This document shows, piece after piece, positions 1-64,000 of a DNA stretch of 64,000 bases (position 1 is the stretch's first letter; every line of letters starts with the position of its first letter). A program made the translations under genes and the position numbers. Location of the stretch: contig JAFLSK010000002.1 of assembly GCA_022510945.1 (NCBI GenBank), forward strand, positions 1 through 64,000, given 5' to 3'. This DNA comes from Ruminococcus sp. (GTDB lineage: Bacteria; Bacillota; Clostridia; Oscillospirales; Acutalibacteraceae). Below the pieces are notes generated by a model. It was not told the origin of the DNA. It was given only the letters and a program-made list of their open reading frames with translations, and did not search any database.

Positions 1-24
1 GTTCGATTCCCATCATCCGCTCCA
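1..24 (+). tRNA. 3' end of a tRNA gene, probably tRNA-Gly (TCC), truncated by window start
   Basis: gttcgattcccatcatccgctcca: T-loop GTTCGATTCC plus acceptor strand with encoded CCA and U73; matches the recalled tRNA-Gly 3' half. Confidence 0.8.
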
Positions 25-407
25 AAAAGGAAAACACCCTTCAGGGGTGTTTTTCTTTTTATAAATTCAGATGATGGGAATCGAAGCCGAGCGTAAAGAA
101 ATTGCTCCGGTGGAGCAATTTTAGCGAGGAGCGTTGATGAATGTTTTCACACATCACACGCCCTAACAGGCGAGATAGAAGTCCTTTTTTAAATGAACTA
201 CCCATCATCCGCTCCAAAAAGGAAAACACCCTTCGGGGTGTTTTTCTTTTTATAAATTCAGATGATGGGAATCGAAGCCGAGCGTAAAGAAATTGCTCCG
301 GTGGAGCAATTTTAGCGAGGAGCGTTGATGAATGTTTTCACACATCACACGCCCCAACAGGCGAGATAGAAGTCCTTTTTTTGAACGAGCTACCCATCAT
401 CCGCTCC
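9..407. repeat. 192-bp tandem repeat: units 9-200 and 201-392, plus partial third unit 393-407
   Basis: cccatcatccgctcca starts at 9, 201 and 393 (period 192); units are near identical. Confidence 0.93.
31..54 (+). terminator. Rho-independent terminator after tRNA
   Basis: AAAACACCCTTCAGGGGTGTTTTT hairpin followed by a T-rich tract. Confidence 0.75.
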
Positions 408-584
408 ATTTTACTCTTATTACGAGGGGATTTTTTTCTGCCTATTAATACTTATGTAGCTTTTGCATAAGGCTATCCATTAATCGCAGTTTTCGCATTA
501 TCTCGTGTATTGTAAATATGTCTCGTATATTCTATAATAATTTCAGACCGCTGAAATTTAATTCGAAACAAAAAGGAGACCGTT

Positions 585-1007
585 ATGAGCTGGGAGTATA
601 GCAGGAGAGTAAAGTATTACGAAACCGACCGAATGGGAGTTGTTCATCATTCTAACTATCTTCGTCTTATTGAGGACGCACGAATGGAGTGGCTGCGTGA
701 TAATCTGATATGCTACAATGAGCTTGAAAAGCTCGGCGTAATTATCCCCGCAACCTCCGCGTTCGGAAATTTCCTAAACTATCTGCGCTACGATGACCCA
801 TTCAGAATCACAATAAAGCTTATCAGCTTTAAAGGCGTGAAAATGCGCTTTTCGTATCAGGTAATCAACACCGAAACAAACGAAATCTGCTACGAAGGGG
901 AGAGCTCGCATTTCTTCGCCAAGGACGGAGACTACAAGCCATATCTTTCGTTTCGGAGAGAATTTCCCGAGTTGTATAATAAAATGGTTTCTTTGATTGA
1001 GAATTGA
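585..1007 (+). CDS. Acyl-CoA thioesterase, YbgC/4-hydroxybenzoyl-CoA thioesterase (hotdog) family
   Basis: VKYYETDRMGVVHHSNYLRLIEDARMEWL motif; RBS aaaggaga. Confidence 0.88.
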   Translation: MSWEYSRRVKYYETDRMGVVHHSNYLRLIEDARMEWLRDNLICYNELEKLGVIIPATSAFGNFLNYLRYDDPFRITIKLISFKGVKMRFSYQVINTETNEICYEGESSHFFAKDGDYKPYLSFRREFPELYNKMVSLIEN

Positions 1008-1045
1008 CATAAATGCAGCCCACTCATTGAGTGGGCTTGATTATT

Positions 1046-1276
1046 TTATAAATCCTGCAAATCTGCCGCAGGTATATCGTTTTCGAGGTTATCGCGCGCG
1101 AGGTCGTTGTCAATCGCGGGATATACAGGCGAAATCGGCTTTTCCTCTGGATACGGCGTTGTGTGAAACACCTTGAGCGGTGGCGCATCCGCTTCCGTGA
1201 TAATCGGATTTGCTTTAGTTTTTGTGTGCTTTGCCTTGCCCTGTATTTCGGGCACAGGAGCAGTTTTTTTAGCCAT
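1046..1276 (-). CDS. Hypothetical small Lys/Pro-rich protein
   Basis: 76-aa ORF with AGGAGATG RBS just upstream on the minus strand. Confidence 0.55.
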   Translation of the reverse strand: MAKKTAPVPEIQGKAKHTKTKANPIITEADAPPLKVFHTTPYPEEKPISPVYPAIDNDLARDNLENDIPAADLQDL

Positions 1277-1434
1277 AAAATCATCTCCTAATTACTACAA
1301 GTATACCCAACATTGTCTGGAATAAACGAAATACATTTTCTGCTAAATTTGTAGTTGTTTTTTACAAATTGTGTGTTATTATATTGTTACAGCAAAATGT
1401 ATTTAAAGCTGAAAATACAGAAAGAGGTAACAGT

Positions 1435-2004
1435 ATGAAAAAGAATTTAGGAGTTGTTCCGGGCGTTTATCCGATGCCCGTGCTTATGGTTGCGGCTTAT
1501 GACGAGAACGGCAAGGTTAACGTTATGAATGCCGCGTGGGGTATGATTTGCGGAATGGACAAAATCGCTCTCTTTATCAGCGAAGGGCATAAGACCATTC
1601 AGAATATCCTGAAAACAAAGGCATTCACAGTGGGCATCGCCGACAAGGAGCATATGGATGTTGCGGACTTCTTCGGAATCGCAACAGGCAATAAAATGGA
1701 CGACAAGTTCGAGCGCACAGGTTACCACGCAACAAAGAGCGAGTTTGTCAACGCGCCGATTGTTGACGAGTTCCCGTTTGTTATGGAGTGCGAACTCGCA
1801 GAGGTTGTCGATACCGAGAATATGTACGCTATGGTCGGGAAAATCGTGAACGCAAAGGCAGAGGAAAGCGTGCTTGATGAGAACGGTAAGGTTAATCCCG
1901 AAAAGCTTAATGCGCTGATTTTCGACCAGTTCCAGAGCGGTTACTATGTAAGCGGCGAAAAGGTGGGCAAGGCGTGGAACGCAGGCGCAGCGCTTATGAA
2001 GTAA
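1435..2004 (+). CDS. Flavin reductase family protein
   Basis: MKKNLGVVPGVYPMPVLMVAAYDENGKVNVMNAAWG; start corrected to ATG 1435 with an agaggt RBS. Confidence 0.85.
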   Translation: MKKNLGVVPGVYPMPVLMVAAYDENGKVNVMNAAWGMICGMDKIALFISEGHKTIQNILKTKAFTVGIADKEHMDVADFFGIATGNKMDDKFERTGYHATKSEFVNAPIVDEFPFVMECELAEVVDTENMYAMVGKIVNAKAEESVLDENGKVNPEKLNALIFDQFQSGYYVSGEKVGKAWNAGAALMK

Positions 2005-2024
2005 TGATTAATGTAAAAAAATTT

Positions 2025-2051
2025 CAGCCGACTGCTGTGTGCAGTCGGCTG
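2025..2051. terminator. Hairpin between convergent genes, probably bidirectional terminator
   Basis: CAGCCGACTGC-TGTGT-GCAGTCGGCTG with A-rich/T-rich flanks. Confidence 0.75.
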
Positions 2052-2068
2052 AATCTATATGTCAGTTA

Positions 2069-2977
2069 TCAGATATCAAATTTATTCAAAAGCTCATTTA
2101 TTTTCTCTTTTGTGGCAAGTCCGGGGAGGAAGGCTGTCGCATTTGCGCAGACAGTACCGAGTTTCAGCGCGTAAGAGTAGCTTTTCTTTTTTTCATATCC
2201 CGCGATAAATCCCGCTACCATAGAGTCTCCCGAGCCTACCGTGTTCAGGACCTGACCTTCGAGTACTCCGGCGTTGTACTTTTCGCCGTTTTCGTCGATT
2301 AGCATTGCGCCATCGTTGTCGAGCGATACGAGCACGTTTTTCGCGCCCATTTTCTGCAATTCCCTTGCAAACCTTTCGGCATCTTCTTGTGACTTTACTT
2401 CAACTCCGAAGATTTCATAAAGCTCCTGCCTGTTCGGTTTGATGAGAAAAGGCTTGTGCTTTAGCGACTTTACGAGCAAATCATTCGCCGCGTCGACCAC
2501 GATTTTTATTTCCTTACTTTTAACATTCTCGATTATTCTCTCGTAAACATCATCGGATAACGTGTTTGGTATACTGCCCGCGAGTACGAGTGTGTCGCCG
2601 TCCTTGATTCTTTCGAGTTTTTTTATAAGTGCCTCGAGTTCGCTGTTGCTTATTTCGGGACCCTGGCCGTTGATTTCGGTCTCCGATTCCGCCTTGATTT
2701 TGATGTTGATTCTTGAGTTTCCTTGACTCAGTCTTATAAAGTCGGTTGTAATCCGCTCGTGCTTAATGTCGTTTTCAATCGCGTCTCCCGTAAATCCTGC
2801 GACAAACCCAAGTGCAGTGCTGTCGATATCAAGCTGCGCGAGCACATAAGATACATTTATACCTTTGCCGCCAAAGTAATATTCTTCGCTCGTTGTTCGG
2901 TTGGTGATGCCCGAGGTAAAATTATCGAGTCTAACCACATAGTCGATGGAAGGATTAAGAGTAACCGTATATATCAT
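2069..2977 (-). CDS. fruK: 1-phosphofructokinase (PfkB family)
   Basis: MIYTVTLNPSIDYVV, GGKGINVS and NTVGSGDSMVAGF motifs. Confidence 0.9.
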   Translation of the reverse strand: MIYTVTLNPSIDYVVRLDNFTSGITNRTTSEEYYFGGKGINVSYVLAQLDIDSTALGFVAGFTGDAIENDIKHERITTDFIRLSQGNSRINIKIKAESETEINGQGPEISNSELEALIKKLERIKDGDTLVLAGSIPNTLSDDVYERIIENVKSKEIKIVVDAANDLLVKSLKHKPFLIKPNRQELYEIFGVEVKSQEDAERFARELQKMGAKNVLVSLDNDGAMLIDENGEKYNAGVLEGQVLNTVGSGDSMVAGFIAGYEKKKSYSYALKLGTVCANATAFLPGLATKEKINELLNKFDI

Positions 2978-3169
2978 ATAATACCCTCTCTTTGTTGTGT
3001 CAACGTATGACCATATTGTAGCACTAAAATCGCCTGTGTCAAATTAAATTATATAAAATTTATTTGCATTTAAAAAAATCATCTTAATTTGATTGATTTG
3101 CTCATTATTTATGGTATACTAATAGTTGAAATATTGCAATAAATAATTTCGAAAAGAAAGGTGATAAAA

Positions 3170-3559
3170 ATGGCTAAAAAGAAAGATGAAATTATTGAGT
3201 CAGAAGTAGCAGAGGTTGCAGACGACGAGATTGCTGTCGAGGAGACTTCCGATATTGAGTCCGCTGAGGCTGCTGTAGAGGAAACGGCTGTTTCAGAAAA
3301 CGAAGAAATTGCAGAGGAAACAGCAGACGAGGCAGAAGAGAACGGAGTTACTGATGCAGAGGAACCCGAAACAGTAGTAGTCGAGGAAGTAATCGTTGAG
3401 TACGACGATAACGACGATATTGACGAGGTTGAAGAAATGCTGAGTGTCGACGAACTCAACAGAAAAAGAACCCGCAGGGCCGCTATAGGCGCAGGCATCG
3501 CCGCAGCCGGCTTAATCTTAGGAATCGCCGCAAAATTAATCCGCAGAAAACGCAAATAA
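3170..3559 (+). CDS. Highly acidic protein with C-terminal TM helix and basic tail
   Basis: E/D/V/A-rich body, then RKRTRRAAIGAGIAAAGLILGIAAKLIRRKRK; RBS gaaaggtg; start corrected to 3170. Confidence 0.75.
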   Translation: MAKKKDEIIESEVAEVADDEIAVEETSDIESAEAAVEETAVSENEEIAEETADEAEENGVTDAEEPETVVVEEVIVEYDDNDDIDEVEEMLSVDELNRKRTRRAAIGAGIAAAGLILGIAAKLIRRKRK

Positions 3560-3654
3560 AATAATTCGATAAAAGAAAAAACACCGCGCATTTCAATCTG
3601 CACGGTGTTTTTTTAGCTAATCTAAGGTATTTATCCATATCGACAAACCGGAAG

Positions 3655-4172
3655 TTATAAAATTATCCTGTATATATCAGCCTGTTCTCCTTCAAATTCA
3701 AAACTCCTCTCATATACACCACCATTTTTTTTATGGTTTTTATAGAAGGTTCGTTTTTTCTTTCGACTGAAAGATGAATTTCATCTAATCTTATATTCCT
3801 TGCAACATTTAATAATTGGCGAAGCATTTCCGTTGCATAACCTTTTCTTCTTTCAGATGGTCGTACACTATAGCCGCAATTCCCAAAATCTTTGAGAAAA
3901 TCATTTAATGTGTGTCTTAAATCAATAATACCTACAATTTTATTTGCCGCATCAATTGCAAAAAAAGTATCTGTAACAACCCAATTTGGATTTACTGTTT
4001 CGGAATTTGTATTATCAGTTATGGATTTTACCCATTCTTCATAAGACTCGGTTTTATCAAGCAATTCACTTCCGTTGATAATCATTTCATTATTATCAAA
4101 AAACTCTTGTCTAAATTCTATTGCTTTTTCTTTTAGTTCTAAAGTTGGTCGGATTAGTCTAATATTATTCAT
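3655..4172 (-). pseudogene. GNAT acetyltransferase (RimJ/RimL-like) with a 1-nt frameshift in an A8 tract; in-frame ORF is 3663-4172
   Basis: Normal GNAT body (SVRPSERRKGYATEMLRQLL) up to SIKTIKK, then aberrant MVVYMRG; adding one A restores NGGVYERSFEFEGEQADIYRIIL*. Confidence 0.8.
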
Positions 4173-4197
4173 TATTTCTTGTTCTCCAAATTATGAT

Positions 4198-4629
4198 TTA
4201 TCCTCGCTTTGCTTTCAATTCCGCTATTTTCGCCTCGATTGCCGCTACGGCTTCCCCGGCGTTGTCGATGTTTTTAACGGCTTCTTCCATCGGGCACAGC
4301 CCCGTGCTCTGACGGTTGATTATGTTTTCCGTGAGTATGTCGTACTCAAATTCAATGTCGTTTTCTTCAAAAATCTCTTTTGCTTTTTCGCTGAGCACCT
4401 CGGCGTAAACTGCTTTAACTTTGAGCAGTGTGTAGAGCATAGCCGCGGCTTTGCCGACTATTTTGTCAGCGGCGTAGGCTCCGCTCCAATCGTCCTGAGA
4501 TTTTACAAGTTCAAGCAGCGGCTTAATTCCTTTGTCCTCGCTGACGAAAACTCTGCCGCCGTTGCACACAACGAGCGTGTAGCCGCCGCGGCACAGCATT
4601 TCCTTAGCATAGGTAATTTCATTCATCAT
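4198..4629 (-). CDS. DUF1893 domain-containing protein
   Basis: GGYTLVVCNGGRVFVSEDKGIKPLLELV and GKAAAMLYTLLKVKAVYAEVLSEKA are typical of the family. Confidence 0.82.
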   Translation of the reverse strand: MMNEITYAKEMLCRGGYTLVVCNGGRVFVSEDKGIKPLLELVKSQDDWSGAYAADKIVGKAAAMLYTLLKVKAVYAEVLSEKAKEIFEENDIEFEYDILTENIINRQSTGLCPMEEAVKNIDNAGEAVAAIEAKIAELKAKRG

Positions 4630-5162
4630 CTGTTCTTCACCCTATACACAACAAGCGGAATAAACACTAATTGCAGCACAATTCCGAATACACCCGCCGC
4701 AATGCTGTTCCATATTATCGCTACAGGGATTGCGTTGTTGCCGAATGCATACACAGCGAGCAGAATCGCAACCGCTCTCACGCCTCTGCCCGAAATCTGC
4801 GCGATAGCTACCTTCGCAACAGTCGGCATTTTTACATTCCGAAGAAGTCCGGACGTGAGACCGTAAACGCACAGCTCAATCATCATAAACGGAAGCATAG
4901 CCGCACTCGGCATACCCGTCAGCATAAAGCTGAGCAGAGGAGCTAAAAGTCCCGATACTGCGCCTACATACGGCCCCGCAAGCAATCCCGCGAGAATAAT
5001 CGGCAGGTGCATCGGCAGGAATGTCTCGCCGAGCGCTGTGCCCGTGCCCGAAATCGCCCCCATAAGATGGAAAAGCTGCGGGAGTATCACCGCGGCTGCA
5101 ACCGCGCCGATGGCGGCGAGCGTCTGAGTTTTTATTGATAGTTTCTGTTTTGCGTATGTCAT
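4626..5162 (-). CDS. ECF transporter S component, substrate unresolved
   Basis: Multi-TM protein with LFHLMGAISGTGTALGETFLPMHLPIILAGLLAGPYVGAVSGLLAPLLSF. Confidence 0.82.
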   Translation of the reverse strand: MTYAKQKLSIKTQTLAAIGAVAAAVILPQLFHLMGAISGTGTALGETFLPMHLPIILAGLLAGPYVGAVSGLLAPLLSFMLTGMPSAAMLPFMMIELCVYGLTSGLLRNVKMPTVAKVAIAQISGRGVRAVAILLAVYAFGNNAIPVAIIWNSIAAGVFGIVLQLVFIPLVVYRVKNR

Positions 5163-5164
5163 AA

Positions 5165-6292
5165 TTAGTTCCTTTCAAATGTTTCTGCTACCTTACAGAG
5201 CAGATTTCTGATTTCGAGATGTTGCGGACAGATTTGTTCGCACTTGCCGCATTTTATACAATCGGACGCTTTGCCGTTGCGCGATGTCAGCACGTTTTCG
5301 TAGTAATAATTCTGATTCCAATCGTTGAACGTTTTCTTGGCGTTAAGACACGAGAACAGGTCGGGGATAAGTATCTTCTTCGGACAACCCTCAACACAAT
5401 AGCGGCACGAGGTGCAGGGGATAAGGTTCTGGTTTCTGAAAATCCCGCAGACCTTTTTGACCGCCTGTTTCTCTCTATCGTCAAGCGGCTTGAAGCCGCA
5501 CATAGAGCTCAGGTTGTCCTTCATCTGCTCCATATTACTCATACCCGAAAGAACCGCGCAAACGCCCTCAAAGCCCGCCGCAAATCGCAACGCATAGCTT
5601 GCGTAACTGCCGCCGCTTAAATCGTCAAACACTTTCTTCGCAGAGTCGGGTAGATTTACGAGACTTCCGCCCTTCACGGGCTCCATAATCAATACGGGCT
5701 TGTTGTGCTTGAGGCATACCTCGTAGACGTTTTTGCTGTCTACGCCTTCATCCTCGTAGTCAACGTAGTTGAGTTGAATCTGTACTATCTCGATATCGGG
5801 ATATTCCGTGAGGATTCTGTCGAGTACGTCAGCCTTATCGTGGAATGAGATTCCGACGTGTCTGATTTTGCCTTCCTTCTTTAGTTCAAAAGCAGTTTCG
5901 TAGGCTCTGCATTTCTTAAAAACCTCATAGTTTCTGTTGTCCTGAGCGTGCATAAGGTAGAAATCGAAGTAATCTACTCCGCAGGCTTCGAGCTGGCTTT
6001 GAAAGAATGGTCTGATGTCGGACTCCTTCTTGAAATACCCATCGGTCAGCTTGTTTGTGAGGACAAATTTTTTGCGGTAGTATCGTTTTGCAACACATTC
6101 GCGTATTGCGGGCTCGCTCTTACCTTCTATGTAGCCGTGGGCTGTGTCAAAGTAGTTAAGTCCGCTGTCGATAAACGCGTCGGCCATTTTGCAAAATTCG
6201 TCGTAGTCAACATTTTTGCCGTTCATCGGTAGTCGCATACACCCGAACGCTAAAATTCCGTTTATTTCAGGAAAAAACTTGTTTTGCTCCAT
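5165..6292 (-). CDS. Aldo/keto reductase with C-terminal 4Fe-4S domain
   Basis: AKR fold motifs (YFDTAHGY, GISFHDKAD) and CTSCRYCVEGCPKKI / CIKCGKCEQICPQ. Confidence 0.9.
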   Translation of the reverse strand: MEQNKFFPEINGILAFGCMRLPMNGKNVDYDEFCKMADAFIDSGLNYFDTAHGYIEGKSEPAIRECVAKRYYRKKFVLTNKLTDGYFKKESDIRPFFQSQLEACGVDYFDFYLMHAQDNRNYEVFKKCRAYETAFELKKEGKIRHVGISFHDKADVLDRILTEYPDIEIVQIQLNYVDYEDEGVDSKNVYEVCLKHNKPVLIMEPVKGGSLVNLPDSAKKVFDDLSGGSYASYALRFAAGFEGVCAVLSGMSNMEQMKDNLSSMCGFKPLDDREKQAVKKVCGIFRNQNLIPCTSCRYCVEGCPKKILIPDLFSCLNAKKTFNDWNQNYYYENVLTSRNGKASDCIKCGKCEQICPQHLEIRNLLCKVAETFERN

Positions 6293-6410
6293 ATATGCCT
6301 CCTCGTTGTTATGTTTATAAATAAATTATATCAAATAAAAATCCCTTTATCAATCGTCATTACTAAATTTATTCATAAGTTGTGCTTATAAATACTTGAA
6401 TTGAAACATA

Positions 6411-6441
6411 ACAAAGCGTGCGCAATTTGCGCACGCTTTGT
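6411..6441. terminator. Strong hairpin terminator
   Basis: ACAAAGCGTGCGCAA/TTTGCGCACGCTTTGT. Confidence 0.8.
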
Positions 6442-6447
6442 TGTACA

Positions 6448-7377
6448 TTATTTATAGCTGAGCACATATTTACCCACACCGTAGTTTTCGGTTGTGCCGT
6501 CATCCAGTGTATCTGTACCGCTGATTTGCTCGTAGCTTACAGCTACCTCAATGTCAGCGCTTTCCGTTGTGCCGTCCTTGTAATGTGCGGTTACGGTGAT
6601 GGTGTCTCCGTAGTAGTCCGTAAAATCTTCGGAGGTATTGAGTATTCCGTCCCTGAAATCTTTTATAAGCTTTGCAAGTTTATCGTCCGTTTCGTAAAGC
6701 TTGCCAATATCCTCTTCTGCGTATCCGTGCTGTGCAAGATACTCGTTAAGTTCTTCGGTGTCCCTGTCACCCGGGTACCAGTATACAAAAGAGTAGTCAG
6801 GGTCGTTGCTTTTGTATGGTATGTTTTCAAGCTTTTGACCTTTCTTGAAATAATCGTCCTGTGAAATAGAATTATCTTCGCTGAGTTTCTTGTCCTTCAG
6901 TTCGGGAATTATATAATTCAGATTTCCGCTCTTGCAGCTGAAATCTATGCTATCAAGCTTATTGCCTGAGATGGAGAAGGTAATCGGCTCTACGGAAATT
7001 AGTTTGCCGTACCTCTCGTTGTAATCGACTCCTATATCAGGGTATGAATTGCCATCAATTTCTGAGGATAGTTCTGTTTTTGTATTGCTGAGTGCCACGG
7101 GCTTATCTTCGTTTTCAGCGGCATATGCCGTGATTGAAAAACCCGAGGGTGCGCTAACCACTTGTGATTTGTCTTTACCTAATAGCAGGCTTGAGAAAAT
7201 ACCCGCCGATAAAATTGCGACCATACACACAGCGGTGGCAGAAATTGTGAAGATTCTTTTATTTGCTTTCATCTTTTGTTCCTCCGTCCTCGCGCTGAGC
7301 GCAATCTGCGATTTGCGCGAGCAATAGTTTCTTAACATTTGGTCAAGGTGATTATCGGAATTATTTCGTTTATTCAT
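6448..7377 (-). CDS. Anti-sigma-factor-like membrane protein (DUF4179-like)
   Basis: Short cytosolic N-terminus, one TM, extracellular domain; overlaps sigma factor gene by 8 nt. Confidence 0.65.
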   Translation of the reverse strand: MNKRNNSDNHLDQMLRNYCSRKSQIALSARTEEQKMKANKRIFTISATAVCMVAILSAGIFSSLLLGKDKSQVVSAPSGFSITAYAAENEDKPVALSNTKTELSSEIDGNSYPDIGVDYNERYGKLISVEPITFSISGNKLDSIDFSCKSGNLNYIIPELKDKKLSEDNSISQDDYFKKGQKLENIPYKSNDPDYSFVYWYPGDRDTEELNEYLAQHGYAEEDIGKLYETDDKLAKLIKDFRDGILNTSEDFTDYYGDTITVTAHYKDGTTESADIEVAVSYEQISGTDTLDDGTTENYGVGKYVLSYK

Positions 7378-7867
7378 TTATAAGCCTCCTTTCAAGCGCC
7401 TTTCTTGCCGTCGAGAGTCTCGACTTTACCGTGCCTTCGGGCGCGTTCACAATCAAGGCGATATCTTTTATGCTGTAGTCCTTGAAGTAATACAGTACAA
7501 TTACGATTTTCTGCTTTTTAGGCAGAGCAGAGATTGCGTAATGCAGAGTTGAATAATCGTCCCGATTTTCATCGTTTACTTCGGGTATGGAATTGAAAAA
7601 TTCTGTCTGTTCCTCGTCTGTTCGGAAGTGGTATGACTTTCTGTGGCGCGCGGACAGCAGAACATTTTTGTATGTGTTAACGCAGATTGAGTAAAGCCAC
7701 TTATCAAACGGAACGTCAGCGTTGCGTTTTTTGTAGTGGCGCAGAGCCTTTAGCCAAGTTTCCTGAAAAAGGTCGTCAGCATAGTCTCTGCTTCCGCAAA
7801 GTGATATACATAGCCGAGTTAAATCCGCACTGTATTTCGTCACATATGAGTCAAAGTCGCTTTTCAA
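7370..7867 (-). CDS. RNA polymerase sigma factor, sigma-70/ECF family
   Basis: DYADDLFQETWLKAL (region 2) and IKDIALIVNAPEGTVKSRLSTARKAL (region 4). Confidence 0.92.
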   Translation of the reverse strand: MKSDFDSYVTKYSADLTRLCISLCGSRDYADDLFQETWLKALRHYKKRNADVPFDKWLYSICVNTYKNVLLSARHRKSYHFRTDEEQTEFFNSIPEVNDENRDDYSTLHYAISALPKKQKIVIVLYYFKDYSIKDIALIVNAPEGTVKSRLSTARKALERRLINE

Positions 7868-7996
7868 TTCCTCACCTCATTTCTGAAAGCTTTCACTATT
7901 ATAACAAATCAGTGGATAAAAAGGTTCATTTTATTACAAAACAATTTGCATTTTTTACCGAATATGATACAATTACATTATATTGAGGTGATATCT

Positions 7997-9079
7997 ATGG
8001 AAAAGAAAAAGCATATATGGTGGAAAATCCTGCTCGGCGTGGTTGCAACTGTGCTGATAATTGTTATTGCATATTTACTTTATGTGATACTGACCTACAA
8101 CCGCATTGAGGATAATCAGCCGCTTAATGTCAACAGTATCGCGCAAAGTGAGCAGGCCGAGGTAGGAAAGACCTACACCGCGGTTACATATAACATCGGT
8201 TTCGGCGCATATACGCCCGATTTTACATTCTTTATGGACGGCGGCACTCAGTCGTGGGCGAACAGCAAGGAGAGCGTTGAGCGGTGCATTGAGGGTGTAG
8301 CCGGTACCGCGCTTGATAAAGAGCCCGATATTGTCCTCTATCAGGAGGTCGATACCGACTCGACCCGCAGCTACCACGTCAACGAGGCTGACCAAATCCG
8401 CTCGCACTACAGCGGTTTTAACGACATTTTCGCTGTGAATTATCACTCCGCGTTTCTTATGTACCCGTTCACTCAGCCGCACGGCGCGTCAAACAGCGGA
8501 CTTCTTACGCTCAGCGATATGAAGATAATATCCGCGACAAGGCGCAGTTTTCCGATTTCAACGGGATTTTCTAAGTTCCTCGACCTCGACCGCTGTTTCA
8601 GCGTTTCCCATATTCCCGCCGATAACGGCAAGGAGCTCGTGATCTACAACGTTCACGCGTCCGCGTACGGCGTTGACGCTGAAATCCAGCACGCGCAGTT
8701 TGAAATGCTGTTTGAAGATATGAAGAGTGAGTACGATAAGGGTAACTTTGTAGTTTGCGGCGGCGACTTTAACCACGACTTCACGGGTAATTCAAAGGAA
8801 AAACTCAACGAGAATGTTGACGGCGAGCACACATGGGCGGCTCCGTTCCCTGATGACCTTATTCCCGAGGGTTTTGAAAAGCAGACGAATTACAAAAACA
8901 ACGGCTTAGTTGCAACGACGCGCAACTGCGATATTCCGTACAGCGAGGATAGCTTCACCGTTATTCTCGACGGTTTCATAACCTCGGATAATGTAAAGGT
9001 TAAAAGCGTCGAGAATATACAGACCGACTTTGAATTTTCCGATCACAATCCCGTTGTGATTGAATTTGAGTTGAAATAA
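7997..9079 (+). CDS. Membrane-anchored endonuclease/exonuclease/phosphatase family protein
   Basis: TYNIGFGAY, QEVD, GGDFNHDF and SDHNPV motifs; start corrected to 7997. Confidence 0.88.
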   Translation: MEKKKHIWWKILLGVVATVLIIVIAYLLYVILTYNRIEDNQPLNVNSIAQSEQAEVGKTYTAVTYNIGFGAYTPDFTFFMDGGTQSWANSKESVERCIEGVAGTALDKEPDIVLYQEVDTDSTRSYHVNEADQIRSHYSGFNDIFAVNYHSAFLMYPFTQPHGASNSGLLTLSDMKIISATRRSFPISTGFSKFLDLDRCFSVSHIPADNGKELVIYNVHASAYGVDAEIQHAQFEMLFEDMKSEYDKGNFVVCGGDFNHDFTGNSKEKLNENVDGEHTWAAPFPDDLIPEGFEKQTNYKNNGLVATTRNCDIPYSEDSFTVILDGFITSDNVKVKSVENIQTDFEFSDHNPVVIEFELK

Positions 9080-9090
9080 TGAAATAAAAT

Positions 9091-9118
9091 GAAAGCGTGC
9101 GATTTTTTCGCACGCTTT
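9091..9118. terminator. Hairpin terminator
   Basis: AAAGCGTGCGA-tttt-TCGCACGCTTT. Confidence 0.7.
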
Positions 9119-9136
9119 TGTATATTACTCGCTGTT

Positions 9137-9400
9137 TTACACGCGAGGGGTGTTTTTCGGTTTTCTTTTTACGGCGCATAGGGCGTCAATGTACCGCTTT
9201 GCGTCGTCGATATCCGCTTTGTAGAGGATAGCCACGAGATTTGCACCCTTTGTGATTTCACAGGTTTTCAGTTCACAAATGGTTTTAATAAGATAGGATT
9301 TGTATTTAGTGTGCATAAACTCGTCGTCGTCTCGCTCAATAATCAATTCGTCCGCATTTACGCTGTGATAATACGTTATCCAATCCGTAAAAATCTCCAT
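9137..9400 (-). CDS. Hypothetical protein
   Basis: MEIFTDWITYYHSVNADEL...; AGGAGG RBS before ATG at 9400, so the longer ORF start is not used. Confidence 0.6.
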   Translation of the reverse strand: MEIFTDWITYYHSVNADELIIERDDDEFMHTKYKSYLIKTICELKTCEITKGANLVAILYKADIDDAKRYIDALCAVKRKPKNTPRV

Positions 9401-9630
9401 AGAACTGACCTCCTGACATTTTTTACCAATATAATAATAATAGTCTATATGTGAATATTTGTCAACTATTTTATTATTATATAGCATAATATCCAAAAGA
9501 ATGGCACGAAAATACTATATGATACACAAAACAAACAATACACTGCGTACTCGCCGCATATATCGGTTGACAAATTCACAATTCGGAGATAGGATATTAT
9601 AAGATTAAAAGAATTTCAGGAGACGATACA

Positions 9631-10470
9631 ATGATAGGAGTAATCGACGTAGGCGGAGGCACCAGAGGCATTTTCGGCGCGGGTGTTTTTGACTACTGTA
9701 TGGATAACGGGATTAAGTTTGATTTGTTTATAGGCGTTTCGGCGGGTGGAGCGAACGGCTCATCCTACCTATCGGGTCAGCGCGGCAGAAACCTCGTTTT
9801 CTACGATAACTACGCTTTTCGCAGAAAGTATATGAGCGTGTGGAATATGCTTACTACCGGCGAGTTTATTAACCTCGACTATATCTATAGCACTCTGAGT
9901 AACAGCGACGGCGAAGATCCGCTCGATTACAATGCTTTAGCCGCTAACCCGACAGATTTCGAGATAGTCGCCACAAACGCGCTCACGGGGGAGCCTCACT
10001 ATTTTCCGAAAAGCTCGATGAAGCAGGACTGCTACGACGTTATAAAAGCGTCGTGCGCTGTGCCTGTCGCGAGCAGGCCGTACCCGATTGACGGAGTTCC
10101 GTACTACGACGGAGGACTTTCCGACCCTATACCATATAAGCGCGCGTTCGAGACGGGTTGCGACAAGCTTGTTGTGGTGCTGACTCGTCCTAAAAACTCC
10201 TTCCGTAAACCCGACGGAGATAAAAAATTTGTAAAGCTTGTAAAGCGAAAATATCCCGCGGCAGCTGAGGTTATACGAAACCGCTACAAGGTCTATAACC
10301 AAAGCCTGAGGGAAATCTTCGAACTCGAAAAGCAGGGCAAGGTGCTCATAATCGCGCCCGACGATATCAGCGGACTTAAAACCCTCACCAAAGACCACGA
10401 ATCGCTTAGAAAGCTCTACTCGAAGGGTTACGTCGAGGCGGAAAGGATAAAAACCTTCCTTAGTGAATGA
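9631..10470 (+). CDS. Patatin-like phospholipase family protein
   Basis: GGGTRGIFGAGV, GVSAGG (GXSXG) and DGGLSDPIP motifs. Confidence 0.92.
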   Translation: MIGVIDVGGGTRGIFGAGVFDYCMDNGIKFDLFIGVSAGGANGSSYLSGQRGRNLVFYDNYAFRRKYMSVWNMLTTGEFINLDYIYSTLSNSDGEDPLDYNALAANPTDFEIVATNALTGEPHYFPKSSMKQDCYDVIKASCAVPVASRPYPIDGVPYYDGGLSDPIPYKRAFETGCDKLVVVLTRPKNSFRKPDGDKKFVKLVKRKYPAAAEVIRNRYKVYNQSLREIFELEKQGKVLIIAPDDISGLKTLTKDHESLRKLYSKGYVEAERIKTFLSE

Positions 10471-10481
10471 GGAATCTTAAT

Positions 10482-11495
10482 ATGAAAAGATTAATTTCTG
10501 TATGTCTGATAATTATGTTACTCGCGTTCTCGGGCTGTGCTCAGAACAATGCGATAGACAGCGAGCCCTATAGCAAGGAATTCTTCGCTATGGATACATA
10601 TATGACAGTGACCGCATACGGCAAGAACGGCAAAGCCGCCGTTAAAGCGGCGAAAAAGAAAGTGAAAAAGCTCGATTCTCTTCTGAATGCCGAAAGCAAG
10701 GACAGCGAGATTTATTCGCTCAATGAGAGCGGCGAGGCGATTCTCTCGGACGATACCGCGAGCGTGCTCAAAAGCGCTCTCGACTACTTCGAGTTCACCG
10801 GCGGCGCGTTCAATCCAGCTATACACCCGATTATGCGGCTGTGGGGCTTTACTACGGATAATTTCAACGTTCCGACGGAGGAGAGTATAAAGAAAACACT
10901 AAAGCTCACTAAAGCAGACGAAATTTCTTTAAAAGAAAATAAAGTGAAGTTTAACCTCGACGGTCTTGAGGTTGACCTCGGCGGAATCGCAAAGGGCTAT
11001 ACATCCTCTCAGCTTATAAAGATTTTCAAGGACAGCGGAGTAAAGAGCGGTCTTATAAACTTGGGCGGTAACGTCCAGACTCTTGGGCTGAAACCCGACG
11101 GCAGCGAATGGAACGTTGCGATTAATCACCCTTATCTTTCCGGTGAATATCTCGGATTTCTGAAAACTCACGATAAAGCGGTTATCACCTCGGGCGGCTA
11201 CGAGCGCAATTTTGTAGCAAACAGCAGGGTATATCACCATATAATCGACCCGAGCACTGGCTATCCCGCCGAGAGCGGACTCGCTTCGGTAACGATTGTG
11301 GCTGAGGACGGCACTCTCGCCGACGCGCTTTCAACCTCGCTTTTCGTAATGGGTGAGGAGAAGGCGACGCAGTTCTGGCGCGATAACAGAAATGGTTTTG
11401 ACGTCATCCTCTATACGGACGACAACGAGGTTATTATATCAGAAGGACTGAAGGACAGCTTTTCGACCGAGCTGCAAACGGAAGTGATATCATAA
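10482..11495 (+). CDS. apbE: FAD:protein FMN transferase (ApbE), lipoprotein
   Basis: Lipobox LLAFSGCAQ; FFAMDTYMTV, GGIAKGYTSSQL and HHIIDPSTGYPAE motifs. Confidence 0.93.
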   Translation: MKRLISVCLIIMLLAFSGCAQNNAIDSEPYSKEFFAMDTYMTVTAYGKNGKAAVKAAKKKVKKLDSLLNAESKDSEIYSLNESGEAILSDDTASVLKSALDYFEFTGGAFNPAIHPIMRLWGFTTDNFNVPTEESIKKTLKLTKADEISLKENKVKFNLDGLEVDLGGIAKGYTSSQLIKIFKDSGVKSGLINLGGNVQTLGLKPDGSEWNVAINHPYLSGEYLGFLKTHDKAVITSGGYERNFVANSRVYHHIIDPSTGYPAESGLASVTIVAEDGTLADALSTSLFVMGEEKATQFWRDNRNGFDVILYTDDNEVIISEGLKDSFSTELQTEVIS

Positions 11496-11866
11496 TGAAA
11501 ATGAATAAGCGCGATTTTATAGCGATTGCGGTTGTGGTTATACTCTCCGCCGCAGGCTTTCTGTTTCTGAACATCGGGCACGCTCAGGGCAGCGAGGTTG
11601 TAATAACCCTCGGCGGCAGTGAGTACGGAATATATCCTCTTGCTGACGATAAGGTGATAGAGATAAAGTCCGACGTTGGCTTGAACACCGTTGTGATTGA
11701 AAACGGCTCCGTGTATATGAAGGATGCCGACTGCCCCGACCGCTACTGCGTAAAGCAGGGTAAGGTAAAAGTCAGCGGCGACTCCGTTATCTGCCTGCCG
11801 CATAAGCTGGTGGTCGAGGTCAAATCGCAGAACGGCGAGAACACAATAGACGCGGTCGCAAAATAG
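11495..11866 (+). CDS. NusG domain II-containing protein
   Basis: N-terminal TM plus MKDADCPDRYCVKQGKV...VICLPHKLVVEV. Confidence 0.85.
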   Translation: MKMNKRDFIAIAVVVILSAAGFLFLNIGHAQGSEVVITLGGSEYGIYPLADDKVIEIKSDVGLNTVVIENGSVYMKDADCPDRYCVKQGKVKVSGDSVICLPHKLVVEVKSQNGENTIDAVAK

Positions 11867-11875
11867 TGGTGTAAA

Positions 11876-12379
11876 ATGAGTAAGAAAATAGCGAAGGTAG
11901 GGCTTTTCGTTGCGCTCGCTATGATATTCAGCTACATAGAGGCTATAATCCCGTGGGACTTCGGTATCCCCGGAGTTAAACTCGGCGTAGCGAATATTGT
12001 GGTGGTCGTCGCCCTTTATCAACTGAATATACCCGAAACAGCGGGGATTTCGTTCGTGAGGATTTTTTTGATGGGTTTGCTTTTCGGCAATGTTATGTCC
12101 CTCGCGTACAGTTTTTCGGGCGGAGCTTTAAGCCTTATCGGAATGATAGTCTGCAAAAGGCTTAAGCTTTCCGTAATCGGCGTGAGCATAGTCGGAGCAG
12201 TTTTGCACAATGTAGGCCAGCTGAGCACCGCAGCGTTTATCCTTCAAAGTACGGCGATTACTTATTATTTCCCCGTGCTGCTCGTTTCGGGGCTTGTAAC
12301 GGGATTTCTCATCGGCATATTATCCTACAGGGTGAACAAATCTCTCGACAAGTTTTCACAAAATAATAACGACAGATAA
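11876..12379 (+). CDS. Gx transporter family protein (HepA/HppC-like, ECF-S-like)
   Basis: FSYIEAIIPWDFGIPGVKLGVANIVVVVALY. Confidence 0.85.
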   Translation: MSKKIAKVGLFVALAMIFSYIEAIIPWDFGIPGVKLGVANIVVVVALYQLNIPETAGISFVRIFLMGLLFGNVMSLAYSFSGGALSLIGMIVCKRLKLSVIGVSIVGAVLHNVGQLSTAAFILQSTAITYYFPVLLVSGLVTGFLIGILSYRVNKSLDKFSQNNNDR

Positions 12380-12407
12380 AGCAGAGCAGTTTTCATTGCT
12401 CTGCTAT
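12380..12407 (+). terminator. Hairpin terminator
   Basis: AGCAGAGCA-gttttcat-TGCTCTGCT. Confidence 0.65.
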
Positions 12408-12464
12408 TTTCTTTATTAGAAAAATATTCCTTAAACAAAAATAGAACAAATTTTCGATTTTCTA

Positions 12465-12493
12465 TTGAATGTATGTTCGAATTGTGCTATACT
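12465..12493 (+). promoter_or_regulatory. Sigma-A promoter (TTGAAT-N17-TATACT) with overlapping LexA-like box GAAT-GTAT-GTTC (12467-12478)
   Basis: Direct reading; one mismatch from the Gram-positive SOS box core GAAC-N4-GTTC. Confidence 0.65.
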
Positions 12494-12518
12494 GTTGTCA
12501 AAGTAAGACGAAAGGACA

Positions 12519-14027
12519 GTGTGCACAGTGGGCGAGAGGCAGTATATAGCGATAGATTTAAAGTCGTTCTACGCGTCGGTAGAGTGCGTCAACCGAGGTC
12601 TCGACCCGCTTACTGCGAATCTCGTAGTTGCGGATAAGGAGCGGACGGTGGGCACAATCTGTCTCGCGGTTTCTCCGTCGCTCAAGGCCTACGGAATCCC
12701 CGGCAGGGCGAGAATGTTCGAGGTCGTGCAGAAGGTGCGCGATGTGAACGCCGTGCGCCGTATCACTGCTCCGAATCATAAACTGGTCGGTAAGTCATAT
12801 ATCGCAACCGAGCTTTCTGAAAATCCCGCGCTCGAGCTCGACTATATCGTAGCCAAGCCGCAGATGGCTCATTATATGAAGGTCAGCACCGAAATCTACA
12901 AAATTTATTTAAAATATGTCGCGCCCGAGGATATCCACGTCTACTCGATTGACGAGGTTTTTATCGACGCGACGAACTACCTGAATACCCGAAACATCAC
13001 TGCGCACGAACTTGCGATGACTATGGTGCGCGACGTGTTGAGAAACACCGGAATCACCGCTACCGCGGGGATAGGCACTAACCTCTACCTCAGCAAGGTC
13101 GCTATGGATATAGTCGCCAAGCGTATGCCCGCCGACAGCGACGGCGTGCGTATCGCTCAGCTTGACGAGATGTCTTACCGCCGCGAGCTGTGGGAGCACC
13201 GACCGCTGACCGACTTCTGGCGCGTCGGGCGCGGCTACTCGAATAAGCTGAAAAAATACGGAATGTACACGATGGGCGACATTGCGCTCTGCTCGCTTAA
13301 TAACGAAGGGCTTTTGTATCAGCTTTTCGGCATAAACGCCGAGCTGCTCATCGACCACGCGTGGGGTTGGGAGCCGTGCAGAATCAGCGACATAAAGTCC
13401 TACACGCCGAGTTCGAAATCGCTCAGTCAGGGGCAAGTGCTCGGTACGCCTTATAATAATGAAAAAGCAAGGCTAATAATCCGCGAGATGACCGAGATTC
13501 TCGTGCTCGACTTGGTGGATAAGGAACTTCTGACCGACCAGGTAGTCCTGACCGTCGGATATGATATCGAAAATCTCAAAAACGAAGAGCGAAAAAACCG
13601 CTATAAAGGCGAGGTCACCGTTGACCACTACGGCAGGCGCGTGCCCAAGCAGACGCACGGCTCCGAGAATATCGGACGTTTCACTTCGTCTACGAAGTTG
13701 ATAGTTGACGCGGTGCTCAGGCTGTTCGACCGCATTACAGACAAAGATTTGCTCGTGAGGCGAATGTACGTCGTCGCGAATCATACAGTTTTTGAAAGTA
13801 CGCTGAAGGATAAGGCGGAACAACTCGACCTGTTTACCGATTTCGGTTCGCTTTCCGAGGAGAAAATGCGCGAGGACAGGGAACTAAGCCGCGAGAAGAA
13901 TATCCAAAAGACAGTGATTTCTTTAAAAAAACGTTACGGAAAAAACGCCGTCCTTAAGGGAATGAACCTCAAAGAAGGCGCAACCGCACGCGACCGCAAT
14001 CGTCAAATCGGCGGTCATAGGGCATAG
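12519..14027 (+). CDS. Y-family DNA polymerase (UmuC/ImpB/MucB/SamB-like)
   Basis: YIAIDLKSFYASVECVNRGLDPLTANLVVAD, YSIDEVFID and TATAGIGTNLYLSKVAMD motifs; GTG start. Confidence 0.93.
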   Translation: MCTVGERQYIAIDLKSFYASVECVNRGLDPLTANLVVADKERTVGTICLAVSPSLKAYGIPGRARMFEVVQKVRDVNAVRRITAPNHKLVGKSYIATELSENPALELDYIVAKPQMAHYMKVSTEIYKIYLKYVAPEDIHVYSIDEVFIDATNYLNTRNITAHELAMTMVRDVLRNTGITATAGIGTNLYLSKVAMDIVAKRMPADSDGVRIAQLDEMSYRRELWEHRPLTDFWRVGRGYSNKLKKYGMYTMGDIALCSLNNEGLLYQLFGINAELLIDHAWGWEPCRISDIKSYTPSSKSLSQGQVLGTPYNNEKARLIIREMTEILVLDLVDKELLTDQVVLTVGYDIENLKNEERKNRYKGEVTVDHYGRRVPKQTHGSENIGRFTSSTKLIVDAVLRLFDRITDKDLLVRRMYVVANHTVFESTLKDKAEQLDLFTDFGSLSEEKMREDRELSREKNIQKTVISLKKRYGKNAVLKGMNLKEGATARDRNRQIGGHRA

Positions 14028-14035
14028 AGGATAAA

Positions 14036-14473
14036 ATGCAAAAACAATATAATGATATAATAACCCTGCCGCACTACAGCTCCGATTTGCGCGCGCATAT
14101 GTCTCTGCACGACCGCGCGGCTCAGTTCGCTCCGTTTGCGGCACTCACGGGCTATGACTCGGCAATAGGCGAGACCGCCCGACTTACGGACTCGAAACTT
14201 TTGCTCAGCGAGGAACAGGAAAATATACTCAGCGAACGCATCTGTGTTATAATAGAACATATAAAAGAAAAACCCAAAGTTAATATAACCTACTTTATCC
14301 CAGACCAAAGAAAGTCCGGCGGAGCATATGTTACCACCGTCGTATCCGTCCGCCGTGTTGACGACTTCACACGACAGCTTATCCTCGCCGACGGCGGCAC
14401 AATTCCGCTCGACGATATTTACGACATCAAAGGCGAGATGTTCGACAATGCGCAGAGTTCCGATGTTTTCTAA
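14036..14473 (+). CDS. YolD-like family protein
   Basis: MSLHDRAAQFAPFAALTGYDSAI and C-terminal IPLDDIYDI; adjacent to the Y-family polymerase. Confidence 0.85.
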   Translation: MQKQYNDIITLPHYSSDLRAHMSLHDRAAQFAPFAALTGYDSAIGETARLTDSKLLLSEEQENILSERICVIIEHIKEKPKVNITYFIPDQRKSGGAYVTTVVSVRRVDDFTRQLILADGGTIPLDDIYDIKGEMFDNAQSSDVF

Positions 14474-14544
14474 ACTCTACGGAGCGTGGGTGTAATTTTA
14501 CAAGAGTTTATCGTACAATACTTATGCAAAAGGAGGTATCGGTT

Positions 14545-15150
14545 ATGGATCAAATCAAAATCGGAAAATTTATCTCGACTATGAGAAAAGAACAGAAGCT
14601 GACACAAAGAGAGCTTGCCGACATTCTCGGCATAAGCGACAAGACTGTAAGTAAATGGGAATGCGGAAACGGTATGCCCGAGGTGTCGCTTATGCTTCCC
14701 TTATGCAAGGCTCTGCAAATTAATCTCAACGAGTTGTTTTCGGGTGAGAGACTGACCGACGCTGATTACAAAAAGAAAGCTGAGGAAAATATGATGAATC
14801 TTGTAAAAGAAAAAGAAGAAAGCAAAAAGAAAATTATTATATCAGTTATCGTGGCTGTTATAACGATTGTTTCCGCCATAACTATGATTTTAATTTCGGG
14901 TACTCTTGAGATGCCGACATGGCTGCGGGTTGTACTGATAGCTATTTCTATACTCGTTATGATAGGCGGTATAGCAGTAGCCGGTGTGCTCGATATGGAC
15001 ACCGGCACATTCGAGTGCAAGCATTGCGGCGCTCGATTCAAACCAAGTGCAAAAGCATATCTCAAAGGTGCTCACACCATAACCACAAGATATTTAAAAT
15101 GTCCCGAATGCGGCAAAAGCAGTTACTGCAAGCACCGCCTGACGCATTAA
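14545..15150 (+). CDS. XRE-family transcriptional regulator with two TM helices and a C-terminal zinc-ribbon-like Cys motif
   Basis: MRKEQKLTQRELADILGISDKTVSKWECGNGMPEVSLMLPLCKAL; CKHCGARF and CPECGKS. Confidence 0.9.
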   Translation: MDQIKIGKFISTMRKEQKLTQRELADILGISDKTVSKWECGNGMPEVSLMLPLCKALQINLNELFSGERLTDADYKKKAEENMMNLVKEKEESKKKIIISVIVAVITIVSAITMILISGTLEMPTWLRVVLIAISILVMIGGIAVAGVLDMDTGTFECKHCGARFKPSAKAYLKGAHTITTRYLKCPECGKSSYCKHRLTH

Positions 15151-15303
15151 TATATGACGCCCTGCCGATTTCAACTAAATTGGTAGGGTGAACGCTTTGT
15201 TATACTACATATCTATTGTATGATTATAAGGCTCAGTACACCATCTGATATAAGTATTTGTAATTTTTGGCGAGATTGTATATAATGTTAGCGGGTGATA
15301 AAA

Positions 15304-15876
15304 ATGACTACAGAAAAATTTTTACAATTAATGGACAGCGGCGAGGTTACCGTCGCGGGCTCCGAGTTACATCAGCATATGACCTACCTCTCAAACGAGG
15401 CTATGAAAATCACATCAAAGCTTAACAACTCCTACCACACGCCCGACGAAATAATCTCATTGCTTGAGGAACTAACCGGCCGCGAAGTAGGCGAGGGGAC
15501 GTATATGTTTCCGCCATTCTATACGGACTGCGGAAAGAATCTGAAAATCGGTAAAAATGTGTTTATAAACGCCGGTTGTCAGTTTCAGGATCAAGGCGGA
15601 ATCACTATCGGCGACGGCTCGCTAATCGGACCAAAGACAGTGATAGCAACCCTCAACCACGACCAGAATCCGTCAAAGCGCGCGAATCTCTACCCCAAGC
15701 CCGTTAAAATCGGAAAAAATGTATGGATAGGCGCTAATGCGACCATTTTGCCGGGAGTCACAATCGGCGACGGTGCTATAGTCGGCGCAGGCGCGGTGGT
15801 TACAAAGGATGTTCCCGAAAACACAATAGTCGGCGGCGTACCCGCAAAAGTGATAAAAAATATCGAAACGGAGTAG
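15304..15876 (+). CDS. Sugar O-acetyltransferase (maltose/galactoside acetyltransferase-like, LbH fold)
   Basis: Hexapeptide repeats [36 protein letters not shown]. Confidence 0.92.
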
Positions 15877-15884
15877 ATGTCGTT

Positions 15885-16544
15885 ATGAGGAAGATTATTA
15901 ATAAATCGCTCGCTGTGCTTTGCATCTTTGTAATTGCGCTTACGATTGGTGCAACCTCATGCGCGGCTACGAGCACTTTGCTCGGCGACGTAAATCTCGA
16001 CGGAACTCTCTCCAGTCGCGACGCTACCGTTATTCAGGAGTACCTCGCTTTAAAAATCACTCTCACCGACGAGCAGAAAGCTATCGCAAAGGTCGCAGAT
16101 GGCAAAAAACTCTCTGTGATTGACGTAACACTCATTCAGAAAAAGATTGTGAACCTGATAGGAAAATTTCCTGTTGAGGACGGAGTAGATAACGTGAATA
16201 CCAAGAAGAACACCATAAAGGTAGGGAATACCGAATTTAATCTCAGCCTTGAGAACAACGACACCGCAAAGGCGTTCCGAAAAATCCTTCCGCTCACACT
16301 AAATATGAGCGAACTTAACGGCAACGAGAAGTACTATTACCTCGACGAAAGTCTGCCGTCAAATCAGCAGAACGTCGGTAATATCACCGCGGGTGACGTT
16401 ATGCTCTACGGCGACGACTGCATTGTCATATTCTACAAGAGCTTTTCGACCTCTTATAAATACACAAAAATCGGTCATATTACAAATCCCGACGAACTCC
16501 AAAACGCCCTCGGCAGCGGCCGCGTGAAGGTCACATTTGAATAA
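15885..16544 (+). CDS. Secreted protein with N-terminal dockerin type I and C-terminal cyclophilin-like domain
   Basis: Signal peptide; LGDVNLDGTLSSRDATVIQEYLA / KLSVIDVTLIQKKIV; LPLTLNMSELNGNEKYYYLDESLPSNQQNVGNITAGDVMLYGDDCIVIFYKSFSTSYKYTKIG. Confidence 0.85.
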   Translation: MRKIINKSLAVLCIFVIALTIGATSCAATSTLLGDVNLDGTLSSRDATVIQEYLALKITLTDEQKAIAKVADGKKLSVIDVTLIQKKIVNLIGKFPVEDGVDNVNTKKNTIKVGNTEFNLSLENNDTAKAFRKILPLTLNMSELNGNEKYYYLDESLPSNQQNVGNITAGDVMLYGDDCIVIFYKSFSTSYKYTKIGHITNPDELQNALGSGRVKVTFE

Positions 16545-16553
16545 TTTTATTTC

Positions 16554-16582
16554 TTGACAAACCGATTTTAATATTGTAATAT
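16554..16582 (+). promoter_or_regulatory. Sigma-A promoter of ileS T-box transcript
   Basis: TTGACA (16554-16559) - N17 - TAATAT (16577-16582). Confidence 0.85.
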
Positions 16583-16589
16583 GTACTGT

Positions 16590-16846
16590 AGTGAAATTAA
16601 TACCCCAAAAGACGTTGACGGAGATAGTAATTCAGCTTTGAACGTCCAAGCGAGTTGCAGACAGTGCGAGTGCAATACTATTAGATGCTGAACGAAAATC
16701 CCTCCCGAGTTTCGGTGCAGAACTATCGTTGATAAAGTAAGTGCCGACGCTGCCTCTGCGTTACCGGAGGCACATATGACAGTATGGTGAATCGGTGGTT
16801 AAGCGAAGTGTACCCTCGTCCGAGTTCGGGCGAGGTTTTCTTTTTT
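16590..16846 (+). ncRNA. T-box leader, Ile specifier ATC at 16698-16700
   Basis: AGTA motif 16626-16629, stem GGAG/CTCC bounding the specifier loop, T-box core atcGGTGGTTaagcg with TGGT 16796-16799, terminator 16814-16835 plus T tract, ileS downstream. Confidence 0.9.
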
Positions 16847-16862
16847 GAAAGGTGGCAATTTT

Positions 16863-19800
16863 ATGTACAATCGAGTTGAAACTAATCTCAATTTCGTCGA
16901 GCGCGAGAAGAACATCGAGAAGTTCTGGCGTGACAACGATATTTTCGGCAAGTCCATCGAGAGCAAGGCTCAGGGCGAGTCCTATGTTTTCTACGACGGC
17001 CCTCCTACCGCTAACGGCAAGCCGCATATCGGCCACGTCCTCACCCGCGCAATCAAGGATATGATTCCGCGCTACCGCGCAATGAAGGGCTGTATGGTTC
17101 CGCGTAAGGCTGGCTGGGACACTCACGGTCTCCCTGTTGAGTTAGAGGTCGAGAAGCTCCTCGGACTCGACGGCAAAGAGCAGATTGAGGAGTACGGTCT
17201 TAAGCCGTTTATCGACAAGTGCAAGGAGTCCGTTTGGAAATATAAAGGTATGTGGGAGGATTTCTCGCAGTCCGTCGGCTTCTGGGCTGATATGGAGAAT
17301 CCCTATGTAACCTACCACAACAGCTTTATTGAGTCCGAGTGGTGGGCACTCAAGGAGATTTTCAAGAAAGACCTTCTCTACAAGGGCTTCAAGATTGTGC
17401 CTTACTGCCCGCGCTGCGGAACTCCGCTTTCCTCTCACGAGGTTGCTCAGGGTTACAAAACCGTCAAGGAGCGTTCCGCAATCGTCCGTTTCAAGATTAA
17501 GGGCGCTGACGAGTACTTCCTCGCGTGGACGACGACTCCGTGGACTCTTCCGTCCAACGTCGCTCTCTGTGTAAACCCGACCGAGACCTATTGCAAGGTA
17601 AAAGCCGCTGACGGCTATACATATATAATGGCGCAGGCTCTTCTCGACACAGTTCTCGGCAAGCTCGCCGAGGAGGATAAGCCCGCTTATGAGGTGCTCG
17701 AAACCTACGTCGGCACAGACCTCGAGCATATGGAGTACGAGCCGCTGTTCGCCTGCGCAGGCGAAGCTGCCGCAAAGCAGAAGAAAAAGGCTCACTTCGT
17801 CACCTGCGACAACTACGTTACAATGTCCGATGGTACCGGTATTGTTCACATCGCGCCCGCGTTCGGTGAGGACGATAACCGCATCGGCCGCAACTACGAC
17901 CTTCCGTTCGTTCAGTTCGTTGACGGCAAGGGCAATATGACCGCCGACACACCGTACGAGGGTGTTTTCGTCAAGGATGCCGACCCCAAGGTGCTCGTTG
18001 ACCTCGACAAGGAAGGCAAGCTCTTCGACGCGCCGAAGTTCGAGCACGACTATCCTCACTGCTGGCGTTGTAACTCACCGCTGATTTACTACGCTCGCGA
18101 GTCGTGGTTCATCAAGATGACCGCCGTTAAGGACAATCTCATCAAGAATAACGATACAGTAAACTGGATTCCCGAAAGCATCGGCAAGGGACGCTTCGGT
18201 GACTGGCTGAAGAACGTTCAGGATTGGGGTATATCCCGTAACCGCTATTGGGGCACGCCTCTGAATATCTGGCAGTGCGACTGCGGTCACATTCACTCCG
18301 TTGGCTCAATCGAGGAACTCAAGTCTCTCTCCGACAACTGTCCCGACGACATCGAACTCCACCGCCCGTACATCGACGAAGTTACAATCAAATGCTCCGA
18401 GTGCGGGGGAGAGATGTACCGTGTTCCCGAAGTTATCGACTGCTGGTTCGACTCGGGCTCAATGCCGTTTGCCCAGCACCACTATCCGTTCGAGAACAAG
18501 GAGCTCTTCGAAAGTCAGTTCCCCGCAGACTTCATCTCCGAGGCTGTCGACCAGACGCGCGGATGGTTCTACTCGCTTATGGCGATTTCCACCCTGCTGT
18601 TCGACAAGGCTCCGTTCAAGAACGTAATTGTCCTCGGACTCGTTCAGGACGAAAACGGTCAGAAGATGTCCAAGTCCAAGGGCAACGCTGTCGACCCGTT
18701 TGACGCTCTCGAGCGACTCGGGGCAGATGCAATCCGCTGGTACTTCTACACCAACTCTCAGCCGTGGCTGCCGAACAAGTTCCACGACAAAATGGTTATC
18801 GAGGGTCAGCGCAAGTTTATGGGCACGCTCTGGAACACCTACGCATTCTACGTTCTCTACGCCGATATAGATAAGTTCGACCCGACACAGTACACACTCG
18901 ACTACAGCAAGCTTTCTGTAATGGATAAATGGCTGCTGTCGAAGATGAATACAATGATTAAGTCCGCCGACGAAAACCTCGCGAACTACCGTATTCCCGA
19001 GGCGGCTAAGGCAATGCAGAGCTTTGTTGACGACCTCTCCAATTGGTACGTCCGCCGCAACCGCGAGCGTTATTGGGCTACCGAGATGACTCAGGACAAA
19101 ATTAACGCCTATATGACTCTCTACACCGCCCTCGTAAACCTCTGCAAGTGCGCCGCGCCTATGGTGCCGTTCATCACCGAGGAGATTTACCAGAATATTG
19201 TCCGCAGCGTCGACAAGACCGCTCCCGAGAGTATCCACCTCTGCGACTATCCGTCAGTAGACGAGTCCGCGATTGATACAAAACTTGAGCAGGATATGGA
19301 CGAAGTTCTCGATATCGTAGTCCTCGGACGTTCCGCCCGCAACGGCTCAAACCGCAAGAACCGCCAGCCGCTCAGCATTATGTACGTTAACGCCGAGAAC
19401 ACCCTAAGCGACTACTACCTCGACATCATTCGCGACGAGCTCAACCTCAAGGCTGTCGAGTTCACTTCCGACGTATCAAGCTTTGTGACATATAAGTTCA
19501 AGCCGCAGATGCGCACCCTCGGCCCGAAGTACGGCAAGTTCCTCGGCGAAATCCGCACCGCGCTCTCCGAGCTCGACGGCACAGCCGCAATGAACGAGTT
19601 GAATAAGACAGGTTATCTTACTCTGGGCCTTTCCACAGGCGAAATCGCTCTCGAGCGCGAAGACCTTCTTATCGAGACCGAGCAGTTGGAGAATTTCTAC
19701 ACTCTCACCGAGAACAACGTTACAGTAGCTCTCGACACCAAGCTCACCCCCGAGCTCGAGGAGGAAGGCCTTGTCCGCGAACTTGTCAGCAAGATTCAGA

Positions 19801-20009
19801 CAATGCGCAAGAACAGCGGCTTCGAGGTTATGGACCACATCTCCGTCACCATCTCGGGCAACGATAGAATCGCCGAGCTCGTGAAGAAGAACGAGCAGTC
19901 TATCTCCTCCGACGTCCTCGCCGACTCAATCACCACCGCCGACTCATCCGACGGCAGCGAGTGGAAGCTTAACGGCGAATCCGTAACAATCAAAATAGAA
20001 AAGGTATAA
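16863..20009 (+). CDS. ileS: Isoleucyl-tRNA synthetase
   Basis: [22 protein letters not shown] (HIGH) and KMSKSKGN (KMSKS); start corrected to 16863 with AAAGGTGG RBS. Confidence 0.97.
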   Translation: [1048 protein letters not shown]

Positions 20010-20065
20010 TCCAATTCGCAATTCGCAATGCTCAATGCGCAATTATAATTTGGAGATAAACTTCA

Positions 20066-20416
20066 GTGAAAAACGAAAATATTGTCGTAGTCAAAAGCAA
20101 GTTATTTGCTTTAAGAATAATCAAATTATATAAGTATTTGATAAATACTAAAAAGGAATATGTCCTCTCCAAGCAGGTTTTGCGTAGCGGCACAAGCATA
20201 GGCGCAAACGTAAGAGAAGCAATACGCGGTCAGAGCAAGGCTGATTTTTATGCAAAAATGAACATTGCTCTGAAAGAATGCAGCGAGACTGAATATTGGC
20301 TCGAACTGCTCTGCGAAAGCGAATATATAGACAAAACCGCGTTTGACGATATTTATAAGGATTGTAAAGAGCTTATCAAAATACTTATGGCAATAACTAA
20401 AACTCAAAATATTTAA
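20066..20416 (+). CDS. Four helix bundle protein (23S rRNA intervening-sequence protein family)
   Basis: YVLSKQVLRSGTSIGANVREAIRGQSKADFYAKMNIALKECSETEYWLELL. Confidence 0.9.
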   Translation: MKNENIVVVKSKLFALRIIKLYKYLINTKKEYVLSKQVLRSGTSIGANVREAIRGQSKADFYAKMNIALKECSETEYWLELLCESEYIDKTAFDDIYKDCKELIKILMAITKTQNI

Positions 20417-20419
20417 TTA

Positions 20420-20456
20420 AACACCTCGAGTATGTTGTAACATAGTCGAGGTGTTT
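20420..20456 (+). terminator. Terminator of four helix bundle gene
   Basis: AACACCTCGA...TCGAGGTGTT followed by ttta. Confidence 0.75.
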
Positions 20457-20734
20457 TTATCTTATTGTTTTCCCATCGCAGTAGTTCCCCAAATTCGCAC
20501 ACATTTTCTAACAAGTAAAATAATTGCGAATTGCGAATTGAATTAAATGCGCAGAACGTTTCCTCTAAGGAAATAATTGCGAATTGCGCATTGCGCATTG
20601 CGAATTGGAAAGGCGCCATGCGCCTTTCTTTCCCGCAGGGAAAAATAAGTTGTATAAAATCAACAAAGTTGATGGTTTAGCTTTGTGGATTTGAACAATC
20701 TTATAGAAAAATTACATAAAAAATATAAAAATGC

Positions 20735-20763
20735 TTGAAATTTTTCGTGTTTTTGTTGTATAA
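20735..20763 (+). promoter_or_regulatory. Sigma-A promoter for giant secreted protein
   Basis: TTGAAA - N17 - TATAAT. Confidence 0.8.
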
Positions 20764-20769
20764 TGCTAA

Positions 20770-21018
20770 GGTAAATAAATGTGGGTTAGTGCGCGAAACT
20801 TCGTGCCGACGGATTTTTGACCGACTCAGCGGTGAAGCGGGCAGTTCGTGCTGTCGCGTGACAAACGTAAAGCCGCCTGAGGTTTGAGTTCAATCGAGTG
20901 TGAACTACCTTCAAATCTCCGCTCTCCCGGAATTTGGTCAGACGGGAAAAAGTACTGATAATTTCGTAAACCTTGCTCACAGCCTTTATATTTGAATTTA
21001 GAAAATGGAGGTAAAAGT
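20770..21018 (+). ncRNA. Long, apparently structured 5' leader of unknown class
   Basis: About 250 nt between promoter and ATG with complementary segments such as TTTGAGTTCA...TGTGAACTACCTTCAAA. Confidence 0.4.
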
Positions 21019-24000
21019 ATGAAAACACAAATCAAACGTTTATCAAAATCAACGTTAGCTGTTATCATGACTATCTGCATGCTTATATCGTGCTTGATGG
21101 TTGGTACGATTACGACTAATGCTGCTTATAGTAATCACTTTATTGAGTATAATAGCGCAGGTTCAGGCAAAGTCTACTTTAATTCCAGTGGTTCTTTAAC
21201 TATCACCCCTGAGTCGACTGGTAAAATGTATTTCCATATCTGTCGTGATGACTGGGGGAATGATGGTTGGTTCGGTAATGGTCAAACTGTTACATCTTAT
21301 AACACTGAATATTCGCAAACTCAATACAATAGCAGCTGGGATGGTATAAATGTTACTCAAGGTGTAGCTTTAACTTTTCAGTTAACCCAGGAAGGTACTA
21401 CTGTAAAGTATAAAGTCTCTCTTGCTGCCACCGCCGACCCGAAATATTACGTAGCAGATTGTTCAAGCCTTACTGGTTCAAGTTCTAGTGAATTGACCAC
21501 TAAATCAGGCAATGACTACTCAAGAAGTTATTCCGGTAACAATCAAACGTATGAGTTTAGAATTAAGAAAGATAGTGCTTATGTAGACGTTCAAGGATTT
21601 ACTGATGGCGGCGGTTTAGATGAAATATACTGGGTACAAGGCAAAACCAATGTTATCGCATTCACTCCGTCAAACAATGGTTGTACAGTTACTATAACAT
21701 TTAATTCGTCTACTAATAAAGTCACAGTAAAAGCAACCGGCGGTACTGCGCCCAAGACGAGATATTATATTGTAGGTCCAAGTCCGATTGGTAAGAGTTG
21801 GACCGACTACACAGATTCTAATTATGAATTGACCGATAACGGAGACGGCACCTATTCAAAGACATATACTTCCGGTTTAAATGCCAACACAAACTATGAT
21901 TTCTTTATTAATAAATACACTAGCTCAAATAGTTTTGTGTATTCTTATAATGTCAATATTAGTAGTTCTGAAAATGTTACTACGGGAAGTAACGGCAATA
22001 ATATCAGATTTAGTATTGGTAAGTCAGGTTTTACCTCTGTTACAATAACATATAATCCGTCTACCGGAGCTCTTAACATATCCGCAGTATTCCCCGAAGA
22101 AAAATATTATGTAACGGGTGCGGGTGCAACTAATGATGATGACGGTCTTAATGGTTCTCAGAGATGGGGCGATACTCCTTCAAACGGTCTTATGAAAAAG
22201 GGCACCGGCAATACATATTCTATAACATATACCGGCGTAAACAAAGGAACATATAGAATAAAAGTAAAAAAAGCAGATACTTGGAACGGTGCATGGGGTG
22301 CCAGCGCAACATCAAGTTCCGGTAATGCTATATCAGGTATATCCGATAGCGACGGTAATGCACTGTTCCAGATTACTAAGAACAATGCGACTGTTACCGT
22401 AACACTCGACCTTGATTATAATAACGGTTACGGTTGGGTTACTGTAACTGCACAAAGCAGCGAACAGGATACAAACGTAATCTACGTTGATAATCAGACA
22501 AATCAGACTGTATATTTCTATGTATATAGCACCGGTGGTGCTAAACCTGTAGGTGACTGGAATGGTCTGAAGCTGGAAAGCGGTGCATCAAATGCTACCT
22601 CAGCTGCTAACGGTATTTCCGTTTCAATGCAGAGCGGTATGTACGTTATCACCGGCCTTACAAAGGGTCACTATATTATCTTTAGCTTTGAGGGTGGTAG
22701 TTCCGCTACTCAATCTTCTCCTTATACGGTAACATATGGCTCGACTTACACCCTTACGAAAAACAGCAGCGGCAAGATTATAGCTGATGTTCAGACAGGC
22801 ACCGGCTCTGAAAGTGACTTCGTAGTATCGGTTAAAGGTAACCCGGGATATATCGACGACGACTTCTGGGATAACCCGAGAGAAATGACGAGCCGTGACG
22901 ACCTCAGAGCTTACCTTTATTCATATGAGGTTCCGAATATTTATTCAGCTACACACACCGATGAATTTAAAATTCAGATTGATTATTTGAAGAACTCATA
23001 TACATTCTGTGCTCAAGCAAATAGCGGACAGATAACTGCTCCGAGTAGTAAACCAACATCATATAATACTTGGCGTTCTGATCAGGCAAGCTTTAAATTC
23101 TCCCATGAGTCCAATTATAAATACACAATATGGGTCGAAATCAGCAAACCTTCCGATAACGAAGGTAAACCTGACGAAGTATTTGTATGGGTTACCAAAG
23201 AACTGTTAGGAACTGACGAAGTATATGCACATGTAAACGTATATGCTAAGGACGGTATGGTTCGTGATAATTTCTCCGGTCTTGGTAAAATGGCGGATAC
23301 AGAAATCATCAACAGCGACTATGTTCAGGGTATTGCAGACGGAACTCCCGCAGCCGGCAACGCAAGCGAAGGCTACCAGACCGCTGTTGCAACAGTAGGC
23401 CAGCCGATTCAGGTGAAGACTACACTTACCAGCACTTACAAAGATAAGTACTATGTAAGAGGATTCTGTATCAACGGTAGAACCTACGATATCTATGAAT
23501 GGAACGAAGACGGTGTATATACGCTCGATTACGTTATTCCTGATTCCTATGGGGATTCCGGTTCGCCAACATTCCTCGAGATTACTCCTGTTTACTATCT
23601 TAAGAATACTGATAACACTGTAGTTCTTCAGATCAGTAACTTCGACTCTATCAGAGAGTCTACCGGAAAAGCCACCAAAGGCGGTTGGGGTAACACATTC
23701 TATGCATACTTCTACTACGATAACGCTGATGATGCCCTCGGTCAATATCCGGGTCAGCCGGTTATCTATCAGGGTGGTATCGGCTATGTCCAGGTTCCAA
23801 TCAAGGTTACTCCTAAAGGCTCAGGTACAGGCGAGGTTAAAGGTCTTACTTTCAATAACGGCAACTTTGATCAGGTGCATGCTACCCTTATGGGTTGGCA
23901 GTCAAGCAATGATTACCAGTGCCAGACATACGACTACGACGACTTCGTAAAGATTTACAAAGAGAAGAATCCAACTCTTATCAACTTTACTATCCAAAAC

Positions 24001-26394
24001 AGAACCAGCAAGGATAACCCAGCTTCCGGTAGTATATCGTCTTCATACTCTGATGACCAAATGAAAAGCACATTTACTAACGGTTGGAACACGCTCAGAA
24101 ATTATAATGGACTTCCTGTTGACCTCTTTGGTAATGCTCTTGACTCCAACCAGCAGAGTAAAACTCCTCTCAGAGTTGTATCCAACGGTTATGTTAAGAG
24201 TAGTGTAGGTACTTATGCTACAGAATGGATAGTATTCGCTCCGAACGGAACACAGTACAATCTTGTTACTAATGGCGATTTGAAAGGTCTCCCGCCTTCA
24301 GCTTTAGTTATAAATAATGCAGATAATTTCTCTAACTATGACAACATTTCGAACGAAGGCGAAAAAATATCAAAATATAAGGCCCTCTATGAGACCCTTA
24401 AAGCATCATATGAAGGCGTACCTGTACTGATTACTTACGAGAAGAACCTCTATCAAACTAATGCTAACCGTCTCGACGGTCGTTGGACCTATGCTACGGC
24501 AGCAGACAAAGCTTCCGCAAATATCATTATCGAATATCGCGATAATGACAGTGCAAAATGGACTGAAGATCCGTTTAAAGACGGTACAAACGAGGGTAAT
24601 CACACAGGCGCTAAGGCGTACTTCACAGGCGAATATAATGGCCAGACATCTGTTGAAGATGTATTAAGTAACCCGAACGAGTACTTCCATTTTAATGCTC
24701 AGAACGGTACGGCTACGACCTCAGGTCAGTATGTATTTGACCACTGGGCACTCTATGACGAAGCAGAAGGCACATATACTGAAATTGATACGAACGGCTC
24801 GACAGTAGGCTCGCACATCAAGATGGGTGATATCACCCTCGTAGCTCGCTTTAAGCTTGTAACAAGCGGATTCCTTACACTTTCTCACGAGCTGTTTACC
24901 GATAAAACATACTTCGGTTTTGGTAAAACTGAGATTAAGGTTGATATTTATAACGATGATGGTTCGTTCTATAGACCGATTTCCGACTGGACTGAAGGTG
25001 CAGTTACAATCAACAGTTCTTACATCAAATCAAACTCTTCAAGAAACGTTATTGTAACACTGAGAACTACAAGTGGAGCTTATGATAATTTTGTAAAATT
25101 TGGTATTAACCGTGAATCTGGAATCAACTCCCGATTCTTTACAAGTAGTTTGGGTGTACCGGATGTGATTGATACAAGTCGAGGCGGAGTCAGCACAAGA
25201 ATGTTAGACTTCAGTATAGCAGATTTGTTCGACGATAGTAACAATCAGGAAGTTAAGTCAATTACTTATTACTCTTATATCACGACTCAGAAGTATACCT
25301 ATGATATTACCTACAAATACAACAGCAGAATCTGGGGTACACAGACCTATAAGGTAGCTGGCACATTCTACGAAAGTGATTTTGAGAAGTACGCAAGTGG
25401 TACTAAATTACTTGAACAGTTCATTATTGATAGTGCTCCTGCAGAGAAAAACTTCAAAGAGACAGTTACCTGGGATCCTTCTGATTCCACTAAGATAACT
25501 CAGTCCTACGCTAACAACAAATTCACTGTAACACTTACAGCTAAGCAGGAAAAAGACACTAAGATAACAGCTCGCTTCAACCTGCCGTTTGCTTATGGCA
25601 GCCATAAAGCTAACGAAGAATTTACTGTAGATATAGGCACAGACGGTCTCTTCAAGGAAAACGGTAAGTTCATCACAGCCGAGAAGATGAATGGCGGTAA
25701 GTACTTCAACCACTGGCTCATTACCGACTTGAACGGTAAGGAAATTGCAAAGTGCTTCTACATTGATTTCAACTTCTCCGCTTACCAGAATGTTAAGGTT
25801 ACACCTGTTTACACAGAGAAAGATAATTACTATCAGGAAGGTCTTGAAGAGAAGCAGGGTGCTACAGTAAGCTTCCTTGAGGATTCCCGTAACCAGTGGA
25901 ATGACAATGCTGGTTCAAACTCCGAAGCTAATCCTGGTGACGTAGTATTCACAGACTTCCAGCTTGCATTCTCCTACAAGAGTCTCCAACTCAACAAAGA
26001 AAGTGCTGATAATTACAAGATTGGTCTCTTCATCGAGGATCTCGGCCAGTTGTATGACCTTGGTAACGGTAAGCAGACCGATATGAGCAAATACGAGGGT
26101 AACTTCGAAAGCTCGGCAGATGCGTTAAAGACACAGCTGAGCGGTAGTAAAGGTTCATTCGTAGGCACACCGGCAGCAAATATTAAACTTTCTCTTGGAG
26201 ACCTTGACAACAAGAACCAAATGCATTATTATTACTATATGTACGCGAGTGCAAACGGACAAACATACTCCAGAACTAATAAGGTATTCAGAGCATACGC
26301 TTATATCGGTGTTAAGGATGCTAACGGTAAGTGGACATATGAAGTTAGTGAAACTCCGGTTTACTTCACAATGTATTCTCGCGTTAATGGTTAA
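21019..26394 (+). CDS. Giant (about 1791 aa) secreted protein with repeated putative glycan-binding modules
   Basis: Signal peptide; tandem YYV/YYI-starting beta-rich modules (about 21430-22455); GGAGGT RBS; no LPXTG or dockerin seen. Confidence 0.8.
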   Translation: MKTQIKRLSKSTLAVIMTICMLISCLMVGTITTNAAYSNHFIEYNSAGSGKVYFNSSGSLTITPESTGKMYFHICRDDWGNDGWFGNGQTVTSYNTEYSQTQYNSSWDGINVTQGVALTFQLTQEGTTVKYKVSLAATADPKYYVADCSSLTGSSSSELTTKSGNDYSRSYSGNNQTYEFRIKKDSAYVDVQGFTDGGGLDEIYWVQGKTNVIAFTPSNNGCTVTITFNSSTNKVTVKATGGTAPKTRYYIVGPSPIGKSWTDYTDSNYELTDNGDGTYSKTYTSGLNANTNYDFFINKYTSSNSFVYSYNVNISSSENVTTGSNGNNIRFSIGKSGFTSVTITYNPSTGALNISAVFPEEKYYVTGAGATNDDDGLNGSQRWGDTPSNGLMKKGTGNTYSITYTGVNKGTYRIKVKKADTWNGAWGASATSSSGNAISGISDSDGNALFQITKNNATVTVTLDLDYNNGYGWVTVTAQSSEQDTNVIYVDNQTNQTVYFYVYSTGGAKPVGDWNGLKLESGASNATSAANGISVSMQSGMYVITGLTKGHYIIFSFEGGSSATQSSPYTVTYGSTYTLTKNSSGKIIADVQTGTGSESDFVVSVKGNPGYIDDDFWDNPREMTSRDDLRAYLYSYEVPNIYSATHTDEFKIQIDYLKNSYTFCAQANSGQITAPSSKPTSYNTWRSDQASFKFSHESNYKYTIWVEISKPSDNEGKPDEVFVWVTKELLGTDEVYAHVNVYAKDGMVRDNFSGLGKMADTEIINSDYVQGIADGTPAAGNASEGYQTAVATVGQPIQVKTTLTSTYKDKYYVRGFCINGRTYDIYEWNEDGVYTLDYVIPDSYGDSGSPTFLEITPVYYLKNTDNTVVLQISNFDSIRESTGKATKGGWGNTFYAYFYYDNADDALGQYPGQPVIYQGGIGYVQVPIKVTPKGSGTGEVKGLTFNNGNFDQVHATLMGWQSSNDYQCQTYDYDDFVKIYKEKNPTLINFTIQNRTSKDNPASGSISSSYSDDQMKSTFTNGWNTLRNYNGLPVDLFGNALDSNQQSKTPLRVVSNGYVKSSVGTYATEWIVFAPNGTQYNLVTNGDLKGLPPSALVINNADNFSNYDNISNEGEKISKYKALYETLKASYEGVPVLITYEKNLYQTNANRLDGRWTYATAADKASANIIIEYRDNDSAKWTEDPFKDGTNEGNHTGAKAYFTGEYNGQTSVEDVLSNPNEYFHFNAQNGTATTSGQYVFDHWALYDEAEGTYTEIDTNGSTVGSHIKMGDITLVARFKLVTSGFLTLSHELFTDKTYFGFGKTEIKVDIYNDDGSFYRPISDWTEGAVTINSSYIKSNSSRNVIVTLRTTSGAYDNFVKFGINRESGINSRFFTSSLGVPDVIDTSRGGVSTRMLDFSIADLFDDSNNQEVKSITYYSYITTQKYTYDITYKYNSRIWGTQTYKVAGTFYESDFEKYASGTKLLEQFIIDSAPAEKNFKETVTWDPSDSTKITQSYANNKFTVTLTAKQEKDTKITARFNLPFAYGSHKANEEFTVDIGTDGLFKENGKFITAEKMNGGKYFNHWLITDLNGKEIAKCFYIDFNFSAYQNVKVTPVYTEKDNYYQEGLEEKQGATVSFLEDSRNQWNDNAGSNSEANPGDVVFTDFQLAFSYKSLQLNKESADNYKIGLFIEDLGQLYDLGNGKQTDMSKYEGNFESSADALKTQLSGSKGSFVGTPAANIKLSLGDLDNKNQMHYYYYMYASANGQTYSRTNKVFRAYAYIGVKDANGKWTYEVSETPVYFTMYSRVNG

Positions 26395-26415
26395 TATGAT
26401 GTTTGGAGGGATTTC

Positions 26416-26565
26416 ATGAAAAAGAAATATTTATCTCCCGAATTTGATTTCCATGAGATTGAATTTGTTGAGGACATTTTAAACATAAGCGATCCGCATG
26501 AGACAAAGTCCGGTACCGGTAGTGGCGGTGGTGCTGGTGAAACCGACGGCCCATTAGACTGGTAA
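26416..26565 (+). CDS. 49-aa peptide, putative RiPP-like precursor or small secreted peptide
   Basis: MKKKYLSPEFDFHEIEFVEDILNISDPHETKSGTGSGGGAGETDGPLDW; tttggaggg RBS; 21 nt after the giant ORF; shorter than the ORF-track cutoff. Confidence 0.75.
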   Translation: MKKKYLSPEFDFHEIEFVEDILNISDPHETKSGTGSGGGAGETDGPLDW

Positions 26566-26577
26566 AACACATAATTT

Positions 26578-26603
26578 GCAGGCAGTACTGCGGTACTGCC
26601 TGC
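26578..26603 (+). terminator. Terminator after 49-aa peptide gene
   Basis: GCAGGCAGTAC-TGCG-GTACTGCCTGC then tttt. Confidence 0.85.
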
Positions 26604-26628
26604 TTTTACAAACTAAGGTTGTGAAATT

Positions 26629-27501
26629 ATGAAAAAATTAAGAAGAATTTCTGCTTTATTTTTATCCTTAATTTTAATTGCTGTTACGGTGGTGCAGATC
26701 AATGCTGCCACGGTTTATCAGCTTGACGGTTATTCCTATACTGTAATAAGTACCGGTCTTATTTCTCTTTATGACTGGGATAATCGCTCGACGACTTTAA
26801 CTGTTCCTGAAAAATTAGGCAATAATTATTTTTATGAAATAGGCGATTATTCAATTAGAGGGAACTCCGTGATAACCGTTCTCGACCTAAAAAATGCAAA
26901 ACGCCTGAACCGTATTGGCATTATGGCGTTTGAGAATTGCCCGAACATCTCCGGTGAGGTTTTTATTCCGTTTACTGTCGGTCAAATCGGACTTGGCGCA
27001 TTCCAGGGTTGCACTTCTCTCGAAACTGCGACCATTGATGCGAACGTTAGTGCCATTCCGGCGCAGTGCTTTAACGATTGCACTTCCTTGAAGAATGTTG
27101 CTCTTCCGAGTATGCTGTCTAGGATTGAGAAGTTTGCTTTCGCTGATTGCACTTCTCTCGAGTCGATTTTGATTCCAAAAAACGTTGTGTATATCGACCC
27201 GACTGCTTTCGAGAACGATGATAACCTAGTAATTCACTGTTACGCTAATTCGACCGCGCACCAGTTCGCTGTCGAGAATGGTTACAAATTTTTCCTCGTT
27301 GACCGAATTCTCGGCGATGTTAACGGAGATAGGAGCATTGATATTCTCGATGTAACCCGCATTCAGAAGTATAGAGCTGATCTTGTTACGTTTGATGAGG
27401 CTGAACTCGAGCGCGCTGACGTTAACGGCGACGGCAAGGTAACAATCCGCGACGCAACTTTGATTCAGATGTTTATTTCAGAGACAATCACAGAATTTTA
27501 G
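26629..27501 (+). CDS. Secreted leucine-rich repeat (BspA-type) protein with C-terminal dockerin type I
   Basis: LGAFQGCTSLETATIDANVSAIPAQCFNDCTSLKNVALP...; ILGDVNGDRSIDILDVTRIQKYRADL / RADVNGDGKVTIRDATLIQMFI. Confidence 0.9.
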   Translation: MKKLRRISALFLSLILIAVTVVQINAATVYQLDGYSYTVISTGLISLYDWDNRSTTLTVPEKLGNNYFYEIGDYSIRGNSVITVLDLKNAKRLNRIGIMAFENCPNISGEVFIPFTVGQIGLGAFQGCTSLETATIDANVSAIPAQCFNDCTSLKNVALPSMLSRIEKFAFADCTSLESILIPKNVVYIDPTAFENDDNLVIHCYANSTAHQFAVENGYKFFLVDRILGDVNGDRSIDILDVTRIQKYRADLVTFDEAELERADVNGDGKVTIRDATLIQMFISETITEF

Positions 27502-27512
27502 TATAAAGATGA

Positions 27513-27534
27513 AAAGCAACCGCTGAGGTTGCTT
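27513..27534 (+). terminator. Terminator of LRR-dockerin gene
   Basis: AGCAACC-gctga-GGTTGCT then T tract. Confidence 0.75.
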
Positions 27535-27557
27535 TTTTTCTTTGCGTGATATATAAT
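27529..27557 (+). promoter_or_regulatory. Putative promoter of PqqD operon
   Basis: TTGCTT - N17 - TATAAT, overlapping the upstream terminator. Confidence 0.6.
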
Positions 27558-27587
27558 TAAAAAGAAATAATATGCGAGGTAATTGCT

Positions 27588-27851
27588 ATGAAGATAAAAG
27601 AAAATTTCTTGCTGCGTAAAATTTCCGACGCCTACGTTGTAGTTCCCGTAGGCTCAGCCGTGGTTGATTTCAGCGGGCTCGTTAACCTCAACGAGAGCGG
27701 CGCTCTGCTCTTTGAAAAATTGCAGAACGGTGCAGAGGAATCCGACCTCGTCGCGTTACTTCTTGAGGAATACGACGTGAGTGAAGAGCTCGCCCGTGCA
27801 GATGTTAAGAAATTTATTGAAAAGGTAAAGGACGCTGATATCCTTGGATAA
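27588..27851 (+). CDS. PqqD family protein (RiPP recognition element-like)
   Basis: SDAYVVVPVGSAVVDFSGLVNLNESGALLFEKLQNGAEESDLVALLLEEYDVSEELARADVKKFIEKV. Confidence 0.9.
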   Translation: MKIKENFLLRKISDAYVVVPVGSAVVDFSGLVNLNESGALLFEKLQNGAEESDLVALLLEEYDVSEELARADVKKFIEKVKDADILG

Positions 27852-28284
27852 AAGAATCGACCTCAAAGAGCTCGTCCCGATTATGCAGGAGCAACTGGAC
27901 GCGGGCAAAAGCGTTTCGTTCATACCGCGTGGCAACAGTATGCAACCTTTACTCGGCGACGGCACGGATATGGTAGTCCTTAAAAAACCCGAGGGAAGAC
28001 TCCACCTTTTCGATATGCCGCTTTATTACCGCAGAGAGACGGACAAGTACGTCCTCCACAGGGTAGTCGGCTTTCGTAAGGACGGAACATATGTTATGCT
28101 TGGCGACAACAACGTACAGCGTGAGTACAACATTGCCGACGGCGACATTGTCGGCGTAGTAACGTCGTTTTACCACAAGGGCAAGATGTACAGCACAAAG
28201 CACCCTTTCTATCGGCTGTACTGCAATGTATGGTACTATACACGACCGTTTAGAAGATTGTTTTCATATTTAAAACGTAAGTAA
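27844..28284 (+). CDS. S24/S26 family peptidase (signal peptidase-like)
   Basis: SFIPRGNSMQPLLGDGTD (Ser), YVLHRVVGFRKDGTYVMLGDNN (His in place of Lys); TTG start overlapping pqqD-like gene. Confidence 0.87.
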   Translation: MDKRIDLKELVPIMQEQLDAGKSVSFIPRGNSMQPLLGDGTDMVVLKKPEGRLHLFDMPLYYRRETDKYVLHRVVGFRKDGTYVMLGDNNVQREYNIADGDIVGVVTSFYHKGKMYSTKHPFYRLYCNVWYYTRPFRRLFSYLKRK

Positions 28285-28296
28285 CAGGAGACAGTT

Positions 28297-30018
28297 TTGA
28301 AGATTAAACAAAGACTTTCAAAGTCGTATCTTAACGGAATTAAAAAATTTGACAAAGAAACAACGCTTTGGATAGCGCGCAATGCAAAGCCACAGCTTGG
28401 CAACATAATTCTTATGACCGTGCTTTACGGTGTTTGGGCGTACACGGGCGTTGCTGTTGCGCAACTTGCGCGGGAGATTATCGACTCAGCCGCGTACGAT
28501 AAGGATATGAGCAAGGTGATATTCTTCTCGGCGTTGCTTCTCGGCGTGACAATTTTGCAGGTTGTCGTAAATATAACGTCAAGAGTTACAATTTTCAACG
28601 CACGAAATAAGCTTGAAATAAGCATAAAATCCAAACTTTTCGAAGGTATGCTCAAAAAGGATTACGCAAAAATCACATCTTACCATACGGGTGAGTTGAT
28701 GAACCGAATTACAAGCGACGTGAGTGTGATTACGAACGCGATTGTCTCGATTGTACCGAGTTTTGTGTTTTTTGCAGTAAAGCTAATCGGCATTTTTGCC
28801 GTGCTGTTTTCTATCGATTGGCGGTTTGCGATTGTTTTTGTAATCGGCGGAGCAATTATTATGTTTGTAATGTTGATGTTTAAGGGCACGCTTAAGAACC
28901 TGCACAAAAGGGCGCAGGAATCGGACGGAAAGACCCGCAGCTTTATGCAGGAGTCGCTGTCGAGTCTGCTTGTTATCAAGGTTTTTAATAAGTACAAGCG
29001 CATTTCGGACGAGTCCACTAAGCTGCAATGGAATAATTTCCGCATAAATCGCAGGCGGAACTACGTTTCAATAGCTTCCACAACGGGTTTCGCGGTTGTA
29101 TTTACCTTTGCATATATATACGGCCTTGTGTGGGGCTCATTCGGTATTTTAGCTGGTACACTGACGTACGGTATTCTTACAGAGATTCTCTCCCTTGTGT
29201 CACAGATTCAGAACCCTGTCCAAGGACTCACCTCGGTTCTGCCTCAGTATTACCAGGCTCTCGCATCTGCTGAAAGAATTATGGAGATTGAGGACTTCCC
29301 CGAGGAGCGCACTATAGACACAAACGTAAAAATTGATCTCGACGACCTTTACACTAAGCTTAACTCAATTGAATTCGAAAACATTACATTCAGCTACGAC
29401 AGAGACACCGTGCTCGAGAACACAAGCCTAAGCATTAAAAAGGGCGACTTCGTTGTAATAACCGGTATTTCAGGTATAGGCAAGAGCACGCTCACAAAGC
29501 TGTTACTCGATGTTTTCACCGTAGATGAGGGCGAAATTTACTTGAGCCTTTCTGATGGTTCGAGCGTTGGTGTCGATAGAAATATCCGCTCGATGTTTGC
29601 GTATGTTCCGCAGGGTAACTTTCTGATTTCGGGTACTATTCGCGACAATATCTCGTTCGTACGTCCCGAGGCGAGCGAGGAAGAAATCCTTGCGGCAGCG
29701 AAAATTGCTTGCGCCGACTTCATCGACGAACTTCCCAACGGGCTTGACACTATGCTCGGTGAGAAGGGAATGGGTCTCTCCGAGGGACAGATTCAGCGCG
29801 TTGCCATCGCTCGTGCTATCCTCTCCGGTGCGCCGATAATTATTCTTGACGAGGCAACCTCGGCGCTTGACGAGGCTACCGAAATCCGACTTCTTCAAAA
29901 TATCGAGACGCTTCAGAACAAAACCTGCATACTGATTTCCCACAAAAAGGCAGCGAATACTGTATGCAATAAGGAAGTCAGAATTGAAAACAAGAAGATT
30001 GAAATAAAGGACATTTGA
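28297..30018 (+). CDS. ABC transporter, fused permease/ATPase, no N-terminal C39 peptidase domain
   Basis: TM domain; ITGISGIGKSTLTKLLLDVF, LSEGQIQRVAIARAIL and IIILDEATSALD; TTG start with aggag RBS. Confidence 0.93.
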   Translation: MKIKQRLSKSYLNGIKKFDKETTLWIARNAKPQLGNIILMTVLYGVWAYTGVAVAQLAREIIDSAAYDKDMSKVIFFSALLLGVTILQVVVNITSRVTIFNARNKLEISIKSKLFEGMLKKDYAKITSYHTGELMNRITSDVSVITNAIVSIVPSFVFFAVKLIGIFAVLFSIDWRFAIVFVIGGAIIMFVMLMFKGTLKNLHKRAQESDGKTRSFMQESLSSLLVIKVFNKYKRISDESTKLQWNNFRINRRRNYVSIASTTGFAVVFTFAYIYGLVWGSFGILAGTLTYGILTEILSLVSQIQNPVQGLTSVLPQYYQALASAERIMEIEDFPEERTIDTNVKIDLDDLYTKLNSIEFENITFSYDRDTVLENTSLSIKKGDFVVITGISGIGKSTLTKLLLDVFTVDEGEIYLSLSDGSSVGVDRNIRSMFAYVPQGNFLISGTIRDNISFVRPEASEEEILAAAKIACADFIDELPNGLDTMLGEKGMGLSEGQIQRVAIARAILSGAPIIILDEATSALDEATEIRLLQNIETLQNKTCILISHKKAANTVCNKEVRIENKKIEIKDI

Positions 30019-30019
30019 T

Positions 30020-31174
30020 ATGGCAATTGCACTCAACACAGCGCAAAAACAATTTTATACTCTGTATATTGACCTTTTAGCGTCTGTGCTGAACGGCACT
30101 CAGCCGCCGAGCCTACCTGAGGACTTCAACTGGGAGTACGCCTGCCGCAACGCTCAGAATAACTCGGTCGCTAATATCCTATCCTATACGCTCGACAAGG
30201 TAAACGTCAAGCCGTCGCAGACGGTCATAAATGTCCTCAAAAACGAACAGCGACTCCATATTCTTAAAGAGACGTCGCAGCTATTTGACGTCGAGAAGGT
30301 GCTTGCACAGTTCGAGAAAGAGGGTATCAAGAACATCCCTCTCAAGGGGTATTTTATGAAGCACCTTTATCCGCAAACCGACCTTCGTACTATGACGGAT
30401 ATTGATATTCTCGTCGATAAACGTGACTTCAAGAAGATCGAGCAGGTTTTCTTGAATCTCGGCTATAAGAACGCGAATGTTTTGAACGCGCGGGAAATTC
30501 ATTTTAAGCGCGATCTTCTTTATTTCGAGATACAGAGCACTATAAATTCAAACAATGACAGCTTTTTTGACGATATATGGAGCAGGGTAAAGCCCAGAGA
30601 CGGATACAGTTATTCCTACGAAATGTTGCCCGAGGATTTCTATCTCTATATGGTTTACCACACCGCAAAGCATTTCAAAAGCGGCGGAATGGGTATCAGA
30701 ATGGTTATGGATATTTGTGTGTTTCTTAACGCTTGCCCAAACCTTAACTTCGATTATATAAGTGAAAGACTTCGTGAAATGGAGCTCTCCGCTTACGAGC
30801 AAAAACTCAGGGAGCTGTCCGTGAATTGGTTCTCAGCAGAGCCCACGCAAATCAACGCCTTCGGCGAATTTGTCCTCTATTGCTCGACCTACGGACAGCG
30901 CGTGGTATCGTTTTTCCAGTCCAATCAGCGCACGGAGCACGGCTATTGGATTAAGCAGTTTTTTCCACCGTATTCGAGAATGAAAGGACTATACGACTAC
31001 CTAGAAAAATTCCCGATTTTACTTCCGTTTTCGTGGGTACAATATTGGGGCAGACGTGCGCTTTTTGACCGCGATATTCACATAAAGCGAGGCATAACCG
31101 AGCGCGCGAACAACCTCGATAAGGAGAGCGGAGAATTTCTTATTAACCTTATGAATGAGCTCGAAATAAAATAA
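30020..31174 (+). CDS. Nucleotidyltransferase family protein (NTP_transf_5/PF14907-like)
   Basis: IPLKGYFMKHLYPQTDLRTMTDIDILVDKRDFKKIEQVFLNLGY. Confidence 0.88.
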   Translation: MAIALNTAQKQFYTLYIDLLASVLNGTQPPSLPEDFNWEYACRNAQNNSVANILSYTLDKVNVKPSQTVINVLKNEQRLHILKETSQLFDVEKVLAQFEKEGIKNIPLKGYFMKHLYPQTDLRTMTDIDILVDKRDFKKIEQVFLNLGYKNANVLNAREIHFKRDLLYFEIQSTINSNNDSFFDDIWSRVKPRDGYSYSYEMLPEDFYLYMVYHTAKHFKSGGMGIRMVMDICVFLNACPNLNFDYISERLREMELSAYEQKLRELSVNWFSAEPTQINAFGEFVLYCSTYGQRVVSFFQSNQRTEHGYWIKQFFPPYSRMKGLYDYLEKFPILLPFSWVQYWGRRALFDRDIHIKRGITERANNLDKESGEFLINLMNELEIK

Positions 31175-31178
31175 AATT

Positions 31179-31206
31179 GTCGGACTGTGTATGCAGTCCG
31201 ATTTTT
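31179..31206 (+). terminator. Terminator of PqqD operon
   Basis: TCGGACTG-tgtatg-CAGTCCGA then ttttt. Confidence 0.8.
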
Positions 31207-31259
31207 GATTTATTGCAATATTCTTGAATTGTGATATACTATGGTATGAGGTAATCGAT

Positions 31260-32609
31260 ATGAACAAATCGGTTTTGCAATATGATAAAATGACGAAAAC
31301 TCCCGTCTCAACACTGATTATAAAACTCTCAATCCCAACTATAATCAGTATGCTCGTCACAAATATTTACAACCTCGCGGACACGGCCTTTGTCGGTCAG
31401 CTCGGCAACAGCGCAAGCGGCGCGGTGGGTGTTGTATTTGGGTTTATGGCGATACTTCAGGCGCTCGGTTTTATGTTTGGCAACGGCTCGGGCAGTATAA
31501 TCTCCCGAATGCTCGGCAATAAAGACACAGTGAACGCGAGTAAAATCGCCTCGACAGGTTTTTTCTCTGCGCTTGCGTCGGGTGTGTTGGTGTCGGTGCT
31601 GTCGTTTGTGTTTCTCGGTCCGCTCGTAACGTTTCTCGGTAGCACCGAGACGATTGCACCTTATGCACAGACGTACATATCCTTTATCCTTGTTGCTGCA
31701 CCGTTTATGACCACGAGTTTTCTGATGAACAACATTCTGCGCTATGAGGGAAAGGCAACACTCGGTATGATAGGCCTTCTTGTCGGCGCAGTGCTAAACA
31801 TAGTCGGCGACCCCATATTTATGTTTGTTCTGAATATGGGAATAGCGGGAGCAGGACTTTCCACCGCGCTGTCTCAGGTGATTAGCTTTTGTGTTCTTCT
31901 CAGTATGTTTCTGAGGGGAAAGACTGTCACTAAGCTTTCGCTAAAGCTTATCAGCCGCAACTACAGGGATTTTCTGAATATACTCGCCACAGGACTGCCG
32001 AGCCTTTTAAGACAGGGGCTCAACAGCATTACCACAGTACTGCTCAATAACTACGCCGCTGTCTACGGCGACGAGGCTGTGGCTGCAATGAGTATTGTCT
32101 CAAGAGTGATTTTCTTTACCTTCTCCATAGCTCTCGGGGTAGGGCAGGGCTTTCAGCCAGTGTGCGGCTTTAACTACGGAGCAAAAAAGTACAACAGACT
32201 CAGAAGGGCCTTTAAGTTCACTTTCATTCTCGCCGAGATTGTTGTTTTTGTTATGTCTATACCGCTGATTATTTTCTCTAATGGAATTATAGAAGTGTTC
32301 CGAAATGACCCTCTGGTAATAGAAATCGGCACCCGAGCACTCATTCTGCAAGCGATTGCCCAGCCGTTTCTGCCGTTTTGTATGACCTGCGAAATGCTTT
32401 TGCAGAGCACGGGTAAACGACTCTACGCGTCGCTTCTTTCCGCTATGCGAAATGGTCTGTTCTTTGCGCCGTTATTAATAATTCTCGCAAATCTTCGAGG
32501 ACTTTCGGGAATACAGGAGGCTCAACCTCTCTCAGTGGTTCTCGCCTTTATCCCCTCGATATTCTTCGCGATAGACTTTTTCCGCAAACTTCCTAAGGAA
32601 AATGCATAA
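31260..32609 (+). CDS. MATE family efflux transporter
   Basis: 12-TM; LADTAFVGQLGNSASGAVGVVFGFMAILQALGFMFGNGSGSIISRMLG. Confidence 0.93.
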   Translation: MNKSVLQYDKMTKTPVSTLIIKLSIPTIISMLVTNIYNLADTAFVGQLGNSASGAVGVVFGFMAILQALGFMFGNGSGSIISRMLGNKDTVNASKIASTGFFSALASGVLVSVLSFVFLGPLVTFLGSTETIAPYAQTYISFILVAAPFMTTSFLMNNILRYEGKATLGMIGLLVGAVLNIVGDPIFMFVLNMGIAGAGLSTALSQVISFCVLLSMFLRGKTVTKLSLKLISRNYRDFLNILATGLPSLLRQGLNSITTVLLNNYAAVYGDEAVAAMSIVSRVIFFTFSIALGVGQGFQPVCGFNYGAKKYNRLRRAFKFTFILAEIVVFVMSIPLIIFSNGIIEVFRNDPLVIEIGTRALILQAIAQPFLPFCMTCEMLLQSTGKRLYASLLSAMRNGLFFAPLLIILANLRGLSGIQEAQPLSVVLAFIPSIFFAIDFFRKLPKENA

Positions 32610-32659
32610 TAAGTAAATTTTCCCACATAATATTACCAACAACTGCTAAAGGTGGTAAT

Positions 32660-33415
32660 ATTATCAGATTCAAAAACCTAAGTCGCCGCGTGTTGATAGC
32701 GCTCGTATGTTTAGGGCTACTTTGCTCAGTAATCTGCGTTACGGTCGGCACACCGAGAGTACGCGCGCGTTTCACACCGCGATTTTCGGCTCCGTCATAT
32801 CTCGACAGTCGTTATTACAGCGACAATATATTTTATACCAGCGGATTCGGTATGCCGAACTGCACCGCCTACGCGTGGGGCAGAGCTACCGAAATCCTCG
32901 GAAAAACTCCGAACCTCAGCACAGGAAACGCCCGCGATTGGTACTCCTATAATAAGAATGTCGGAGCGTATGACTACGGCGCTACTCCAAAAATCGGCGC
33001 AATAGCGTGCTTCGATAACCCCTACGGCGGTCACGTCGCCGTCGTTGAAAATATAAAAAACGGCGAAATCACTTTCTCGAATTCTGCCTACGGCGGAAAG
33101 AATTTCTACCTCACCACTGCAAGCGTCGATGATGAAAATCCCGGACAGAACGGCTGGACTTTTCAGGGGTATATTTACCTTGGAGACTTTACGGCAGAGA
33201 GTTATTCTCTTAATACCTATGTGCGCGTAGTCGCCGAAAGCGGACTTAATCTTCGCAGGTACGCGGGAATTAGCTATGATGTATTGAACGTTATCCCCGA
33301 AAACTCGCAAATTTTCATAACCGATGTGTACGAGAGCGACGGTTACCGTTGGGGCTATACTCACTTTGGCGAAACGTACGGCTACTGCGTAATCGACTAT
33401 ACTGAGAATCTATAA
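32660..33415 (+). CDS. Secreted CHAP-domain amidase with SH3-like C-terminus
   Basis: NCTAYAWGRATEILG, GAIACFDNPYGGHVAVVENI; SH3-like SGLNLRRYAGISYDVLNVIPENS; start ATT 32660 or GTG 32690. Confidence 0.8.
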   Translation: MIRFKNLSRRVLIALVCLGLLCSVICVTVGTPRVRARFTPRFSAPSYLDSRYYSDNIFYTSGFGMPNCTAYAWGRATEILGKTPNLSTGNARDWYSYNKNVGAYDYGATPKIGAIACFDNPYGGHVAVVENIKNGEITFSNSAYGGKNFYLTTASVDDENPGQNGWTFQGYIYLGDFTAESYSLNTYVRVVAESGLNLRRYAGISYDVLNVIPENSQIFITDVYESDGYRWGYTHFGETYGYCVIDYTENL

Positions 33416-33420
33416 AAAAC

Positions 33421-33448
33421 AAGGCTGTTGCTTAAATGCAACAGCCTT
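33421..33448. terminator. Bidirectional terminator
   Basis: AAGGCTGTTGC-ttaaat-GCAACAGCCTT. Confidence 0.8.
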
Positions 33449-33460
33449 AATTATATTTAC

Positions 33461-35056
33461 TTAGCTTACTTTCGCGAGGTATTTCTGTATTGCGGTGACG
33501 TCAATGACGTCTATCTCTCCGTCGCCGTTGAAGTCGGCGTTTGTAAGCTGATCATCGCTGAGGTCTAATGTGACATCTGCAAGATATTTCTGAATCATTG
33601 TTGCGTCGCTGATATCAACCTCGCCGCTGAAGTCCACATCGCCGCCGAGCTTCGTGTCAAACGTGCCTTTCGTTATCGCTTTTATCACGAGTGTCCCGCC
33701 GATATCGTCATCAAGATATGTTTTGTAGAATTCCTTGGCGTCGATGAATTTACCTTTGTACGAGATAAAGGATTGTCTTCTTTTGCACGGGTCGGTAAAC
33801 ACCAATTCTCCGTCTGAAGCGCTTCTGAGCCATTCGCTTACGCCGATACCGTTCAAAACGTAATTGTCCTTGTCGACGTTTTCGTTTATTTTTTCGGTGT
33901 TAATCTCTACGGCGATTGCGCCTTTAGTCTGAGATAGTATTTTGTTGTCGATGTCACAGCAGGTGTATCCGCTGAAATCCACCGTGCCGCCTGAAAGCTT
34001 TTGCCATCTTTGCGTTGCCTGAACAGGTGCGCCGTCCTCGTCAACAGGCACATAGTAAACATTATATTCAGCGCCGACGGATGTCGATTCAAAGACAACC
34101 TTTTCGAGAACGTTTCCGTTTTCGGCAAAGTCGAATACATTGAAGTAGATTACGTCCTTGTCGTCAACGTATTGGAATTCGTACGTCGCACCGTAAAACT
34201 CGTTCTGGTAAATGCTTCTGTCCTCGGTAATTTCAATCATCTCTTCAATCATATAACTCGGGCCGAAAAATTCGTCGTTGAAAAGATAATAATCCTCGTA
34301 CGAAATCCAAAGATATCCGCCGATACGGTTATCGTTCGGACCCCAGCTGTTCTTGCACAGCCATGCGCCGTCCTCCTCGGGCGTGTATTTTCCGTCGAAG
34401 TTTTCCTTGCTGTAGTTATCGTCCCAACCTACGACCGAAACAGTATGACCATTAATCGAAGGAATTTTGCTTGTGAGAGCGAAGGAACAGTTGTCTTGGC
34501 TATAGGCTCGGGTGAAGCTATTGAAGTTAGCCGTAACCGCGCCGCTGTTCATAATTGATTTTTTGATTAGGCTTCTGTTGTTTCTGTCAGCGTAAATCAG
34601 CGAGCTTACGCCGTAGCCGGCGGATTCACCGTTTTCGCTTTCTGGGCCGCCCCAACTCGTAAAGTATCCGATAGGAATGTATGTAAATCCCGCCTCGAGC
34701 GGGTCTCTCTGCCAGCCTGTCCCGTCCTCTCGAACAGTTCCCCAGATATCGAGCGCGTTTGTGCTAAGTGCAAACCTGAAGGCGTTGTTCTTGAGCAACG
34801 CTGTTTCAAAGGAGGAAATTGCCGCATACGCCCAGCATACGTTGCCAACCTGCCTTTTAACGTCTGTGCAGTGCCCGAGCTCAAGCGAACTGTATTTTGA
34901 GGGCAAAGTATCCTCCTCATCCTGCTCGATTATCTGCTCGGGCGCGTCGTATCCCGTCGCACGGCTGCCGATTGTTGCCGCGTTAGCGGAAAGTGTAGAG
35001 CCCGAGATTAATGCAACTATAAAAATTGTCGTAAGAATTTTAGTAAATTTCTTCAT
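33461..35056 (-). CDS. Secreted C1 (papain-like) cysteine peptidase with C-terminal dockerin
   Basis: QVGNVCWAYAAISSFE, INGHTVSVVGWDD, WLCKNSWG; LGGDVDFSGEVDISDATMIQKYLADV / NADFNGDGEIDVIDVTAIQKYLA; start corrected to 35056. Confidence 0.9.
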   Translation of the reverse strand: MKKFTKILTTIFIVALISGSTLSANAATIGSRATGYDAPEQIIEQDEEDTLPSKYSSLELGHCTDVKRQVGNVCWAYAAISSFETALLKNNAFRFALSTNALDIWGTVREDGTGWQRDPLEAGFTYIPIGYFTSWGGPESENGESAGYGVSSLIYADRNNRSLIKKSIMNSGAVTANFNSFTRAYSQDNCSFALTSKIPSINGHTVSVVGWDDNYSKENFDGKYTPEEDGAWLCKNSWGPNDNRIGGYLWISYEDYYLFNDEFFGPSYMIEEMIEITEDRSIYQNEFYGATYEFQYVDDKDVIYFNVFDFAENGNVLEKVVFESTSVGAEYNVYYVPVDEDGAPVQATQRWQKLSGGTVDFSGYTCCDIDNKILSQTKGAIAVEINTEKINENVDKDNYVLNGIGVSEWLRSASDGELVFTDPCKRRQSFISYKGKFIDAKEFYKTYLDDDIGGTLVIKAITKGTFDTKLGGDVDFSGEVDISDATMIQKYLADVTLDLSDDQLTNADFNGDGEIDVIDVTAIQKYLAKVS

Positions 35057-35190
35057 TGTAAACACCAAAATATTATCAATTATATACACAATAATTCTAC
35101 CACTGTTCGCGTCTAAAGTAAAGAGCAAAATCATAGAAAATACGCATAGTTTCAGGTAAATTCCGCCATAATAGATACGGGAGTGATTAT

Positions 35191-36075
35191 ATGGAACGTA
35201 GAACAGACCTCGCGCTTGAGGCGCGCGAGCTTGCCGGAGAGGATATTCAGGGCGTGGAATTTTCGCGACGCAAAGAATGTGGTATGGAAATATCCCGCCT
35301 TGTCGTAAAAAATCATCAGGCGAGCGTAAAACTCAAGAAAGACGAGGGAACCTACATCACCGTCGAAATCCCCGCTCTCACCGATAACTTTCTGAGCACC
35401 GACGAGAGAATCTCGGTGATAGGCAAGGAGATTCGCAGGCTTCTGCCCGTCAACGGCTTAGTCCTTGTGTGCGGGTTGGGAAACATCGATATAACGCCCG
35501 ACGCCCTCGGACCAAAGAGCGCGTCGCGAATTCTTGCAACCCGCCATATAACGGGCGAATTCGCAAGAAGCACAGGACTCGACAGACTCCGACCCGTTGC
35601 CGTGCTCAGCACGGGCGTAACGGGACAGACGGGCATAGAAACGTTCGAGTATATCGAGAGTATCGTCCGGAAGGTGCGCCCGACTGCTGTGATTGTGATT
35701 GACGCGCTCGCCTCGCGGCGTATAAGCAGGCTCGGCTGCACCGTACAGATAAGCGATACGGGAATTTCTCCGGGCGCGGGTGTACAGAATCACAGGAAGA
35801 AAATAAATTTCGAGACCGTGGGAATTCCGGTCATAGCCCTCGGCGTGCCTACCGTGGTCGACGCGGTGACTCTTGTGCTCGATTTGCTCGATGTGGACGA
35901 TGAGAAAACCGCCGAGGATTTGAAAACATCTCTCAATCCTAAAAACCGCACTATGGTCGTAACCCCGAAGGAAATCGACCTGTTGATAGACCGCGCGAGC
36001 CGACTTATATCGCTTTCGCTCAACTGTGCTCTCCAGAAGGACGTGGATATTCAGCTTATCGAGGCGCTGCTGTAA
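35191..36075 (+). CDS. gpr: GPR endopeptidase (spore germination protease)
   Basis: RTDLALEARE, VCGLGNIDITPDALGPKSA, IVIDALASR, GAGVQNHRKKIN. Confidence 0.95.
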   Translation: MERRTDLALEARELAGEDIQGVEFSRRKECGMEISRLVVKNHQASVKLKKDEGTYITVEIPALTDNFLSTDERISVIGKEIRRLLPVNGLVLVCGLGNIDITPDALGPKSASRILATRHITGEFARSTGLDRLRPVAVLSTGVTGQTGIETFEYIESIVRKVRPTAVIVIDALASRRISRLGCTVQISDTGISPGAGVQNHRKKINFETVGIPVIALGVPTVVDAVTLVLDLLDVDDEKTAEDLKTSLNPKNRTMVVTPKEIDLLIDRASRLISLSLNCALQKDVDIQLIEALL

Positions 36076-36136
36076 TCTCTCATAATTTAAAATAATTAAC
36101 ATATATTTTTATGAGAAGTTATAAGCAGGTGATAGT

Positions 36137-37222
36137 GTGAAATTCAAGGGAAAGGTAAAAACGGTCTTGTCGGTACTGCTGTCGCTCGTACTTGTCGCGA
36201 CTGCGCTGTGTTGCGTTGCGGCAAGAGTACCTTTGTATTTTAACAGCGACAGCGCGGTTGTGATGTCAGCGGCACTCACTATTTCTAAGGGTATATATGA
36301 CACGCATATAAAGACAGAAAAAAAGGCTGAAAAAATGAATAAGAAAACTGTCGCCGAAACCGAGCCTGTCACCGAATCAAGGCCTACGTCCTCCGATTTC
36401 TCACAGAAATACTACAACACCTTCTCCAATCATAAAAACTCCAAGAAATACCCTGTTTATACCAAGCAGTACACTGCGGGCGGAAAGAAATATCAGAATT
36501 TTTACGTTAAAAACAATACTAACTTTGCGCTTAATATCGGCGAAACACTTAACGCCGAAATGCCTTTTAAAATGGAGAACACCGACGAAGTACAGGTGCT
36601 GATATACCACACCCACACAAGCGAAAGCTACCTTGATTGCGACGTCGGTTACTACTACTCCGACTACTATCCGCGAACAAGCGACAAGCGTTATAATGTA
36701 ACTCAGGTCGGCGAGGAAATTGCAAATGAGCTCAGAGCGCAGGGGATAGGCGTAATCCACGACACAACCTCGCACGATAACACATACACGGGTAGCTATC
36801 TTCGCAGTCGCGCAACAATCGAGAAATACATCGAGAAGTACCCGAAAATTAAGGTGACTCTCGATATTCACCGCGATGCCATAGGCTCGGATACATATAA
36901 AGTCAAGCCCACCTTTACCTATAAGGGAAAGAAGGGCGCTCAGATTATGATAATGACGGGCTATGACCCGACGGGTGAATTTAATTTTCCAAATTGGAAT
37001 TATAATCTGCGCTTTGCTTTAAAACTCCAGCAGAGCTGCGAGAATAATTTCGGCGGAATGACGCGTCCGCTCGACTTCGGAAACTTCGCGTATAATATGA
37101 ATGTCAACACGGGCTCGCTGCTAATAGAGGTCGGCACGGACTCGAATACTTTAGAGGAGGCGAAGTATTCAGGAAAATTATTGGGGAAAGCTCTTGCGCA
37201 AGTATTGCAAAATAATGTGTAA
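36137..37222 (+). CDS. spoIIP: Stage II sporulation protein P
   Basis: VLIYHTHTSESY, LDIHRDAIG, LLIEVGTDSNTLEEA. Confidence 0.93.
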   Translation: MKFKGKVKTVLSVLLSLVLVATALCCVAARVPLYFNSDSAVVMSAALTISKGIYDTHIKTEKKAEKMNKKTVAETEPVTESRPTSSDFSQKYYNTFSNHKNSKKYPVYTKQYTAGGKKYQNFYVKNNTNFALNIGETLNAEMPFKMENTDEVQVLIYHTHTSESYLDCDVGYYYSDYYPRTSDKRYNVTQVGEEIANELRAQGIGVIHDTTSHDNTYTGSYLRSRATIEKYIEKYPKIKVTLDIHRDAIGSDTYKVKPTFTYKGKKGAQIMIMTGYDPTGEFNFPNWNYNLRFALKLQQSCENNFGGMTRPLDFGNFAYNMNVNTGSLLIEVGTDSNTLEEAKYSGKLLGKALAQVLQNNV

Positions 37223-37272
37223 TTTGGTATAATCTTTATTAAGTATAAAATGGGTACTTTGGAGTTTTATCT

Positions 37273-37911
37273 ATGAAGTTTAAAAATAAATGCTCAAGGC
37301 TTACGTCGCTTTTCGCGGTAATACTTGTTTTGGTTGCATCGTCTTTCTGCGTTTTTGCAGTTCCCGACGAGTCCGACGCGGTCGCTGTGCCGGAGACGTT
37401 AGCGCCGACAGAGCCTGTAACAGAGGCTCCTACGCCCGCTCCGACTGAGCCTCCTACCGAGCCTCCGACAAATCCGCCCACCGAGCCGCCTACCGAGGCG
37501 CCGACGTACGCTCCTGCTCAGCCTGTTACCGAGGCTCCTACTCAGGCAGCCGCACCGGCGCAAACTGAGCCGCCTACCGTCGCGACTCAGGCGACTAAAG
37601 CGACAGTTATCGAAACAGACGCCTATCAGCTCCCCGTGGCTCCCGTCGAGCCCGACCCGACCGCACCTGTCATTTCGCGCGGAGAGGACGGCGACCTCAC
37701 CTACGGATATGTAAGCTGGGCGTGCGTTCTTGTGGGAGTTTTGGCTGTTACGGTCGTTATTATCAGTAACAAATCGCATTACTACGGCGGCAGCGGAAAG
37801 CAACGCTACGACGAGGGCGATAAGATTACGGGGCAGAAACGACTCTTAAACGACGATTATTATAATAACAGAAAGTACAATTCCTACTACACTAAGGATA
37901 CAAGAAGCTAA
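37273..37911 (+). CDS. Membrane protein with extracellular Pro/Thr/Glu-rich PTEPP-type repeats
   Basis: Signal peptide; PTEPPTEPPTNPPTEPPTEAPT; C-terminal TM and basic tail. Confidence 0.75.
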   Translation: MKFKNKCSRLTSLFAVILVLVASSFCVFAVPDESDAVAVPETLAPTEPVTEAPTPAPTEPPTEPPTNPPTEPPTEAPTYAPAQPVTEAPTQAAAPAQTEPPTVATQATKATVIETDAYQLPVAPVEPDPTAPVISRGEDGDLTYGYVSWACVLVGVLAVTVVIISNKSHYYGGSGKQRYDEGDKITGQKRLLNDDYYNNRKYNSYYTKDTRS

Positions 37912-38883
37912 ATGAAAATCGGTAATATAGAAATCGGCAAGGTTGCCTTAGCGCCGCTTGCGGGGATTACCGATATGGCGTTTCGTCAGATTTGCCGCGG
38001 CTTTGGCTCAGGCTACTGTGAGACTGAGATGGTCTCCGCGAAGGCTTTAAGCTTTAACGATAAGAAAAGCTTCGAACTTATGGAGCTTTCCGACGACGAG
38101 CATCCCTGCGGAATACAGTTGTTCGGCAGTGAGCCCGACGTTATCGCTAACGCCGCTATCCTCGCGAAAAACGCGGGAGCGGACGTAATCGACGTAAATA
38201 TGGGCTGTCCCGCCCCGAAAATCGCGGGTAACGGTTCAGGCTCTGCTCTTATGAAAAATCCCGTGCTTTGCGGCGAAATCGTCGCCGCAATCAAAAGCAA
38301 GGTTGATTTACCCGTTACGGTCAAAATCCGCAAAGGCTTTGACAACGAGAGTGTAAACGCCGTTGAGGTTGCCTCGATTTGCGAGCAAAACGGCGCGGAT
38401 GCGATTATCGTCCACGGACGCACAAGGCAGCAGTATTATTCCGGTCAATGCGACCTCGATATAATAAAAGCGGTGAAATCCGCCGTTTCCGTTCCCGTTA
38501 TCGGCAACGGCGACGTAAAAGACATAAAGAGCGCACAGAAAATGCTCAACTACACCGGTTGCGACGGCGTTATGGTTGCGCGAGCTGCTCTCGGAAATCC
38601 GTGGATATTCAGAATATTCAAAGAATATTTCGATAAAAGAATTATAATCGACGCTCCCTCAAATGAGGACAAGCTTAAAATTATGCGCGAGCATATTGAG
38701 CTTGTGTGCAAGTATAAAGGCGAGCACCTCGGTATGCTTCAATCACGCAAGCAAATCGCGTGGTACTTAAAGGGCTTCAAGGGCGCGGCAAAATTCCGAA
38801 ACGAAGCGGGTACAGTCAGCACACTCGACGATATGTACAAGCTTATCGACCGAGTGTTACTTTATCAATCAGTCAATAATTAA
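37912..38883 (+). CDS. dusB: tRNA-dihydrouridine synthase
   Basis: [51 protein letters not shown]. Confidence 0.95.
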
Positions 38884-38911
38884 ATCAAATATACATAAGG
38901 AGAGTTTAGTA

Positions 38912-40159
38912 ATGAAAGCAATGGACAACATCGAATTTGTAAAATCCATCGACCCTGAGGTCGGCAAATCTATGGAGGAGGAGCTCGCTCGTCAGAGACG
39001 TAACCTTGAGCTCATCGCCAGCGAGAACATCGTAAGCGAGGCTGTTATGGCTGCTATGGGCAGCGTGCTCACCAACAAGTACGCCGAGGGTCTTCCCGGA
39101 AAGCGTTACTACGGCGGTTGCCAGTGTGTAGACGTTGTTGAGGATATCGCGCGCGAGAGAGCGTGCAAGCTCTTCGGCGCAGAGGCATGTAACGTTCAGC
39201 CTCACTCTGGCGCACAGGCTAACACAGCCGTTTACTTCGCAATGCTCGAGCCCGGCGATACTGTTATGGGTATGAACCTCAACGAGGGCGGTCACCTTAC
39301 TCACGGCTCACCTGTAAATATTTCGGGTAAATACTTCAACTTCGTTGCATACGGCGTTGACCCCGAGACTCATTATATCGACTATGACAAGGTTTTAGAA
39401 ACAGCAAAAGAGTGCAAGCCCAAGCTTATCGTTGCCGGCGCAAGCGCATATCCGCGTGTTATCGACTTTGCAAAGCTGCGCGAAATTGCCGACGAGGTCG
39501 GCGCATATCTTATGGTAGATATGGCTCATATCGCAGGCTTGGTTGCAGGCGGCGCCCATCCGAACCCTGTTCCTTATTGCGACTTCGTTACTACTACAAC
39601 CCACAAAACTCTCCGCGGTCCTCGCGGCGGTCTTATCCTTATGAAGGAGAAGTACGCTAAGGACATCAACAAGGCTGTATTCCCGGGTACACAGGGCGGT
39701 CCTCTTATGCACACAATCGCCGCTAAGGCAGTATGCTTCGGCGAGGCTATGAAGCCCGAGTTCAAGGAGTATGCTCAGCAGATTGTTAAGAACTGTAAGG
39801 CTCTCGCTGACGGTCTCGTAAAGCGCGGTAATAAGCTTGTTTCCGGCGGTACGGACAACCACGTTCTCCTTATGGATCTTCGCGGCACAGGCGTTACAGG
39901 CAAGGAGCTTGAGGCTCGCCTTGACGAGTGCTACATCACCGTAAACAAGAATACTATTCCTAACGAGCCGCTCTCTCCGTTCGTAACCTCAGGCGTGCGT
40001 ATCGGCACCGCCGCTGTTACAACAAGAGGTCTTAAGGAAGACGATATGGATAAGATTGCTGAGTACATCACCCTCGTGCTCAACGACTTCGAGGGCAACG
40101 CCGACAAGGTAAGAGCAGGCGTTGAGGAAATCTGCAAAAAATATCCTCTCTATGAATAA
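38912..40159 (+). CDS. glyA: Serine hydroxymethyltransferase
   Basis: [45 protein letters not shown]. Confidence 0.97.
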
Positions 40160-40240
40160 TTAATAAAACGACGGCAGAACGCCGTGTGGGCGGGCCTGTG
40201 TGTCCGCCCGTTCGTTTACAGAAAACTTTTGGAGGTAACT

Positions 40241-41512
40241 ATGTCCGCTCCTTTAGCCGACCGACTTCGCCCGCAAGGTCTCGACGATATAGTAGGGCAG
40301 AAGCATTTGCTCGGAAAAAACAAGCCGCTTCGGAAAATTATCGAAAGCGGTGAGATTCCAAATTTAATATTCTACGGTCCGTCGGGAGTAGGCAAGACGA
40401 CTCTCGCGAATTATATCGCGAAGATTACTAACCGCGAGTTTAAAAAGCTCAACGGCACAACTGCCTCGACCGCCGACATTAAGGAAGTTTTCGCAAGCAC
40501 GGACACCCTGCTCGGAATCAACGGCGTTGTGCTCTACCTCGACGAAATCCAGTATTTCAACAAAAAGCAGCAACAGACCCTGCTCGAGTACATAGAGAAC
40601 GGCAAAATCACCCTAATCGCCTCGACCACTGAAAACCCGTATTTCTATGTGTACAACGCGATTCTCTCGCGCAGCACGGTGTTCGAGTTCAAGAGCGTCG
40701 AGCCTGTCGAGATTGAGAAAGCGGTGCTTCGAGGTATCGACTTTCTTGCTCAGGAGCAGAATATCGAAATTGAAATTGACGATCAAAGCGTAACTCACAT
40801 CGCTACCGCTTGCGGCGGCGACGTGCGTAAGGCGATGAATGCCGTGGAGCTTTCTGTCCTCGCATCACCTGAGAAGGACGGGAAAAAGGTAGTCGAGTAC
40901 AGCACTGTCGAGGAGCTCACCCAGAAATCCGCCGTGCGCTATGACCGCGACGGCGACGAGCACTACGACATAGTTTCCGCTTATCAGAAAAGTATGCGCG
41001 GCTCCGACCCTGACGCCTCTCTGCACTACCTTGCGCGTTTGCTCGAGGCGGGCGATTTACCCTCCGCCTGCCGCAGACTTATGGTGTGCGCCGCCGAGGA
41101 TGTTGGGCTTGCATATCCTCAGATTTTGCCCATAGTCCACAGCTGCGTTGAAATAGCTATGAAGGTCGGCCTTCCCGAGGCGCAGATTCCGCTTGCGGAC
41201 GCGGTTATTCTCGTCGCTACAGCGCCTAAGTCGAACTCGGGCGTTAACGCAATTCACGCCGCCGCAGCCGATATAAAAGCGGGCAAGGGCGGACCTATAC
41301 CGCGTCAGCTACAGAATATGCACTACGACGGCGAGGATAATCAGAACAAGGGTCAGTTCTATATCTACCCGCATAATTACCCGAACCATTGGACATACCA
41401 GCAGTACCTGCCCGACTCACTCGTAAACGCCAGATATTACGAGTACGGCGACAACAAAAACGAGCAGGCATTCAAAGCGTATTGGGAAAAAATTAAAAAT
41501 ATAAAGGAGTAA
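40241..41512 (+). CDS. rarA: Replication-associated recombination protein A (MgsA/RarA AAA ATPase)
   Basis: PLADRLRPQGLDDIVGQKHLLG, FYGPSGVGKTTLA; start corrected to 40241. Confidence 0.94.
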   Translation: MSAPLADRLRPQGLDDIVGQKHLLGKNKPLRKIIESGEIPNLIFYGPSGVGKTTLANYIAKITNREFKKLNGTTASTADIKEVFASTDTLLGINGVVLYLDEIQYFNKKQQQTLLEYIENGKITLIASTTENPYFYVYNAILSRSTVFEFKSVEPVEIEKAVLRGIDFLAQEQNIEIEIDDQSVTHIATACGGDVRKAMNAVELSVLASPEKDGKKVVEYSTVEELTQKSAVRYDRDGDEHYDIVSAYQKSMRGSDPDASLHYLARLLEAGDLPSACRRLMVCAAEDVGLAYPQILPIVHSCVEIAMKVGLPEAQIPLADAVILVATAPKSNSGVNAIHAAAADIKAGKGGPIPRQLQNMHYDGEDNQNKGQFYIYPHNYPNHWTYQQYLPDSLVNARYYEYGDNKNEQAFKAYWEKIKNIKE

Positions 41513-41518
41513 TTTCTG

Positions 41519-42691
41519 ATGCTTGGAAATTTCAGTTATTCAAACCCCACAAAGCTATATTTCGGCGATGACTCTTTGTCTTTCTTAGCCGAGGAACTTA
41601 AGAAGTACGGCAATAAGATTATGCTTTCCTACGGCGGAGGCTCAATCAAGCGCAACGGCATCTATGACGACGTTGTAAAGGTGCTTAAAGACTGCGGCAA
41701 GGAGGTATTTGAAGACCCCGGAGTTATGTCCAATCCCACAGTGGATAAGCTCTACGAGGGTTGCAAAATCGCCCGCGAAAACGACGTTGACCTCATCCTC
41801 GCGGTAGGCGGAGGTTCTACGATTGACTACGCTAAGGCGGTGTCCGTTTCGGCGTGGTGCGACAGCGACCCGTGGGATAAATACTACCTTAAAATGGAGG
41901 AGCCCGACAACAGGATTATTCCCGTTGGTAGTATCCTCACTATGGTCGGCACAGGCTCCGAGATGAATGGCGGCTCAGTTATCACCAACCACGAACAAAA
42001 GCTTAAAATCGGTCACGTTTTCGGCGAAGAAGTAATGCCGAAGTTCTCTATACTTAACCCTAAGTATACTTTCACCGTGCCAAAATATCAGATGATTGCC
42101 GGTATATTTGATATAATGTCGCACATTATGGAGCAGTATTTTTCAGGTGACGACGACAACACCTCCGACTATATCTCCGAGGCGCTTATGAAGTCGCTGA
42201 TTAACAGCTCACGAGTAGCGGTTAAAAATCCCGAAGACTACGAAGCGCGCAGCAACATTATGTGGACTGCGACGTGGGCTCTCAACACTCTGATTGCTTG
42301 CGGCAAAGCGACCGACTGGGAGGTTCATATGATAGGGCAGGCGATAGGTGCCTACACCGACGCCACCCACGGTATGACGCTTTCCGCGGTTTCGCTCCCG
42401 TATTACCGTATGATTGCACCTTACGGTCTGCACAAGTTCAAGCGTTTCGCAACAGCGGTGTGGGACGTTTGCATCGAGGGCAAAACTGACGAGGAGATTG
42501 TCGAGGAAGGTCTCAGCGCCATGGAAAGCTGGATGAAGGAGCTCGGTCTCGTGCTCAACGCAAAGGAGCTCGGCGTGACATACGATATGCTCGACGGCAT
42601 CGCGGACGCAACCTTCATCTTCGATGGCGGCTACAAAGTTCTGACAAAAGATGAGATAATTTCTATCATTAAACAAAGTATGAATTATTGA
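41519..42691 (+). CDS. Iron-containing alcohol dehydrogenase (butanol dehydrogenase-like)
   Basis: LAVGGGSTIDYAKAVS; FSYSNPTKLYFG N-terminus. Confidence 0.93.
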   Translation: MLGNFSYSNPTKLYFGDDSLSFLAEELKKYGNKIMLSYGGGSIKRNGIYDDVVKVLKDCGKEVFEDPGVMSNPTVDKLYEGCKIARENDVDLILAVGGGSTIDYAKAVSVSAWCDSDPWDKYYLKMEEPDNRIIPVGSILTMVGTGSEMNGGSVITNHEQKLKIGHVFGEEVMPKFSILNPKYTFTVPKYQMIAGIFDIMSHIMEQYFSGDDDNTSDYISEALMKSLINSSRVAVKNPEDYEARSNIMWTATWALNTLIACGKATDWEVHMIGQAIGAYTDATHGMTLSAVSLPYYRMIAPYGLHKFKRFATAVWDVCIEGKTDEEIVEEGLSAMESWMKELGLVLNAKELGVTYDMLDGIADATFIFDGGYKVLTKDEIISIIKQSMNY

Positions 42692-42789
42692 TTACTAACG
42701 GCAAAACGGTGATTTAGTTTTAATTCTAATTAAGAACAAAAATGCTTTTTTTGTATCCCTGTTTTCCTATGGTAAAATTCAACAAAAAA

Positions 42790-42817
42790 TGTGGGCGATA
42801 TTCGTAAATATCGCCCA
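42790..42817 (+). terminator. Hairpin terminator
   Basis: GGGCGATATT-cgt-AAATATCGCCC. Confidence 0.7.
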
Positions 42818-42930
42818 ATGTTTTTATTCTAAATTAGAAAATTATTGTTTGACTAATTTGTTATAATTACTCTGTAAATCTATATTAATCATATTGGGAA
42901 GTTTTGGGATTTACCGAAGGAGGAACTTTT

Positions 42931-44610
42931 ATGAAGAAAAAAGGAATTAAGGTTTTAGGCCTGTTTCTTGCGGTAGTTATGGTGCTTTCCTGCTGTGCAG
43001 TAGCAGGTCTGTCCGTTTCCGCCGCTACGGGTGACGTTGTTTATTTTGATAACTCTGTCACACATTTCTCAACCGTAAACTGCTATATGTGGTATGACGG
43101 CACTGAAAATAACAACGGTAGTTGGCCCGGTAAGCCGATGACAAATGTGTCAGGCGATATCTGGGCATATAACATTGACGGAGATTATGATAAGATTATC
43201 TTCAACGACGGCGGCACACAGTCCGACGACTTAAATTACCCAGGTAACGGACAGATTGCTAAGCCCAACGGCAACGGCAACAAGTTCGGCGTATCCTGGT
43301 CAGCATATTCGGGCGATACAACACTGCCCACCTCTGCAACAACTCCGACATCAGGCGGCTCTTCGTCAGGCGGAAGTTCATCAGGCTCATATTCAATCTA
43401 CTGCCAGAACGACGCAGGCTGGTCAAGCGTTTACTGCTATATGTGGAACAGCGGAACTGATACAAACGGTAGTTGGCCCGGCGTTCCTATGACAAGCCTC
43501 GGCGACGGCGTGTGGGAGTATAACTACTCCAAGCAGTACGCTAACGTTATCTTTAACGGCGGCAGCGATGCAAATAAGACAGGTGACCTCACCACTCCGT
43601 CTGTTACATCAATTTACAACAATAGTTCAAACTCGTGGGAGCCTTATAGCTCAAGCCCCGTAAAGATTACAAGCTTTACATCAAGCATTCAGTCTCCCGC
43701 GTATACTAACTGCAGCATTAAACTTACAACAGTGGCTAAGTCTGCAGCGGGTTCTCTCTACTATAAGTACACTGTAAACGGCCCGACAGGCGAGTCAGTG
43801 CTCTCCAACAGCGCCGCTTCAAGCGTTACCTGGATTCCGACAGTAGTGGGCACCTACAAAGTAACGGTAGAGGTTACCGACACAGCCGGCAACTCTAACA
43901 GCCGTTCTCTCGACTTCGTAATTAATGACCCGAGCCTGCTCGAAACTGCGTTCATCAGCGCATTCTCGAACTCACTCGGAACAAATACTCAGATTAAGCA
44001 GAACACGAACATCACCTTCACGCTTACTGCTCTCGGCGGTCACACAGGTAATAACCTTCTCTTCTACAAGTTTATTATCGTAGACCCTAACGGCGGCACA
44101 AACACGCCTTACTATACAACAAGCAATACCTACAGCTACACTCCCACAAAGCTCGGCGTGTATACAATACAGGCGTATGTTCAGAACTCTTACAACGACA
44201 CTGTAAACGGGACATACACCTACACCTGCGTGGGAGATATTTCCGAAACTCCCGAAGATACATCTCCTGCTCCTGTTCAGCCAACTACAAGTGCTGCTAC
44301 TGAGAGCACCACTGCTCCGACTGAAAGTGTTCCGGGCGGCGTAACGCCACAGCCTACCACTCCGTCGAGCGCTACAGATGCTCCGTCAGAATCCGTGACA
44401 ACCCCGAGCCAAAAGACCGAGCGCGGCGATGTTAACGGAGACGGTGTGGTTGACGTTATTGACGTAACAACTCTCCAGAAACACCTTGCATCTGTTTATG
44501 TTCCTACATTCATCGAGAGTCAGGCTGATACTAACAGAGACGGTGCAATCAACATCAAAGATGCTACACGCATTCAGGAGTATCTCGTAGGACTTGTTTC
44601 ACAGATATAA
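42931..44610 (+). CDS. Secreted starch-binding protein: two CBM26-like modules, Ig-like region, Thr/Pro/Ser linker, dockerin
   Basis: VNCYMWYDGTENNNGSWPGKPM and VYCYMWNSGTDTNGSWPGVPM; RGDVNGDGVVDVIDVTTLQKHLASV / ADTNRDGAINIKDATRIQEYLVGL. Confidence 0.88.
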   Translation: MKKKGIKVLGLFLAVVMVLSCCAVAGLSVSAATGDVVYFDNSVTHFSTVNCYMWYDGTENNNGSWPGKPMTNVSGDIWAYNIDGDYDKIIFNDGGTQSDDLNYPGNGQIAKPNGNGNKFGVSWSAYSGDTTLPTSATTPTSGGSSSGGSSSGSYSIYCQNDAGWSSVYCYMWNSGTDTNGSWPGVPMTSLGDGVWEYNYSKQYANVIFNGGSDANKTGDLTTPSVTSIYNNSSNSWEPYSSSPVKITSFTSSIQSPAYTNCSIKLTTVAKSAAGSLYYKYTVNGPTGESVLSNSAASSVTWIPTVVGTYKVTVEVTDTAGNSNSRSLDFVINDPSLLETAFISAFSNSLGTNTQIKQNTNITFTLTALGGHTGNNLLFYKFIIVDPNGGTNTPYYTTSNTYSYTPTKLGVYTIQAYVQNSYNDTVNGTYTYTCVGDISETPEDTSPAPVQPTTSAATESTTAPTESVPGGVTPQPTTPSSATDAPSESVTTPSQKTERGDVNGDGVVDVIDVTTLQKHLASVYVPTFIESQADTNRDGAINIKDATRIQEYLVGLVSQI

Positions 44611-44628
44611 GGATTGAGGTAAGCAGCA

Positions 44629-47013
44629 ATGAGTTTTAAAAAAATTGCGGCTCTGATTCTGACATTGGTGATTTGCATTTCGGCGGGCGCGCTGTCTGTA
44701 CAGGCAGCCACCGCCGGCGAGAATACCGCTGCTGAGGAATCTTCCTCAATTATCGTACACTTTAAGAGCACAGACGCAGAGCCATATGTATATTACTGGA
44801 ACTCCCTTCCGAAGAATATTGAGACGAAGTATCCGGGCGTAAAAATGACAAAAGACCCTAACGAAGGCGAGGATTGGTATACCTATAAATTTGATAACGT
44901 TACCAAAATCAATATGCTCTTCACCGACAAAAACGGCAACCAACTCTCCAAGGAACTGACCCGCAACAGCGGTGAATGGTGGTACAAAAACAAAATCTGG
45001 AGCAAGACAAACAGGGAAAAGGGCGACAACGCTGAGGATATCGACTTCCGCGAGGAGTCTATCTACTTCGTTATCACCACCCGTTTCTACAACGGAGACA
45101 AGAGCAACGATGTTCACTGCTGGGACGATGGTGTTGCTAACAACCCCGACTCCGACCCCGCGTGGCGCGGAGACTTCAAGGGACTTGCTCAGAAGCTTGA
45201 CTATATCAAAGCTCTCGGCTTCTCAGCAATATGGATTACTCCTGTTGTAGAGAACGCATCGGGCTATGATTACCACGGCTATCACGCTATGGATTTCAGC
45301 AAGGTTGACTCCCGTTACGAAAGCTCCGACTTCACCTATGAGGATCTTATCGAGGCGGCTCACTCAAAGGATATGAAGATTGTGCAGGACGTTGTATGGA
45401 ACCACACCGGTAACTTCGGCGAAGGAACACTCTGCAAACTCTTTGAGCGCGACTATAACGCAGACCTTTCCAACCTCCAGGAGAGTATGATTCCTACAAA
45501 AACTCTCCTCGATGCCGCAGGAGTAAAAACTGCTGCTGAGTATTGGGCTCTCCAGCCCGGAAAGCAGTACGATGCTCGTCTTAACCTTATGAAAAACGTA
45601 ACGTATGCCGGCAGCAACGGCAACGGTACGAAGGGCTATCCCGAGGAAAAGGACTACAGCATCAACAAGCTCTCCGATAGCGATAAATATAACGCAAACA
45701 ACTATTGGCACACAGGCTACTTCCAGAATCCGAACTATGATGACTGGACGACGAAATTCTCGCAGATAGCAGGCGACTGCGTTGACCTCAACACCGAGAA
45801 CCCTGCTGTAGCTGAATACACAACCGAAGCATACGCGCAGTATATCAATATGGGCGTTGACGGCTTCCGTGTTGATACAGTTCGTCATATCCCGAGACTT
45901 ACTCTCAATATGATGTACAACCCGCAGATACTCTCAGCTGCTCAGGACGCCGGCAAGAACGGATTCTATATGTTCGGCGAAATCTGTACACGCTACACTC
46001 AGGTCTGGTACAGAGGCCACGCTGAGGAATCAGCTCCTTACTACACCTGGAAAGAAAGCAACGACAAGTGGGAAAAAGCGTGGAAGTGGGATACAAGCAG
46101 AGAGTCTATCAACTCCAATATGAACCTCACCTTCGACCACTACATTCAGGAGGACGACCCGAACAAGCAGCCTTCCTCTGACAACGCTTTCTTAAACGGC
46201 ATCACTTACCATAATCCCGACGACTCAAAGGCTTCGGGTATGAACGCTATCGACTTTACGATGCACAGAATGTTCGGTAATGCGGGCTCCGCTTTTGGTG
46301 TAGCAAAGTCGAGCGATAAGTATTACAACGACGCTACATACAATGTAATGTACGTTGACTCTCACGACTACGCTCCCGAGAATCCCGACGAGTTCACCCG
46401 TTTCAGCGGCGGTACACAGGCATGGGCTGAGAATATGGACTTAATGTTCACATTCCGCGGTATTCCTTGCCTCTACTATGGCTCCGAGGTTGAGTTCAAG
46501 AAGGGTGAATTGATTGATAAAGGTACGCTTATCAGCCTCGAGAACTCCGGCCGCGCATACTTCGGCGACTACCTTGAGGGTACAGTTACCGCAAAAGATT
46601 TCGGTCAGTTCAACGCATCGGGCAAGGTTAAGGAAACCCTTGATTCAACCCTTTCAAAGCAGCTCTCAAAGCTCAATATGATTCGTCGTGCTATCCCTGC
46701 TCTCCAGAAGGGACAGTACACAACCTCCTCAAGCTATGTAAGCGGCGATATGGCTTTCATCAGACGTTACACGAACGCTTCCGAGGGCGTTGACTCTCTC
46801 GCATGCGTTGCAATAAGCGGTAGCGCAACATTCAAGAATGTACCGAACGGAAAGTACATCGACGCTGTTACAGGCGATGTTCAGAATGTAACAAACGGTA
46901 CTCTCACCGTCGGCTCAATCGGCAAAGCTAATATGCGCGTATATGTATGCTGCGCATCAGGCTTCACTCCGATTAACGGCAAAATCGGCGGCGACACAAC
47001 ATATCTCAAATAA
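44629..47013 (+). CDS. Secreted alpha-amylase (GH13) with N-terminal starch-binding-like module
   Basis: YYWNSLPKNIETKYPGVKM; YHAMDFSKVDSRY, DVVWNHTGN, GFRVDTVRHIPR, FGEICTRY, YVDSHDYAPEN. Confidence 0.93.
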   Translation: MSFKKIAALILTLVICISAGALSVQAATAGENTAAEESSSIIVHFKSTDAEPYVYYWNSLPKNIETKYPGVKMTKDPNEGEDWYTYKFDNVTKINMLFTDKNGNQLSKELTRNSGEWWYKNKIWSKTNREKGDNAEDIDFREESIYFVITTRFYNGDKSNDVHCWDDGVANNPDSDPAWRGDFKGLAQKLDYIKALGFSAIWITPVVENASGYDYHGYHAMDFSKVDSRYESSDFTYEDLIEAAHSKDMKIVQDVVWNHTGNFGEGTLCKLFERDYNADLSNLQESMIPTKTLLDAAGVKTAAEYWALQPGKQYDARLNLMKNVTYAGSNGNGTKGYPEEKDYSINKLSDSDKYNANNYWHTGYFQNPNYDDWTTKFSQIAGDCVDLNTENPAVAEYTTEAYAQYINMGVDGFRVDTVRHIPRLTLNMMYNPQILSAAQDAGKNGFYMFGEICTRYTQVWYRGHAEESAPYYTWKESNDKWEKAWKWDTSRESINSNMNLTFDHYIQEDDPNKQPSSDNAFLNGITYHNPDDSKASGMNAIDFTMHRMFGNAGSAFGVAKSSDKYYNDATYNVMYVDSHDYAPENPDEFTRFSGGTQAWAENMDLMFTFRGIPCLYYGSEVEFKKGELIDKGTLISLENSGRAYFGDYLEGTVTAKDFGQFNASGKVKETLDSTLSKQLSKLNMIRRAIPALQKGQYTTSSSYVSGDMAFIRRYTNASEGVDSLACVAISGSATFKNVPNGKYIDAVTGDVQNVTNGTLTVGSIGKANMRVYVCCASGFTPINGKIGGDTTYLK

Positions 47014-47030
47014 TTAAAGCTAAAGTTTGC

Positions 47031-47060
47031 AACCACCTGTCTCGGCAGGTGGTTGTTTTT
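47031..47060 (+). terminator. Terminator of amylase gene
   Basis: AACCACCTG-tctcgg-CAGGTGGTT then tttttt. Confidence 0.85.
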
Positions 47061-47130
47061 TCAAAATTTTGTTTTGCATTGCACGAAAATCCCTCTCTCG
47101 TTTGTATTATAGGTGAAAGGAGGTAATCAA

Positions 47131-47619
47131 TTGGAAAAATTCGTCGACGAAAAGAAAATTGAAAGAATCATACGTCAGCACGCTGATATGATTTACCGAA
47201 TTGCGTTCCAGAATGTTAAGAGCAAGGCTGATGCTGAGGATATCTTTCAGGACGTCTGCCTTTCGCTTATCACAGGGAATGCGCCTATTGACGACGCCTT
47301 ACATATCCGCAACTGGCTCATCCGAGTGACAATCAACAAATGCAACAACTTCCACAAATCTTTTTGGAACCGCAACAGCGAGCCGCTTACGGAGACTCTC
47401 GAGTATTTTCCGCCCGAGCAGCAGGAATTGTTGAGCGAGATATGGAAACTGCCGAAGAATTACCGAAATATTATCTACCTGTATTACTACGAGGGCTACA
47501 AAATTGCCGAGATAGCCGAGCTGATGAACTTAAACCCCAACACAGTCAGCTCCTCGCTGAATCGCGCAAGGCGTAGGCTTAAAATAATACTGACAGAAGG
47601 AGGCTTTAATTATGGATAA
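47131..47619 (+). CDS. RNA polymerase sigma factor (ECF family), TTG start
   Basis: KSKADAEDIFQDVCLSLI; GYKIAEIAELMNLNPNTVSSSLNRARRRLK; AGGAGG RBS 8 nt before TTG. Confidence 0.9.
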   Translation: MEKFVDEKKIERIIRQHADMIYRIAFQNVKSKADAEDIFQDVCLSLITGNAPIDDALHIRNWLIRVTINKCNNFHKSFWNRNSEPLTETLEYFPPEQQELLSEIWKLPKNYRNIIYLYYYEGYKIAEIAELMNLNPNTVSSSLNRARRRLKIILTEGGFNYG

Positions 47620-48580
47620 AAATTTATATAACCAAACTATGGACAGCATCAGAATATCCAATGAAGCTGTTGAAAACGCAATTAAAAACCTAAAACAACC
47701 TGATGCTGTCGGAAAGGTTATCAAAATGAAAAATAAAAAGCATAGATTTATCAAGCCCGTCGGTGCAGTTGCCGCCGCACTTGCTATCATAATCGGCGCA
47801 GGCATAATTTTTAACATCAACAGTATGCCGTCCGAGCAGGGAACACACAACAGCTTCTTTATCACCGCCAACGCCGCCGCTACTGATGACGAGGCTGTCA
47901 AAATCACTAAGAAATTTACCACAATCGGCACTGTAACGCCGACAATCAGTTCGTGGGCAGCTACAACTTCACTCAGCCATATTTGCGTCAGTTCGGATTT
48001 TAATTTTAACTGCGTAGGTGATAACATTGAGACTATTACTTACAGAGTCAAAAACGGCGATAATGACGGAGCAATCAGCTTGCACAAATATAACAACAAG
48101 ATAGTTGATTACGGACAGAAAAAGAAGAGCTTTCACGGTGGTAGTGAATGGAACACAGTAAGAGGAGTTTATGGCAGAAACTATTATTATGATTATGTTA
48201 CAGTCAATTATAACAATCAGCTTGATACCTACTATGACGGTTCCCGCTTAATTACTTACTATGAACCGACTTCTGTTAAAGAAGGATTATTGATGAAGAT
48301 TTTTCTGGAAGAAGTGGACGACAATTTCGACGAGACCCCCGATATGACCGCCGGAGAAGTAAAAGAAAGGGTAAATAAATTTTATCAGAATATTTTCAAG
48401 GATACAGAGGTTATCATCACAGCAACCTTTACGGACGGCTCGACAGAGAGCAAAACACTTAAACTCGGTATTGATAACATATTCATTTACGATGAAAATG
48501 GACGTGTGCATACTGACGAAACACTTTGTTACAAGAAAGACTATGATTATAAGCTAACTATGAGTGCAAAGCTAGTTTGA
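47612..48580 (+). CDS. Anti-sigma-like membrane protein (DUF4179-like)
   Basis: Same layout as 6448-7377: short N-terminus, TM, ITANAAATD..., extracellular domain; overlaps sigma gene. Confidence 0.65.
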   Translation: MDKNLYNQTMDSIRISNEAVENAIKNLKQPDAVGKVIKMKNKKHRFIKPVGAVAAALAIIIGAGIIFNINSMPSEQGTHNSFFITANAAATDDEAVKITKKFTTIGTVTPTISSWAATTSLSHICVSSDFNFNCVGDNIETITYRVKNGDNDGAISLHKYNNKIVDYGQKKKSFHGGSEWNTVRGVYGRNYYYDYVTVNYNNQLDTYYDGSRLITYYEPTSVKEGLLMKIFLEEVDDNFDETPDMTAGEVKERVNKFYQNIFKDTEVIITATFTDGSTESKTLKLGIDNIFIYDENGRVHTDETLCYKKDYDYKLTMSAKLV

Positions 48581-48610
48581 TAATCCTATAATCCATTTCC
48601 AATATATCCC

Positions 48611-48648
48611 CAACACGCCGCTCTCCTTTACGGAGGGCGGCGCGTTGA
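48611..48648 (+). terminator. Large GC-rich hairpin terminator
   Basis: CAACACGCCGC...GCGGCGCGTTG. Confidence 0.6.
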
Positions 48649-48760
48649 TATTTGTTCAGATTTCGCCTTAATTTTTCATTTTTATGTTGACATTTTTCAT
48701 TGTTTTATGTATAATCTTAAATAGCGTTTTAATATGCGTTTTTGTGATTTGGAGGTGCTT

Positions 48761-49255
48761 ATGCTTCTTCAATTAAAGGAAGTCTTTCTCAACGACGGCC
48801 ATAGGCTTAGGTTTGACTATTCCTTGCCGATGCAGGACTTTGAACTTAACGGCGATTATCCATTCAAGTCGCCCGTCAAGGTATCGTGCACGGCGGTCAA
48901 CCGAGCAGGGCTTGTGGAGTTGAGTGTAAATGCGGTTTTTGATTATACCACCCGCTGTGACCGTTGCTTTGACGAGCTCGTCGAGCATATGGACTTTACG
49001 TTCACCCACGGACTTGCCGTTTCGCTGATTGACGACGAAAATGACGACTATATTGAAACACCGGATTACACTCTTGAACTCGACGATGTCGTAATCTCCG
49101 ATATTATCCTGTACCTGCCGAGCAAAATGCTCTGTAAGGAGGATTGCAGGGGTATTTGTTTTAAATGCGGCAAAAACCTCAACCACGGCGACTGCGACTG
49201 CGATAAAACGCCCGTTGACTCAAGGCTCGAAATCCTGAAACAGCTTATTGACTAA
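48761..49255 (+). CDS. DUF177 (YceD) family protein
   Basis: TTRCDRCFDEL; CKEDCRGICFKCGKNLNHGDCDC; directly upstream of rpmF. Confidence 0.9.
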   Translation: MLLQLKEVFLNDGHRLRFDYSLPMQDFELNGDYPFKSPVKVSCTAVNRAGLVELSVNAVFDYTTRCDRCFDELVEHMDFTFTHGLAVSLIDDENDDYIETPDYTLELDDVVISDIILYLPSKMLCKEDCRGICFKCGKNLNHGDCDCDKTPVDSRLEILKQLID

Positions 49256-49282
49256 CATACAAATATCAAGGAGGAAATCAAA

Positions 49283-49480
49283 ATGGCAGTACCTACCGGT
49301 AAAACTTCACACAAAAGAAAAAGCACAAGACGTTCGGCTGTATACAAGATCGACGCTCCTGCTCTCACAACTTGCCCCAACTGCGGTGCTTTAACAGCTC
49401 CCCACAAGGCTTGCACAACTTGCGGCCAGTATAAGGGCAGACAGGTTGTTGTTAAGGACGACGCTACAGCAACAAAGTAA
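49283..49480 (+). CDS. rpmF: 50S ribosomal protein L32
   Basis: MAVPTGKTSHKRKSTRRS; CPNCGAL...HKACTTCGQYKGRQV. Confidence 0.96.
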   Translation: MAVPTGKTSHKRKSTRRSAVYKIDAPALTTCPNCGALTAPHKACTTCGQYKGRQVVVKDDATATK

Positions 49481-49481
49481 A

Positions 49482-49518
49482 AACAATGTCGGGCGGCAAA
49501 TCAGCCGCCCTATTGTTT
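49482..49518 (+). terminator. Terminator of rpmF
   Basis: AAACAATgtcGGGCGGC-aaatca-GCCGCCCtATTGTTT. Confidence 0.85.
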
Positions 49519-49546
49519 TATAAGACGATTTAAAGGAGGTACGCTG

Positions 49547-50851
49547 GTGTCCGTAACAATTAAAGATGTAGAGCGACAGAGCCGTGCCTTCAAAAAGGGC
49601 ATTGCCTCGGGCGATATTCTCGTCTCGATAAACGGCAACGATATCGTCGACGTGCTCGATTACCGCTTTTATCAGGTCAACAAAGCCATCGAACTGTGTA
49701 TTCAGAAGCCCGACGGCAGGCTAAAAAAAATTAAAATCAAAAAGCAAGAGTACGAGGAACTCGGGCTCGAGTTCGACACCTATCTTATGGACGAGCAGCA
49801 CTCCTGCCGCAACAAGTGCATTTTCTGCTTTATCGACCAGCTTCCGAGGGGAATGAGGGATACCCTGTATTTCAAGGACGATGACAGCCGACTTTCGTTT
49901 TTGTTCGGTAATTACATCACACTCACAAACCTCACCGAACACGAGATAAGCCGAATTATAAAAATGCACATCAGCCCGATTAACGTCTCCGTGCACACCA
50001 CTAACCCCGAACTGCGCTGTAAGATGATGAACAACCGCTTTGCGGGTAGCTCGCTCGACGCGCTCAGGCGCTTTGCCGAGGCGGGAATCGTTATTAACTG
50101 CCAGATAGTCGCGTGTCCCGGTATCAATGACGGCGACGAACTCAGGCGAACTCTTGACGACCTCGAAAAGCTTAACGTTGAGTGCGTTGCGGTTGTACCC
50201 GTCGGACTGACGGGCTATAGAGAGAACCTCTATCCGCTAACGCCTTATACGAAGGAGACCGCTTCTGAGGCCCTCGATATAATCGAGCAGTACGGCAAAA
50301 AATTCAAGGAAAAGTACGGCAGGCGCATAGTTTACGCGGCTGATGAGTTTTACATCAAAGCCGACCGACCTATCCCCGAGCCCGATTTTTACGAGGGCTA
50401 TCCCGCGCTCGAAAACGGAGTCGGATTAATCGCTTTGCAGAAAGAGGAAATCGAGCTTGCTCTCGAGGATAGGGAGTACGACGACTCGCTTTCGTACACC
50501 GTTTCCGCCGTATGCGGCGAGTGCCCGTACGACTACCTTGTCAAGAATCTTTCACTAATAAACAAGAAATTTCCTAACGTTAAAATAAATGTATACAAGA
50601 TAAAAAACAACTTTTTCGGCGGCGGTATAGATGTTACGGGTCTCGTCACGGGCGGCGATTTAATCGAGCAGCTGCGCGGCAAAAAACTCGGCAGCAAGCT
50701 GATTATTCCGTCCTGTATGCTCCGCTTTGAGGGAGATATTTTCCTCGATGACGTAAGCGTAGAGCAGGTCGAAAAAGAACTCAACATCAAAGTTAAAGTT
50801 ACCGATAACAGCGGCGAATCACTCGTCTCTGAACTTACTAAGGAGGACTGA
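49547..50851 (+). CDS. DUF512 family protein (PDZ plus radical-SAM-like)
   Basis: FKKGIASGDILVSINGNDIVDVLDYRFY; SCRNKCIFCFIDQLPRGMRDTLYFKDDDSRLSFLFGNYITLTN. Confidence 0.93.
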   Translation: MSVTIKDVERQSRAFKKGIASGDILVSINGNDIVDVLDYRFYQVNKAIELCIQKPDGRLKKIKIKKQEYEELGLEFDTYLMDEQHSCRNKCIFCFIDQLPRGMRDTLYFKDDDSRLSFLFGNYITLTNLTEHEISRIIKMHISPINVSVHTTNPELRCKMMNNRFAGSSLDALRRFAEAGIVINCQIVACPGINDGDELRRTLDDLEKLNVECVAVVPVGLTGYRENLYPLTPYTKETASEALDIIEQYGKKFKEKYGRRIVYAADEFYIKADRPIPEPDFYEGYPALENGVGLIALQKEEIELALEDREYDDSLSYTVSAVCGECPYDYLVKNLSLINKKFPNVKINVYKIKNNFFGGGIDVTGLVTGGDLIEQLRGKKLGSKLIIPSCMLRFEGDIFLDDVSVEQVEKELNIKVKVTDNSGESLVSELTKED

Positions 50852-50853
50852 TT

Positions 50854-52176
50854 ATGTCAAAACCTGTAATTGCCATAGTCGGCAGACCGAACGTGGGAAA
50901 ATCCACGCTCTTCAACAAGTTGATAGGACAGCGGCTCTCCATCGTAGACGACACCCCGGGCGTTACGCGCGACAGAATTTACGGCGAGTTAGAGTGGCAG
51001 AATCGCAAGGCTATCGTTATCGACACAGGCGGTATAGAGCCAAAGTCCGACGATATTATCCTAAAGCAGATGCGCCGTCAGGCTCAGCTTGCGATTGATA
51101 CCGCACAGGTTATCGTACTCGTTACCGATATGAAGGCGGGTCTGGTCGCTACAGACCTCGACGTTGCAAATATGCTTCAAAAGTCCGGAAAGCCCGTTGT
51201 GCTGTGCGTAAATAAATGCGACTCTATCGGCGAGCCCGAGCCCGAGTTCTACGAGTTTTATAACCTCGGAATCGGCGACCCTGTTCAGGTCTCCGCTGTG
51301 CACGGACACGGCACGGGCGACCTTCTCGACGAGGTGTTTGGCTATCTTCCTGCTGATGACAGCGATGAGGACGAGGACAGCGTTATCAACGTCGCCGTAA
51401 TAGGAAAGCCCAACGTCGGCAAAAGCTCGCTCATAAACTACATCACCTCCGAGGAGAGGTGCATTGTCTCGAACATCGCGGGAACAACCCGTGACAGTAT
51501 CGACACAAGCGTTGAGAATAAGTTCGGAAAGTACAACTTCATCGATACAGCTGGCATACGCCGCAAGAGCAAAATTATCGACGAAATTGAGAAATACAGT
51601 ATTATCCGCGCAAAAATGGCGATTGAGCGCAGCGACGTGTGTGTGATTATGATTGACGCCGAGGTCGGCTGTACCGAGCAGGACACGAAGGTCGCAGGAC
51701 TTGCGTTAGAGGCCGGCAAGGCGTGCGTTATCGCGGTCAATAAGTGGGACGCAATCGAGAAAAACGACAAGACGATGAACAATTTCAAAAAGCAGATTGC
51801 GACAGAGTTTGCGTTTATGTCTTGGGCTCCGACTGTGTTCATCTCCGCAAAGACAGGCCAACGAGTTGACAATCTTTTTACCCTTATTAACACGGTAGCC
51901 GCGAACAACGCTATGCGAATCCGTACGGGTACTCTCAACGAGCTGCTCGCGCAGATTACCACCCGCGTTCAGCCGCCGACCGACAAGGGCAAGCGTCTAA
52001 AGATTTTCTATATGACTCAGCCCTCCACAAAACCTCCGACATTCGTCAGCTTTTGTAACAATAAGGAACTGTTCCATTTTTCATATCAACGATATATTGA
52101 AAATCGAATCCGCGAGACCTTCGCGCTTGACGGCACTCCGATTCGTATGATTGTAAGAGAAAGGGGAGAGAAGTGA
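50854..52176 (+). CDS. der: Ribosome biogenesis GTPase Der
   Basis: Two G domains: IVGRPNVGKSTLFNK and VIGKPNVGKSSLINY. Confidence 0.97.
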   Translation: MSKPVIAIVGRPNVGKSTLFNKLIGQRLSIVDDTPGVTRDRIYGELEWQNRKAIVIDTGGIEPKSDDIILKQMRRQAQLAIDTAQVIVLVTDMKAGLVATDLDVANMLQKSGKPVVLCVNKCDSIGEPEPEFYEFYNLGIGDPVQVSAVHGHGTGDLLDEVFGYLPADDSDEDEDSVINVAVIGKPNVGKSSLINYITSEERCIVSNIAGTTRDSIDTSVENKFGKYNFIDTAGIRRKSKIIDEIEKYSIIRAKMAIERSDVCVIMIDAEVGCTEQDTKVAGLALEAGKACVIAVNKWDAIEKNDKTMNNFKKQIATEFAFMSWAPTVFISAKTGQRVDNLFTLINTVAANNAMRIRTGTLNELLAQITTRVQPPTDKGKRLKIFYMTQPSTKPPTFVSFCNNKELFHFSYQRYIENRIRETFALDGTPIRMIVRERGEK

Positions 52177-52880
52177 TGAATTTCACAGCATTTTTTATGA
52201 ATAACTGGGGTCTCATACTGATTTCGTTCGTGGTCGCGTACCTTTTAGGCAGCGTGAACACCGCCGTTATCTTTACCAATATCGCAACAAAAGGCAAGAA
52301 GGATATCCGTGAAATGGGCAGCGGCAACGCAGGTTTTACGAACGTTCTCCGCTCAGTCGGCAAAGTTCCCGCAATCCTTACCATTGTGTGTGATTTGTTG
52401 AAATCCGTAGTCGCTGTACTGCTCGGCGGTTACCTGTTCTCGCTCGCCGCGGCAGGATTGAACAATCCCGACGCTATCATCAGAATCGGAAAGTACGCTT
52501 GCGGTTTTTTTGCAATCCTCGGCCACAGCTATCCTCTTTACTTCCGCTTCAGGGGCGGTAAGGGCATCGTTTCGGCAGCGGGTATGATGCTTGTCGCGGA
52601 TTGGCGCGTATTTGTGATTATTGTTGCGACATTTTTAATTGTGTTCATTTTTACAAAGATTATATCGCTCGCAAGCATCACCTGTGCGTGTCTGTTCCCT
52701 GTGTACACATTCATAATGACCTTCTTCATCGACCAGACGCATTTTAGTTATCCTATATGGTATGTGTGGATTTGCACGGTAACTGCGGTGTTTATTGCAT
52801 TGTTCGTTATCATAAAGCACTCATCTAACATCAAGCGACTGCTCGCAGGCGAGGAAAAGAAAATCACAGCGAAAAAATAA
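52173..52880 (+). CDS. plsY: Glycerol-3-phosphate acyltransferase PlsY
   Basis: LLGSVNTAVIF, GSGNAGFTNVLRSVGK, GHSYPLYFRFRGGKGI. Confidence 0.95.
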   Translation: MMNFTAFFMNNWGLILISFVVAYLLGSVNTAVIFTNIATKGKKDIREMGSGNAGFTNVLRSVGKVPAILTIVCDLLKSVVAVLLGGYLFSLAAAGLNNPDAIIRIGKYACGFFAILGHSYPLYFRFRGGKGIVSAAGMMLVADWRVFVIIVATFLIVFIFTKIISLASITCACLFPVYTFIMTFFIDQTHFSYPIWYVWICTVTAVFIALFVIIKHSSNIKRLLAGEEKKITAKK

Positions 52881-52888
52881 GATTATTC

Positions 52889-52922
52889 ATATAGGGTTGG
52901 ATTTAAATTCCGACCCTATATT
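52889..52922 (+). terminator. Terminator of plsY
   Basis: TATAGGGTtGGA-tttaaat-TCCgACCCTATA then tttttt. Confidence 0.85.
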
Positions 52923-53019
52923 TTTTTCATAAAGTTCTTTGAGCCCTTGAATTTTGCGGAAGAAAGTATTATAATTTTACTGTAATAATATGGCGAAAAG
53001 CCAAAAATCGGAGAACGTT

Positions 53020-53358
53020 ATGGATTGTGTATTTTGTAAAATTATCGACGGCTCAATTCCGTCAAAAAAGGTTTACGAGGACGACAAAATGGTCGCTTTC
53101 TACGACCTCGAGCCGCAGGCTCCCGTTCACGTTATTATGATTCCGAAGGCGCATATAGAGAGTGCAAATGACCTCACAGCCGAAAACAGCGCATACATCG
53201 CGCACATCTTCTCAAAGGTGCCCGAGATTGCGAAGTCGCTCGGACTTAAGGACGGCTACAGAATCGTCAACAACTGCGGCCCCGACGGGGGACAGACCGT
53301 TTTCCACATTCATTTCCACCTTCTCGGCGGAAAAAAGCTTGAAACACAAATGGCATAA
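53020..53358 (+). CDS. HIT family protein
   Basis: CVFCKIIDGSIPSKKVYED; HIHFHLLGG. Confidence 0.95.
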   Translation: MDCVFCKIIDGSIPSKKVYEDDKMVAFYDLEPQAPVHVIMIPKAHIESANDLTAENSAYIAHIFSKVPEIAKSLGLKDGYRIVNNCGPDGGQTVFHIHFHLLGGKKLETQMA

Positions 53359-53372
53359 TAAAGGAGAAAACT

Positions 53373-53912
53373 ATGGGAAAGAGTTATAAAATGACAATCG
53401 CAGGTTGCGAGCGCGATCTCCCGCTCTGCGAGGTAAGCGAAAATTTAGATATCGCCGCTTTCGTTATGTTCGGCGACGTTGAGGTTACAGAGGCGTCAGC
53501 AAGAGAACTCCTAAAAATCTGCCCCGAGCACGACGTTGTTGTGACTGCTGAGGCTAAGGGTATTCCGCTCGGCTACGAAATGGCGCGTCAGGAAAAGGGC
53601 GAGTATGTTGTTGCGCGCAAGGGTCTCAAGGTTTATATGCCCGAGTATATCAACGTTGAGGTGCGCTCTATCACAACGCTGTCTCTGCAACGTCTCTATA
53701 TCGGAACGGACGATATTGAAAAAATTAAGGGCAAGAGAGTTCTTATCGTCGATGACGTTATCTCCACCGGCGAGAGCCTTGTCGCTTTGCAAAAGCTTGT
53801 TGAGAAGGCCGGCGGCAACATTGTCGGTATGGCTGCCGTGCTCGCTGAGGGCGACGCCGCTGACCGCGACGATATAATCTTCCTCGAGAAGCTCCCTGTA
53901 TTCCCCAAGTAA
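53373..53912 (+). CDS. Phosphoribosyltransferase family protein (adenine PRT-like)
   Basis: RVLIVDDVISTGESLVALQKLVEKAGG. Confidence 0.9.
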   Translation: MGKSYKMTIAGCERDLPLCEVSENLDIAAFVMFGDVEVTEASARELLKICPEHDVVVTAEAKGIPLGYEMARQEKGEYVVARKGLKVYMPEYINVEVRSITTLSLQRLYIGTDDIEKIKGKRVLIVDDVISTGESLVALQKLVEKAGGNIVGMAAVLAEGDAADRDDIIFLEKLPVFPK

Positions 53913-53924
53913 AGGACGATAAAA

Positions 53925-56150
53925 ATGACTAAACGACTGTTTGCGTACATAGGCCTGTCAATGCTTGCCGCGTTTACAGTCGTTTTTTATTTTGGACACT
54001 TAGGTGCGGCGTTTCTCGCTGTTTTTGCGGTTTCATTGATTGTTATAACGCTTGTGTTTAAATTGGGCGTAAAAAGCACAGCCATTTTAATCAGCGCGGT
54101 TTTAATCGCTTCCACTGCGTATTTCGAGGTGTATCGGTATTTCTTCGACAAGCGTAGCGAGGTCTACGAAAACCAGACGGTCGGCCTCACCGCCGTCGTC
54201 AAGGACACGCCGCATATGAGTTACGATGTATTTTATTACGAACTTGAAAGCCGCGAGGTTAACGAAAATGACGAAAAGATTAAGATACTTTTCAAATCCT
54301 CATATGATTTGAATTTAGAATACGGAGATGTGCTCACCTGTAACGCGGTGCTTACAAAATGCGACAACGACTATTACCGCTCGAAACGCTATCTGTATAT
54401 CGCGAGCGAGTCCGAGGACGGCTTTGACTATAACGTCGAAAAACCCGGGCAAAAGGGAATAGACTATATCCCGATTTTTCTGCGCGAAAGGTTTACTCAC
54501 GCAATTTCCGTGCTTATGACGGGCTACGAGGGCGAATTGTGCAACGCGATAGTTTTCGGCGATAAGTTCGGCTTGTCTAAGGATTTATACAACTCATTTA
54601 CCAATACGGGACTAAGCTACATCATTGTCGTTTCGGGTATGCATATGACGATAATCGCCGCGTTTATTCTCAAGCTGTTCAAGCCGCTTGGCAGGCGTAG
54701 GTGGGAACAGCTTGTTCGAATGACGTTTTGTATTGTTTTTATCGTGTTATATATGTTTATAACAGGCTGCTCCTCATCTGTAGTTCGTTCAGGAATTATG
54801 ACAATAATTTATGTCATCGGGTTCGGTGTAAGCCGCAGGAGCGATACATATAACCGACTCGGCTTTGCGGCGATTTTTCTGACCGCGCTCAATCCGTTAG
54901 CCGTGGGTGACGTTGGGCTGTTACTGTCGTTTGCGTCTGTAATCGGCATAGTCTATCTGCAACCTAAAATGCAGGGTTGGTTTGAAAGCAAAACTCACAT
55001 AGATGGAAAACTCTCAGAACTTGCTACTGAAAACAAAAGGTCTTTTAAAATTTCTATAAAAATTAAGTCTATAAAACTCATCAAAAATACGTTCAACACT
55101 CTATCTACCTCAACCGCGGCAGTAATCGCTATCTCCCCGATAACATTGATATGTTTCGGTGTGTGCAATCCGCTCGTTATTATCTCATCTCAATTTATCG
55201 TTCCGCTTATGCAACTTCTTATGATTTGTACTTTCCTTTCCGCGGTTCTTTGGTATTGTCCTATACTGAACTTCTTTGCATATTCGCTCTCGTTTATTGC
55301 GCATTGGATAGCGTGGTGGACGATAAAAGTCGTAAACTTTATGGCGAACTTACCCTTCGGCAGTATCTTCGCAAACCCCACCTATATGAAGTGGTGGTTT
55401 GCCGCTGTACTCCTCATTTTTGCTGCTGCGATGCTGTTCAAAAACAGGAAAAAGAGCATAAGCATCGGTATATTCATTTCCGTTGCTCTGCTTGCAGTGG
55501 GTTATCCCGTACACCTTGCGTTGACCGAAAACAATGTGACGCTCAATGTGATGAACGCAGGCAACGGCACGACCGTATGGCTCAGCAGTGCTGAGGGTAA
55601 CGACATCCTTTCCTGCGGCGGAAGTCTATCCGAGCGTTCGAGTGTTTTTGAGGAAATACGAACCACGACAAGCGGGATTGACTTTCTCCTTGTCCCTTCC
55701 GCGAACAAAAGCGAGTGCTCCTACGCCGCCGATTTTATCTCGGAATTTGACGTAAAGGGAGTTCTGTTGTATCATAGATATAACACGAGCGAGAACGCCT
55801 ATCGCCGCGCCGAAAAGCTCGACAAATTCAACGTGTTCTCTGAGAACGACCGTGTTAACGTACGGCTGTTAAACGGTTTTACCGACTATGTGGTCAACGT
55901 GAAAAATCACACATGGCAATATCTCGACTGCGGCGAAAAAACCGTGCTTATTGCGCCGAAAGGCGGTAAGCTTACGGAAATCTCTACAAGCTTTAAAAAA
56001 GCCGATATTCTTATACTCAACAGCTATATCGACAACATAGAAACACTCGACTGCGAGACGGTCATCTGGAGTAGTCATAAGCCTGTTCCGCAGGAACTCT
56101 CAGACCGTGCAATAAAAACAGACAACACATATGTTATAAGCTTGAATTAA
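53925..56150 (+). CDS. comEC: ComEC/Rec2 family competence protein
   Basis: NTGLSYIIVVSGMHMTIIAAFIL; DVGLLLSFASVIGIVYLQPK; C-terminal MBL-like region. Confidence 0.9.
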   Translation: MTKRLFAYIGLSMLAAFTVVFYFGHLGAAFLAVFAVSLIVITLVFKLGVKSTAILISAVLIASTAYFEVYRYFFDKRSEVYENQTVGLTAVVKDTPHMSYDVFYYELESREVNENDEKIKILFKSSYDLNLEYGDVLTCNAVLTKCDNDYYRSKRYLYIASESEDGFDYNVEKPGQKGIDYIPIFLRERFTHAISVLMTGYEGELCNAIVFGDKFGLSKDLYNSFTNTGLSYIIVVSGMHMTIIAAFILKLFKPLGRRRWEQLVRMTFCIVFIVLYMFITGCSSSVVRSGIMTIIYVIGFGVSRRSDTYNRLGFAAIFLTALNPLAVGDVGLLLSFASVIGIVYLQPKMQGWFESKTHIDGKLSELATENKRSFKISIKIKSIKLIKNTFNTLSTSTAAVIAISPITLICFGVCNPLVIISSQFIVPLMQLLMICTFLSAVLWYCPILNFFAYSLSFIAHWIAWWTIKVVNFMANLPFGSIFANPTYMKWWFAAVLLIFAAAMLFKNRKKSISIGIFISVALLAVGYPVHLALTENNVTLNVMNAGNGTTVWLSSAEGNDILSCGGSLSERSSVFEEIRTTTSGIDFLLVPSANKSECSYAADFISEFDVKGVLLYHRYNTSENAYRRAEKLDKFNVFSENDRVNVRLLNGFTDYVVNVKNHTWQYLDCGEKTVLIAPKGGKLTEISTSFKKADILILNSYIDNIETLDCETVIWSSHKPVPQELSDRAIKTDNTYVISLN

Positions 56151-56159
56151 GGTGGCACT

Positions 56160-57212
56160 ATGTCCGAAATAAACCGAAAAGAGCTCCGACAGCTCATTAA
56201 AAGCAGAAAATTTGATAATATCTACCTCATCTACGGCGAGGAGAAAATGTACGTCAAGACAGACACCGACTATCTCGTGACCACGCTTATGGGCAAACAG
56301 CCGCCCGAGTTCAATTACCATGCGTTCACGAAGGATCACAACCTCGACTCCATAGCCGTTGCGATTCAGGTTGTACCATTCGTCAGCGAGTACAACTGCG
56401 TTAAGGTCGCGGACTTTGACGTAAACGCTGCTACAAAGAGCGAGTTCGAGCAGCTTTTCGATATTCTCGATAATGTGCCCGACACCACCGTTTTGATTTT
56501 AACTCTGCCGACTCTCGAGCAGGATATAAAAAAGTTAGGCGCGAATTTTACTAAGCTTTTAACCTACGTCAAGAAAAACGGCACAGCATGCGCAATGAAC
56601 CGTGAGACGGATATTTCGCTTTCCAATCAGATTATCCGCTGGGCAGATAAGCGCGGCATAAAAATCGAGCGTGCCGATGCGTATATGCTTCAGGAGTACG
56701 TTGGCTTTGATCTTAACACGATAAAAAACGAGCTCGACAAGCTTTGTAACTACGTCGGCGATAACGGCGTTATTACAGGCGAGCATATCGAACTGCTCGT
56801 TTCAAAACGACTCGAAGCGAATATTTTCCAGCTTACCGACAGAATCGTCGAGCGTAAAAGCACCGAGGCATTCAATATCCTCAACGCACTGTTTTATCAG
56901 AAAGCGACGCCCGATGAAATTATCAGCATAATCAGTATGTCCTACCTCGATTTTTACAGGGTAAGGGTTGCGTCCGAATGCGGCGTTCCGCTGTCTCAGA
57001 TTGCGCAGGACTTCGGCTACGGCAGGCGCGAGTTTATTCTCAAAAAGGCAGAGTCGAAAATCCGCAGAATTTCCACCTCCGCACTGCGTGAGAGCATAAG
57101 CGAGATTACCGAAACTACTGCGAAGCTGCACAGCGTTTCCGTAGATAAGCGCGTGCTCGTCGAGATGCTCGTCGCAAAGCTTCTTATGCTCGCTGAAAAG
57201 AGGGAAGAGTAA
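56160..57212 (+). CDS. holA: DNA polymerase III subunit delta
   Basis: IYLIYGEEKMYV; LNTIKNELDKL; ANIFQLTDRIVERKSTEAFNIL. Confidence 0.92.
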   Translation: MSEINRKELRQLIKSRKFDNIYLIYGEEKMYVKTDTDYLVTTLMGKQPPEFNYHAFTKDHNLDSIAVAIQVVPFVSEYNCVKVADFDVNAATKSEFEQLFDILDNVPDTTVLILTLPTLEQDIKKLGANFTKLLTYVKKNGTACAMNRETDISLSNQIIRWADKRGIKIERADAYMLQEYVGFDLNTIKNELDKLCNYVGDNGVITGEHIELLVSKRLEANIFQLTDRIVERKSTEAFNILNALFYQKATPDEIISIISMSYLDFYRVRVASECGVPLSQIAQDFGYGRREFILKKAESKIRRISTSALRESISEITETTAKLHSVSVDKRVLVEMLVAKLLMLAEKREE

Positions 57213-57802
57213 TGCTCAGCCTCAAGGAAACGATAATCGTCGAGGGCCGCTACGACAAAATTAAGCTTAAATCAATCGTGGATACACCCGTAATCGAGAC
57301 AGGCGGTTTTCGTGTTTTTAAGGATAAGGAAAAGCAGAGCCTTATCCGCAAAATCGCCGAAAATCGCGGAATATTAATTCTTACTGACAGCGACTCCGGC
57401 GGATTTGTCATCCGCAATTTCCTGCGCGGCACAGTGCCCGAAAGTCAGATAAAGCACGCCTATATTCCTCAGCTTGAGGGCAAGGAGAAACGCAAGGCAG
57501 AAAGTTCAAAGGAAGGCTTTCTCGGTGTTGAAGGCGTGACGGATGAATTAATAATAGAGGCGATTCGCAGTAGCGGCGCGACCGTGCTCGGCGAGAGCGC
57601 TGAAAATAAAAGCGGCGAAATAACAAAGACAGATTTATACGTTCTCGGACTCTCCGGCAGGGAAAATTCCGCTAAGTTGCGCTCGGCGCTTTTAAAGGAG
57701 CTTGGTATGCCGTCATACCTCACCACCAACGCAATGCTGTCTGCACTCAACTGCTTATATTCTCTAAAGGAATTAAAATCTTTTGTTGATAAAATAGAAT
57801 AA
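57212..57802 (+). CDS. rnmV: Ribonuclease M5 (Toprim)
   Basis: IIVEGRYDKIKLKSIVD; ILTDSDSGGFVIRNFLRG. Confidence 0.92.
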   Translation: MLSLKETIIVEGRYDKIKLKSIVDTPVIETGGFRVFKDKEKQSLIRKIAENRGILILTDSDSGGFVIRNFLRGTVPESQIKHAYIPQLEGKEKRKAESSKEGFLGVEGVTDELIIEAIRSSGATVLGESAENKSGEITKTDLYVLGLSGRENSAKLRSALLKELGMPSYLTTNAMLSALNCLYSLKELKSFVDKIE

Positions 57803-57807
57803 AAAAT

Positions 57808-57844
57808 AATCACCGTCCGGATAATAAAAGATAGGACGGTGATT
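57808..57844 (+). terminator. 11-bp hairpin immediately before ATG 57847 (terminator and/or RBS-occluding)
   Basis: AATCACCGTCC...GGACGGTGATT then TT-ATG. Confidence 0.6.
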
Positions 57845-57846
57845 TT

Positions 57847-58218
57847 ATGTTTGAAAGAAAAAATTCCTCTCTGTTTTGTATCGGCGCAGTGTGTTACGGA
57901 CTTATCGAGATTGTGTGGCGCGGCTGGACGCACTGGTCAATGTTTCTTACGGGCGGTGCGTGTTTCGTCGCTTTATATCGCATATTTGCAAAAATAGCGC
58001 ATTATTCAATGGTTACGCGCTGTCTTATCGGCGGAGCTGTTATAACTTCGTTCGAGTTCTGTTCGGGCTGTATATTTAATAAACTGCTGAAATTAAAGGT
58101 CTGGGATTACTCCGACAGACCTTTTAATCTCAAAGGGCAGATTTGCCCGCTTTATTCTTTTATGTGGGTGCTGTTGTGCATACCCGTGAACGCTGTGTGC
58201 AAACGGTTGAGGGGTTAG
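57847..58218 (+). CDS. Putative ABC-transporter type IV (CmpB-like) membrane protein
   Basis: CYGLIEIVWRGWTHWSMFLTGG; VWDYSDRPFNLKGQICPLYSFMW. Confidence 0.85.
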   Translation: MFERKNSSLFCIGAVCYGLIEIVWRGWTHWSMFLTGGACFVALYRIFAKIAHYSMVTRCLIGGAVITSFEFCSGCIFNKLLKLKVWDYSDRPFNLKGQICPLYSFMWVLLCIPVNAVCKRLRG

Positions 58219-59486
58219 TCCTCGTCTGTTTCCACAGCCTTCGGCTCAATCGTAACGTTGACCGCGATAATGCGCTGGCTGTTGACCTGCTGAACAATGA
58301 GCTCAATATTTTCGTATCTGTACTTTGCTTTCCTTCTTGGGATAGCCGACAGGTGCTCAAGTATAAATCCGCCGACCGTCACCGCGTCGGTTTCAACGTC
58401 GTCATGGTCGATGTCCGCAAGTTCGAATAAATCCTCAAGCGGCATATCACCGCTGACGATGTACTGCGTGTCCGAAATCTTTGTGCAGGCGTTCTCAATT
58501 TCCTCGTCCTCGTCCCAGATTTCGCCTACGATTTCCTCGAGTAAATCCTCCATAGTAACGATGCCGAGTGTGCCGCCGTATTCGTCGGTTACGACCGCCA
58601 TATGAATCCTCTTTCGCTTGAACTCGCTGAGTATTTTCGAGAGGTTCTGGTTGTTGAACACAAAGTAGGCGGGCTGAATCAGCTTGCCGATATTCGGCTC
58701 ATATCCGTTTGCGAGTTCCTCAAGGTAATCACGCGTGTGCAGGATACCAATTATGTGGTCGATAGTCTCCTTGAACACGGGAATACGCGAGTATCGGCTC
58801 TCCATAACGATGTGCTTGAGCTTTTCCGGCGAGTCGGTTATGTCTATAGCCGTCATATCAACGCGCGGGGTGAGTATCTCGAGTACGGTCTTGTCGTCGA
58901 AGTCGAGCACAGACTGTACCATCTCGCTTTCGCTCTCCTCAATAACGCCTTCTTCCTCGATATTCTCGACAATTTGCTTGAGTTCGTCCTCGGTTACGGA
59001 CGGAGCCTCTTCCTTAGTGCCCGCAACCTTCAACGCAGCTTCCTTAAGCTTTACGAACAGGAAAACTATCGGAGTGAGTACGATTGTTATTGCTTTAAGC
59101 ATACCTGCCGAGGCGAGGGAATAGCCCTCGCTGTGCTCCTTTGCAAGGCACTTCGGAATAATCTCACCGAACGTGAGTACCAAAAGGGTAGTCGCGCCAG
59201 TCGCAATCGCCGAGCCAATGTCGCCGAACAGTTCAAGACACACCACCGTCGCAAGCGACGAACAACCGAGATTTACAATATTGTTGCAGATAAGTATCGC
59301 CGTGAGCGCCTTATCGAAATTGTTGATAATGTATAAAACATTTTTTGCCTTTTTGTTTCCGTCGTCGGCGTAGCTCTGAATACGAATGTTATTCACGAAC
59401 GAAAACGCCGTTTCAACAGAACTGAAAAAAGCAGAAAGCAGAATACATAGTATAATAACTATTATTTGCCACGATTGAACTTCCAA
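58215..59486 (-). CDS. HlyC/CorC family transporter (CNNM plus CBS domains)
   Basis: FFSSVETAFSFVNNIRIQSYA; MVQSVLDFDDKTVLEILTPRVDMTAID; VVTDEYGGTLGIVTMEDLLEEIVGEI. Confidence 0.95.
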   Translation of the reverse strand: MEVQSWQIIVIILCILLSAFFSSVETAFSFVNNIRIQSYADDGNKKAKNVLYIINNFDKALTAILICNNIVNLGCSSLATVVCLELFGDIGSAIATGATTLLVLTFGEIIPKCLAKEHSEGYSLASAGMLKAITIVLTPIVFLFVKLKEAALKVAGTKEEAPSVTEDELKQIVENIEEEGVIEESESEMVQSVLDFDDKTVLEILTPRVDMTAIDITDSPEKLKHIVMESRYSRIPVFKETIDHIIGILHTRDYLEELANGYEPNIGKLIQPAYFVFNNQNLSKILSEFKRKRIHMAVVTDEYGGTLGIVTMEDLLEEIVGEIWDEDEEIENACTKISDTQYIVSGDMPLEDLFELADIDHDDVETDAVTVGGFILEHLSAIPRRKAKYRYENIELIVQQVNSQRIIAVNVTIEPKAVETDED

Positions 59487-59673
59487 AAATTATCACTTCC
59501 AAAATTTATAATCTAATACACTTTAAGAATACTATAATTTTTCTGAAAAATAATTTTTATTTAGAAAAAAGAATTAATTTTCTTGAATTATCTTCCATAA
59601 AATGTTATAATTTTAAAGAATACACACATTATATTGTGCTTTTATGGGTAAAATATCTGTGGAGGTGCATATT

Positions 59674-60420
59674 ATGTGCGAAAATAAGAATCAAAGCGAC
59701 GAATTTGTCCGCAATCCGTGCGAGGAAGACGACCCGCAGAACGTCGAAAATCCCGCCGACGAAAAGCATTTCGAGCAGATAGAGGACTCTGGCTCGATAC
59801 TGACCTCGCGCGGTGATAACGTTATTCATTGTCTCACTATAATAGGACAGATAGAGGGTCATTATATCCTGCCGCAAAACAACAAAACCACGAAGTACGA
59901 GCACGTTATCCCGCTTTTGGTTTCGATTGACGAGGATCCGCGCATTGACGGACTGCTTATCCTTTTGAATACGGTTGGCGGCGACGTTGAGGCTGGGCTT
60001 GCGATAGCCGAACTGATTTCGGGTATGCGTAAGCCGACAGTATCCATAGTCCTCGGCGGAGGACACTCGATAGGTATTCCGCTCGCCGTGGCGGCTAAGC
60101 GCAGCTTTATCGCGAAGAGCGCGTCGATGACCGCTCACCCTGTGCGCAGTACGGGTCTTACTATCGGAGTGCCGCAGACGTTCGAATACTACCAGCGTAT
60201 GCAGGACAGAATCACTAACTTTGTCGTAGATAATTCTAAGATAAGCAAAGAGGACTACACCGCACTCGTGATGAATACGGGAGAGCTCGTTATGGACGTC
60301 GGAACGATACTCGACGGCCAGCGCGCTGTTGACCTCGGCTTAGTTGATTCGGTCGGAACGCTTACCGACGCGACAGATTGCTTATACGCAATGATTGACG
60401 AAAGCAAAAAAACCTCATAA
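59674..60420 (+). CDS. tepA: ClpP-like translocation-enhancing protein TepA
   Basis: IIGQIEGHYILPQNNKTTKYEHVIP; LNTVGGDVEAGLAIAELI; GGGHSIGIPLA. Confidence 0.9.
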   Translation: MCENKNQSDEFVRNPCEEDDPQNVENPADEKHFEQIEDSGSILTSRGDNVIHCLTIIGQIEGHYILPQNNKTTKYEHVIPLLVSIDEDPRIDGLLILLNTVGGDVEAGLAIAELISGMRKPTVSIVLGGGHSIGIPLAVAAKRSFIAKSASMTAHPVRSTGLTIGVPQTFEYYQRMQDRITNFVVDNSKISKEDYTALVMNTGELVMDVGTILDGQRAVDLGLVDSVGTLTDATDCLYAMIDESKKTS

Positions 60421-60485
60421 GGGAGGGACTTTCCCTCCCGGGAGGTTCTATACATATGAGCACAATTTTAAGGAGTACATATTTA

Positions 60486-61436
60486 ATGGAACTTATAACA
60501 CAAATTATTCAGGATGTCATTTTAGGCGTTATTCAGGGATTGACCGAGTTTCTGCCCGTATCGAGCAGCGGTCATCTTAACATTGCTCAGCACCTTATGG
60601 GTATGGACGACGGCGGACTTTTCCTCGACGTTATGCTCCATATAGGAACGCTCACCGCGGTATTTATTTTTTACCATAAGCTTATCTGGAGACTTATCAA
60701 GGCGTTTTTCCTGCTCGTTAAGGACATCTTCACCGGCAAGTTCAAGTGGTCAAAAATGGACGGAGACCGTAACCTTATCATTATGCTGTTCATCGGACTT
60801 CTGCCGCTTTTTGCGCTTTTCCTTCCAATCCCCGGAACGGATATGAAGATTAAGGATTTAGCCGATTTGTTCGCACAGAGCAAGTATTTTATCGTGGTAG
60901 GCCTTTCTCTGCTTATGACGAGTATTCTGCTGCTTATCGGCTCAATTTGCAACAAGCGCAACTCTGGAAAGCACTATAAAAGCGACACCGAGAGCAACTA
61001 CACCGGAAACGGAAGGACGCGCTACACCGTGCTCGACGCTGTCTTAGTAGGTATCGGTCAGTGCTTCGCCGCGGTTTTCCCCGGACTTTCCCGCTCGGGA
61101 ACTACGCTTGCCGTAGGAGAGATGCGCGGTATCAACAAGCAGGCAGCTTTAGACTACACCTTCATTCTCGGTATTCCGTCGATTATTGCAGCGGCGGCTC
61201 TCGAGATTAAGGACATTGATTCAGCAACGCTCAACACTTGTATGCCGCTCGCTGTGGTTTGCGGAATGTTAGCGGCGGCTGTAGTCGGCTATTTTGCAAT
61301 TTGGCTCTTTAAGTGGCTTTTAAAAACCGATAAAATGATTGTCTTTATAATATACACGGCAGTAATCGGATTAATTGTCACCGCCGTGAGCATCTGGGAA
61401 ATGGTAAGCGGTACATTCGTAACACTTATCCATTAA
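60486..61436 (+). CDS. uppP: Undecaprenyl-diphosphate phosphatase
   Basis: GVIQGLTEFLPVSSSGHLNI; PGLSRSGTTLAVG. Confidence 0.96.
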   Translation: MELITQIIQDVILGVIQGLTEFLPVSSSGHLNIAQHLMGMDDGGLFLDVMLHIGTLTAVFIFYHKLIWRLIKAFFLLVKDIFTGKFKWSKMDGDRNLIIMLFIGLLPLFALFLPIPGTDMKIKDLADLFAQSKYFIVVGLSLLMTSILLLIGSICNKRNSGKHYKSDTESNYTGNGRTRYTVLDAVLVGIGQCFAAVFPGLSRSGTTLAVGEMRGINKQAALDYTFILGIPSIIAAAALEIKDIDSATLNTCMPLAVVCGMLAAAVVGYFAIWLFKWLLKTDKMIVFIIYTAVIGLIVTAVSIWEMVSGTFVTLIH

Positions 61437-61438
61437 TT

Positions 61439-61602
61439 AATACTAAACACCATTAAAAAATAGATATCTTTGAGGCATATTTCTTTCGCGCCACACATCG
61501 CGTCCTGTACTCGAAAGGCGACAACCTTTCTGCGGTATGACGCTCGTCTGACACAAAATCTGCTCAAAAATCTTATTTCTTTTTTAATCAGTGTTTAGTA
61601 TA
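61439..61602. repeat. About 163-bp MITE-like or structured intergenic element with inverted termini
   Basis: Left aatactaaacaccattaaaaaa; right ttttttaatcagtgtttagtata. Confidence 0.55.
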
Positions 61603-61636
61603 TAAAATTCTTTATAAGAATTATGGAAGTGAAAAA

Positions 61637-64000
61637 ATGGGAAGTAAAAAACAACCGGTAAAAAAATCTGCAACAAAAAAGACCGCGTCTAAATCCTCCG
61701 GAAAAAGAACCGGCTCGCGCAAAAATCAGGAGCTTAAGCCCGTATTCAGGCTGAACTCCCGTGTCCGAGCGTTGCTCTACTTCGCCGCGGCGCTCCTGTC
61801 GCTGTTCGTAGTCGTAATCCCCGGAGCGGCTGTATGGGAAAGTATACGCGGATTTTTCTACGGAATGCTCGGAATCTGTATCATACTTGTTCCCGTGCTT
61901 TTCGTGTATTTAGCGGTAATCACAACTCTCGAGAAAACTATCTCGCACTTCAAGTCGAAGGTAATAATCTGCGTTTCGATTATTCTGCTTGCCGAGAGCT
62001 TTGTGTATCTTGTCAGCGCCGACAACTACCTCGAGGGTAACTATTTCTATGCGCTCGGCAATCTGTTCTCGAACGGCTTTAACGCAGCCAACCGCTTCAC
62101 AGCGGGCGGCGGCTTACTCAGCGGTGTTTTCGGTTATCCGATTTTAGTCGGCTTCGGAAAGCCCGCGGCAATATGCGTTATAGTCGTTTTGATGATAACG
62201 CTCATTCTGATTGTCTGCAAAATTTCCTTAAACGACATCGGCAGAGCCGCAAGAAGGGTAGGGCAGAGCGTAGGTCAGGCTTATGAAAAGTCGGGTATGC
62301 GCCTTCGCTCCCGCAAATGGGCCGACGATGAATATGAACAGTTCGACGAGTTCGAGGATTACGACGTGTTTGAGGATACCCCGACTCAGAGAGCGCTCAA
62401 TGAATTTAATATTGACATTCCGATTGACGACGTAAAAACCAAGAAACGCCGTCGCAGAAAGAGCAATATTGATATTTCTATCGACGACGACAGCGTTTCC
62501 GCAGGTAGCGAGGCTGACGCGTTTATTGACGCTATTAAGTCGACCGACAGCAGTGACCCGGATTCTTTCGAGCCCACGGTTTCTAACTACGAACCTGAAA
62601 AACGCACTCGCAAAGACGACGAAATTCCTGCTCCCGAGTTCGACGAGCCTAAGGAAACCCACTACGATTATCCGCCTATCGGACTTCTGCGCCTTGTTGA
62701 AAACGAAGGCGAGAACGGCGAGGCAGAAATGCGCGCCAACGCTCAGCGTCTTATGACCACTCTCGAAAGCTTCGGCGTAAGGGCGACTATCACCCATATT
62801 TCGCGCGGGCCTTCCGTAACGCGCTACGAGCTCTATCCCGAGCCGGGTGTTAAAATCAGTAAAATAACCAATCTTTCCGACGACATCGCCCTCAACCTTG
62901 CCGCAAACGGCGTCCGTATTGAGGCTCCTATTCCGGGTAAAGCGGCTGTCGGAATAGAGGTTCCTAATAAGGTTGTAAGTATGGTAAGTATACGCGAACT
63001 CATCGACTCCGACGAGTTCGAGGACAGCGAAAGCAAGCTAACCTGCGTGCTCGGCAGAGATATTTCGGGTAAAATTATCACCACGGATATCGCAAAGCTG
63101 CCGCACCTTCTCATCGCAGGTACAACTGGCTCCGGTAAGTCAGTCTGCGTAAACGCTCTGCTTATCAGTATCCTCTTTAAGGCGAATCCAGACGAGGTTA
63201 AGCTTGTGCTTATCGACCCGAAGATGGTTGAGTTTTCGAAGTACAAGGGTATTCCTCACCTTCTTATCCCCGTAGTTTCCGACGCTAAGAAAGCGGCGGG
63301 CGCGCTCGCGTGGGCTGTAAACGAAATGCAGAATCGCTACAAGCTGTTCTCCGAGTACGATTGCAAGGATATCGAGTCATACAACAAGCTGATTGAATCT
63401 AATCTTGAATACATAAAGCAGAATCCGCCAGTCCTCGACGAGGAAAGCGAGGACGGCGAGTACGTTCAGCCCGTGCTCGAAGTCAACGGACTTCCCGTTG
63501 CTAAGGAAAAGCTGCCGCGCATAGTAATCGCTATCGACGAGCTCGCCGACCTTATGATGACGGCTCCGAGCGAAGTCGAGGACAGCATCGTCCGACTCGC
63601 TCAGCTTGCCCGTGCGGCGGGTATGCACCTTGTAATCGCAACCCAGCGACCCACAGCCAACGTAATCACAGGTCTTATCAAAGCTAACGTTCCGAGCCGT
63701 ATTGCCCTGAAGGTAGGTTCGAATATGGACTCGCGTATTATTCTCGATACGGGCGGAGCCGAGAAACTCATCGGACGAGGCGATATGCTCTATATGCCAG
63801 TCGGAGCACCCAACCCGATACGCGTTCAGGGCTGTTTCGCTACCGAGGACGAAATCGGCAAAGTTACAAAATTTGTCAAGAAGTCAGCTACCGCTCAGTA
63901 TAACGAGGATATCGAGGAGAAAATCAAGCGAATCGCCGCTGAAGGTCTCAACGGTGACGACGGTGACTCCGAGAGTTCAATGGGCGGCATAGAGGTCGAC
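61637..64000 (+). CDS. DNA translocase FtsK/SpoIIIE (C-terminus beyond window)
   Basis: ATG 61637, open to window end in frame; [20 protein letters not shown] Walker [33 protein letters not shown]. Confidence 0.95.

Follow-up and report, generated by a model that had tools for sequence, protein, structure and literature searches.

The window analyzed here, the first 64,000 nucleotides of contig JAFLSK010000002.1 of Ruminococcus sp., contains an open reading frame (ORF) for only 49 amino acids (aa) directly behind the gene for a very large secreted protein. Does this ORF encode a peptide, to which class would such a peptide belong, and what connects it to its large neighbor? The answers rely on comparison with linear polyphosphorylated peptides (LPPs), a class of RiPPs described by Popov et al. 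in May 2026 (PMC13381572); no further paper on this class was found in the literature searched.

A short gene and its family

The ORF begins with the ATG at 26416 and ends with the stop codon at 26565. The GGAGGG motif precedes the ATG by 5 nt, and the preceding ORF, which comprises 1800 aa when read from a TTG and 1791 aa when read from an internal ATG, ends at 26394, leaving a gap of 21 nt. The features of this part of the window are as follows.

21019..26394, plus strand: 1791-aa secreted protein, candidate partner of the peptide; the ORF opens at TTG 20992, and homologs precede the peptide in related genomes
26176..26391, plus strand: C-terminal domain type I (CTD-I), ...LDNKNQ...VFRAYAYIGVK...SETPVYFTMYSRVNG, from the alignment of homologous C-termini
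26405..26410, plus strand: ribosome binding site GGAGGG, read from the sequence
26416..26565, plus strand: lppA-like precursor gene, 49 aa, from the ORF and family homology
26416..26481, plus strand: predicted leader MKKKYLSPEFDFHEIEFVEDIL, 22 aa, the conserved half; cleavage site inferred from LppA
26428..26439, plus strand: YxxP motif for RRE binding (Y5-P8), assigned from its invariant Y and P and by analogy with LppA
26482..26562, plus strand: predicted core NISDPHETKSGTGSGGGAGETDGPLDW, 27 aa, the variable acidic half; boundary inferred
26488..26490, plus strand: Ser25, predicted core Ser3 and candidate phosphorylation site, from Ser conservation in homologs and phosphorylation of S3 in LppA
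26578..26603, plus strand: perfect 11-bp stem GCAGGCAGTAC/GTACTGCCTGC, then TTTT, a terminator or partial terminator by fold analysis

An earlier note, made from the sequence alone, had reported the 49-aa ORF with its sequence, the strong ribosome binding site (ggaggg) and the 21-nt gap, all of which held exactly when the sequence was re-read. Its position behind the 1791-aa secreted protein (1800 aa if started at the TTG) held as well, as did the perfect 11-bp stem terminator, which has a TTTT tail and a fold energy of −27.6 kcal/mol (z = −6.5 compared with shuffles). The claim that the C-terminal half is rich in Gly, Ser and Thr held only in part: the peptide is Gly-rich only in its last third, and acidity is the family-wide trait. 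A Sec signal is absent. The pattern of the ORF occurs once in the window and not at all in 100 Markov-simulated windows of 64 kb.

The peptide matched no model in Pfam or NCBIfam, and its profile gave only chance matches against the PDB. Searches for the family with a single sequence operated near the noise, and profiles were required; the single-sequence matches L003 and L007-L012, which lie in long unrelated frames or lack an ORF with YxxP, were discarded. With a profile built from 17 homologs, the peptide was found in 52 of the 60 genomes of the genus, with up to 15 copies per genome (two genomes carry 14 and 15). Across 69 distinct homologs, the first ∼25 residues are conserved and the remainder is variable. 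Tyr and Pro of YxxP are invariant (69/69) and usually followed by E or D; next come an acidic-hydrophobic-hydrophobic block resembling D-[VI]-L and then a serine, which lies at Y+18 to Y+21 in 66 of the homologs, whereas Ser makes up 6.5% of the tail residues. The C-terminal part is net negative in every homolog (mean −5.4) and contains Cys in just one. For most unsaturated pairs, dN was lower than dS in both leader and tail, with dN/dS values of, for example, 0.14/0.65, 0.06/0.56, 0.24/1.01 and 0.11/0.99. Since leaders are conserved and dN is well below dS where it can be estimated, the family is translated. Thus, the 49-aa ORF is a real gene.

Downstream genes and the comparison with LPP loci

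LPP synthesis has been studied experimentally in Paenibacillus alginolyticus, where lppAKBSDN encode the precursor LppA, the kinase LppK, the RRE LppB, the SipW-like leader peptidase LppS, the MsbA-like exporter LppD and the NTP transferase LppN (PMC13381572). The LppA precursor follows the consensus YxxPxVLxHQxIxFETxxS, and its YxxP is required for RRE binding; LppB contacts the leader Pro and Tyr through N33, D70 (the Tyr-bonding Asp) and F74 (the Phe divider). LppS cleaves the leader only in the presence of LppB, two residues before the phosphorylated serine, and it is core Ser3 that carries the phosphates (PMC13381572). The 49-aa gene is followed, in the same direction throughout, by these genes:

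26629..27501, plus strand: secreted BspA-type LRR protein with type I dockerin, 290 aa (Pfam LRR_5 7e-26, Dockerin_1 3e-13), conserved beside the peptide in the genus
27588..27851, plus strand: lppB-like discrete RRE of the PqqD family, 87 aa (PF05402 2.6e-15; TbiB1 1e-8)
27844..28284, plus strand: lppS-like S26 peptidase with archaeal/SipW-type signal peptidase fold, 146 aa (TIGR02228 7e-6)
28297..30018, plus strand: lppD-like MsbA-type ABC exporter without peptidase domain (PF00664, PF00005; best NCBIfam match MsbA)
30020..31174, plus strand: lppN-like NTP transferase, NTP_transf_5 (PF14907 6.6e-46)

The S26 gene overlaps that of the PqqD-family protein, and the complete order from the secreted protein through peptide, LRR-dockerin protein, PqqD, S26 and ABC exporter to NTP transferase recurs in other genomes of the genus, for example at L049, L053, L055 and L056. 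When the PqqD profile was compared with the PDB, the only confident matches were TbiB1 (1e-8), TfuB1, PbaB1 and LppB, that is, four leader-binding RREs, which are the nearest solved structures to the protein encoded at 27588. Its predicted model (pLDDT 87) superimposes on the TbiB1-leader complex with a TM score of 0.79, and residues N35, D72 and F76 correspond by spacing and alignment to N33, D70 and F74 of LppB, D72 being invariant in 20 homologs. The S26 protein has no apparent transmembrane segment; Ser32, His72 and Asp88 are invariant in 27 homologs, and the model (pLDDT 92) is closest to the solved folds of SPC/SEC11, Streptococcus SipA and LexA.

An HprK-like gene precedes the PqqD gene or follows the S26 gene at related loci (L016, L073, L076 and L078-L086), a label that rests on weak matches (ScmC 8e-7, HprK_rel_A 5e-3). 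A search for a kinase gene that covered the locus, the whole 64-kb window and the 20 kb beyond it, but not the remaining genome, found none.

How closely, then, does the locus conform to an LPP cluster? The SipW/archaeal-type SpI leader peptidase is present, although which Asp matches D93 of LppS is unsettled. A discrete RRE that fixes the Tyr of YxxP is present by its profile matches to LppB (9x8z) and PbaB1 (9x90), without any binding data. The short precursor has the conserved YxxP leader, the serine ∼18-20 residues further on and the variable C-terminus, but not HQxIxFET, and its leader block is E/D-D-[VI]-[LI] (DIL or DVL) where LppA has FET. The MsbA-like exporter and the NTP transferase are in the cluster, and, as in LPP systems, there is no macrolactam cyclase. 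The HprK-like kinase is missing, despite the fact that several related clusters have one, and because this criterion is not met, the locus is designated an LPP-like variant and not a full LPP cluster. The hosts and the arrangement differ, too: LPPs were described as restricted to Bacillota and located near capsule loci (PMC13381572), whereas the precursors considered here occur in clostridial and Bacteroidales hosts, at scattered places in the genome and in each case behind a large secreted protein. Taken together, the 49-aa ORF is very likely the precursor of an LPP-type RiPP.

Precursor and peptidase also occur together beyond this locus. In a sample of 300 genomes of the family, the S26 profile matched 125 and the peptide profile 73; the peptidase was present in 68 of the 73 precursor-positive genomes compared with 57 of the 227 others (p = 2e-26, odds ratio 41). 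Counted by genus, it was present in 36 of 37 peptide-positive genera and in 30 of 98 others (p = 2e-13). These Fisher tests were not corrected for relatedness. Several other genera have one peptide copy 1-3 kb from the peptidase gene (genomes G098, G100, G014, G144, G284, G148, G287, G349, G121, G020 and G139).

Some loci depart from this organization. A PqqD-S26(-NTP transferase) operon apart from any peptide gene lies directly behind groES-groEL at L235, L215, L220 (R. bromii) and L208. One genome contains a second maturation cluster (L121, G214:C42) with peptide, secreted protein, dockerin-like protein, HprK-like gene, PqqD and S26, the accessory genes of which (294 and 269 aa, unassigned) differ. 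Elsewhere in the window, there are a cyclophilin-like protein with dockerin (15885-16544), a papain-like protease with dockerin (33461-35134, minus strand) and, read from the sequence only, dockerin-like and alpha-amylase-like proteins in the region 42904-47013. Dockerin and starch-related secreted proteins fit an amylosome-type organism.

Pairing of precursors with large secreted proteins

An ORF of at least 120 aa ends within 250 nt upstream of 57 of the 69 peptide copies; for the other 12 there is no upstream ORF in range. The distance is 35 nt or less for 48 of these 57 copies (median 15 nt), and 40 of the 48 close upstream ORFs encode at least 500 aa. The C-termini of the upstream proteins form few similarity groups, the main ones having 16 members (including the protein of the window) and 21 members, and precursor subfamilies track the CTD subfamilies. 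In its own genome, the CTD-I profile matches at 26176-26397 (E = 7e-22), the row from the window being itself part of the profile. The upstream protein at L124 carries starch-binding CBM26 modules.

The pairing was also examined in reverse. Two CTD profiles run against ten genomes matched at 57 places; 54 of these were inspected, and for 53 the sequence could be read to the end of the gene and beyond. An intact precursor followed in 39 of these 53 testable cases and a disrupted one in two more. A strict script had arrived at 38 of 54, a count from which one spurious case was removed and to which two intact copies were added by inspection. Most of the cases come from just two genomes, G206 and G214. 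Exceptions were mainly tandem CTD genes within arrays, the last array member then being followed by the peptide. Thus, the pairing of precursor and CTD protein holds in both directions; the gene itself, its family, the gene set and the co-occurrence are shown likewise.

Tandem LRR/CTD arrays are found at L123, L166, L167, L168, L169 and L170 (G214:C43; G206:C163, C89, C62 and C105). In their inner members, the C-terminus is extended by a short acidic stretch that in most cases contains Trp, and a peptide gene stands after the last member only. That these precursor-less proteins carry a peptide tail fused in cis was considered, given tail-like extensions such as GENSTMFKDVWNNAPFFVV; only one of seven extensions passed a shuffle test and the profile test failed, and a fusion is therefore not claimed.

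The relatives are Ruminococcus of gut and rumen, R. bromii among them, so that the bacterium of the window is itself related to R. bromii. Strain R. bromii ATCC 27255 has a single 41-aa precursor (MKKEYSSPEFELVKFKFEDIILTGSLDDTPEATKSDGDDWG) behind a single CTD protein, plus an RRE-S26-NTP-transferase operon.

The same peptide/secreted-protein pairing is shown by Prevotella-type Bacteroidales. A contig scan found adjacent HprK-like, S26 and PqqD genes at L239 and L240, and HprK-like and S26 genes at L238, in genomes with two to six peptide matches each. In three genomes, eight copies could be located, all of them starting 10-67 nt after the gene for a large secreted protein, and these eight proteins share the C-terminal ending ...IYDLSGRRV...KGIYIQNGKKFIVK. 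In further genomes of that Bacteroidales family, the ending was recognized by eye in 17 of the 22 copies with an upstream ORF, whereas a strict motif script gave 9 of 29. As in Ruminococcus, the YxxP peptide directly follows a secreted protein that is large and has its C-terminal ending in common with others of its kind; the difference is that the Ruminococcus proteins bear other C-terminal domains. The Bacteroidales ending resembles a type IX secretion sorting domain, an identity that remains unconfirmed, no curated NCBIfam or Pfam model having matched. An ORF with an S26-peptidase-like C-terminus precedes a YxxP peptide at L274 (G416, of the same family as the Bacteroidaceae locus L239).

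Two inferences of the earlier note are supported by these comparisons: co-transcription with the large protein by the spacing of 10-25 nt behind a large secreted-protein gene at most homologous copies, and a leader/core layout by the conserved first ∼25 residues, the variable rest and the pathway genes downstream. It had mentioned neither the downstream machinery nor the pairing with secreted proteins across the genus and between phyla. Machinery and precursor type are already known from LPPs (PMC13381572). What is new, as far as word searches show, is that precursors are dispersed, that they and CTD proteins are paired in both directions, that clusters can lack the kinase and that the system extends to Bacteroidales; "secreted," "surface," "Clostridi" and "Bacteroid" do not occur in the text of that paper.

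Proposed maturation, alternatives and meaning

The explanation that accounts best for these observations, and that we regard as likely, is LPP-type maturation followed by extracellular action together with the adjacent surface protein. The RRE encoded at 27588 would bind the YxxPEF motif of the leader, the S26/SipW-like peptidase (27844) would remove the leader by a cut some two residues ahead of Ser25, and transport of the acidic core out of the cell would fall to the ABC exporter (28297). The NTP transferase (30020) and a kinase absent from the locus may decorate the serine. Binding, cleavage, export and phosphorylation are all inferred by analogy with the Paenibacillus system. The same analogy places the cut after L22, making Ser25 core Ser3; since the residues before the presumed cut differ from the FET of LppA (DIL in their place), the site is a guess. 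Polyphosphorylation may not occur here and cannot be assumed, because there is no kinase at the locus. Outside the cell, the core would act with the large secreted protein whose gene ends 21 nt before the peptide gene; the simplest role would be that of a dedicated partner or tether of this protein at the cell surface. This functional partnership is inferred from genome arrangement only, and we lean slightly against it; the tether role is a guess within it. It is possible that the pairing reflects co-regulation or duplication as a unit, and not physical partnership, and some copies have no CTD protein as neighbor.

Among the alternatives, a free natural product of the LPP machinery (a signal or bacteriocin), positioned behind the secreted protein merely through shared regulation, remains possible. 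The patchy distribution of LPPs, typical of conflict genes (PMC13381572), and the variability of cores under a conserved leader speak for it. It fits poorly with genomes that hold as many as 15 divergent copies, every one paired with a secreted protein of its own, with the two-way link with CTD proteins, with the same arrangement in a second phylum and with the acidic, almost Cys-free cores. That the product is a small cytoplasmic protein, neither cleaved nor exported, which serves as chaperone-like adaptor or regulator of the synthesis of the large protein, is unlikely. The missing Sec signal and the short spacing, suggestive of translational coupling, would be consistent with this notion, but not the co-occurrence with RRE and S26 peptidase, nor the RRE motif and the serine in LppA register. 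A leader or attenuator ORF controlling the LRR-dockerin gene beyond the hairpin can be all but dismissed: a hairpin does lie between the two genes, but many copies lack such a downstream gene, and close pairs show purifying selection on the amino acid sequence.

More must be said about lasso peptides, as the RRE is closest in the PDB to lasso B1 proteins (paeninodin; TbiB1, TfuB1, PbaB1), with which it shares the fold and the leader motif. The YxxP leader is present, the criterion of a discrete RRE is met, both have an NTP transferase and an ABC exporter in common, as well as the HprK-like kinase found in relatives, and an Asn-synthase-like gene stands beside two homologous copies (L014 and L132). 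Lasso peptides, however, require a B2 peptidase and a cyclase. Transglut_core3 (PF13471, B2) was absent from the own genome, 13% of which is missing, and from 22 relatives (23 genomes in all), and no cyclase-type Asn synthase is present in the cluster of the window, where an S26 protein takes the place of the leader peptidase. Asn synthase matches in the own genome are two housekeeping-type proteins of ∼630-780 aa and weak fragments. The cores, too, are acidic and look linear. A lasso precursor is thus very improbable, and membership in that class was rejected for want of B2 in 23 genomes and of a cyclase at the locus. The Asn-synthase-like gene of the two relatives (∼510 aa; PF00733, GATase_7) is convergent to the pair of peptide and LRR-dockerin genes (L014, 16964-18493, minus strand; L132, G206:C63:4135-5058, minus strand), and its product might modify some family members in the manner of a cyclase or ligase.

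The reading preferred here remains LPP-type maturation with action at the cell surface, and it can be extended. LPP-type peptides would then be no free natural products. Each would be exported separately and serve, outside the cell, as the dedicated partner (tether or assembly factor) of a giant surface protein, with one RRE-S26 machine per genome for many pairs, in Ruminococcus-type Bacillota and Bacteroidales alike. For this bolder view, the evidence does not quite tip the balance in favor. Short-ORF filters conceal a gene family that reaches 15 members per genome, and LPP-type loci may explain part of the roughly 4,000 discrete lasso-like RREs, among 8,000, that have no lasso enzymes. The role of LPPs has been stated as unknown (PMC13381572); the pairing with large secreted proteins, some of them starch- or surface-binding, in the R. 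bromii group and in Bacteroidales is a first concrete lead on their function, and R. bromii ATCC 27255 is a cultured strain in which this lead can be tested.
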